Below are positions 1 through 38,842 of a stretch of DNA of 38,842 nucleotides, in pieces. The position numbers were made by a program, and so were the translations under genes. Source of the DNA: Desulfotomaculaceae bacterium (GTDB lineage Bacteria > Bacillota > Desulfotomaculia > Desulfotomaculales > Pelotomaculaceae). The notes beneath the pieces were generated by a model that searched no databases, had not been told where the DNA came from, and saw only the letters and a program-made list of their open reading frames with translations. The stretch is taken from the NCBI GenBank assembly GCA_028709235.1, contig JAQVXL010000015.1, positions 1 through 38,842 on the forward strand, read 5' to 3'. The number at the start of each line of letters is the position of its first letter. Within the stretch, counting starts at the first letter, position 1.

Positions 1-71
1 TCCTCACGGAGAACCTCTAATACTATTTTGGCTTTTTCTTCGGGACTATACTTTTTTCGTTTATTAACCAT
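1..71 (-). CDS. IS3-type transposase OrfA, N-terminus only
   Basis: The first 23 codons (M-V-N-K-R-K-K-Y-S-P-E-E-K-A-K-I-V-L-E-V and onward) look like the start of the helix-turn-helix OrfA of IS3-family transposases, which typically open with a basic stretch, then Y(S/T)PEEK and I-V-L-E-x-L. A GGAG motif lies just upstream of the ATG at 69-71. The rest lies outside the window. The family call rests on this short N-terminus only. Confidence 0.5.
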   Translation of the reverse strand, partial: MVNKRKKYSPEEKAKIVLEVLRE

Positions 72-108
72 AACTCCATTTTATCTTAGTTTCTAAAATT
101 TGTGTCCA
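1..108 (-). mobile_element. Edge of an IS3-type insertion sequence (partial)
   Basis: The window opens inside an element whose transposase starts at base 71 on the minus strand and runs off the left edge. Its outer end probably lies near base 108, where the sequence reads TGTCCA. Read inward this is TGGACA, and IS3 elements usually end in TG...CA. The LarA-like reading frame to the right stops matching its family here. Only one end is visible, so terminal repeats and a target duplication cannot be checked. Confidence 0.5.
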
Positions 109-469
109 ACCCTATGGGTACATTTTACTGGGCAGAACAAATTATCTCGGCGCCGGTGTCACGCTCCGTTAGGCCAAGAGAGCTTAACAGTTTTGCCTCT
201 CCGGCAGGGTTTCCGCCACCGTGGGATCCCATCGCTGCAAGTAAAACAGGCCGCCCTCCCAGAGACCTGATATGGCCGGCCAGCACACGTAATATTAAGC
301 TTATGTTAGCGATACCTCTGCTGCCAGCGGTAATGCCGACCAGCATGCCGGGCTTGATATCATTCTGCAGTTTCGCATCTGATAATATCCTGTTTAATTC
401 ACCGGTTAAATCAGCAAGTCCCAAACCTGGGAAGTGCTGTCTGATTTTTACCATGCGCGGAAGCTGCAT
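109..469 (-). pseudogene. Broken LarA-like (DUF2088) protein, N-terminal fragment
   Basis: The reading frame from ATG 467-469 resembles the N-terminal domain of the LarA/DUF2088 family (nickel-pincer lactate racemase and relatives). It has an I-T-A-G-S-R-G-I-A-N-I motif near residue 45 and A-M-G-S-H-G-G-G near residue 79. It stops at a TAA (125-127) after only 114 codons, whereas family members run to about 420. Beyond the stop the same frame continues as N-V-P-I-G, which fits the family pattern E-V-V-E-I-G, so the stop looks like a nonsense change (GAA to TAA). The IS3-type element then cuts the gene off. It begins directly after the stop of the Asp23-like gene and was probably co-transcribed with it. 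It is almost certainly non-functional. Confidence 0.65.
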
Positions 470-874
470 TTACTTATTAGCCTGTCCGTCTTCTTCCTTG
501 TTTTCTGAGCCAAAAGAGAGACCCTGGATATTCACGTTGACGTTCACCACACTCAAACCAGTCATATTTTCAATAGCATTTCTGATACTGTTTTGAAGAT
601 CTACCGCTACTGTGTGAATATTAACCCCGTACTCAACAATAACACTTATGTCGATAGTTACTTCATTTTCGTCTACTTCGGCCTTAATTCCTTTTGAAAT
701 GTTTTTGCGGCCGAGTTTTTCTACCAGATCACCTGTAATGCCGCCGCTCATCCCTGCTACACCTGAAACTTCTGCGGCGGCGAGACCAGCTATGGTGGCT
801 ACAACATCTTCAGATATCTTTATTGTACCCTGTTTTTTGCTGTTATCAAGCTGATCTGCCTCTTTTTTTTCCAT
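470..874 (-). CDS. Asp23/Gls24 family envelope stress protein
   Basis: This is a 134-residue protein of the Asp23/Gls24 (DUF322) family, small cytoplasmic proteins linked in Firmicutes to cell-envelope stress. The core shows I-K-I-S-E-D-V-V-A-T-I-A-G-L-A-A, then V-A-G-M-S-G-G, then the pattern V-D-I-S-V-I-V-E-Y-G-V-N-I, which is diagnostic of the family. The ends are charged and probably disordered. A longer frame reaches 964, but the ATG at 872-874 is preceded by GGGAGGAA at the right distance, so I use that start. A promoter-like pair lies at 906-935. The LarA-like fragment follows immediately downstream. The family call is firm; the specific role is unknown. Confidence 0.88.
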   Translation of the reverse strand: MEKKEADQLDNSKKQGTIKISEDVVATIAGLAAAEVSGVAGMSGGITGDLVEKLGRKNISKGIKAEVDENEVTIDISVIVEYGVNIHTVAVDLQNSIRNAIENMTGLSVVNVNVNIQGLSFGSENKEEDGQANK

Positions 875-905
875 TAAACATTCCTCCCAGATATTACTAA
901 TTAAA

Positions 906-935
906 ATTATAACATTTGTCCGGTAAGATTGTCCA
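906..935 (-). promoter_or_regulatory. Likely sigma-A promoter of the Asp23-like gene
   Basis: On the minus strand TGGACA (930-935) is followed after 18 bases by TATAAT (906-911), about 35 bases upstream of the gene's start. The -10 box is perfect and the -35 box differs from TTGACA at one position. Confidence 0.5.
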
Positions 936-1036
936 CTAAAAGGATTATAAAGAATTAGTGACAAGAAAGGGAAAAGGCATAATTGGGTAGAATATCCTGG
1001 TAAGAAAATATTATAAACAGATGGGAGGTAAATGCA

Positions 1037-1912
1037 TTGACTACCTATCGCTCTATGTTGTTTGCTCCTGCCAATGATTTGCGCAAAGCGGGCAAGGCCC
1101 TTATGCTGAACGCCGATGGAACTGTGCTTGATCTTGAAGACGCGGTTGCGCTTAGCGAGAAAACTAACGCCAGGAATGCTTTAAAGGATGCTTTGAAGTT
1201 GCCCCGCAGAGGTGATGTTTTTATTCGAGTCAACAGCGTCCAAACTGAATTTATTTTAAGTGATTTGCTGGCAGCTGTAACAGAAGGTGTAAGAGGACTG
1301 GTCGTGGCCAAATCTGAATCAGCGGAAGAAATTCGGCAGGTTGATTGGCTGATCAGTAAAATAGAAAAAGAACGCGGCTTGACTGCAGGCTGTATGGAAA
1401 TAATTCCATTTATTGAAAGCGCGAATGCTATTGTTAATGCCTTCAGTATTGCTTCATCTTGTCCCAGAGTTAGCCGGATGTTTTTTGGCGGAGTGGATTA
1501 TGTCCTTGATATAGGCACCACATTTTCTAAAGGCGGGACGGAAATATTTTACGCCAGATCCCAGCTAGTAGTAGCATCTCGTGCAGCCGGTATTGAACCA
1601 CCTATTGATACGGTTTATCCCGATTTCAAAGATATCGAGGGTTTGGTAGCCGACGCTAAAGCAGTCCGCCAGATGGGATTCCAGGGCAAGCTAGCCATAC
1701 ACCCCGGCCAGATAGAGCCTTTAAATGAAGTATTCACTCCGACACCTGAGGAGATTTCCTGGGCGGAAAAAATTGTAGCGGTATTCGACGAAGAGGAAGC
1801 CAAAGGACAGGCGGTATTTCAAGTTGATGGGAAAATGATTGAATACCCAATCGCAAACCGCGCCAGGCGCATAATAGCCTTGGCTGAGCAGATAGCCAAT
1901 AAATCTGTTTAA
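1037..1912 (+). CDS. CitE-like CoA-ester lyase (HpcH/HpaI aldolase family)
   Basis: This 291-residue protein has the fold of the citrate lyase beta subunit, a TIM barrel that cleaves or forms CoA thioesters such as citramalyl-CoA, malyl-CoA or citryl-CoA. Visible family motifs are F-A-P-A-N at the N-terminus (substrate loop), L-D-L-E-D-A-V near residue 31 (acidic metal ligand), an F-G-G-V-D-Y segment near residue 150 and A-I-H-P-G-Q near residue 221. Length is normal for stand-alone CitE-like proteins. No citrate lyase alpha or gamma subunit lies nearby, so a role in citrate fermentation is unlikely and the substrate is undetermined. The start is TTG behind GGGAGGT. It is transcribed away from the Asp23-like gene. 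Confidence 0.85.
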   Translation: MTTYRSMLFAPANDLRKAGKALMLNADGTVLDLEDAVALSEKTNARNALKDALKLPRRGDVFIRVNSVQTEFILSDLLAAVTEGVRGLVVAKSESAEEIRQVDWLISKIEKERGLTAGCMEIIPFIESANAIVNAFSIASSCPRVSRMFFGGVDYVLDIGTTFSKGGTEIFYARSQLVVASRAAGIEPPIDTVYPDFKDIEGLVADAKAVRQMGFQGKLAIHPGQIEPLNEVFTPTPEEISWAEKIVAVFDEEEAKGQAVFQVDGKMIEYPIANRARRIIALAEQIANKSV

Positions 1913-2051
1913 TACTGGTTTTGCATGAAGCTGCTGGGCAAATTAACAAATAGAAACATGTCGTTATGGGAAAATATTAAATATCCTGTCACTGCTAACA
2001 GGCAGATTAACGGGAATTTAGACTCAAATCTGATTACCAGGGGGCGGTTAA

Positions 2052-2459
2052 ATGCTTAAAAGCAAAGTTTTATTGCCGAGCGATGGTTCCGACAATTCGC
2101 TGAAAGCTGCCTCTTATGCTTCCAGGCTGATGAAAATAAACCCGGATTTAAAGCTGTCTGTACTTGTTGTGGTGCCTGAAAACAGCAGCTTTGCGGAAAT
2201 TGACAGGGCTATGGAAGAAAAGGGCAAAGAGATCATGAATAGAACACTGCAGGGATTCATAAAAGAAGGCCTTGAGGTGGTAAAGTTTATTGAAAAAGGA
2301 GACCCCGCCACGGTTATACTGAATTATGCGGAGCGGGGCAATTATGATCATATTATTATGGGAAGCAGGGGTGCCAGTGAACTGCGCGGCGCCGCCATAG
2401 GCAGTGTCAGCCATAAAGTGATCCACCTAGCCAACTGTCGGGTGACACTCGTCAAGTAA
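2052..2459 (+). CDS. Universal stress protein, UspA family
   Basis: This is a single-domain UspA protein of 135 residues, a small cytoplasmic alpha/beta protein that usually forms dimers. It begins with the typical L-L-P-S-D-G-S-D-N-S strand-loop. It ends with the nucleotide-binding pattern I-I-M-G-S-R-G-A-S-E-L-R-G and a later G-S-V-S-H-K-V-I, matching the G-x2-G-x9-G-S/T signature of ATP-binding members, so it probably binds ATP. The start ATG follows a G-rich ribosome binding site (AGGGGGCGG). Its stop is 3 bases from the stop of the convergent gene to the right. The bound ligand and the stress that induces it cannot be read from sequence. Confidence 0.92.
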   Translation: MLKSKVLLPSDGSDNSLKAASYASRLMKINPDLKLSVLVVVPENSSFAEIDRAMEEKGKEIMNRTLQGFIKEGLEVVKFIEKGDPATVILNYAERGNYDHIIMGSRGASELRGAAIGSVSHKVIHLANCRVTLVK

Positions 2460-2462
2460 TGT

Positions 2463-3122
2463 TTAATCTGAAATCTTTCGTATGTAGAGCACTATAAAAG
2501 GCAGTATGGAAAAAAATTCTTCCTTGCCAAATTCAATCAGCCAGATCATGTTGTGTTTAAGTTTCGCCCAAGAAGGGTTGGGTTTTAAAAGTTCATCCCT
2601 TAAAGCGATTAGGTTGAGCCTCGCCTCTTTTAAAAGTGCGGGGTCTTTTATTTTTGTTAGTATTTCATAAACTGCGTGGTCGAGAGGAGAAGCGTCCCGA
2701 GTTTTAGATATCTCCTCTGAATAGAAATCTCTCTTCGTAGGTAAACCGAATTCATTTATTTCGTCAGATGCCTCAGAATCCGGAGCAATGGTGCGGTTGG
2801 TCAGGTCTGTGATCAGGTTTTCCAGGTATTCTTTCTTGCACCTCATTATTTCCAGAAAATCTTCTCTTCTCTGGTATTCCGAATAATTATCGAAAACTGA
2901 AAAGCACTCGCCGCGTCCGGCTTGTTCAAAACCATGCCGTTGTCTGGAATCCTTTCCGTAAATACGATCGATTATTTTAGCGGTAAAGTCTTCCCAAAAG
3001 GAATATTCCAGACCATAAGGCACTTTGGTGCCAATATTATTAATGTCTTTTAACTGCATTTCTATAAGTTGTACGGCTGCGTAAAGATCTTCGATCTGCG
3101 TAATAATTTTCGCCTCCTCCAC
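2463..3122 (-). CDS. Unrecognised cytoplasmic protein
   Basis: I do not recognise this 219-residue protein. It is mostly charged and helical in character, with no signal peptide. The C-terminal 30 residues are hydrophobic with aromatic residues (F-F-S-I-L-P-F-I-V-L-Y-I) and could be a membrane-associated helix or a buried core. No cofactor motif or cysteine pair is evident. It converges on the UspA gene with a 3-base gap. The start is uncertain: the GTG at 3120-3122 would place the strong GGAGGAGG motif inside the first codons, whereas ATT codons at 3105-3107 or 3102-3104 lie at normal distance behind that motif. The first internal ATG (residue 22) has no ribosome binding site. Coordinates follow the GTG. 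Confidence 0.65.
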   Translation of the reverse strand: MEEAKIITQIEDLYAAVQLIEMQLKDINNIGTKVPYGLEYSFWEDFTAKIIDRIYGKDSRQRHGFEQAGRGECFSVFDNYSEYQRREDFLEIMRCKKEYLENLITDLTNRTIAPDSEASDEINEFGLPTKRDFYSEEISKTRDASPLDHAVYEILTKIKDPALLKEARLNLIALRDELLKPNPSWAKLKHNMIWLIEFGKEEFFSILPFIVLYIRKISD

Positions 3123-3386
3123 GGGCAGTTTATCCCGCCAATCTAATCAATTATAAAGCATTATAACATGACCATTAATAGGGCGGAAGAGCACCCTGCG
3201 CCATTTATTTTTCTCCCAGTAACAGGATTTACAGGATTAAACCTTTTTGATATTAATCCGTCTAATTGTTTTATACACCGTTGGCGGCAAGGTTGTCCAA
3301 AAAAGAAATTACCCGTTTATAGGCTGGGAAACTCTCTAAAAAAGTTTGTCGCACCTCTGCTGGGCTTCTTTCAGCTGAGTCCCTAT

Positions 3387-3422
3387 TTTATAACATAGAT
3401 CTTGTTTATAACATAGATCTTG
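3387..3422. repeat. Perfect 18-bp tandem duplication
   Basis: The 18-mer TTTATAACATAGATCTTG occurs twice in direct succession (3387-3404 and 3405-3422). On the minus strand each copy carries the codons for S-M-L followed by TAA, so the duplication doubles the stop of the short reading frame at 3406-3550. It looks like a recent slippage event. Confidence 0.85.
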
Positions 3423-3550
3423 CAGGCGTTTCTTTTCTTCGTGGCCTTGTTCCGGGAAGTTTGTCCAAGACAGTTCTCATCTCTGCCTTACATTCCTGGG
3501 CGTTTCTGATTGAATTTTGAATTCCAGCGTTAACCCCCGGTATCTATCAT
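3406..3550 (-). pseudogene. Short reading frame with a one-base frameshift
   Basis: On the minus strand an ATG (3548-3550) sits 7 bases behind GGGAGGTG (3558-3565), an excellent initiation site, yet the frame ends after six codons (M-I-D-T-G-G). If one G of the five-G run (3534-3538) is removed, the frame continues for 47 codons through S-I-R-N-A-Q-E-C-K-A-E-M-R-T-V-L-D to S-M-L and TAA in the second tandem-repeat copy. A seven-codon frame (M-S-K-R-E-V-K, 3552-3575) overlaps the ribosome binding site. This could be a decayed small gene, a sequencing error in the G run, or a frameshift-controlled small protein. I recognise no family. Confidence 0.3.
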
Positions 3551-3639
3551 ATTATTTCACCTCCCGCTTACTCATAATGAAAGTAACGAGAGGTATTTAT
3601 ACGTATTATATTAAGAAAAATAAACGAAAAAATCAAATT

Positions 3640-3990
3640 TTATTTATTGAGCTCTAGAATCACCGGCCCTTTTATTACTAATTTAACCCTGTCGCCTATT
3701 TTTAGTTCATTGCAGATCTGTGGTCTGGCCTGCCCGTTATAGACGCCGGCACTGGTCTGAAAAGAAAGATCATAATAAGTAGGGTAGCGCTTCAGGCCAA
3801 TACAAGTTCCAATAATATTGCTGGTTGGGGTTAGCACCGATAATTTAAAAAACCTGTAACCAGCCAGTGTGGCTATGACAAGCAGTATTACTATACCGGC
3901 CAGTTTCATGTTTTCATTAACAAGAATCGAGCCTGCAACCGATATGACCATACCGGCCAGCACCGCTATCCATGTCAACTTCCGTAACAT
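3640..3990 (-). CDS. Small membrane protein, unknown
   Basis: This 116-residue protein has two predicted membrane helices near the N-terminus (T-W-I-A-V-L-A-G-M-V-I-S-V-A-G and then L-A-G-I-V-I-L-L-V-I-A-T-L-A-G). They are separated by a short charged loop and followed by a soluble C-terminal part of about 60 residues. That part is rich in beta-forming residues and ends in I-G-D-R-V-K-L-V-I-K-G-P-V-I-L-E-L, like a small OB or NfeD-type barrel, though I cannot assign it. The frame can be extended to 4011, but AGGAGG lies 8 bases before the ATG at 3988-3990, which I take as the start. It is transcribed divergently from miaB. Confidence 0.75.
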   Translation of the reverse strand: MLRKLTWIAVLAGMVISVAGSILVNENMKLAGIVILLVIATLAGYRFFKLSVLTPTSNIIGTCIGLKRYPTYYDLSFQTSAGVYNGQARPQICNELKIGDRVKLVIKGPVILELNK

Positions 3991-4126
3991 ATTGTACGCC
4001 TCCTGTCGCAAGCTTTAAACAATTATAATAACCAAACATGGCACACCTAAAAGCATATATATACTTCTGCAAGCAAAGGGTTAATTCCTATTAAAAAAAT
4101 TATAAATCATTTGCTGTATGACGCCT

Positions 4127-4180
4127 GTTTGCATAGGTATGTTTGCATATGGATAATTAAACCTTTATAATGGTTATAAT
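4127..4180 (+). promoter_or_regulatory. Promoter region of miaB with a repeated motif
   Basis: TTGCAT (4143-4148) is followed after 17 bases by a perfect TATAAT (4166-4171); a second TATAAT lies at 4175-4180. The -35 box is part of a nine-base direct repeat GTTTGCATA (4127-4135 and 4141-4149, 14 bases apart), which could be a regulator site. The transcript would begin about 25 bases upstream of the miaB start. Confidence 0.5.
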
Positions 4181-4203
4181 CTTTCGTAAAAGGCGGTTAC
4201 TTT

Positions 4204-5532
4204 TTGAAATCATATTTTATTATTACCTTTGGCTGTCAGATGAATGAGCATGATTCAGAGGTCCTCGCAGGAATGCTTGAGGCCATCGGTTATACTCCCG
4301 CTGATTCGATTGATGCTGCAACAATAGTCCTGTTAAATACCTGTTGTGTGCGGGAAACGGCTGAAAATAAAGTGTTTTCACTATTAGGGCGGCTGCGCCG
4401 GCAAAAGCTTGAAAATCCCGATCTAATAATAGGAGTATGCGGCTGCATGCCCCAGCAGGAAAATATGGCCGCCCACATAACGCATCTTTTTTCTCATGTA
4501 GACCTGATATTTGGTACTCATAATGCGCACCAACTGCCCGAGTTGCTTAACAGAGTTGCTAATAGCAAAAAAACCGTACAAGAGATATGGACCGGCGCCA
4601 GGGGCATATATGAAGGGCACCCTGTTAAAAGAAAGGATGGTGTGCGCGCCTGGGTTACAATAACCTACGGATGCAATAATTTTTGTACATATTGCATTGT
4701 ACCGTTTGTGCGAGGGAGGGAGAGAAGCCGCAAACAGGAAGACATCACATCTGAAGTTGCCGGGCTGGTGGCAGAGGGTTATAAAGAAATTGTACTGCTA
4801 GGCCAGAATGTTAACTCCTACGGCAAAGATCTGGCATGTAATCACGACTTCGCGTCACTGCTACAGTGTCTAGAAGGTATAAACGGGCTTGAGCGGATCC
4901 GTTACATGACCTCCCATCCCAGAGATTTCAACGATAAGCTGATCAGCACCATAGCAGGGTTGCGAAAGGTTTGTGAACATTTTCACCTGCCGGTTCAGGC
5001 GGGCAGCAACCGGATTTTAAAAAAAATGAACCGGGGCTATACTAGGGAACACTATCTTGGTTTGATAAAAAAGATCAGGTCTAACGTGCCCCAATCCAAT
5101 ATTACCACCGACATCATGGTCGGTTTTCCGGGTGAAAATGGCAATGATTTCAGCGATACCATGGACTTGGTCAGACAGGCCCGGTTTGACAGCGCCTACA
5201 CCTTTATATACAATACCAGGCCCGGAACGCCGGCTGCTGATATGGAAGAGCAGGTGCCTGAAGCGGTTAAAAAGGACCGGATACAAGCTTTGATAAGGTT
5301 GCAGAATGAAATCAGCCTGGAGAAAAACATAGAGGAGATCGGCCGGTGCCAGGATGTCCTGGTGGAAGGGGAAAGCAAAAAGAAACCCGGCTTTCTGCAC
5401 GGCAGGAATAGGGGCAATAAAATTGTTCTGTTTCCAAGCGACAGGGATCTTAGAGGGGAAATAGTCAGAGTGAGGATAACTGAATGTCAGATGGCCCACC
5501 TGTCGGGACAAATAGTGGAGACGTTAAAATAG
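4204..5532 (+). CDS. miaB: tRNA-2-methylthio-N6-dimethylallyladenosine synthase MiaB
   Basis: MiaB is a radical-SAM methylthiotransferase that adds a methylthio group to i6A37 in tRNAs reading UNN codons, after MiaA has added the dimethylallyl group (miaA lies downstream at 14405). All three domains are present in 442 residues. The N-terminal MTTase domain has its three cysteines (F-G-C-Q-M-N, N-T-C-C-V-R-E, G-V-C-G-C-M). The radical-SAM CxxxCxxC motif (Y-G-C-N-N-F-C-T-Y-C) lies near residue 157. A C-terminal TRAM domain for RNA binding closes the protein. The start is TTG behind a weak AAAGGCGG; the sequence M-K-S-Y-F-I-I-T-F-G-C fits the family start. It is the first gene of the long plus-strand housekeeping block. 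Confidence 0.95.
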   Translation: MKSYFIITFGCQMNEHDSEVLAGMLEAIGYTPADSIDAATIVLLNTCCVRETAENKVFSLLGRLRRQKLENPDLIIGVCGCMPQQENMAAHITHLFSHVDLIFGTHNAHQLPELLNRVANSKKTVQEIWTGARGIYEGHPVKRKDGVRAWVTITYGCNNFCTYCIVPFVRGRERSRKQEDITSEVAGLVAEGYKEIVLLGQNVNSYGKDLACNHDFASLLQCLEGINGLERIRYMTSHPRDFNDKLISTIAGLRKVCEHFHLPVQAGSNRILKKMNRGYTREHYLGLIKKIRSNVPQSNITTDIMVGFPGENGNDFSDTMDLVRQARFDSAYTFIYNTRPGTPAADMEEQVPEAVKKDRIQALIRLQNEISLEKNIEEIGRCQDVLVEGESKKKPGFLHGRNRGNKIVLFPSDRDLRGEIVRVRITECQMAHLSGQIVETLK

Positions 5533-5607
5533 TGATATGGAATGTGAACCTGCCTTGGAATTTTAGCTTAACAAAATAGTAATTATAAATAGCAGGAGGT
5601 TGGAATT

Positions 5608-5991
5608 ATGTCGATAATAGAAAAAGCCAGGGAACTTGGCAATTTCCTTTCAGAATCAAAGGAACTGAACACCATGAGAGAAGCGGAAAAAATGATGATG
5701 GAAAACCAGGAAGCCAGAGATTCAATAGCACAATTTGACGAAAAACAAAGGGCTTACCAGGCAATCCAAGCCCAGGGCGTAGACCTGACTGAAAAACAGG
5801 TAAAAGAACTTGAGGATCTGGAATTTAAAATGGTAAACAACCCGTATGTCTATAACTTTTTTAAGGCGCAGCAGGAGTTTCAGGTAATCCTGGAGTCAAT
5901 AAATAATATTATTGGTGAAGCTATTGGAATTAAGCCTCAGGGATGCGACTGTGAAGATGAATCCTGCGGCTGCGGCGGTGAATGCTCCTAA
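5608..5991 (+). CDS. YlbF/YmcA family protein (RicA-like) with cysteine-rich tail
   Basis: This 127-residue helical protein belongs to the YlbF/YmcA family. In Bacillus, RicA (YmcA) is encoded between miaB and mutS exactly as here. It works with RicF (YlbF) and RicT (YaaT) in a complex that promotes RNase Y maturation of transcripts, affecting sporulation, competence and biofilm. The family body spans about residues 1-112. The last 15 residues form a tail C-D-C-E-D-E-S-C-G-C-G-G-E-C with five cysteines, suited to an iron-sulfur cluster or metal. The Bacillus complex carries 4Fe-4S clusters, so the tail may be a ligand set. AGGAGG precedes the ATG by about 8 bases. Orthology to RicA rather than YlbF is inferred from position. 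Confidence 0.8.
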   Translation: MSIIEKARELGNFLSESKELNTMREAEKMMMENQEARDSIAQFDEKQRAYQAIQAQGVDLTEKQVKELEDLEFKMVNNPYVYNFFKAQQEFQVILESINNIIGEAIGIKPQGCDCEDESCGCGGECS

Positions 5992-6016
5992 GAATTATAA
6001 AAAGCCTTTGCAGCAT

Positions 6017-6046
6017 AACCCTGTTTAACTAGCAGGGTTTTTCTTT
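6017..6046 (+). terminator. Intrinsic terminator after the RicA-like gene
   Basis: A seven-base stem (AACCCTG at 6017-6023 with CAGGGTT at 6033-6039) with a nine-base loop runs into TTTTTCTTTT. It separates the miaB-ricA unit from mutS. Confidence 0.75.
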
Positions 6047-6072
6047 TGGTTTAGAATGCCATATGTTATAAT
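6045..6072 (+). promoter_or_regulatory. Possible mutS promoter
   Basis: A perfect TATAAT (6067-6072) lies just upstream of mutS, with TTTGGT (6045-6050) 16 bases before it as a weak -35 box. A promoter is expected here because a terminator lies immediately upstream. Confidence 0.4.
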
Positions 6073-6092
6073 GTTCACCAGGAGGTATTCCG

Positions 6093-8684
6093 GTGAGTTT
6101 TACACCAATGATCAGACAGTATCTAGAGATTAAAAAACAATATCCGGACGCGATCCTTTTTTTTCGGTTGGGTGATTTTTACGAGATGTTCTTTGATGAC
6201 GCTCTGACAGCGTCAAAAGAGCTTGAGATAACCCTTACAGGCAGGGACGGGGGGCAGAAGGAACGCGTGCCCATGTGCGGTGTGCCGTATCACGCCGCTG
6301 ACGGGTATATAGCCAAGCTTATTGGTAGAGGGCGCCATGTGGCTATTTGTGAGCAGGTGGAAGACCCGGCGGCGTCAAAAGGTATTGTAAAGCGGGAAGT
6401 TGTACGGGTAATCACACCAGGCACGGTTATGGAAGGAAACCTCCTGGAAGAAAGAAGGAACAATTACCTGGCATGCGCCGCCCGTGGCGATAAAGGCTAC
6501 GGTTTGGCTGTCACTGATGTGACTACTGGGACTTTTATGGTCAGCTCTCTGACAGGACAAAAAGCAGGCGTTGAACTAACTGACGAACTGAACCGGTTAA
6601 TGCCCGCAGAATTAGTTGTGCCGCTGTCAATAGTTGACAACTTTTCGCGGGATATAAAATTAAGGGGGCAACTACTTGTCAGCGGTTACAGAGACGAGGC
6701 TTTTATTTTGGCTGCCGCGGAGAGGGCGCTGGAAGATCAGTTTGGACAAGGCGCTTTTTTTGCATCAAAAATTTCAGATCCGGAAATAGCTGCTTGCGCT
6801 GCCGGCGCACTGGCGAGCTTCTTAAAAGATACCCAAAAAAGAAGCATGACCCATATCAACAAGATACAGTTCTATATGCCCGGCAGATATATGACCCTGG
6901 ACGCAGCGACAAGGAGAAACTTAGAGCTGTCCAGGTCCATATCAGACAACACGAAAAAGCATACGCTGCTTTCGGTACTCGATTACACTGTTACCTCTAT
7001 GGGCGGCAGGATGCTCCGGAACTGGATCGAACAGCCACTCCTGATGCAGGAAGAAATCACGACCCGCCAAGATGCGGTTGATGAACTGGTTAAAAATGCT
7101 TTTTACCGCAAGGAGCTAAGAGAAAAGCTGAAAAATATATATGACCTGGAAAGGCTGGCGGGTAAAATATCTTTTGGTGCGGCAAATGCCCGCGATTTGA
7201 TCGCGCTGAAAAAATCTTTGTTCTGCCTGCCGCCGCTCAAGGAATTGCTGAGACAGGCACATTGCGCTCTTTTAAAAGAAAAAGGCGGGACCGTTGACGC
7301 GATGGAAGATACCGCGGAACTATTAAGCCGGGCTATCGAAGGTGATCCGCCGCTGTCCCTGCGGGACGGGGGAATAATTAAGGTTGGTTTTAACTCAGAT
7401 GTGGACAAGTACCGTTCAGCAGGAAAGGAAGCCAGGTTGATGCTGACCCGACTGGAAGAAAGAGAACGCCTTCGTACTGGTATAAAGTCCCTTAAGGTTG
7501 GCTTTAACAAAGTGTTTGGCTATTACATCGAGATAACTAAATCAAACCTTGACCACGTGCCGGAAGATTACAGCCGTCGGCAGACTCTCGCCAATGCGGA
7601 AAGATATATCACGCCGGAGCTCAAGGAGTATGAAGACCTTGTTTTAGGAGCGCAGGAAAGGCTGCTGCACCTGGAATATAAAATATTCAACGATATCCGG
7701 GAGCAGCTTACAGCACAGATCCGGCGGATTCAGACCACAGCTTCAGCCGTAGCTGAGGTCGATGCGCTGTATTCCTTGGCGGTAGCGGCCTTTAATAATA
7801 ATTACGTGCGACCGGAAATACTAAACGACAGCCGGCTTGTAATCAGGGATGGCCGGCACCCGGTTTTGGAAAAGGTTATGGGACCGGGACAGTTTGTGCC
7901 TAACGACACCGATATGAATTATGAAGAGAGCCGACTGCTGCTGATCACCGGACCGAATATGGCAGGTAAGAGCACTTACATGCGCCAGGTGGCCATAATT
8001 GTATTGATGGCACAGACAGGAAGCTTCGTACCGGCTTCCAGCGCGGAGGTTTCGCTGGTCGATCGTATATTTACCAGAATTGGGGCGTCAGACGACATTG
8101 CCAGCGGGCAGAGCACCTTTATGGTTGAAATGAATGAATGCCGAAACATTATAGCAGGGGCGACTAAAAAAAGTTTGATCGTTCTGGATGAAGTTGGGCG
8201 GGGCACCAGTACATATGACGGGATCAGTATTGCCAGGGCGCTGGCGGAATATATCCACAAAAAAATCAAGGCCAAGACATTGTTTTCAACACATTACTTC
8301 GAACTCACCGATCTGGACAAGGAGCAGGGGATCACTAATATGAACGTGGCGGTAAAAGAAGAAGGCGATCAGGTTATTTTTCTGAGAAAAGTCATTCCCG
8401 GCAGGGCAGACCGGAGTTACGGCATTCATGTGGCTAGGCTGGCAGGCTTGCCGGCTGAAATAATTGAGCGCTCTGCGCAGATTTTAAAAGATTTAGAAAA
8501 AACTGATAAAGCACCTTCGCTGGCCGCTGCCGTAGCTGATAACGGGAACGGCATGAACAACAGAATAGAGAATGAAATTATAAAAGAGCTGCGCCACCTG
8601 GACATATTAAGCATGACACCGTTAGAGGCAATCAATAAGCTGTACCTTCTGCAGAAAAAAACAGATGACGGAAGTATGCAGTAA
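6093..8684 (+). CDS. mutS: DNA mismatch repair protein MutS
   Basis: MutS recognises mispairs and small loops and recruits MutL. At 863 residues it is a full-length MutS1. The mismatch-reading motif F-Y-E is at residues 29-31 (the Phe that stacks on the mispair). Connector, lever and clamp domains fill the middle. The ATPase domain has the Walker A motif G-P-N-M-A-G-K-S near residue 620, the Walker B region D-E-V-G-R-G-T-S-T and S-T-H-Y-F-E-L. The C-terminus ends in the helix-turn-helix dimer region (D-I-L-S-M-T-P-L-E-A-I-N-K-L). The start is GTG eight bases after AGGAGG. The partner mutL follows after two intervening genes. Confidence 0.97.
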   Translation: MSFTPMIRQYLEIKKQYPDAILFFRLGDFYEMFFDDALTASKELEITLTGRDGGQKERVPMCGVPYHAADGYIAKLIGRGRHVAICEQVEDPAASKGIVKREVVRVITPGTVMEGNLLEERRNNYLACAARGDKGYGLAVTDVTTGTFMVSSLTGQKAGVELTDELNRLMPAELVVPLSIVDNFSRDIKLRGQLLVSGYRDEAFILAAAERALEDQFGQGAFFASKISDPEIAACAAGALASFLKDTQKRSMTHINKIQFYMPGRYMTLDAATRRNLELSRSISDNTKKHTLLSVLDYTVTSMGGRMLRNWIEQPLLMQEEITTRQDAVDELVKNAFYRKELREKLKNIYDLERLAGKISFGAANARDLIALKKSLFCLPPLKELLRQAHCALLKEKGGTVDAMEDTAELLSRAIEGDPPLSLRDGGIIKVGFNSDVDKYRSAGKEARLMLTRLEERERLRTGIKSLKVGFNKVFGYYIEITKSNLDHVPEDYSRRQTLANAERYITPELKEYEDLVLGAQERLLHLEYKIFNDIREQLTAQIRRIQTTASAVAEVDALYSLAVAAFNNNYVRPEILNDSRLVIRDGRHPVLEKVMGPGQFVPNDTDMNYEESRLLLITGPNMAGKSTYMRQVAIIVLMAQTGSFVPASSAEVSLVDRIFTRIGASDDIASGQSTFMVEMNECRNIIAGATKKSLIVLDEVGRGTSTYDGISIARALAEYIHKKIKAKTLFSTHYFELTDLDKEQGITNMNVAVKEEGDQVIFLRKVIPGRADRSYGIHVARLAGLPAEIIERSAQILKDLEKTDKAPSLAAAVADNGNGMNNRIENEIIKELRHLDILSMTPLEAINKLYLLQKKTDDGSMQ

Positions 8685-8714
8685 GGTCTTTATTTATCGA
8701 TTGGGGGTAGATAT

Positions 8715-10388
8715 ATGTTTGCCGGCATTGACGTGGGAGGTACCTATACGGATGCTGTGCTCCTGAAAAATGATCAGGTGCTCGCAACAGCCAAGGTTCC
8801 GACAAGGGAGAACCTGATAGGCTCATTAACTGAAGCCCTCGATACTATTGTTAAGGACGAGGATAAGAAAAGGGTTAAAAGGATAGTATTCAGCACCACA
8901 ATTATTACCAACCTTATCGCGGAACGGAAGTACGAAGCTGTCGACTTGCTGATAATCCCCGGTCCTGGTTTAAGCCACGATTTCTATAAGAATATACCAT
9001 ACGCTCATATTATCTCAGGTGCGATAGATTACCGCGGCCGGGAAATCATTTCTTTAAATGAACAGGAAATCGAAACGGTTCTGCGAGAAATTGCCTTGAA
9101 GGGCTCTAAGAAGATAGGAGTGGTTGGTAAATTTTCCCCCCGCAACACGTTTCATGAAAAAAAAGTGGCGGAAATTATCAAAAAAAAATATCCTGAATGG
9201 CAAGTTGAGATAGGTGCGAAAGTCGGCAGTCAGCTGAACTTTCCCAGAAGAGTGGTAACCACATATCTAACCTGCGCTACCCGCGATCCCTACCATTATT
9301 TTATTGAATCTGTGCGCCAGGCCCTGGACTCACGTGCAATAAGCGCTGAAGTATTTATACTAAAGGCTGATGGCGGCACTGTCCCGCTCCAGCGTTCTGA
9401 GGAATTTCCTGTTGAAACAATATTCTCAGGCCCTGCCGCCAGCACCATGGGCGTACAGGCACTTACCGCACCCGGAGAAACAGCAGTGGTCGTGGACATA
9501 GGAGGGACAACCACCGACCTGGCGCTGATTTTAAGCGGTCAGCCTCTACTTTCTGCAAAAGGTGCCCGGGCAATGGAGCAACTAACCCAGGTGAGGACAC
9601 TGGCTGTTAAATCTGTTGCTATTGGCGGTGACAGCGTTTTAAGCCGTACGGGGAACGACATAAATATTCATAGTCAAAGGATGGGTCCGGCTTATTGTCT
9701 GGGCGGTCCTGTGCCTACACCAACCGATGCTTTGCGGGCGCTTGGCCTGACTGACCTGGGAGACAGGAAAAAAGCGATTGAAGCCATGGAGCTTTTAGGA
9801 CAGGGATTAAGCATAACCGTAGAAGATATTGCGGGGAAAGTTATCAACAGGGTTGGTGATAACATAACCATTGAAATAAAGAAAATGTTTAAAGAATGGG
9901 AGCAGGAGCCTGCCTACCGGGTTTGGGAGATACTGCATAAGCACTCGGTAAAACCGACAATAGTCGCGGGCGTCGGTGGTGGGGCCGCCGGGTTCTCGGC
10001 GCGGATAGCAGAGAAACTGGGATGCCGGTCTGTTAAGCTGCCATACGCGTCTGTGGCGAACGCTATCGGCGCAGCGCTGGCCAAACCGACACTGCAGGTT
10101 AATTTAAGGGCGGACACCGAACAAGGATACTACATCATACAGGAAGAAGGACACCAGGAAAAAATCAGCGACCGTCAGTTTAACGAAAAAAAGGCGCTGG
10201 AACTGGCAAAAAACAGCCTGGTAGAGCAGGCGCTGAAATACGGATTAGCGCTGGCTGCTGATGATATTGAAGTTACCCGCCAGGAAGTATTCAATATGGT
10301 CAGAGGATGGGATACTACCGGCAGGCTTTATGATATCACGGTGCAGACACCAAGGGGAATTATAACCAGAATCAGGGTTGGAGAGTGA
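8715..10388 (+). CDS. Hydantoinase/oxoprolinase family protein (HyuA-like)
   Basis: This 557-residue protein belongs to the ATP-dependent hydantoinase A/5-oxoprolinase family, which phosphorylates and opens cyclic amides or activates carboxylates. It has the actin-like ATPase layout: phosphate loop 1 is G-I-D-V-G-G-T-Y-T-D at residues 4-13, and phosphate loop 2 is V-V-D-I-G-G-T-T-T-D-L-A near residue 259. A-D-G-G-T and a glycine-rich V-A-G-V-G-G-G-A-A-G near residue 417 are also seen. No HyuB partner is adjacent, so the substrate is unknown and it may act alone or with a distant subunit. It sits 30 bases after mutS and nearly touches the next gene, suggesting one transcript. Confidence 0.85.
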   Translation: MFAGIDVGGTYTDAVLLKNDQVLATAKVPTRENLIGSLTEALDTIVKDEDKKRVKRIVFSTTIITNLIAERKYEAVDLLIIPGPGLSHDFYKNIPYAHIISGAIDYRGREIISLNEQEIETVLREIALKGSKKIGVVGKFSPRNTFHEKKVAEIIKKKYPEWQVEIGAKVGSQLNFPRRVVTTYLTCATRDPYHYFIESVRQALDSRAISAEVFILKADGGTVPLQRSEEFPVETIFSGPAASTMGVQALTAPGETAVVVDIGGTTTDLALILSGQPLLSAKGARAMEQLTQVRTLAVKSVAIGGDSVLSRTGNDINIHSQRMGPAYCLGGPVPTPTDALRALGLTDLGDRKKAIEAMELLGQGLSITVEDIAGKVINRVGDNITIEIKKMFKEWEQEPAYRVWEILHKHSVKPTIVAGVGGGAAGFSARIAEKLGCRSVKLPYASVANAIGAALAKPTLQVNLRADTEQGYYIIQEEGHQEKISDRQFNEKKALELAKNSLVEQALKYGLALAADDIEVTRQEVFNMVRGWDTTGRLYDITVQTPRGIITRIRVGE

Positions 10389-10392
10389 TTAT

Positions 10393-11757
10393 ATGAATAA
10401 AAGCAAAAAAACAGGTTTGATATTTTTTCCTGCTTTTGACTGGGCCATAACGCCCACCCACCCTGAAAGGGAGGAGCGCCTTCTCTATACCAGGGACCAG
10501 ATTTTTGAAGAGGGCATTATGGACCTGCCTCGAATCCAGGAATATAAGCCTTCCCTGGCCAGTATCCATGACGTTGCCAGGCTGCATTTTTGCGTGCCAA
10601 CTATTGAAAAACAAACCACAGAGGCTCACCTGATCGCGGCAGGTGCGGCGATTCTGCTGTCAGAAAAAATAGTTAACGGTGAAATAAATAATGGCTTTGC
10701 CCTGGTAAGACCGCCCGGACACCATGCCATGAGGGTTGTCCGCGGTAATCGGGGCTTCTGTAATATTAATAACGAAGCGATAATGGTGGACCATTTACGT
10801 TCCCGCCATGGGCTAAAGAAAATTGCCATTATTGATACAGACGCACACCACGGTGACGGAACCCAAGATATCTTCTGGCACGATCCTGATGTGCTGTTTA
10901 TCTCATTTCACCAGGACGGTCGTACCCTGTTTCCCGGTACCGGATACACCTATGAGCTTGGCGGCCCGAGAGCCTACGCCCGTACCATCAACATTCCGCT
11001 GCAGCCAGGCGCCACTGACAAAAGCCTGCTTTATGTGTTGGATAATCTAATCCTTCCTATTATAAAAGACTTTAAACCGGATTTTATAGTCAACTCGGCT
11101 GGCCAGGACAACCATTACACAGACCCGCTCGGCAGCATGCGTATTACCGCGCAGGGCTATGCCAGGCTTACGGAAAAACTGCGTCCCGACCTGGCTGTGC
11201 TGGAAGGTGGCTATGCCATCGAAACAGCCCTTCCATATGTGAATATGGCCATCATATTGGCCCTTGCCGGTCTGGATTACAGTGGTGTAAGGGAACCGGA
11301 TTACTGGCCGGGTCGCTTCAAGGAAAGCGCCGACATTACCGAAAGTGTAGAAAGAATGGTGGACGAGTTGCTGCAGCGCTGGGAAATGCGTGATCGAGTG
11401 TCTCCCGATGCCAAAAAAATCTCCGGTAATTACTACACCAGGCATAAACATATTTTTTACGATACCGACTACATTGAAGAAAATCAAACTGAACATCTGA
11501 GGCTGTGTGATAACTGCCTTGGCTACCTGGTAATTGATTCAGATGCAAAACACGGATACAGCAGAAGCGGACGGGTGCTCTGTATTTCAGTGCCCCACGC
11601 GGCCTGTGGCAGGTGCCGTGCCGAAGCGGCTGATTTATATGAGCACTCCAAGAGAGCCGCAAATTACAAGTACGTTTACCTGCAGGATAAACATAACGAT
11701 ATATTTTACAGCTACAGCACAGACAGTGATCATGAATGGCGCTCTGCGGAATTGTAG
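10393..11757 (+). CDS. Histone-deacetylase-superfamily amidohydrolase with Cys-rich C-terminal extension
   Basis: The first 310 or so residues form an arginase/deacetylase-fold zinc amidohydrolase, as in acetoin utilisation protein AcuC and acetylpolyamine deacetylases. Visible catalytic elements are R-P-P-G-H-H-A (tandem His), D-T-D-A-H-H-G-D-G-T (Asp-His zinc ligands), F-P-G-T-G-Y and a late E-G-G-Y-A. A further stretch of about 140 residues follows, with C-D-N-C and A-C-G-R-C pairs about 36 residues apart, which looks like a zinc ribbon. That extension is unusual for bacterial members. I chose ATG 10393 because GGAGAG lies 8 bases upstream; an in-frame ATG 15 bases earlier overlaps the previous gene. 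Substrate unknown; protein lysine or small-amide deacetylation is plausible. Confidence 0.82.
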   Translation: MNKSKKTGLIFFPAFDWAITPTHPEREERLLYTRDQIFEEGIMDLPRIQEYKPSLASIHDVARLHFCVPTIEKQTTEAHLIAAGAAILLSEKIVNGEINNGFALVRPPGHHAMRVVRGNRGFCNINNEAIMVDHLRSRHGLKKIAIIDTDAHHGDGTQDIFWHDPDVLFISFHQDGRTLFPGTGYTYELGGPRAYARTINIPLQPGATDKSLLYVLDNLILPIIKDFKPDFIVNSAGQDNHYTDPLGSMRITAQGYARLTEKLRPDLAVLEGGYAIETALPYVNMAIILALAGLDYSGVREPDYWPGRFKESADITESVERMVDELLQRWEMRDRVSPDAKKISGNYYTRHKHIFYDTDYIEENQTEHLRLCDNCLGYLVIDSDAKHGYSRSGRVLCISVPHAACGRCRAEAADLYEHSKRAANYKYVYLQDKHNDIFYSYSTDSDHEWRSAEL

Positions 11758-11768
11758 GTGCAAAAATT

Positions 11769-13565
11769 TTGAAAAAAATTATAATTCTTGATGAGTTTAC
11801 CAAAAATCAGATCGCCGCAGGTGAGGTGGTTGAGCGCCCGCTTTCGGTAGTTAAAGAGCTGACCGAGAATTCATTGGATGCCGGAGCCCGCAGGATAACT
11901 GTGGAACTTGATGAGGGAGGACTTGCATCAATTACTGTTACGGATAACGGGTGCGGTTTGGGGGAAGAAAACCTGTCACTGGCTTTTGAACGGCATGCTA
12001 CCAGCAAAATAAAAAGCGCGTCTGATTTGAGCAGGCTCCTCACTCTCGGTTTCAGGGGTGAAGCAATACCGAGCATAGCAGCGGTTTCACGTATGGAGTT
12101 TATCTCCAGAACCGCTGATGTTTTAAACGGAACCAGGGTGGAAGCTGTTGAAGGAGTAATAATAAATAGATCTGCCGCTGGCTGCCCGCCAGGTTCAACA
12201 GTTATAGTAAAGGATTTGTTCTTCAATACACCTGTTAGAAAAAAATCCATGAAGAGCCCTTCTATTGAAGGTTCTCTGTGCAATGAGGTTATAACTCACA
12301 TGGCCCTGGCCAGACCTGATGTAAGCTTTGAATTGAAGAATAAAAACAGGCGCACTTTTTACTCGCCCGGCACTGGGAGCCTGATTGACGCAATTATTGC
12401 TGTTTATGGCGTTAACCAGGCCCGGGAGATGATACCGGTTAACAGCGCAGGGAGAGGTATAACGTTGCAAGGATTCATAGGAAAACCCTCACTCAGCCGC
12501 AGCAACAGGAATCATATTAACGTGATTATCAACGGGCGTTACGTGCACTGCCCGGCAGCGGCAGGAGCTGTTGAAGAAGCCTACCGTACTTTGCTGCCCC
12601 ATAGGAGAAAGCCTATGGTTGTTTTAAGCTTGGCCGTCCCACCTGAACTAATAGATGTAAATGTTCACCCCTCTAAGCTGGAAGTGCGGCTGATAGAGGA
12701 AAATCAAACAATCCGGCAGGTCACCAGTACCCTTAGAGAAGCACTGCTTTCGAAAACGGTAATTCCCTCAAAGCTGTTTGGCAAGGGGAAAAAGTCTGCC
12801 AGGCCGAATTCATATCAAAATAATTTATTTGTTGTAGCGTCTGAGCCGATAAAAAAAGAAAATTTTACTGACAGTGACGCTGACGCAGCCGGCAAACCAT
12901 GCTTAACTGTGATATACAATAAACCAGCAGCAATAAGTCATGAAATGGAAAAAGTCGTAGCAGAGTCAGCGGATTATTTAAAAGATAAAAAGCTTCTGCC
13001 CGAATTAAGCGCTGTTGGGCAAATCGGACTGACATATATCCTGGCTGAAGGGGAAGAAGGTCTATATATATTAGACCAGCATGCCGCCCACGAGAGGATT
13101 CTATACGAGTCTTACCAGTCAATCGGGAGTGATAAGCCCAGCCAAGGTTTGCTACTGCCGGTCTCACTGGAACTGGATTGCCGGGAAGCGGCGATCCTGA
13201 CAGAACGCATTTTTTGGTTTAACAGAGCAGGATTTGTTTTAGAATACTTCGGCGGTAGCACATTTCTGGTAAGGGGCATACCACCGGGTTTCGCGCCGGG
13301 CCAGGAGGAAAACTTTTTTCATGATATGCTGAAATACTTGCGCGAAAAAGGCGCCGGCGCCTCGTATGATGAATTTTCCAGACAAATAGCCTCGTCTATG
13401 GCTTGCAGAAATGCAGTGAAGGCCGGGGAAAAGCTGACGCAATCATCGATGGACGCCCTTCTCAAGCGTTTGTCAGGTGTTAAGAATCCCTTTACCTGTC
13501 CGCACGGCAGACCTACCGTAATTCATTTGTCTTTAACAGACCTGGAAAAAAATTTCAAGCGCTAG
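11769..13565 (+). CDS. mutL: DNA mismatch repair protein MutL (endonuclease type)
   Basis: MutL couples MutS mismatch recognition to strand incision. The N-terminal GHKL ATPase shows N-Q-I-A-A-G-E-V-V-E-R-P, E-N-S-L-D-A-G, D-N-G-C-G, R-H-A-T-S-K-I and G-F-R-G-E-A. The C-terminal domain has D-Q-H-A-A-H-E-R-I-L-Y-E near residue 436, matching the DQHA-x2-E-x4-E endonuclease motif. It also has S-M-A-C-R and C-P-H-G-R-P metal-site motifs. This MutL should therefore nick DNA itself, as expected without MutH. The frame also offers ATG 11736, overlapping the upstream gene. I prefer TTG 11769 because the family starts right at K-I-I-I-L-D and AGGTG lies 9 bases upstream. Confidence 0.95.
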   Translation: MKKIIILDEFTKNQIAAGEVVERPLSVVKELTENSLDAGARRITVELDEGGLASITVTDNGCGLGEENLSLAFERHATSKIKSASDLSRLLTLGFRGEAIPSIAAVSRMEFISRTADVLNGTRVEAVEGVIINRSAAGCPPGSTVIVKDLFFNTPVRKKSMKSPSIEGSLCNEVITHMALARPDVSFELKNKNRRTFYSPGTGSLIDAIIAVYGVNQAREMIPVNSAGRGITLQGFIGKPSLSRSNRNHINVIINGRYVHCPAAAGAVEEAYRTLLPHRRKPMVVLSLAVPPELIDVNVHPSKLEVRLIEENQTIRQVTSTLREALLSKTVIPSKLFGKGKKSARPNSYQNNLFVVASEPIKKENFTDSDADAAGKPCLTVIYNKPAAISHEMEKVVAESADYLKDKKLLPELSAVGQIGLTYILAEGEEGLYILDQHAAHERILYESYQSIGSDKPSQGLLLPVSLELDCREAAILTERIFWFNRAGFVLEYFGGSTFLVRGIPPGFAPGQEENFFHDMLKYLREKGAGASYDEFSRQIASSMACRNAVKAGEKLTQSSMDALLKRLSGVKNPFTCPHGRPTVIHLSLTDLEKNFKR

Positions 13566-13576
13566 GTGAAACAAAT

Positions 13577-14404
13577 TTGGCAGGACCTACTAAAGATAAA
13601 GCTGAATCAAAACTGAAGTTTGTGGTGACAACGTCTCTGCGACCTACACACGAGTTGGTTGAAAACTCTAAACAGCTTGCGGCGCATTTTAATATGAATT
13701 ATGCAGCGAGACGCAATCTATCAATAAAAGATTTATCCAGTTTATTCTCTGCAGACGGTTTGCTGATTGTTTCATTCCAAAAAATATTGTTTGTAATGGG
13801 AGATAATAAATTTTTTTTCCATCCAGGGTTGGCTGGACTGCGTATAAAAGAGATAAATAATGGGAAAACTGACCAAATGATCAGCGCTATGTCTCTAAAG
13901 AAAGGATATTCTGTTTTGGACTGCACTATGGGCTTGGGGACAGACGCGATTGTCGCGAGCTATATAACAGGCGCCACCGGAAGTGTGACCGGCCTGGAAT
14001 GCTCTCCGGTCATCTCTGAGCTGGTGAGGCAAGGTTTGCAGTCTTACTTGGAAGAAGATAAAGAAATAATGCTGGCAATGCGGCGTATAAATGTAATTAA
14101 TACAAAGCATAAGAAACACCTGACGTCATTAAAAACAGGCAGTTATGATATTGTTTATTTTGACCCAATGTTCCGTTATCCCAGACGTAAGTCACCAGGG
14201 ATAAACGCGGCTAGAATGCTCGCCAACCATGATCCGATTGACCGTGAAACAATAGAAATGGCATTTAATGTTGCTGCCAGGCGGGTAGTAATGAAAGAGC
14301 GACGGGACAGCGATGAATTTGCCCGACTAGGTTTTAAACACATATTTGGCGGCAGACATTCACCAGTTGCCTATGGCGTCAAGGAGAGGCAAGGGGTGCC
14401 GTAA
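13577..14404 (+). CDS. Class I SAM-dependent methyltransferase, RsmJ-like
   Basis: This 275-residue protein has a Rossmann methyltransferase core in its second half: L-D-C-T-M-G-L-G-T-D-A near residue 115 (SAM-binding motif I), V-T-G-L-E-C-S (motif II acidic residue) and Y-F-D-P-M-F-R near residue 194. The D-P-M-F motif is shared with RsmJ, which methylates G1516 in 16S rRNA, but the N-terminal 100 residues are not obviously RsmJ. An rRNA or other RNA target is a reasonable guess given tRNA and repair neighbours, but it is not proven. The start is TTG, 12 bases after mutL, and its stop abuts the miaA GTG, so all three are likely co-transcribed. Confidence 0.75.
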   Translation: MAGPTKDKAESKLKFVVTTSLRPTHELVENSKQLAAHFNMNYAARRNLSIKDLSSLFSADGLLIVSFQKILFVMGDNKFFFHPGLAGLRIKEINNGKTDQMISAMSLKKGYSVLDCTMGLGTDAIVASYITGATGSVTGLECSPVISELVRQGLQSYLEEDKEIMLAMRRINVINTKHKKHLTSLKTGSYDIVYFDPMFRYPRRKSPGINAARMLANHDPIDRETIEMAFNVAARRVVMKERRDSDEFARLGFKHIFGGRHSPVAYGVKERQGVP

Positions 14405-15355
14405 GTGAAAGATTTATCTAAAATTCAGCCGCCGCTGGTAGTGATCTGCGGGCCGACCGCAACCGGTAAAAGTGATGTCGGTGTGCAGATAGCGGAAAAA
14501 TTACACGGCGAGATTATTTCCGCTGACTCCATGCTGGTATACCGCGGTATGGATATTGGCACCGCAAAGCCGACCCCTTCAGAGATGCGCGGCATACCTC
14601 ACCACCTCATAGATATTGTTGAACCAAATCAGGAATACAACGCCGCCTTGTTTCAAGAACAGGCCAGATCGATTATCGCAGATATCATGAATAGAAAAAA
14701 GTTGCCTATCCTGGTCGGCGGTACAGGCCTGTACATAGGGGCTGTAATTGACGATTATGAATTCAGCGGCGCCCGGGGCAGCGAGGTGTACAGAAAAAAA
14801 CTTTTAAAAGATGCTGAGGAACACGGCGTAGCCAAATTGCACGAACGCCTGCGTGAGATAGACCCCGGGGCGGCTGCAAAACTACACCCCCATGACACTA
14901 GAAGAATTATTCGCGCCTTAGAAGTATACAAATATACAGGAACACCTATATCGAGTTTTCATAAAATAGACCGCCGCAAACCAATTTATAACCTGCTAAT
15001 GTTTGGCTTGAGCCTGGAAAGAGAAAAATTATATAAAATAATTGAACAGCGGGTTGAACTTATGATACAGACAGGGCTCATAGAAGAAGTGCAAAGGCTT
15101 TTAAACAGAGGTTTTTCGCCGGAACTAAGTTCAATGCGTGGACTGGGATACAAGGAGATCGTTGAATATTTGCAGGGGGAGCGGTCACTGGCTCAATCTG
15201 TCGATGTTTTAAAGAGAAATACCAGGAGATTCGCCAAGCGGCAGATGACCTGGTTCAGGCGTGATAATAGAATAAAATGGCTGAATGTCGTTCAGGACGA
15301 TGTATCCGGGGCGATTATTAATGAAATTAGTAGATATATTGAAGGAGTATCTTAA
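14405..15355 (+). CDS. miaA: tRNA dimethylallyltransferase MiaA
   Basis: MiaA transfers a dimethylallyl group from DMAPP to N6 of A37 in tRNAs reading UNN codons, the substrate that MiaB then methylthiolates. The 316-residue protein has the P-loop G-P-T-A-T-G-K-S near residue 16. It also has the signature S-A-D-S-M-L-V-Y-R-G-M-D-I-G-T-A-K-P (catalytic Asp), L-V-G-G-T-G-L-Y and a C-terminal R-R-F-A-K-R-Q-M-T-W-F-R tRNA-binding segment. The start GTG follows the previous stop codon directly, with AAGGGGTG as ribosome binding site inside the upstream gene, so translation is probably coupled. Confidence 0.96.
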   Translation: MKDLSKIQPPLVVICGPTATGKSDVGVQIAEKLHGEIISADSMLVYRGMDIGTAKPTPSEMRGIPHHLIDIVEPNQEYNAALFQEQARSIIADIMNRKKLPILVGGTGLYIGAVIDDYEFSGARGSEVYRKKLLKDAEEHGVAKLHERLREIDPGAAAKLHPHDTRRIIRALEVYKYTGTPISSFHKIDRRKPIYNLLMFGLSLEREKLYKIIEQRVELMIQTGLIEEVQRLLNRGFSPELSSMRGLGYKEIVEYLQGERSLAQSVDVLKRNTRRFAKRQMTWFRRDNRIKWLNVVQDDVSGAIINEISRYIEGVS

Positions 15356-15408
15356 GGTTTGTAGAAAAGAACTATAGATAATAAATTCCTATGGAGGGAG
15401 CCCTTGCT

Positions 15409-15651
15409 ATGACAAAACCACAAATTAATTTACAGGACGCATTTTTAAACCAGGTCAGGAAGGAAAATATTCCAGTCACCATATTCCTTGTTAATGGCTT
15501 TCAGCTGAAAGGGATAGTCAAGGGTTTTGATAACTTTACTGTGATCCTGGAAAGTGACGGGAAGCAGTTGATGATTTATAAACACGCTATATCCACAATC
15601 AGTCCGCTGAAGCCTGTCAGTACGACATTTTCTGAAACAAAGGGCTCTTAA
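15409..15651 (+). CDS. hfq: RNA chaperone Hfq
   Basis: Hfq is a hexameric Sm-like protein that binds small RNAs and A/U-rich mRNA segments. The 80-residue protein has the full Sm core: N-L-Q-D-A-F-L-N near the N-terminus (proximal-face Gln), the Sm1 segment [19 protein letters not shown], and the Sm2 signature Y-K-H-A-I-S-T-I (the usual form is YKHAIST). The C-terminal tail is short, as in other Firmicutes. The frame extends upstream to 15391, but GGAGGG sits there as the ribosome binding site for ATG 15409. The miaA-hfq order is widely conserved. A strong terminator follows. Confidence 0.96.
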
Positions 15652-15664
15652 GAAAAGATGGCGG

Positions 15665-15692
15665 CCCCTCATAAGAGGGGTTTACTTTTTTA
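15665..15692 (+). terminator. Intrinsic terminator after hfq
   Basis: CCCCTC (15665-15670) pairs perfectly with GAGGGG (15675-15680) around an ATAA loop, followed by TTTACTTTTTT. It ends the mutS-to-hfq transcription unit. Confidence 0.85.
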
Positions 15693-15760
15693 GTCGTAAA
15701 AGCCTGTGTCAGGCGTATAATGGTAATGACTTAAGCCTGAGGCGAGGTGGCTGCGAACCT

Positions 15761-16714
15761 GTGAAAATAAAAATATGGAATCATACGGGAATCTCTAAAA
15801 ACACAGGACATAAGGCTGTCTACAGGTCATGGAAGATAAATACGGCTCAATTAAATAGTTTAAAAACCGGGTGTGATGAACAGGTTAATTACAAAAATAC
15901 CGGGGAAATACTCCTGGAACTAAACTCCCTGGTTGGCCTGCATGGTGTAAAAAAATTGATCGAAGAAATTTATTCTTATATAGAAATTCAGAAAATGAGG
16001 CAGAAAGAAAAGCTGGTTTCCGAGCCGCTGGGTCTTCACATGATATTCAAGGGCAATCCCGGCACCGGAAAAACCACAGTGGCCAGAATATTGGGCAAGC
16101 TTTTCAAGGAAGTCGGCGTGTTGCCTAAAGGGCACCTGGTTGAGGTTGAGAGAGCGGACCTAGTGGGTGAGTATATCGGCCACACAGCCCAGAAGACAAG
16201 GGACCAGATCAAAAGAGCTCTGGGTGGTATTTTGTTTATTGATGAAGCATATTCCCTGGCCAGGGGAGGAGATAAAGATTTTGGTAAAGAAGCAATTGAC
16301 GCGCTGGTAAAAGGAATGGAGGACCACCGGGACAGCCTGATCCTGATCTTAGCCGGTTATCAGGATGAGATGGACTGGTTTGTTGAAGCTAATCCCGGCC
16401 TGCGCTCACGATTCCCAATTCATATAACTTTTCCCGACTTCAGCAACAGAGAACTGCTGGCAATTGCCGATTTAATGCTTCAGCAGAGACAGTATTATCT
16501 TTCAAACGGCGCAAGGGAAGAATTCCGTTTTGTAATAGAAAAAGAGCACAAGCGGCATGAGCATAGCGGAAACGCCAGGCTTGTGCGAAACCTTATTGAG
16601 AGGGCGATCAGGCGTCAGGCGGTAAGGTTGCTACGAAAAGAAAGCGAGCTGAGCCGGATGGACCTGATGGCAATAAACAGGGAAGACCTTATAGGTGTCT
16701 CAGATCAAATTTAA
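15761..16714 (+). CDS. SpoVK-like AAA+ ATPase (stage V sporulation protein K family)
   Basis: This is a single-AAA+ protein of 317 residues of the CbxX/CfqX-SpoVK family. In Bacillus, SpoVK is needed for late spore maturation. Walker A (G-N-P-G-T-G-K-T-T) lies near residue 99, the pore/sensor region V-G-E-Y-I-G-H-T near 138, Walker B (I-L-F-I-D-E-A-Y-S-L) near 161 and the arginine finger region G-L-R-S-R-F near 217. About 60 N-terminal residues precede the ATPase and look poorly conserved. The start is GTG with a distant GAGGTGG, so the true start could be further downstream. Its position between hfq and a methionine gamma-lyase-like gene matches Bacillus spoVK-ynbB synteny. Confidence 0.85.
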   Translation: MKIKIWNHTGISKNTGHKAVYRSWKINTAQLNSLKTGCDEQVNYKNTGEILLELNSLVGLHGVKKLIEEIYSYIEIQKMRQKEKLVSEPLGLHMIFKGNPGTGKTTVARILGKLFKEVGVLPKGHLVEVERADLVGEYIGHTAQKTRDQIKRALGGILFIDEAYSLARGGDKDFGKEAIDALVKGMEDHRDSLILILAGYQDEMDWFVEANPGLRSRFPIHITFPDFSNRELLAIADLMLQQRQYYLSNGAREEFRFVIEKEHKRHEHSGNARLVRNLIERAIRRQAVRLLRKESELSRMDLMAINREDLIGVSDQI

Positions 16715-16758
16715 ACGAGTTGGATTATTTTAAAGCCATTATAAGGAGATCAATCTAT

Positions 16759-17994
16759 ATGAGTATTAGCCTAGAGACACTTGCTAAAGAAGTTGAACGC
16801 GGCGTTGAGCCCGTATACCGTCTAATTGATGAGAGAGCACTGTCTAACCATGCCAAAGTCCTAGCGGCATTTCACAAGGCCAGGGTAAGCGACTATCACC
16901 TTAAAGGTTCCACAGGATATGGTTATGGAGACAGCGGCAGGGATACCCTGGAAAAAATATACGCTGATATATTTCGCGCGGAAAAGGCCTTGGTGCGTGG
17001 TCAGATTGTATCGGGCACTCATGCGATAGCGCTTTGCCTGTATGGAGTATTGCGGCCAGGAGATGAACTGTTATCTGTCCAAGGGGAGCCGTATGACACA
17101 CTCGCTGAGATGATCGGTCTCAGGGGTAAAACGAGCGGTTCCCTCAAAGATATCGGCGTTATTTACAGGCAGGTTGAATTAACCAACGAAGGCAACCTGG
17201 ATTTTTTACGTCTGGGACAGGCTTTAAGCCCTAAAACAAAGATGGTGTTGCTGCAGCGCTCAGCAGGCTACCGCTGGGGTGCATCCCTGGGGATAGATAA
17301 GTTAAGAGAAGCAATTAAATTCATCAAAGAAAGAAGGCCCGATGCAGTAATATTTGTTGATAACTGTTATGGAGAATTTGTGGAATTAGAAGAACCCGTT
17401 GAAGCCGGCGCCGACCTGGTAGCTGGGTCTTTGATCAAAAATCCGGGAGGTGGTTTAGCGCCGACCGGCGGCTACGTCGTGGGGCAGGAGAAGTTTGTGG
17501 ATATGGCTGCCTCCCGTTGGAGCGCTCCAGGTATCGGAGCGGAAGTCGGCCCTTCTGGTGACATTCAAAGACTGCTCTACCAGGGTTTATTTCTAGCTCC
17601 CCATGTTGTTTCCGAAGCGCTTAAAGGGGCTGTATTTGCTTCCATGTTTTTCGAAAAGCTTGGTTATAAGGTTTTGCCAGGATATAGTGACCATAGGAGT
17701 GACATTGTTCAGGCCATAATGCTGGGTACGCCGGAGCGGATGATGGCCTTCTGCCGCGGTCTACAGAAAGGCTCTCCCGTCGATTCGCACGTAATGCCAG
17801 TACCGGACGATATGCCGGGCTACGGTGATCCGGTGATAATGGCAGCCGGCACCTTCATACAGGGGGCTTCGTTAGAATTAAGCGCGGATGGTCCTATACG
17901 TCCGCCGTACGCTGTTTACCTGCAGGGCGGGCTGTCCAAGGAATATATTAAACTGGCTCTACTCTCAGCTGCACATGAATTATTACGATTTTAG
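16759..17994 (+). CDS. Methionine gamma-lyase-like PLP enzyme (YnbB / aluminium resistance family)
   Basis: This 411-residue protein belongs to the fold-type I PLP enzymes annotated as aluminium resistance protein or methionine gamma-lyase family (Bacillus YnbB). The PLP-binding lysine is probably in D-L-V-A-G-S-L-I-K-N-P-G-G-G near residue 230. V-F-V-D-N-C-Y-G-E-F, about 25 residues earlier, carries the cofactor-binding Asp. G-T-H-A-I-A near residue 85 forms the phosphate-binding region. The frame begins at 16720, but AAGGAG precedes ATG 16759, which I use. The true reaction is not well established for the family; sulfur amino acid cleavage is inferred from homology. Confidence 0.85.
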   Translation: MSISLETLAKEVERGVEPVYRLIDERALSNHAKVLAAFHKARVSDYHLKGSTGYGYGDSGRDTLEKIYADIFRAEKALVRGQIVSGTHAIALCLYGVLRPGDELLSVQGEPYDTLAEMIGLRGKTSGSLKDIGVIYRQVELTNEGNLDFLRLGQALSPKTKMVLLQRSAGYRWGASLGIDKLREAIKFIKERRPDAVIFVDNCYGEFVELEEPVEAGADLVAGSLIKNPGGGLAPTGGYVVGQEKFVDMAASRWSAPGIGAEVGPSGDIQRLLYQGLFLAPHVVSEALKGAVFASMFFEKLGYKVLPGYSDHRSDIVQAIMLGTPERMMAFCRGLQKGSPVDSHVMPVPDDMPGYGDPVIMAAGTFIQGASLELSADGPIRPPYAVYLQGGLSKEYIKLALLSAAHELLRF

Positions 17995-18020
17995 ATTTTA
18001 GAAATATTAAAATTTAGAAG

Positions 18021-18064
18021 GTATCATGAGATACATGGCGAAGTTTTTAAAAAAGCCTTAAGGC
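18021..18064. promoter_or_regulatory. Two short palindromes upstream of the LysR gene
   Basis: GTATC-ATGA-GATAC (18021-18034) and the ten-base palindrome GCCTTAAGGC (18055-18064) lie in the 80-base gap before the LysR-type regulator. LysR proteins often bind dyads near their own promoter, so the first is a candidate autoregulatory site. The second overlaps the ribosome binding region (AAGGCGG). Confidence 0.25.
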
Positions 18065-18074
18065 GGTGTAACCT

Positions 18075-18989
18075 GTGAATTTTAAACAGCTGGAGGCATT
18101 TATCTGGGTTGCAGAACTGCAGAGCTTTACAAAAGCATCCCGCCAGCTATATATGAGTCAACCGGCTGTCAGCTTTCAGATTAAGGCACTGGAAGAAGAC
18201 CTGCAGGTTTCTTTGTTTCAAAGAGGCGACAAAAAGGTAATGCTTACGGAGGCAGGCAATCTGTTATATCCAGAAGCAAAACAGTTGCTCAGGCATTATA
18301 ACCGGATCAAGGCGGGACTGGATGATATAAAGGGACTAAAAACCGGCCAACTGGTTGTAGGCTCCAGCACGATACCGGGTGAATACCTGCTACCTATCAT
18401 GATTGGTGGCTTTAAAGAAAAATATCCGGGTATAAAAATTACTCTCAAAGTGGCGGGAAGCGGTCAGGTCGGACGCTGGGTACGTGAAAGGGAAATCGAT
18501 TTTGGCATAATTGGAGCTCCGGTTGAATGGGGGGAGACCGAATGCGTGTCCTGGCTCAAGGATTATCTTGTTTTAATTGTACACCCATCTCATCCGTGGG
18601 CTGAAGCAAGTAAAGTATGTTTGGACGACCTGAAAAACGAAACAATTATTTCGCGGGAAAAAGGTTCTGGTACACGACGGACTTTAGAGCGGAAGTTTGC
18701 TGAACAAAATATATCCCTTGACAAACTGTCGATCGGCATGGAATTGGGCAGTACAAGGGCGGTCATAACCGCAGTTGAGGCAAAATTGGGATTTAGCATT
18801 GTGTCAAAGTACGCGGTCTCGGAAGCTTTAAGCCTGGGAAAGGTTAAGGAAGTAAAGCTTGAAGGTGTCGATATGAGCCGTTACCTTTACCAGATAAGAC
18901 ACAAACAGGGCATGGGAGGTTATGCGCTGGAGGCATTTATTTCATATATCAACGACAAAGAAAACCAGCTGAAATTTACCGAAATTTAA
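18075..18989 (+). CDS. LysR-family transcriptional regulator
   Basis: This is a 304-residue LysR-type regulator. Residues 1-60 hold the winged helix-turn-helix (F-K-Q-L-E-A-F, S-F-T-K-A-S-R-Q-L-Y-M-S-Q-P-A-V-S-F-Q-I-K-A-L-E). Residues 90-290 form the periplasmic-binding-protein-like effector domain, starting L-V-V-G-S-S-T-I-P-G-E-Y and including S-R-E-K-G-S-G-T-R. It resembles the CysL/CbbR-type subgroup and the regulators called selenium-metabolism-associated in clostridia, but no effector can be assigned. The start is GTG behind AAGGCGG. It is transcribed toward lexA, and a bidirectional terminator-like hairpin lies between them. Confidence 0.88.
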   Translation: MNFKQLEAFIWVAELQSFTKASRQLYMSQPAVSFQIKALEEDLQVSLFQRGDKKVMLTEAGNLLYPEAKQLLRHYNRIKAGLDDIKGLKTGQLVVGSSTIPGEYLLPIMIGGFKEKYPGIKITLKVAGSGQVGRWVREREIDFGIIGAPVEWGETECVSWLKDYLVLIVHPSHPWAEASKVCLDDLKNETIISREKGSGTRRTLERKFAEQNISLDKLSIGMELGSTRAVITAVEAKLGFSIVSKYAVSEALSLGKVKEVKLEGVDMSRYLYQIRHKQGMGGYALEAFISYINDKENQLKFTEI

Positions 18990-19031
18990 TTTCATAATTT
19001 TTTTGTGCGCAATAATGTTCAATTTAAAAAT

Positions 19032-19064
19032 AAAAATAGCCGTCTTTTGGGACTGTTATTTTTT
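19032..19064. terminator. Possible bidirectional terminator between LysR gene and lexA
   Basis: AAAAATAGCCGTC (19032-19044) can fold with GACTGTTATTTTT (19051-19063) over a six-base loop, with one internal mismatch and one G-U pair. The stem is flanked by A-rich and T-rich sequence, so it can end transcripts from both sides. Confidence 0.45.
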
Positions 19065-19136
19065 CTATATTTTGCATGTGTTTTTGTGCTTGACGAGAAG
19101 CTTTCGGTTCAAATGCAAAGTAAAAGCGGACAAAGA

Positions 19137-19223
19137 GAACGATTTAAGAATTATTAATGAATTTTTCTTACAAGTCCAATTACCTTACCAATGATTTTCA
19201 AATCAGTTGCATAAATCGGTTCC
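19137..19223. repeat. Left direct repeat: duplicated 3' end of lexA
   Basis: These 87 bases are identical to 20580-20666. They contain the last 22 codons of lexA, its stop and the following bases. Just outside, 19128-19136 also matches 20571-20579 at 7 of 9 positions. This copy is a dead fragment separated from lexA by the inserted element and is read as the tail of the transposase remnant. Confidence 0.95.
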
Positions 19224-20580
19224 CCTGACTTGACCGAATTAGTGCATACTTTTACCGGATGACAATCTCTTGATAAGCGACGAAGCCGCATCTGGAATTC
19301 CGGCTTTAGTTCAAACGTATCACTTCCAACCGAAACGAGACCGGTGCGGACGGGTTCAAGCGTTCTGACGAACTTCTTCTGGCCTTTAGGTCTGACTTCG
19401 ACATGCGGAAAGATTTTTCTACCTGGGAACAGCTGGTGGTACGCGTCAATCACCTGTTGCGCCGGGATGCCCAGGTCTGTGATGTAGCCTTTGATGCCGG
19501 CCCGGCGGCGGGCCTTCTCAACAAGCGCAAGGTTGGTCCCCCTTTTGTCGCCCGTGATTTTCAGGAACCTGTTCCGCTTGATGTCTGCCTTCTTGTCGAT
19601 AATCTTCTGCGCCTTCGCCACCGTTTTGTCGATGTTCGATAAGTCGAGCGCGGCCCGTTTCCGGCGATACTGGAAAATTTCTCGGCGTTTTGTGCGCTTG
19701 CCGTCGATTGTGACGGTCTTGCGCGACTCGAAGATCTGGCCGTCCTCGAAATCTTCGTCTCCCGACAGGTGCGCCTCAATTTCATACGGCGTCTTTGCGA
19801 GTTTCGACCCGATGATGTAGTGATACCCGAGACGCTCGAGAACCTCGATGTTCCCTGCGGAAAGCATGGCGGCGTCAGCAGTGACCGTGATGCCGGAAAG
19901 CCCGTGGCGCTCCTTGAAACCCGCGAGCACCGGAACAATCGTCTTGAATTCAGCGCGGTTGCCCTCGAAGCTCTGGATTTCGAGCGGGAAGCCCGACCTG
20001 TCGACCAACAGTCAAACCGTGATCTGCGGCTCGAGCCTGCGCTCTTTCGAAAGCCCCGGCTTCCTGTATTCGTCTTCTTTCTGTATCTCGAAATACAGCG
20101 TGGCCACGTCGTAGAGGACAAGCGTCAGCGCGGCCTTGGCGGTTTGCTTAAAGCACATGCCGCTGACGGCGTCCCTGTATCTGTTGTCGACGATCCGTTT
20201 CAAGCAGCGATGGATGGACGTGTTGGACGACGCGTCAAGACCCAGTCCGTCAAGGATGCGGATCGTGTCGAGCTTGGAGGCCGGCTCGATGATCCTCGCC
20301 AGGACGAGTTGCCTGAAAACAGGGTCGTCTACCGCGTTAAACCCGAGCGTGTCGTATACGCCGTTCAGTACGTCCCATAGCAGCCCCGAATACGACCTCC
20401 GAAGCCGCGCCTCCTTGTCGTTTTGTTTCGTAAGGTCAAAATCAAGGGATAATTGGCCTTCATGCATCTTCACGTGGGCCAAGGCACAGAGAAGCTTGAG
20501 TTGGCGTCGTTATGCGCCGTCCCGATGTGCACGATACAGGTACGCTCACGCCCGCGTTTGTACTCGATCTGGACAGAGGG
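19223..20580 (-). mobile_element. Decayed IS1634-like (IS4-superfamily) insertion sequence
   Basis: A 1.36-kb GC-rich segment unlike its AT-rich surroundings lies exactly between two identical 87-base direct repeats. It encodes a broken DDE transposase on the minus strand. Both ends begin CCCT when read inward, followed by a weak partial match, so short imperfect terminal inverted repeats are possible. IS1634-family elements (IS1634, IS1549) are known for very long, variable target duplications, which fits an 85-87 base duplication. The element is shorter than a full-length family member because the transposase carries a deletion. Only one copy is seen in this window. Confidence 0.75.
19224..20580 (-). 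pseudogene. IS1634-like transposase remnant
   Basis: The coding pieces are recognisable but broken in several places. The N-terminus (20513-20580) reads V-Q-I-E-Y-K-R-G-R-E-R-T-C-I-V-H-I-G-T-A with no start codon. A frameshift lies near 20500-20512. The next piece (20482 to 20012) runs to an in-frame TGA at 20012-20014, where a Gly codon would fit (I-T-V-stop-L-L-V-D-R-S-G-F-P). The third piece contains the V-T-A-D-A catalytic Asp region and G-Y-I-T-D. An extra C near 19425-19427 then shifts frame: the other frame reads V-E-K-S-F-R-M-S-K-S-D-L-K-A-R, the catalytic Glu signature. About 60 residues after that are missing (near 19376-19383). There is no own stop codon; the frame runs into the duplicated lexA tail and ends at 19154. 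Confidence 0.8.
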
Positions 20581-20666
20581 AACGATTTAAGAATTATTAA
20601 TGAATTTTTCTTACAAGTCCAATTACCTTACCAATGATTTTCAAATCAGTTGCATAAATCGGTTCC
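20580..20666. repeat. Right direct repeat: functional 3' end of lexA
   Basis: Identical to 19137-19223. Here the repeat is continuous with lexA and supplies its last 22 codons and stop (20597-20599). Depending on whether one C/G pair is assigned to the element ends, the duplication is 85-87 bases. Confidence 0.95.
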
Positions 20667-21211
20667 ATCTGACAGTTTTCCGGCTGGAGTCTGACTCTAC
20701 TTTTTTCTCTGAAAAACCTCTTGACAGTTGCTTCCTCATCAGCAAGCAGTGCAACAACAATATCGCCGTTATTTACATCATTCTGACATCTGACGACAAC
20801 CATGTCTTCATCGAGTATGCCCGCCTCAATCATACTGTCCCCCCGTACAGTAAGCATGAAAAATTCGCCTATACCGGTAAAGTGAGTGGGGAGGGGGAAA
20901 ATGCCCTCCCTATTTTCAACCGCCAGAATAGGCATACCTGCTGCAACCCTGCCCAGCAGCGGCACATTAACGAATTCGACTTGATCCTCTTCAATGTTGT
21001 CAAGGACTTCCATCGCCCTTGGTTTTGCGGCGTCACGCCTCAGATAACCTTTGGCCTCAAGTTTTTTCAAATAACCATGGACAGTAGAGCTGGAACTTAA
21101 ACCAACTGCCTGACCAATCTCTCGTACAGAGGGAGGGTAGCCTTTCTGCTTGATATTTTTCTTTATGACCGCCAGGATGGCCGCCTGCTTGGGTGTGAGA
21201 TCAGAGTCCAT
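20597..21211 (-). CDS. lexA: SOS repressor LexA
   Basis: LexA represses SOS genes until RecA filaments stimulate its self-cleavage. The 204-residue protein is complete. The N-terminal winged helix-turn-helix spans residues 1-65 ([18 protein letters not shown]). The Ala91-Gly92 cleavage site lies in G-R-V-A-A-G-M-P, and the catalytic dyad is Ser126 (R-G-D-S-M) and Lys164 (A-T-V-K-R). The frame extends to 21277, but ATG 21209-21211 gives the family N-terminus. The IS1634-like element lies directly downstream, and the last 22 codons belong to the direct repeat. A LexA-type operator overlaps its promoter. Confidence 0.96.
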
Positions 21212-21245
21212 TTTGCACCAACCTTTACAACTATATTTATATAAA

Positions 21246-21284
21246 ATTATAACACAAAATAAACTAAATAGAAACACTTGTTCG
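21246..21284 (-). promoter_or_regulatory. lexA promoter with overlapping LexA operator
   Basis: On the minus strand a perfect TATAAT lies at 21246-21251. GAAACACTTGTTCG (plus strand, 21271-21284) fits the Gram-positive LexA box CGAAC-N4-GTTCG with one perfect half and three of five matches in the other. It covers the expected -35 region, so LexA should repress its own gene. Confidence 0.55.
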
Positions 21285-21385
21285 CAATTTTTATATTTAG
21301 CAATTTTTAATTATTAGAAGGATGAAATTCTAGAACGTCGAAATACAAATTATGATAGCATTGCATGAGGTAGGTAGGGTAAATA

Positions 21386-23092
21386 ATGAGAGTAATCAGA
21401 GTCGCTATTGCCGGTGCTGGTGAAGACGGTTACAAAGCGTACCGAATGTTGAAAGAAATTAAAGAAGTGTCTATAGCCGGCATTGCCGACAAAGACCACA
21501 CGGCACCCGGCATTATTACTGCTAAAAGTGAAGGCGTTTTCGTTGCGGAGGATATAAATATTCTCCTGAAAAAACCGGATCTGGATGTTATAATAGATGC
21601 AACATCCTCACCAGCGGATCTTGATTTTATACTACAAAATAAAAAATACAATACAGCAATAATGGAAGCCAAAGCCGCAAATTTAATAATTTCCATACTG
21701 AGAGAGAAGAAAGAAGAACTGCTCGAAATTAAGAGTATTAAGAGCCAGCTTTCGGCTATTCTCGATTCAGTCCAGGAAGCTATAGAAGTTGCTGATATAA
21801 ATGGGAACATAAAATTTGTAAACCCTGCTTTCTCCAAGATAACCGGCATACCTGAAGATAAAAGGATTAACCAGAATATTTTTGAAGCATCTCCTGATGG
21901 AGCGCTAGCAACGGTTTTGAAAACCGGAAAACTGGTATTCGGGCAAAGGACAAAAGTAGGCGGCAGCAACGCTGAGGTTGTCTCCAACGCGGCGCCGATT
22001 ATTGTTGACGGGGCTATGGACGGCGCTGTCGTAGTGTTTCAGCATTTTACAGATGTGATGAACCTGATGGAGGAACTGAAGAAGAGCACCAGCATTATTG
22101 AAAATCTTACAGATAAACTGGGGCAAGTAACAACCAGCAAATATACGTTCGATAATATTCTAGGGAGCAGTTTGGAAATAAAAAGATGTATTGACCTGGC
22201 GGAAAGATCTGCCCGCAGTAACACAACTGTCCTAATCCAGGGTGAAAGCGGAACGGGGAAGGAATTGTTCGCCCATGCCATTCACTCATCATCGATGCGG
22301 CGGGAGAATCCGTTTATTAAGGTTAACTGCGCCGCTATACCTGAGACGCTACTGGAAAGTGAGTTTTTCGGTTATGAAAAGGGAGCCTTTACCGGCGCGG
22401 TTAAATCAAAAATAGGTAAATTTGAACTGGCTCACAGCGGCTCGATATTTCTTGACGAAATAGGCGATATGAATCTGAACCTGCAGGGAAAACTCCTGCG
22501 GGTACTGCAGGAGATGGAGTTTGAACGCGTGGGCGGCACACAAACGACAAAAGTCGATGTAAGGGTCATAGCAGCGACCAACCGCAATCTGCGTGAATTA
22601 ATACGCCTGGGCAAGTTCAGGGAAGACCTTTTTTATCGGTTGAATGTCGTTGAAATAACAGTACCGCCGCTTAGAGTGCGCAAGGAAGACTTGCCTGTTC
22701 TTTTAGATAACCTTATTGTAAAATTAAACAGAAAACTAGGCAAAAAAGTTAAACGTGTAGATAGTAAAGCTATAGAATTGCTGGTGAATTATGATTGGCC
22801 GGGAAATATTCGCGAACTTGAAAACATGATCGAAAGAATTATGGTGACTATGGATGAGGAGGTTATAACCAAGAAAACCATGGTCATGCATACCAGCCAG
22901 TTTAAAATAATAACTCACGAACCGGATCTAGACCTGCTGCCTCTGGATCAAATGGAAGAAAGGATGGTTAAAAAAGCCCTGGCTAAATATGGCAATACAG
23001 TGGAAGGCAAAAAACGCGCTTCGCAGGCCCTCAATATCTCTTTGGCAACACTCTACAACAAACTTAAAAAATATAACCCTGAAAATATATAA
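21386..23092 (+). CDS. Sigma-54-dependent activator with Rossmann-like, PAS, AAA+ and HTH domains
   Basis: This 568-residue enhancer-binding protein probably controls the propionate operon that follows. Residues 1-100 look like a dinucleotide-binding Rossmann domain (V-A-I-A-G-A-G-E-D-G-Y, then D-V-I-I-D-A-T-S), as in acetaldehyde or homoserine dehydrogenases. Residues 120-230 form a PAS domain (A-I-L-D-S-V-Q-E-A-I-E-V-A-D). Residues 255-490 are the AAA+ domain with Walker A G-E-S-G-T-G-K-E, the sigma-54 contact loop G-A-F-T-G-A and Walker B I-F-L-D-E-I-G-D. The C-terminus is a Fis-type HTH (A-S-Q-A-L-N-I-S-L-A-T-L-Y-N-K-L). The start ATG has AGGTAGG upstream. It lacks a receiver domain, so it senses a ligand or redox state directly. 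Confidence 0.9.
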   Translation: MRVIRVAIAGAGEDGYKAYRMLKEIKEVSIAGIADKDHTAPGIITAKSEGVFVAEDINILLKKPDLDVIIDATSSPADLDFILQNKKYNTAIMEAKAANLIISILREKKEELLEIKSIKSQLSAILDSVQEAIEVADINGNIKFVNPAFSKITGIPEDKRINQNIFEASPDGALATVLKTGKLVFGQRTKVGGSNAEVVSNAAPIIVDGAMDGAVVVFQHFTDVMNLMEELKKSTSIIENLTDKLGQVTTSKYTFDNILGSSLEIKRCIDLAERSARSNTTVLIQGESGTGKELFAHAIHSSSMRRENPFIKVNCAAIPETLLESEFFGYEKGAFTGAVKSKIGKFELAHSGSIFLDEIGDMNLNLQGKLLRVLQEMEFERVGGTQTTKVDVRVIAATNRNLRELIRLGKFREDLFYRLNVVEITVPPLRVRKEDLPVLLDNLIVKLNRKLGKKVKRVDSKAIELLVNYDWPGNIRELENMIERIMVTMDEEVITKKTMVMHTSQFKIITHEPDLDLLPLDQMEERMVKKALAKYGNTVEGKKRASQALNISLATLYNKLKKYNPENI

Positions 23093-23100
23093 AATTAGAA

Positions 23101-23136
23101 CTTTATAAAATTTAGAAAATTTATAAAGTTTAGAAA
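23101..23136. promoter_or_regulatory. Dyad and direct repeat, candidate activator binding site
   Basis: CTTTATAAA (23101-23109) and TTTATAAAG (23120-23128) form a perfect nine-base inverted repeat. TTTATAAAATTTAGAAA (23102-23118) also recurs at 23120-23136 with one mismatch. It lies about 190-215 bases upstream of the sigma-54 promoter, a usual distance for an enhancer. It also follows the regulator stop directly, and AT-rich repeats can arise by chance. Confidence 0.4.
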
Positions 23137-23161
23137 CATCAGCAGTGCCGTGGTCTGAGAC

Positions 23162-23198
23162 ATACCATGTTTTTAATAATTAGAATATGGTATTTTTT
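23162..23198 (+). terminator. Likely terminator after the activator gene
   Basis: ATACCAT (23162-23168) pairs with ATGGTAT (23187-23193) and is followed by TTTTT. The stem is AT-rich with an 18-base loop, so strength is modest. The same dyad could be a protein-binding site. Confidence 0.45.
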
Positions 23199-23316
23199 AT
23201 TGCCATCATTTGGGAATTAGCAAACAACATGGATTAACTTTAATAAATCAGCATTATTGCTACTTATGCTGAGGTTTACACTAAAATAACCCGCCATATG
23301 TAACGAGCAATGTTGA

Positions 23317-23332
23317 TGGTACAGATCTTGCA
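23317..23332 (+). promoter_or_regulatory. Sigma-54 (-24/-12) promoter of the propionate operon
   Basis: TGGTAC-AGATC-TTGCA matches the sigma-54 consensus TGGCAC-N5-TTGCA at all but one fixed position, with the invariant GG and GC at the correct spacing. Transcription would begin near 23343, upstream of the GGGGGG ribosome binding site of the first fumarase gene. A sigma-54 activator gene lies immediately upstream. Confidence 0.8.
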
Positions 23333-23379
23333 TGTATATATTTAATTGTGAACAACACTTAGCAAAGGGGGGAATAAAA

Positions 23380-24222
23380 ATTAAAACCATTAACACCAGT
23401 GTCATTACGGAAAATGTAGCAAGGATGTGTCAGGAGGCTAACTTCAACCTTGGTGAGGACGTAATGGAAGCCTTCAAAAAAGGGTATGAGCAGGAAGTGT
23501 CCGCCACGGGAAAAGACATAATGCAGATTTTGATCAAAAATGCAGAGATAGCCCGTGAGGAGCAGGTCCCCATGTGCCAGGACTGCGGCTATGCGGTTAT
23601 TTTCCTGGAGTTGGGACAGGATGTCCGCATTGAGGGAGGAGACCTATACGAAGCAATAACTGAGGGGGTCAGGAGAGGATATACTGACGGCTACCTCAGA
23701 AAATCCATCGTGAGTCACCCGCTCGAGCGTAAGAATACCGGTGATAACACTCCTCCGGTGATTCATACTAAGATCGTCCCAGGTGAGAACCTAAAGATTA
23801 CCCTCGCGCCCAAAGGCGGCGGCAGCGAAAACATGAGCCAAATCAAAATGATGAAGCCAGCAGATGGTGTAGAAGGTGTAAAAGATTTTGTTATCGAGGT
23901 GGCTAAAAACGCCGGCCCGAACCCCTGTCCGCCAGTTATTTTAGGAGTCGGCATTGGCGGCACCATGGAGAAAGCAGCATTGCTCGCGAAGGAAGCGCTG
24001 CTCCGGGAGATTGGTTCTGAAAATGAAGATCCTGAAATGGCAAAGCTTGAAGAAGAACTTTTGGAAAAGGTAAACAACCTGGGAATCGGACCGCAAGGCC
24101 TGGGTGGCAGGACTTTTGCCCTGGCTGTACACATCAAAACATACGCTGCTCATATAGCCAGCTTGCCTGTAGCAGTCAACATCAACTGTCACGCCGCAAG
24201 GCATAAGGAAGTAGTCTTGTAA
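23380..24222 (+). CDS. Class I fumarase, alpha (N-terminal) subunit
   Basis: This is the larger part of a two-subunit 4Fe-4S fumarase that interconverts fumarate and malate. Cluster cysteines are expected in M-C-Q-D-C-G near residue 62, G-P-N-P-C-P-P near residue 180 and I-N-C-H-A-A-R-H at the C-terminus. The frame reaches back to ATG 23332, but that codon overlaps the sigma-54 promoter and would not be in the transcript. The strong GGGGGG (23367-23372) points to ATT at 23380-23382, which would give M-K-T-I-N-T-S-V-I-T-E-N-V, aligning with the usual family N-terminus (280 residues). The beta subunit follows after 58 bases. In syntrophic propionate oxidation it hydrates fumarate to malate. Confidence 0.92.
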   Translation: MKTINTSVITENVARMCQEANFNLGEDVMEAFKKGYEQEVSATGKDIMQILIKNAEIAREEQVPMCQDCGYAVIFLELGQDVRIEGGDLYEAITEGVRRGYTDGYLRKSIVSHPLERKNTGDNTPPVIHTKIVPGENLKITLAPKGGGSENMSQIKMMKPADGVEGVKDFVIEVAKNAGPNPCPPVILGVGIGGTMEKAALLAKEALLREIGSENEDPEMAKLEEELLEKVNNLGIGPQGLGGRTFALAVHIKTYAAHIASLPVAVNINCHAARHKEVVL

Positions 24223-24280
24223 ATATATTTTTGATTATGGATAGATAGAGATGTGCGAAATAATAGGGGAGGTGAAAATA

Positions 24281-24841
24281 TTGACACAGATCAGGCTTAC
24301 TACCCCATTAACTGACGCAGATGTAGAAAAGCTTAGAATCGGGCAGCAAGTTTTAATCAGCGGCCTCATTTATACCGGCCGGGACGCCGCTCACAAGAGA
24401 ATGGTGGATCTGATCAAGGCAGGAAAAGTCAATGAACTGCCCTTTGACCCGAAAGGTCAGATTATTTACTATGTAGGTCCGAGTCCTACAAAGCCTGGGA
24501 GAGTTGTTGGTTCCTGCGGACCCACGACCAGTTACCGCATGGATCCATACGCTCCCGAACTATACAAACTGGGCCTGAAAGCCTCTATCGGCAAGGGGAA
24601 AAGATCCCCGGAAGTAATCGAGGCCATGAAAAAGTACAAGGGTGTATACTTCGCGGCTATTGGCGGCGCCGCAGCCTTGATTGCCAAGAGTATCAAGAGT
24701 GCCAAGGTTATAGCTTATCCGGATCTCGGAGCTGAAGCCGTCCATGAATTTGTGGTTGAAGATTTCCCCGTGGTAGTTGTTAACGATACCCTGGGTGGCG
24801 ATCTCTATCAGGAAGGCATAAAGATTTATGCTGTTAAATAA
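24281..24841 (+). CDS. Class I fumarase, beta (C-terminal) subunit
   Basis: This 186-residue subunit is the swivelling domain of the two-subunit iron-sulfur fumarase. Family motifs are L-I-S-G-L-I-Y-T-G-R-D-A-A-H-K-R near residue 30, Y-Y-V-G-P-S-P-T and G-S-C-G-P-T-T-S-Y-R-M-D, then A-A-I-G-G-A-A-A-L. The frame extends to ATG 24251, but TTG at 24281 lies 7 bases after GGGGAGGTG and gives the family N-terminus, so I use it. It works with the alpha subunit directly upstream. A 474-base gap with short reading frames follows before succinyl-CoA synthetase. Confidence 0.93.
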   Translation: MTQIRLTTPLTDADVEKLRIGQQVLISGLIYTGRDAAHKRMVDLIKAGKVNELPFDPKGQIIYYVGPSPTKPGRVVGSCGPTTSYRMDPYAPELYKLGLKASIGKGKRSPEVIEAMKKYKGVYFAAIGGAAALIAKSIKSAKVIAYPDLGAEAVHEFVVEDFPVVVVNDTLGGDLYQEGIKIYAVK

Positions 24842-24876
24842 CCAATAGAGATTTTTAAAAAACAGCAGGAGTAATT

Positions 24877-24999
24877 ATGACCGCAAAGACCAATATTGCC
24901 TTTTGGGAGAGAGATTTAAAAGTGTTTTATGAATACGCCCGACCAGTCAATGCAGGTTGGGCTATAACCTTTTTTAAATTCAAAGTTATTGTGATATAA
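24877..24999 (+). CDS. Possible 40-residue protein in the fumarase-sucC gap
   Basis: An ATG with CAGGAG seven bases upstream opens a 40-codon frame beginning M-T-A-K-T-N-I-A-F-W and ending in F-F-K-F-K-V-I-V-I. It is basic and aromatic and matches nothing I recognise. A weak terminator-like hairpin (AGGTT 24954-24958 with AACCT 24966-24970, then TTTTT) lies within it, which argues against a real gene. Positional support is the good ribosome binding site only. Confidence 0.3.
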   Translation: MTAKTNIAFWERDLKVFYEYARPVNAGWAITFFKFKVIVI

Positions 25000-25315
25000 A
25001 ACCATTTTTATTTTGTGGTTGATTTTTTATTTCCGATGTGCATTGTTTTGCAGTTAGAGTAGGGGGTTATATTAGATCAGATATATAAAATCTATGATAC
25101 AAGAGAAATATATTTTATAATATTTTGGATATTATTCGCTCCTGGAGAAATTTTCTTAAGAAGCGATTAAGGGGGGAGAATTAGAGAAATACTAGAAAAA
25201 AATAGAGACAAAAGAAGGAAAAGGAAAGCAAGTAAAGAAGTACTGATAGAGGAGTAATAAAGTGATATTTTCAAATAAAGCGCCAAATATAAAAATGAGA
25301 GGAGAGATTTAGCCC
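25000..25315 (+). other. AT-rich leader region before sucC with tiny reading frames
   Basis: The rest of the gap is AT-rich. Behind GGGGGGAG (25171-25178) an ATT at 25180 opens a 25-codon, strongly basic frame (R-D-K-R-R-K-R-K) ending at 25257. Its last codons contain GAGGAG, which serves GTG 25262 of a 16-codon frame ending at 25312. Within that lies the GAGGAGAG that serves sucC at 25316. Each frame thus carries the ribosome binding site of the next. These may be leader peptides or leftovers of a lost gene. Confidence 0.3.
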
Positions 25316-26431
25316 GTGAAAATGTTCGAGTACATGGGTAAGGAGCTATTTGCCAAGTACGGTATCCCAACTCCGAAAGGCAGAATGGCTAAGACTCCAG
25401 AAGAGGCCGAAAAGATCGCTGCGGAAATTGGTGGTCCATGTGTGGTAAAGTCGCAGGTCCTGTCAGGCAAGAGAGGTAAAGCTGGGGGTATTAAGTTTCC
25501 TAACACGCCAGAAGAAGCCAAGAAGGCTGCGGAAGAAGTTCTCAGTATGACCATCCAGGGACTACCTGTCGAGTGCGTCTTGGTGGAAGAAAAGTTGAAA
25601 ATCGACAAGGAACTCTACATGTCGATAACCGTCGACGGTTCTGCCAAGCAAGCTGTCATGATCGCTTCCGCTTACGGTGGGATGGAAATTGAAGCCCAGC
25701 CGGAAGAGTACATCATTAAGAAGCACATCGATCCTGAGCTCGGCATGCATCCTTTCTTCGCTCGTGACGTTGTAAGAAGAATGGGCGTAGAACTAAGAAG
25801 CCCGCACGGAAAAGAAATGATAAATATAATTCAAACCCTTTACAAGATTTGCAAAGAAAAAGATGCTGAACTGGTTGAAATCAACCCGCTGGTGTTTAGT
25901 GACGACAGGGTAATAGCAGCTGATTCTAAAGTAACTATTGACGAAGACGCCCTGTTCCGGATGAAAGAACTGCCGTTTGTCGAAGATAAATCACCTGCTG
26001 AAAGAGCAGCAGCGGACCTCGGCCTTTCCTTTGTGGATCTGGATGGCGATATCGCTGTAATGGCCAACGGCGCCGGCATTACCATGGGTACTCTAGACAC
26101 TCTGCAGGCTTTCGGCGGCACACCGAGGAACTTTCTCGACTGCGGTGGCGGCACCGGTAGGGAAGCCACTGCCAAAGCATTAGATATTCTCCTGGGCCTA
26201 GAACCCAAAGGTATGTTCATTAATATTTTCGGCGGTATTACCCGCTGCGATGATGTAGCCAATGCATTTAAGGATGTTTATGAAGCACGCGGCGGCTTCC
26301 CGGTACCGGTAGTAATCCGTCTTGTCGGCACCAACCAGGATGCTGGCCGGGAAATCCTGAGGTCCATCGGCGTTGAAGCCTTCGACTTCATGGAAGACGC
26401 AGCCAAAAGGATAATTGAGCTTACTAAGTAA
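25316..26431 (+). CDS. sucC: Succinyl-CoA synthetase (ADP-forming), beta subunit
   Basis: SucC is the nucleotide-binding subunit of succinate-CoA ligase. In this pathway succinyl-CoA is converted to succinate with ATP formation, the only substrate-level ATP step before acetate. The ATP-grasp N-terminus is visible (K-E-L-F-A-K-Y-G-I-P, C-V-V-K-S-Q-V near residue 42, L-V-E-E-K-L). So is the C-terminal flavodoxin-like domain with L-D-C-G-G-G-T and N-I-F-G-G-I-T-R-C-D near residue 303, which binds the phosphate loop. At 371 residues it is slightly shorter than the usual 385-390. The start GTG is 10 bases after GAGGAGAG; ATG 25322 is an alternative. Confidence 0.94.
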   Translation: MKMFEYMGKELFAKYGIPTPKGRMAKTPEEAEKIAAEIGGPCVVKSQVLSGKRGKAGGIKFPNTPEEAKKAAEEVLSMTIQGLPVECVLVEEKLKIDKELYMSITVDGSAKQAVMIASAYGGMEIEAQPEEYIIKKHIDPELGMHPFFARDVVRRMGVELRSPHGKEMINIIQTLYKICKEKDAELVEINPLVFSDDRVIAADSKVTIDEDALFRMKELPFVEDKSPAERAAADLGLSFVDLDGDIAVMANGAGITMGTLDTLQAFGGTPRNFLDCGGGTGREATAKALDILLGLEPKGMFINIFGGITRCDDVANAFKDVYEARGGFPVPVVIRLVGTNQDAGREILRSIGVEAFDFMEDAAKRIIELTK

Positions 26432-26498
26432 TTATCCTTTGCATTAAAGCTAAGTCGCTTGAATCCATAAAATACTTAATAAGGGAGGATAAGTAAAA

Positions 26499-27371
26499 TT
26501 GGCTATTATCATTGATGAGAATACTAATGTATTAGTCATGGGAATTACCGGCAGACAAGCTTCTTTTCACACCAAGCAGATGCTTGCCTATGGGACCAAG
26601 ATTGTTGCCGGATGCACCCCCGGCAAAGGCGGGCAGGAAGTAGAGGGGGTTCCTGTATACAACACTGTGCGTGAAGCCTGTGAGAAGCACCGGATCGATG
26701 CCTCAGTCATATTTGTTCCCGCCCCCGGAACTAAAGACGCCGCTCTGGAAAACCTGGAAGCAGGGGTCAAGGTAGTCGTTATCATAACTGAAGGCGTACC
26801 TGTATATGATGAAATCGATATTGTTGCCTATGCCAGGCGTAAGGGAGCTTATGTGCTCGGACCGAACACCTTCGGCATCGTTTCAGGTGGCAAGTGCAAG
26901 ATGGGTATTCCGCCTAACCAGTATTTTATTGAGGGCGATGTTGGCGTAGTTGCCCGCTCCGGCACCTTAACCTATGAAATCGTCGGCAACCTGACCGCTA
27001 ACGGCCTCGGTCAGTCCACCGTTGTAGGTATGGGCGGCGACCGGGCAGTGGGTTTGACCTTCGTTGACGTTTTAAAAATGTTTGAAAAGGACGACCAGAC
27101 CAAGGCTGTGGTGCTGATTGGTGAAATTGGCGGCAACAACGAAGAGATCGCTGCCGAGTATATCAAGGAAATGACCAAGCCCGTGGTTGCTTTCATCGCT
27201 GGCAAGAGCGCGCCTCCAGGAAAGCGGATGGGACATGCTGGAGCCATTATTGAGCGCGGCAAGGGAACCTACCAGGGTAAAGTCGAAGCTTTGACAGCTG
27301 CAGGCGCCAAAGTTGCCCCGTTGCCGTTCGAAGTTCCCGCGCTGATTAAAGAGGCGCTTGGAAGAAAATAA
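26499..27371 (+). CDS. sucD: Succinyl-CoA synthetase, alpha subunit
   Basis: SucD carries the catalytic phosphohistidine and binds CoA. The 290-residue protein has the N-terminal CoA-binding fold with V-M-G-I-T-G-R-Q-A-S-F-H near residue 14 and I-T-E-G-V-P-V near residue 95. G-P-N-T-F-G near residue 126 is a family motif. The phosphorylated histidine lies in G-H-A-G-A-I-I near residue 247. The start is TTG behind GGGAGG. It follows sucC by 67 bases and is followed within 25 bases by the mutase large subunit, so the genes are one unit. Confidence 0.95.
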   Translation: MAIIIDENTNVLVMGITGRQASFHTKQMLAYGTKIVAGCTPGKGGQEVEGVPVYNTVREACEKHRIDASVIFVPAPGTKDAALENLEAGVKVVVIITEGVPVYDEIDIVAYARRKGAYVLGPNTFGIVSGGKCKMGIPPNQYFIEGDVGVVARSGTLTYEIVGNLTANGLGQSTVVGMGGDRAVGLTFVDVLKMFEKDDQTKAVVLIGEIGGNNEEIAAEYIKEMTKPVVAFIAGKSAPPGKRMGHAGAIIERGKGTYQGKVEALTAAGAKVAPLPFEVPALIKEALGRK

Positions 27372-27395
27372 TAAGGTATGGAAGGAGGAGATCTT

Positions 27396-29066
27396 TTGTT
27401 TAAACAAGATCAACTGGACAAAATTGCAGCTGGCAAAGAGAAATGGGCTGCGAAGCTGGAAGCGACAGTAAAAAAGCGCCCGGAAAGAGAGCCTGAGTTT
27501 GCTGTTGATTCCGGTATTACCATTAACACTGTTTATACACCACTCGATCTCGCAGATATGGATTACGAAAAAGACCTGGGAATGCCCGGGGAATATCCGT
27601 ATACCCGGGGTGTGCAGCCTAACTTATACCGTGGCCGTCTCTGGACCATGCGCCAGTATGCCGGGTTTGGCTCGGCAGATGAAACCAACCAGCGTTTCCG
27701 CTACCTGCTGGAGCAAGGACAAACAGGTTTAAGCTGCGCTTTTGACCTGCCTACCCAGATTGGTTATGACTCAGACCATCCGCTGGCACGGGGCGAGGTT
27801 GGTAAAGTGGGCGTGGCCATTGACTCCCTGGCGGACATGGAAACACTCTTTGACCAGATCCCGCTGGGTAAGGTCAGCACCTCGATGACCATCAATGCGC
27901 CGGCGGGCATACTGCTAGCCATGTATATCGCCTGTGCGGAAAAGCAAGGTTTTACAAAGTCAGAAATCAACGGTACTATTCAAAATGACGTAATTAAGGA
28001 ATATATCTGCCGGGGCACATACATCCTGCCACCGGAACCCTCAATGCGTCTTATCTCCAACATCTTTGAGTTTTGCTCCAAGGAAATTCCGCAGTGGAAT
28101 ACCATTAGCATCAGTGGTTACCACATCCGTGAGGCCGGCGCCACCGCCGCCCAGGAAATTGCTTTCACACTTGCCGATGGTATCGCCTATGTAGACGCTG
28201 CTATAAAATCCGGTTTAGACGTAGATGCTTTTGGTGGACGTCTTTCGTTCTTCTTTAATGCCCACCTGAACTTCCTCGAGGAAGTCGCCAAATTCCGGGC
28301 AGCAAGACGCGTCTGGGCAAGAATTATGAGAGAACGCTTCGGCGCAAAAAATCCACGGTCATGGACCCTGCGTTTCCACACTCAGACTGCCGGCGTCAGC
28401 CTGACAGCACAGCAGCCAATGGTCAATATCATGCGTACTGCTTATGAAGCTCTGTCAGCTGTGCTGGGCGGCACCCAATCCCTGCACACCAACTCTTACG
28501 ACGAAGCGCTGGCGTTGCCCTGCGACGAGTCAGTGATGATCGCCCTGCGCACCCAGCAGGTAATAGGATATGAAATTGGTGTCTGTGATCTGGTTGACCC
28601 GCTGGGCGGTTCTTATTACATTGAAAGCCTGACCAACGCTCTCGAAGAAAAGGCCATGGATTACATTGGTAAGATCGACGCCCTTGGCGGCGCTGTTAAG
28701 GCCATTGAGTTCATGCAGAAGGAAATTCACAATTCTGCCTATCAGTACCAGCTGGCTATTGACAACAAAAAGAAAACTGTTATCGGTGTCAACAAGTTCC
28801 AAATGGAAGAAAAACCGCCTGAGGGCCTGTTAAAAGTTGACCTTTCTGTCGGTGAACGCCAGGTAGAAAAACTGAAGAAAGTGAAAGCTGGAAGAGACCA
28901 AGCCAAGGTAGAATCCTTGCTGAAAGCAGTGCGTGAAGCAGCGCAGAGCGATGCCAACATGATTCCTGTATTTGTCGAAGCTGTCAAAGAATACGTGACT
29001 CTCGGTGAGATTTGCGACGTTCTGAGAGATGTATTTGGTGAGTACAAGCAGCAAATTGTATTCTAA
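27396..29066 (+). CDS. Methylmalonyl-CoA mutase, large (catalytic) subunit
   Basis: This 556-residue chain is the substrate-binding TIM-barrel half of a split adenosylcobalamin-dependent methylmalonyl-CoA mutase, which rearranges (R)-methylmalonyl-CoA to succinyl-CoA. The N-terminus has the CoA-channel segment [10 protein letters not shown]. Further in are the substrate-contacting [22 protein letters not shown] near residue 232 and L-H-T-N-S-Y-D-E-A near residue 360. It ends before any cobalamin domain, which is encoded by the next gene. TTG 27396 follows GGAGGAG at good distance; an in-frame ATG at 27378 precedes that ribosome binding site. No MeaB-type chaperone GTPase gene is in the window. 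Confidence 0.95.
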
Positions 29067-29083
29067 GAGAAGGAGGAAAGCAG

Positions 29084-29479
29084 ATGAGCGAGAAACGCAT
29101 ACGTGTTCTGGTCGCAAAACCAGGCCTTGACGGTCACGATCGGGGAGCAAAAGTAATTGCCCAGGCCCTTCGTGACGGGGGCATGGAAGTTGTCTATACG
29201 GGCTTAAGACAGACCCCTGAACAGATTGTATCAGCGGCTTTGCAGGAAGACGTAGATGTTGTCGGCATGAGCATTCTTTCTGGAGCCCATGCAACCCTGT
29301 TCCCCGAAGTAGTAAACCTGCTGAGAGAAAAGGGCGCAGGTGATATTCTTGTAGTAGGTGGCGGGATTATCCCTGATGAAGATGTCCCCGCTTTAAAAGA
29401 AGCAGGTGTCGCTGAAATCTTTGGTCCGGGCACCCCACTGGCAAATGTTGTTAATTACATCAAGGAAAAAGTAAACTAA
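29084..29479 (+). CDS. Methylmalonyl-CoA mutase, small (cobalamin-binding) subunit
   Basis: This 131-residue protein is the B12-binding flavodoxin-like domain of the split mutase. Asp16, His18 and Gly21 in G-L-D-G-H-D-R-G form the D-x-H-x-x-G motif whose His replaces dimethylbenzimidazole as lower cobalt ligand. The S-I-L-S-G-A-H loop and V-V-G-G-G-I-I-P near the C-terminus complete the S-x-L and G-G cobalamin tail site. It starts 17 bases after the large subunit behind GGAGG. Stand-alone small subunits of this kind are common in archaea and syntrophic Firmicutes. Confidence 0.95.
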
Positions 29480-29506
29480 TCATAAGATAGACTAATTTAC
29501 AGAGTT

Positions 29507-29579
29507 CAGGGCAGTCCGGATTGACCGGTTACTGCCCTGCACCAAACCTGTTTTAACAAGGGTTAGGTTACAAGGTTTG
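29507..29579 (+). other. Strong hairpins between mutase and epimerase genes
   Basis: CAGGGCAGT (29507-29515) pairs perfectly with ACTGCCCTG (29531-29539), with a further CCGG/CCGG pair inside. A second dyad, CAAACCT (29543-29549) with AGGTTTG (29573-29579), follows. There is no T-run behind the first stem, so it is not a normal intrinsic terminator. It could be an RNA processing or stabilising element or a weak attenuator that sets expression of downstream genes. Confidence 0.55.
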
Positions 29580-29606
29580 TGAATCCAAAAACATGGAGGG
29601 AGTCGG

Positions 29607-30005
29607 ATGCTAAAAAAGATTGACCACATTGGAATTGCGGTCAAAGATCTTGCTGAAGCCACTAAGTTTTATGAGGCACTGGGATTAAAACCAGTCGGAA
29701 CAGAGATAGTGGAAGAACAAAAAGTAAAAGTGGCATTTTTCCCCTTAGGCGACAGTGAAGTGGAATTACTGGAATCAACAGCGCCGGATGGCCCCATTGC
29801 TAAATTTATAGAAAAAAATGGTGCGGGAATCCAGCATATTGCTTTCCGGGTTGACAATATTGAAAAAGCGTTAGCGAACCTCAAGGAACAAGGTATCCGT
29901 TTAATTGACGAAAAGCCTAGGTATGGCGCTGGTGGAGCTAAAATTGCATTTTTGCACCCGAAATCCACCTTTGGTGTTCTGATCGAACTGAGTGAGCGCG
30001 ACTAG
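29607..30005 (+). CDS. mce: Methylmalonyl-CoA epimerase
   Basis: This 132-residue VOC-fold protein interconverts (S)- and (R)-methylmalonyl-CoA, linking the carboxyltransferase product to the mutase. The start [11 protein letters not shown] supplies the first metal histidine. The second half has G-I-Q-H-I-A-F-R-V (another metal His) and ends F-G-V-L-I-E-L, with the metal and catalytic Glu in the final strand. Length equals the family norm. GGAGGGAG precedes the ATG, and the carboxyltransferase gene starts 15 bases after its stop. Confidence 0.95.
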
Positions 30006-30020
30006 AATGGAGGTAATCGC

Positions 30021-31559
30021 ATGAGTATGCAGGAGAAACTGGATATTCTAAATAAGCTGCGGGCCGAAGTAGATGCCGGCGGTGGTCAAAAGAGAATTGA
30101 CAAGCAGCATTCCGGCGGCAAATATACCGCCAGGGAAAGAATCGCAAAGCTGTTTGACGAAGGTTCCTTCAAAGAAATAGATGTTTTTGCAAATACAGAA
30201 GTGGACTACAGGTCTGTAAAGAACCCGAACGAAGGTGCTATAGGCGGTTACGGCGCCATGAACGGCCGTAAAGTATTTATTTTTGCCCAAGATTTTACTG
30301 TTGTAGGCGGTTCACTGGGCCGGGTACACGCTGCCAAGATCTGTAAAGTGCTAGATATGGCAATGAAGGTCGGAGCACCGGTTATTGGTTTGTGTGACTC
30401 CGGTGGCGCACGTATTCAGGAAGGTGTGGACGCTCTCGACGGTTACGGCCAAATATTCTTCCGCAACACTATTGCCTCCGGTGTTATTCCACAGATTTCC
30501 GTGATAATGGGACCATGTGCAGGCGGTGCGGTTTATTCACCGGCACTAACCGACTTTATCTTCATGGTCCAAAATACCAGCCAGATGTTTATCACCGGCC
30601 CGCTGGTAATTAAGGCCACCACTGGTGAAGATGTCAGTCAAGAAGCCCTCGGAGGCGCTGCTACCCATAACCAGATTAGCGGTGTGGCGCACTTTATGGC
30701 TGCAAATGAAGACGATTGCATAGCCCAGATTAAAACTCTGGTTAGCTACCTGCCATTGAATAACTTAGAAGAACCTCCGACCTACCCCGGGGTTGAGCCG
30801 TCTTTAGATAAGGAAACACTGTTTACCGTAATACCGGACAATCCGAACAAGGGTTATGATGTCCGTAATATCATCAACGGAGTAGTAGACGCCGGATCGT
30901 TTTTTGAAGTGCACCAGTACTATGCTACTAATGGTGTGGTAGGCTTTGCCCGTGTTAATGGTCAGGTGGTGGGAATTATCGCCAACCAACCCAGAGTACT
31001 GGCAGGCTGCCTTGACATCAATGTTTCGGACAAGATTGCCAAACAAATCCGTTTCTGCGACTGCTTCAATATACCGATTATCACGTTTATGGATGTTCCG
31101 GGATTCCTTCCTGGTGTTCAGCAGGAATACGGCGGCATCATCCGGCACGGTGCCAAGATGCTCTACGCATATTCTGAAGCTACCGTGCCTAAAATTACAA
31201 TTATTACCCGTAAGGCATACGGCGGCGCCTACTTGGCCATGTGTGCAGCTTCACTGCGGGCTGACACCACATTTGCGTGGCCCAGTGCTGAAATAGCTGT
31301 TATGGGCCCTGAAGGTGCTGTTAACGTAATCAACCGCAAGGAAATTGCCGCGGCTGAAAATCCAGTTGAAACGCGCCAGCAGTTGGTGCAGGATTATCGC
31401 GATCGTTTTGCCAACCCGTATATCGCTAGCGCCAGAGGCTTTGTCGAAGACGTTATCGATCCTAGAGATACCAGAGCTAGGATTATTAATTCTCTTTGGA
31501 ATCTGTCCACCAAGCGCGAAAGCAGACCCAAAAAGAAACATGGAAACATTCCCATGTAG
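30021..31559 (+). CDS. mmdA: Methylmalonyl-CoA carboxyltransferase / propionyl-CoA carboxylase-type subunit (12S, MmdA)
   Basis: This 512-residue carboxyltransferase has two crotonase-like domains. It moves CO2 between carboxybiotin and the alpha carbon of propionyl-CoA, giving (S)-methylmalonyl-CoA. The N-terminal domain has G-G-S-L-G-R-V-H-A near residue 95, C-D-S-G-G-A-R-I-Q-E-G and G-P-C-A-G-G-A-V-Y-S-P. The C-terminal domain has F-M-D-V-P-G-F-L-P-G and K-A-Y-G-G-A-Y-L-A-M, the oxyanion-hole glycines. With the biotin carrier and the 5S subunit downstream it forms a transcarboxylase set. No integral-membrane decarboxylase beta subunit is present, which favours transcarboxylation over a sodium-pumping decarboxylase. 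Confidence 0.94.
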   Translation: MSMQEKLDILNKLRAEVDAGGGQKRIDKQHSGGKYTARERIAKLFDEGSFKEIDVFANTEVDYRSVKNPNEGAIGGYGAMNGRKVFIFAQDFTVVGGSLGRVHAAKICKVLDMAMKVGAPVIGLCDSGGARIQEGVDALDGYGQIFFRNTIASGVIPQISVIMGPCAGGAVYSPALTDFIFMVQNTSQMFITGPLVIKATTGEDVSQEALGGAATHNQISGVAHFMAANEDDCIAQIKTLVSYLPLNNLEEPPTYPGVEPSLDKETLFTVIPDNPNKGYDVRNIINGVVDAGSFFEVHQYYATNGVVGFARVNGQVVGIIANQPRVLAGCLDINVSDKIAKQIRFCDCFNIPIITFMDVPGFLPGVQQEYGGIIRHGAKMLYAYSEATVPKITIITRKAYGGAYLAMCAASLRADTTFAWPSAEIAVMGPEGAVNVINRKEIAAAENPVETRQQLVQDYRDRFANPYIASARGFVEDVIDPRDTRARIINSLWNLSTKRESRPKKKHGNIPM

Positions 31560-31592
31560 TAATGAATACCGGCGTGTAGGAGGATATAACAA

Positions 31593-31790
31593 ATGGCTAA
31601 ACAAAAAGCAAAGGCCGGTATTAAACCCGAGATGCTCGCCGCTATCTCAGCGGCTGTGGCTCTTTACGGTTACTCGGCAGAGACAGGCTACCAGATCAGG
31701 AGCGTGACCAATGCTGGTAATGCGTGGAAAAGAGCTGGCATTGCCGAATTAATGCTTGGCCGTGATTTGAGTATGAGGGATTTCCTGTAA
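31593..31790 (+). CDS. Small accessory subunit of the methylmalonyl-CoA carboxyltransferase
   Basis: This 65-residue protein lies between the 12S and biotin-carrier genes, behind AGGAGG. An Ala-rich helix (E-M-L-A-A-I-S-A-A-V-A-L-Y-G-Y) is followed by R-S-V-T-N-A-G-N-A-W-K-R-A-G-I-A-E-L-M. The W-x-x-A-G-x-x-E-x-M ending resembles the C-terminal assembly segment of OadG/MmdD and of the epsilon subunit MmdE in sodium-pumping decarboxylases. It has no clear membrane anchor, so it may only keep an assembly role in a soluble complex. The function is inferred from that motif and from position. Confidence 0.7.
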   Translation: MAKQKAKAGIKPEMLAAISAAVALYGYSAETGYQIRSVTNAGNAWKRAGIAELMLGRDLSMRDFL

Positions 31791-31838
31791 GACAATGGGC
31801 AACGAGTACAGGCCTACCATTTAGGAGGGAAATTTTGC

Positions 31839-32255
31839 ATGAAAAAATTCAAAATTAAAGTTAATGAAGAAATCTTTGAAGTAGAAGTTGAAGAAATCGG
31901 CGGCAGTCCGGCGGCAGCAGCGCCAGTAGCTCCCCCGACAGCTCCTGTAGCGGCACCCCCGCCGGCTCCGGCACCTGCTGCAACACCAGCCCCGGCAGCT
32001 CCGGCAGCGGCGGCACCCAAGCCAGCAGCAGGCGGTGGCGGTGGTGGCGCTCTGTGCGCCCCGATGCCCGGAACCGTACTTGATGTTAAAGTAAAAGTCG
32101 GTGATGCCGTCAATATTGGCGATGTTCTGTTAATCCTGGAAGCCATGAAAATGGAAAACGAACTTACCGCCGACAAGGCAGGCACAATTAAGGAAGTTAA
32201 GGTAACCAAGGGACAGGCTGTAAACGGTGGCGATGTCCTTATAGTGATTGGTTAA
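31839..32255 (+). CDS. Biotin carboxyl carrier subunit (1.3S / gamma)
   Basis: This 138-residue protein carries biotin on Lys104 in the E-A-M-K-M-E-N motif and shuttles the carboxyl group between the 5S and 12S subunits. Residues 1-20 are a small charged N-terminal segment (K-I-K-V-N-E-E-I-F-E-V) that normally docks to the complex. Residues 24-65 form a flexible Pro/Ala linker. Residues 70-138 are the biotinyl domain with A-P-M-P-G-T-V at its start. AGGAGGG precedes the ATG. The layout is typical of propionibacterial 1.3S and MmdC-like proteins. Confidence 0.95.
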   Translation: MKKFKIKVNEEIFEVEVEEIGGSPAAAAPVAPPTAPVAAPPPAPAPAATPAPAAPAAAAPKPAAGGGGGGALCAPMPGTVLDVKVKVGDAVNIGDVLLILEAMKMENELTADKAGTIKEVKVTKGQAVNGGDVLIVIG

Positions 32256-32264
32256 ATATAAAAA

Positions 32265-32322
32265 CCGGTGGGAGTTGGAAAAATCGGACTTCCACCGGAA
32301 ATGAACAACATTTTTTGTTCAT
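32265..32322 (+). other. Two consecutive hairpins before malate dehydrogenase
   Basis: CCGGTGGGAGT (32265-32275) folds with ACTTCCACCGG (32288-32298) into an 11-pair stem with one G-U pair. ATGAACAA (32301-32308) folds perfectly with TTGTTCAT (32315-32322), followed by A residues. Neither is followed by a T-run in the direction of transcription, so partial termination or RNA processing is more likely than full termination. Confidence 0.55.
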
Positions 32323-32333
32323 AAAAAAATTAG

Positions 32334-33281
<948 letters not shown>

Positions 33282-33318
33282 AAAAGTCCGGCTAGCGATA
33301 AAAGGGGAGGATAATAAG

Positions 33319-34719
33319 ATGGCAAAAGGACCAAAAGCTGTATTAATTACCGATACTACTTTCCGGGATGCCCACCAGTCCCTGTTGGCTACCCGAATGA
33401 AGACAGAGCATATGATTCCGATCGCGGAGAAACACGATGAGATTGGCTTCCATTCCATGGAAATGTGGGGCGGCGCGACTTTTGACACCTGCATGCGTTT
33501 CTGTGGTGATGATCCCTGGGAGCGGCTCAGGGTGATCAGGCGCCACCTGAAAAAAACCAAGACCCAGATGCTGCTGAGAGGCCAAAATATCGTCGGTTAC
33601 AGGAACTATGCCGACGATGTGCTAATCGAATTTATTAAAAAAGCGGTCTTTAACGGCATGGATATTTTCCGCTGTTTTGACGCTTTGAACGACTACCGCA
33701 ACCTGGAAGTCGCGATAAAAACCGTTCTTGAGGAAGGCGCACACGCCCAAGGCACAATTTGTTACGCGATCAGCCCTGTGCACACGGTTGAGCACTATGT
33801 CGATAAAGCTAGAGAACTTGAAAGTATGGGTGTTCAATCCATCTGCATCAAGGACATGGCTGGCATCATCGCTCCTTACATTGTCCATGACATAGTCAAA
33901 GGCATGAGGGACGCCGGGATCAAGGTTCCCATCCAGATCCACTGTCACTACACCAGCGGCATGGGTTCCATGGCTTACATGAAGGGTATTGAAGCTGGCG
34001 CTAACATCATTGACTGCGCTATATCACCAATGTCATCACAGACTTCACAGCCGTCAATCGAAGTAATGTGTTCAGCATTTGCAGGAACTGAATATGACAC
34101 TGGCTTAGATCTTGAGCCTATGATTGAACTGGCCGACTACTGGAAAGAAATCCGCCCGCTGTACGCATCCTTCGACTTGGCACAAAAATACCCCGACGCC
34201 GGTATCCTGGTATCTCAGGTGCCAGGCGGCATGATGTCCAACTTCCTGTCCCAGCTCCAGCAGGCCAATGCTCTGCACCGGCTGCCTGAAGTGCTAGCTG
34301 AGATGCCACGGGTGCAAGAAGATTTTGGCTGGCCGCCGCTGGTAACCCCGTCCAGTCAGATCGTAGGTTCACAGGCAGTGCTGAACGTCCTGATGGGACG
34401 CTATAAAATGAACACAAACGAAGTTAAGCAGTACATGCGCGGTTATTACGGACGGCCTCCGGCGCCGATTAACGAGGAGGCCCGCAAGATGATTATCGGC
34501 GATGAGCAGCCGATCACCTGCCGTCCGGCCGACATGCTTGAGCCCGAACTTCCGAAGGCCAAGGAAACTATCGCGTATGTAATGGAAAAGGAAGAAGACA
34601 TTATTTCCAACGCCATCTACCCGCAGGTAGCGCCAAAGTTCCTTGAGGAAAGAATGGCCAAGAAGCTTAAGGTAGATGTTGATCTCGCCAAACAGAGCAG
34701 CCAATACTATCCTGTATAG
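33319..34719 (+). CDS. Transcarboxylase 5S-type subunit (pyruvate/oxaloacetate carboxyltransferase)
   Basis: This 466-residue HMGL-like TIM-barrel protein takes the carboxyl group from oxaloacetate onto biotin, leaving pyruvate. Metal and substrate residues are in D-T-T-F-R-D-A-H-Q-S (residues 12-21), the carbamylated lysine is expected in S-I-C-I-K-D-M-A-G near residue 177, and two metal histidines are in I-H-C-H-Y-T-S-G near residue 211. The C-terminal third carries P-S-S-Q-I-V-G-S-Q-A and the conserved segment around Y-G-R-P-P-A-P-I. It has no biotinyl domain of its own, so it must use the separate carrier upstream. GGGGAGG precedes the ATG. Confidence 0.94.
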   Translation: MAKGPKAVLITDTTFRDAHQSLLATRMKTEHMIPIAEKHDEIGFHSMEMWGGATFDTCMRFCGDDPWERLRVIRRHLKKTKTQMLLRGQNIVGYRNYADDVLIEFIKKAVFNGMDIFRCFDALNDYRNLEVAIKTVLEEGAHAQGTICYAISPVHTVEHYVDKARELESMGVQSICIKDMAGIIAPYIVHDIVKGMRDAGIKVPIQIHCHYTSGMGSMAYMKGIEAGANIIDCAISPMSSQTSQPSIEVMCSAFAGTEYDTGLDLEPMIELADYWKEIRPLYASFDLAQKYPDAGILVSQVPGGMMSNFLSQLQQANALHRLPEVLAEMPRVQEDFGWPPLVTPSSQIVGSQAVLNVLMGRYKMNTNEVKQYMRGYYGRPPAPINEEARKMIIGDEQPITCRPADMLEPELPKAKETIAYVMEKEEDIISNAIYPQVAPKFLEERMAKKLKVDVDLAKQSSQYYPV

Positions 34720-34746
34720 TATAGGATGTAACTCATAATTCATCTC

Positions 34747-34775
34747 CGGGCCGGCGGTTTTCACCGCCCGGCCCG
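34747..34775 (+). other. GC-rich hairpin before the pyruvate:ferredoxin oxidoreductase gene
   Basis: CGGGCCGGCGG (34747-34757) folds with CCGCCCGGCCCG (34764-34775) around TTTTCA, with one bulged base. It is not followed by a T-run. It stands in the 105-base gap before nifJ and may act as a weak attenuator or as a transcript-stabilising 3' end for the upstream genes. Confidence 0.55.
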
Positions 34776-34824
34776 TTATGGTGAAATAAAAGGCTAACAG
34801 TATATAAGGAGGTTACACAAATAT

Positions 34825-37800
34825 ATGGCCAATAACAAGATGAAGACGATGGACGGCACCAAGGCAGCGGCATACGTATCGTATGCGTTTACTGAGTGCG
34901 CCTGCATTTTTCCCATCACTCCATCATCACCCATGGCGGAATACGTGGATGAGTGGAGCGCTCAAGGTAAAAAGAACATCTTCGGTCAAACCGTAAACGT
35001 TACTGAAATGCAATCAGAAGCCGGCGCTGCCGGGGCTTTGCACGGCGCGCTATCAGCAGGTGCGCTGTCAACCAGCTACACCGCTTCCCAGGGCTTGCTG
35101 CTGATGATCCCGAACATGTACAAAATAGCCGGTGAGCTCCTGCCGGGTGTACTGCACGTCACCGCCCGCAGTCTGGCGACCCACGCCCTGAACATTTTTG
35201 GCGACCATTCCGACGTTATGTCCACTGTACAGACCGGTTGGGCGATGCTGTGCACGAACAGTGTCCAGGAAATTATTGACCTTGCTCCTGTTGCCCACGC
35301 GGCCGCTATCAAGTCTAGGATACCTTTCCTGCACTTCTATGATGGATTCCGGACCTCGCACGAGCAGCAAAAAGTAGAAATGATCGAATATGAAGACTAT
35401 GAAAAGCTAATCGACATGGATGAAGTTAAGGCATTCCGCGACAGGAGCTTGAACCCGGACCGTCCGGTTACCAGAGGCTCGAACCAGAACCCGGACATTT
35501 TTTTCCAGGCTAGAGAGGCCTGTAGCCCGTTCTTTGAGCCAGTTGCAGACATAGTGGCAGATTATATGAAGCAAATAGGCAATATCTGCGGCAGGTATTA
35601 TAAGCCGTTTGATTATTATGGCGCGCCGGATGCTGAAAACATTATCATTGCCATGGGCTCCATCTGCGACGCAGCTGAAGAAACAATAAACTATCTTATG
35701 GCCAAGGGCGAGAAGGTCGGTATTATTAAGGTGCACCTGTACAGACCCTGGTCGCCTAAATACCTCTTTGCAGTGCTGCCCAAGACTGTGAAGAAGATTG
35801 CTGTCCTTGACAGAATTAAGACTCCCGGATGTCCCGGCGAACCTCTGTACATGGATGTCAAGAATACTTTCTACGATGCCGATATGAAGCCAATTATCGT
35901 AGGCGGCCGCTATGGCCTTGGTTCTAAGGACACTGTGCCCGCTGACATCGTAGCTGTATTTGAAAACCTGAAAGCTGATCAGCCGAAGAACAACTTTACC
36001 ATCAGTATCATAGATGACGTTTCCAATACCTCACTGCCGAGAGGCGAAGATATTGACGTTACTCCGGAAGGGACTATCCAGTGCAAATTCTGGGGACTTG
36101 GTTCCGACGGCACAGTAGGCGCCAACAAGCAGGCGGTAGAAATTATTGGTGACCACACCGGCCTTTACGCGCAAGCATATTTTGCCTATGACTCCAAAAA
36201 GTCCGGCGGTATCACCGTTTCTCACTTGCGTTTTGGCAAAAAGCCGATCAAAGCGCCATATCTGATTAACACGGCTGACTTCGTATCTTGCAGCAATCAG
36301 GCTTATGCCAACATGTATGATTTAACCGCTGGACTCAAGCCGGGCGGCGCTTTCCTCCTCAACTGCGTATGGACGCCGGAAGAACTGGATGAAAAACTGC
36401 CGGCCAAGATGAAGAGGTACATTGCTAAGAATAAGATTAACTTCTTTACCATAAATGCTGTGGAACTGGCAAGAGGAATTGGACTGGGCAACCGTACCAA
36501 TATGATCATGCAGTCCGCTTTCTTTAAACTGTCCAGAGTTATTCCTATCGACGAAGCTGTTGGCTACATGAAAGACCAGATCCAGAAATCCTATGGCAAA
36601 AAAGGTGAGAAAATCGTCAACATGAACAACGCCGCAGTTGACGCCGGTATCAACAACCTGGTAAAGATAGATGTACCGGCTGAATGGGCAAACGCACCTG
36701 ATGACGTTGTAAAAGATAAAAAGGATCCAGAATTCATTGAAAACATACTGCGTACGATGACCAGGCAAGAGGGAGACAGCCTGCCGGTCAGCGCCTTCAA
36801 GGGTGCAGAAGACGGCACCTTCCCGTCTGCCACATCAAAATTTGAAAAGCGTGGTGTAACAGCATTTGTGCCCAGGTGGATCAAGGAAAACTGCATCCAG
36901 TGCAACCAGTGCTCATTGGTATGCCCCCACGCTACCATCAGGCCGTTCTTATTAGACGAGGAAGAAGCTAATAGAGCTCCGAAAGAGTTTGAAACGCTGA
37001 AAGCTGTTGGCAAGCAACTGGCAGGACTGACCTACCGCATGCAGGTTTCACCACTTGACTGTATGGGCTGCGAACTCTGCGTCAATTGCTGCCCGTCCAA
37101 GGAGAAAGCCCTTGTGATGGAAAGCATTGAGAGCCAGGTTGACGTTGAAGCCGCCAACTGGGAATTCGCTACTACCGTTTCAATTAAAGACAACCTCTGG
37201 AACAAGTACAGTGTCAAGGGCAGCCAGTTCTGCCAGCCGTTATTTGAGTTCAACGGCGCCTGCGGCGGCTGCGGTGAAACACCATACATCAAACTTTTGA
37301 CTCAGCTTTACGGCGACAGGATGTTGATGGCCAACGCCACGGGATGCTCCTCTATTTATCCCGCTGCCGCACCGTCCATGGCATACTGCAAAAACGCTGA
37401 AGGCAAAGGTCCCGCCTGGTCCAACTCACTGTTTGAAGACAGCGCAGAATTTGGATTGGGATTATACCTTGGCGTCAAACAAATCAGAAATAAAATAGCT
37501 GATTTGGCACAAGAAGCTATGGCCCAGGACATTCCCGCTGAGACTAAAGAAGCCCTGCAGGGATGGTTGGACAACATGTTGCTTGGTGATGGCTCCAAGG
37601 AAGCCACATCCAAGCTCCTGCCTCTGCTTGAAGGAGCAGACAACCCGACTCTGAAACAAATCTATGACTTGAAAGATTTCCTCATCAAGAAGTCCAACTG
37701 GTCATTCGGCGGCGACGGCTGGGGCTATGACATCGGCTACGGCGGTCTTGACCACGTGCTGGCATCAGGCGAAGACATCAACATTCTGGTCTTAGACACT

Positions 37801-38334
37801 GAAGTCTATTCCAACACCGGCGGTCAGTCCTCCAAGGCCACTCCAACCGCTGCTATAGCTAAATTTGCCGCAGCCGGCAAGGAAACCAAGAAGAAAGATC
37901 TGGGCGCCATGGCCATGACCTACGGTTATGTCTATGTGGCGCAGGTGGCAATGGGTGCAGACCAGGCACAATGCGTCAAAGCTTTCAAAGAAGCTGAGGC
38001 GTATCCTGGCCCGTCCCTGATCATTGCTTACTCCTCCTGCATCAACCACGGGATTAACATGACCCGCAGCCAGCAAGAAATGGACAAAGCTGTCAAGAGC
38101 GGTTACTGGCATCTCTACAGGTACAATCCTGAGCTCAAGAAAGAGGGCAAGAACCCGTTTACTTTGGATTCCAAGGAACCTAACCTGGATCTGTTCAGAG
38201 AATTTATCATGGGTGAAGTTCGCTACAATTCCCTGGCGAAGCTCTTCCCGGCGACAGCGGAAGCGCTGTTCCAGAAGACACAGGCAGATGCCAAGGAAAG
38301 ATACGCATCTTATAAGCGCATGGCACAAAGTTAA
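34825..38334 (+). CDS. nifJ: Pyruvate:ferredoxin (flavodoxin) oxidoreductase, single-chain
   Basis: This 1169-residue homodimeric-type enzyme oxidises pyruvate to acetyl-CoA and CO2 with reduction of ferredoxin. Order of domains: pyrimidine-binding domain I with the F-T-E-C-A-C-I-F-P-I-T-P-S-S segment (residues 17-30); a transketolase-C-like domain with R-P-W-S-P-K near residue 308; the gamma domain from about 430; and a two-cluster ferredoxin domain with C-I-Q-C-N-Q-C starting at residue 690 and C-M-G-C-E-L-C at 746. The C-terminal TPP domain has G-A-C-G-G-C-G-E-T-P, G-D-G-W-G-Y-D-I-G and V-Y-S-N-T-G-G-Q-S-S. Length and motifs are complete. It disposes of the pyruvate released by the transcarboxylase. 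AAGGAGG precedes the ATG. Confidence 0.97.
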   Translation: MANNKMKTMDGTKAAAYVSYAFTECACIFPITPSSPMAEYVDEWSAQGKKNIFGQTVNVTEMQSEAGAAGALHGALSAGALSTSYTASQGLLLMIPNMYKIAGELLPGVLHVTARSLATHALNIFGDHSDVMSTVQTGWAMLCTNSVQEIIDLAPVAHAAAIKSRIPFLHFYDGFRTSHEQQKVEMIEYEDYEKLIDMDEVKAFRDRSLNPDRPVTRGSNQNPDIFFQAREACSPFFEPVADIVADYMKQIGNICGRYYKPFDYYGAPDAENIIIAMGSICDAAEETINYLMAKGEKVGIIKVHLYRPWSPKYLFAVLPKTVKKIAVLDRIKTPGCPGEPLYMDVKNTFYDADMKPIIVGGRYGLGSKDTVPADIVAVFENLKADQPKNNFTISIIDDVSNTSLPRGEDIDVTPEGTIQCKFWGLGSDGTVGANKQAVEIIGDHTGLYAQAYFAYDSKKSGGITVSHLRFGKKPIKAPYLINTADFVSCSNQAYANMYDLTAGLKPGGAFLLNCVWTPEELDEKLPAKMKRYIAKNKINFFTINAVELARGIGLGNRTNMIMQSAFFKLSRVIPIDEAVGYMKDQIQKSYGKKGEKIVNMNNAAVDAGINNLVKIDVPAEWANAPDDVVKDKKDPEFIENILRTMTRQEGDSLPVSAFKGAEDGTFPSATSKFEKRGVTAFVPRWIKENCIQCNQCSLVCPHATIRPFLLDEEEANRAPKEFETLKAVGKQLAGLTYRMQVSPLDCMGCELCVNCCPSKEKALVMESIESQVDVEAANWEFATTVSIKDNLWNKYSVKGSQFCQPLFEFNGACGGCGETPYIKLLTQLYGDRMLMANATGCSSIYPAAAPSMAYCKNAEGKGPAWSNSLFEDSAEFGLGLYLGVKQIRNKIADLAQEAMAQDIPAETKEALQGWLDNMLLGDGSKEATSKLLPLLEGADNPTLKQIYDLKDFLIKKSNWSFGGDGWGYDIGYGGLDHVLASGEDINILVLDTEVYSNTGGQSSKATPTAAIAKFAAAGKETKKKDLGAMAMTYGYVYVAQVAMGADQAQCVKAFKEAEAYPGPSLIIAYSSCINHGINMTRSQQEMDKAVKSGYWHLYRYNPELKKEGKNPFTLDSKEPNLDLFREFIMGEVRYNSLAKLFPATAEALFQKTQADAKERYASYKRMAQS

Positions 38335-38349
38335 TACTGTAAAGCGAGA

Positions 38350-38387
38350 AACAGCGGGGGCCTTGATGGCTCCCGCTGTTTATTTTA
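38350..38387 (+). terminator. Intrinsic terminator at the end of the propionate operon
   Basis: AACAGCGGGGGCC (38350-38362) pairs with GGCTCCCGCTGTT (38368-38380) over a five-base loop, with one G-U pair, followed by TATTTTA. This is the strongest terminator-like stem in the catabolic region and probably ends the whole unit. Confidence 0.8.
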
Positions 38388-38715
38388 GATGTGCCACTCA
38401 TGTCGACTAATTTAGCTTCAGTTGTAATTATTTTATTAATAATATAGTTCAACTTTGTTTTATATTTGAAATGAATTTTAGATATTAATATTTCCTAAGA
38501 GAACTTATACAGGCAATTTTAACTATTAGCAATATTTATTAAATACATATATTTGTTTTAATAATACTATCATATTTAGACTTTTCACAAAGATATTATT
38601 AATCTGTTTTTTCAGAGTATTACTACTTTTATCGATATGCTATATTTTATGTTACATTTTTTTAATATAATGTTATTCTATATATAAATAACAAATTATG
38701 CTTTTAAAATAAATA
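38388..38715. other. AT-rich intergenic region without a gene
   Basis: About 330 bases of very AT-rich sequence with runs such as TTTTTTTAATATAATG. I see no reading frame with a ribosome binding site and no RNA gene. Several TATAAT-like strings occur, as expected by chance in such sequence. Confidence 0.6.
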
Positions 38716-38717
38716 TT

Positions 38718-38842
38718 ACCGGCCAATATAAAATGAACACAAATGGCCATAAAAACTAGGCCACCTGCAACTGGTAGCGCAGGTAAAACAAGGCCCACTC
38801 CCTAAATGTATCTCTGGTGTGTGAGCAGCACCAAAACCAGAG
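38718..38842. mobile_element. Possible border of an IS21-type element (partial)
   Basis: Composition changes abruptly near 38718. The segment contains spaced GGCCA motifs (GGCCAATATAAAATGAACAC and GGCCATAAAAACTAGGCCAC), a pattern like the multiple end repeats of IS21-family elements. It also has two dyads, ACCTGC...GCAGGT and CTCTGGT...ACCAGAG, the second at the very edge. No transposase is visible because the window ends. This is a pattern-based guess. Confidence 0.3.

Follow-up and report, generated by a model that had tools for sequence, protein, structure and literature searches.

A cluster of the same kind as the one analysed here is the mmc cluster of Pelotomaculum thermopropionicum; the abstract of the 2006 work of Kosaka on it is said to mention several promoter sequences besides a gene for a regulator. 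In this work, fumarase was reportedly proposed as the metabolic switch of syntrophic propionate oxidisers; what throws this switch is not known to us from the literature. As for sigma-54 activators with a Rossmann-type sensor, RtcR is one without a PAS domain. Its sensor is a CARF (Rossmann) domain binding RtcAB (PMC9650030). At the level of translation, IF3 represses the non-canonical starts of infC and of Streptomyces sigR (GTC; PMC5472188). The main text of a sigma-54 regulon survey of Clostridiales (PMC6615313) contains neither fumarate nor Pelotomaculum.

The locus and the regulator MmcA

The window, that is, the whole stretch of 38,842 nucleotides analysed here (contig JAQVXL010000015.1 of a Desulfotomaculaceae bacterium), carries the following genes and sites.

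21386 to 23092, forward: mmcA, sigma-54 activator of 568 aa, assigned by domain matches and a structure model; Rossmann domain of NAD type at residues 1-104, PAS at ~121-220, AAA+ at 258-424, Fis-type HTH at 520-563
23317 to 23332, forward: sigma-54 promoter TGGTACAGATCTTGCA, conserved in relatives; -24 GG 23318-23319, -12 GC 23330-23331, predicted +1 23343
23364 to 23372, forward: Shine-Dalgarno sequence AAAGGGGGG, conserved in the family
23380 to 24222, forward: fumarase alpha subunit (mmcB), start most likely ATT 23380, not ATG 23332
24281 to 24841, forward: fumarase beta subunit (mmcC), TTG start
25316 to 27371, forward: succinyl-CoA synthetase subunits (25316-26431 and 26499-27371)
27378 to 30005, forward: both subunits of methylmalonyl-CoA mutase (large and small) and a protein of the glyoxalase family, the probable epimerase
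30021 to 34719, forward: carboxyltransferase, biotin carrier, malate dehydrogenase and PYC_OADA-type carboxyltransferase
34825 to 38334, forward: pyruvate:ferredoxin oxidoreductase

The initial annotation had placed a gene for a sigma-54 activator before the promoter and a fumarase gene directly after it. Indeed, the gene at 21386-23092 carries the activator domains, and the downstream gene encodes a class I fumarase alpha subunit. In MmcA, the AAA+ domain contains the Walker A motif GESGTGKE (286-293) and the GAFTGA motif (333-338), and the C-terminal HTH matched PF02954. The N-terminus matched the Pfam family GFO_IDH_MocA with an E value of 3.5e-4 and 21.7 bits, just below the 24-bit cut-off. 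Residues 1-104 were modelled with a pLDDT mostly of 80-94 and showed a beta-alpha-beta fold, GxGxxG and an acidic residue ending strand 2. When orthologs were compared, GxGxxG (G10, G12, G15) and D35 were invariant or nearly so. The best structural matches of this predicted domain were NAD-dependent dehydrogenases, with an acylating aldehyde dehydrogenase as the best (Z 13.1, 2.2 Å over 102 residues). The top Foldseek matches of the MmcA model were PAS domains, and the Rossmann match came mainly from a second structural comparison; the PAS domain was best matched by the cytoplasmic PAS of CitA (Z 14.3, 2.2 Å over 105 residues).

The NAD-type Rossmann domain opens MmcA (21386-21700) and is seemingly missing from the majority of the other sigma-54 activators that these genomes encode. 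Since the alignments of most of these to MmcA begin only near residue 97, the domain seems to be typical of MmcA orthologs. The chances that it binds NAD(H) appear evenly balanced, and the signal of MmcA may be the redox state. A Rossmann fold by itself does not prove NAD binding or give the ligand, and binding of another ligand or of a partner protein must be given a probability a little short of even. Such binding has a precedent in RtcR (PMC9650030); against it stand the GxGxxG motif, the acidic residue ending strand 2 and the NAD-dependent dehydrogenases as the best structural matches.

Promoter, probable operators and their distribution

The site TGGTACAGATCTTGCA, which had been noted for its exact GG/GC spacing, was confirmed by position and by a pattern scan: exactly 10 bases separate GG and GC, giving an exact GG-N10-GC, and the start expected near 23343 agrees with their position when computed from the sequence. 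The site lies 225 bp 3' of mmcA and 48 nt 5' of the fumarase-alpha start codon (ATT 23380). It is close to the consensus TGGCACG-N4-TTGCW: an approximate matrix, which we wrote ourselves from the published consensus, gave it 17.0 bits, the maximum being 19.3. Within the window it is the only match to TGGYACRNNNNTTGCW with zero mismatches. The 2.27-Mb genome contains 4 exact matches, against 1 for the reversed-pattern control; of the remaining three, two fall within long ORFs, and the last overlaps an ORF of 119 aa that carries a Nitro_FeMo-Co domain. From this density of exact matches, about 2e-4 are expected per 240-bp gap on one strand. Comparing the intergenic region with E. coli gave no match, which had been expected. 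Furthermore, rpoN, which had been named as a check, is present in the genome with all three sigma-54 domains (AID, CBD, DBD).

Between mmcA and fumarase, and before mmcA, we observed repeated boxes of the form TTMTA-N5-TAGAA, a motif derived by eye from the mmcA-fumarase gaps.

21305 to 21319, forward: operator-like site before mmcA, TTTTAATTATTAGAA, one mismatch; in most relatives
23103 to 23117, forward: probable MmcA operator 1, TTATAAAATTTAGAA, exact TTMTA-N5-TAGAA; centre ~-233
23121 to 23135, forward: probable MmcA operator 2, TTATAAAGTTTAGAA, exact TTMTA-N5-TAGAA; centre ~-215
23171 to 23185, forward: probable MmcA operator 3, TTTTAATAATTAGAA, one mismatch; centre ~-165

Operator 3 is the perfect palindrome TTCTA-N5-TAGAA in most relatives. 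In the family, the first and second boxes are mostly 18-19 bp apart, and the second box and the downstream palindrome 49-50 bp. Every mmcA-fumarase gap tested, those of Desulfofundulus (L133, L136) and Thermincola (L140, L144, L145, L167) included, contained 1-4 boxes with at most one mismatch, where 0.03-0.23 were expected from shuffles; these per-gap tests lean toward the motif because it was derived from the same gaps. In 4 of the 17 family genomes the gap has a single box, and there the excess was not significant alone (P 0.11-0.155). Exact matches occur at 7 distinct places in the 2.27-Mb genome, two of them here, 18 bp apart; the scan of the genome is informative in this respect even though its total of 8 matches, against 13 for the reversed control, shows no excess. 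By their sequence positions, the conserved boxes lie 165-233 bp 5' of the predicted start, a distance within the range of about 80-250 bp at which enhancer-binding proteins usually have their sites. These boxes are probably MmcA operators.

In the genome-wide scan for further MmcA targets in the assembly, other exact matches were near genes without an evident link. The palindrome at C75:7185 was rejected as an MmcA target, being part of a c-di-AMP riboswitch. This riboswitch (L215 3169-3341, G000:C75; 94.6 bits) lies 5' of a dapB-like gene and is unrelated to MmcA. As the other exact matches belong to a riboswitch or stand near genes without an evident link, an MmcA regulon of one operon is the likeliest in this assembly. 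Two operator-like boxes with one mismatch each, partly conserved, lie 5' of mmcA at 21305-21342, and autoregulation of mmcA through the upstream box is possible. A divergent lexA (20597-21285) also precedes mmcA, with a LexA-operator-like CGAACAAGTGTTT box shared across most of the family; cross-talk of lexA with mmcA expression is possible.

The family set consisted of 25 Pelotomaculaceae genomes, 24 of them with fumarase. An mmcA ortholog (~69% identity or more) adjoins fumarase in 17, the window's genome included, and the sigma-54 site was present in all 17, with scores of 14.9-17.8 (matrix maximum 19.3) and at 62-84 bases 5' of the fumarase start codon. P. propionicicum MGP (L113) is among the named members with the site. 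The expectation that the same -24/-12 motif would precede fumarase in relatives was thus borne out, as it recurs in Pelotomaculum and across the order. In an alignment of 14 species, TGG.A......TTGC was the sole invariant block 5' of the Shine-Dalgarno region.

A wider set comprised 145 fumarase loci, within the order and outside it; 52 had both the site and an adjacent MmcA-like activator, 85 neither, 5 the site only and 3 the activator only. The two agree in 137 loci (Fisher p ~1e-29, phylogeny ignored); because the loci are related, this value is not independent of phylogeny. On the tree there are only 5 well-supported independent contrasts, of which 3.6 on average went in the same direction and 0 in the opposite one, so few that significance is out of reach. 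Activator and promoter share both their presence and their loss. UBA3103 (L068/L114) has a 92% identical fumarase without mmcA and without the site; the divergent lexA now stands beside fumarase, and the gap keeps the Shine-Dalgarno end only. The stretch 4196-5840 of L114 is a natural joint loss of mmcA and the sigma-54 promoter, with lexA abutting the fumarase operon. In genus g5, an adjacent mmcA is absent and the site is present or decayed (TGGTGCGGATCTTGCA, AGGTATGGATCTTGCA, AAGTGCGGATCTTGCG); genus g3 has neither. The switch is therefore dispensable in some relatives: UBA3103 and g3 do without both parts, and g5 without the regulator and with a partly decayed promoter.

In Desulfofundulus and one Peptococcaceae genome, the mutase lies 3' of the module, as in the window, and in Desulfofundulus the succinyl-CoA synthetase does as well. 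In Thermincola, the same regulator, operators and promoter stand before fumAB-sdh genes; therefore, the module tracks fumarase, not propionate oxidation as such. As the signal, redox state or a C4-dicarboxylate would agree with this better than propionate would. The initial annotation had read the site as an enhancer-type switch of the methylmalonyl-CoA operon of a propionate oxidiser. The switch itself is upheld by the promoter, the dedicated activator and their joint occurrence and loss; it is not specific to propionate oxidation, given Thermincola.

Main transcription of the operon might instead come from a sigma-A promoter, 5' of mmcA or within the operon, with the sigma-54 site supplying a minor inducible share; read-through from mmcA may likewise contribute to expression without the signal. 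UBA3103 and genus g3, which have fumarase without the site, and the multiple promoter sequences reportedly mentioned for the P. thermopropionicum cluster in the 2006 abstract would agree with this. However, the mmcA-fumarase gap has no more sigma-70-like hexamer pairs than chance would give (2 found, 2.6 expected), and operators and promoter have been conserved for so long that a main role is favoured, which makes the sigma-A reading unlikely. That the -24/-12 match is a chance resemblance, as the exact matches elsewhere in the genome, some inside genes, might suggest, is hardly credible and was rejected, given the low expectation per gap, recurrence in 17 of 17 relatives, co-occurrence with the activator, and a block that is the sole invariant one 5' of the ribosome-binding region. 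Accordingly, TGGTACAGATCTTGCA is very probably a genuine sigma-54 promoter, at which a regulator of its own, driven by ATP, turns on the genes for propionate degradation.

The start codon of the fumarase alpha subunit

The mechanical ORF of the alpha subunit opens with ATG 23332, which overlaps the -12 element, is upstream of the predicted +1 (23343) and is not conserved. By homology, the start is ATT 23380, behind AAAGGGGGG. The aligned start was ATT, ATA or ATC (AUH in the transcript) in 24 of 24 Pelotomaculaceae; in the rest of the order it was mostly ATT, ATC, ATA, TTG or GTG, with ATG in three only. Outside the order the aligned residue is mostly ATG, and the position of the start is therefore fixed. 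Furthermore, residue 2 counted from ATT 23380 matches position 2 of the fumarate hydratase profile. As a control, the other operon genes start with ATG, GTG or TTG at the aligned positions in almost all cases; the mutase is the exception, as its start in the window is not the conserved one. The start of infC was readable in 20 family genomes and was ATT or ATC in all of them.

We consider it very likely, from these comparisons, that fumarase-alpha starts at AUU (23380). A canonical start, with the AUH codon internal, is improbable: the window does offer the in-frame ATG 23332, and a canonical codon is present upstream in frame in 8 of the 24 family members, but in the other 16 no ATG, GTG or TTG occurs before the first in-frame stop upstream, ATG 23332 is unconserved and precedes the predicted +1, and the AUH codon is favoured by homology, by its spacing from the Shine-Dalgarno sequence and by the fumarate hydratase profile alike. 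Part of the order has a canonical codon 3-18 nt further upstream, which could be used in its place.

A strict link between the AUH start and the sigma-54 site was rejected, since 17 AUH genes lack the site and 13 canonical genes have it. Selection keeping AUH was looked for on the tree, where about 11-12 third-base changes within AUH against about 3 from AUH to ATG gave no clear departure from neutral. An RNA structure hiding the Shine-Dalgarno sequence was likewise rejected, as the leader folded no better than shuffles. We found no literature linking fumarase with AUU or another non-canonical start.

Proposed mechanism and comparison with known systems

We consider control of the mmc operon by sigma-54 and MmcA probable on the sequence evidence above. 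MmcA, encoded just upstream, would bind two or three TTMTA-N5-TAGAA operators 165-233 bp 5' of the predicted start, touch the polymerase carrying sigma-54 with its GAFTGA loop and spend ATP on opening the promoter near 23343. If the Rossmann domain binds NAD(H), MmcA, together with its PAS domain, would report the redox or electron-sink state. That basal expression of the operon could be fully off without the signal, as the initial annotation had suggested, goes beyond the present evidence. On the mmc transcript, translation of fumarase-alpha would start at AUU 23380 behind a strong Shine-Dalgarno sequence, and discrimination by IF3 would therefore be a further condition of its synthesis, in the manner of infC and Streptomyces sigR. 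As IF3 represses these two starts, such control is a reasonable idea, which by analogy we put forward as tentative. With the sigma-54 switch and the rare AUU start, this energy-starved bacterium may gate its central pathway twice. Rather unlikely as a whole is a control with two locks, in which the MmcA Rossmann domain reads NAD(H) directly and opens the operon only at a suitable redox state, and IF3 acting against AUU, AUA or AUC then limits the amount of fumarase-alpha.

The locus presents a testable circuit consisting of a regulator, operators, a promoter, NAD/NADH as the candidate signal and a second point of control, in translation. An infC-type start seemingly conserved in a catabolic gene across a family would extend the range of genes in which non-canonical starts are known, and gene callers that accept no codon but ATG, GTG and TTG would put the start of fumarase-alpha in the wrong place. 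If the two locks were real, they would amount to a conserved brake on metabolism at the level of translation, in bacteria living near the thermodynamic limit.

Beyond what is reportedly described for P. thermopropionicum, the operators, the Rossmann domain, the AUH start and the spread across the order are described here. With NtrC/NifA-class systems the locus shares GG-N10-GC, rpoN, an AAA+ domain with GAFTGA, a Fis HTH and repeated operator-like boxes 165-233 bp upstream; it differs in that the target is a fumarase/methylmalonyl-CoA operon and in that an NAD-type Rossmann domain precedes PAS in MmcA. The closest curated model is PrdR, the proline reductase regulator of Clostridioides difficile (NCBIfam NF041552), whose PAS-AAA+-HTH part aligns at residues 82-564; however, MmcA reached 444.6 bits against a cut-off of 795, and its N-terminal domain falls outside the match. 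PrpR, the regulator of propionate catabolism, is likewise a sigma-54 activator linked to propionate but regulates another pathway, and MmcA scored 304.6 bits with TIGR02329 against a cut-off of 499.2; a profile search gave no match of MmcA to the PrpR_N sensor domain. RtcR resembles MmcA in carrying a Rossmann-type sensor on a sigma-54 activator, whereas its sensor is of the CARF type and its target an RNA repair operon (PMC9650030). As in fumarase-alpha, a conserved start other than ATG, GTG or TTG behind a good Shine-Dalgarno sequence is found in infC (ATT/ATC) and in Streptomyces sigR (GTC; PMC5472188), and the start codon class of fumarase-alpha is that of infC in the same genomes; unlike these two, fumarase-alpha is a catabolic enzyme, for which IF3 control is a tentative proposal. 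Thus, a sigma-54 promoter with its activator is of a well-known kind, and the Rossmann-PAS activator, the operators and the AUH start are what differs.
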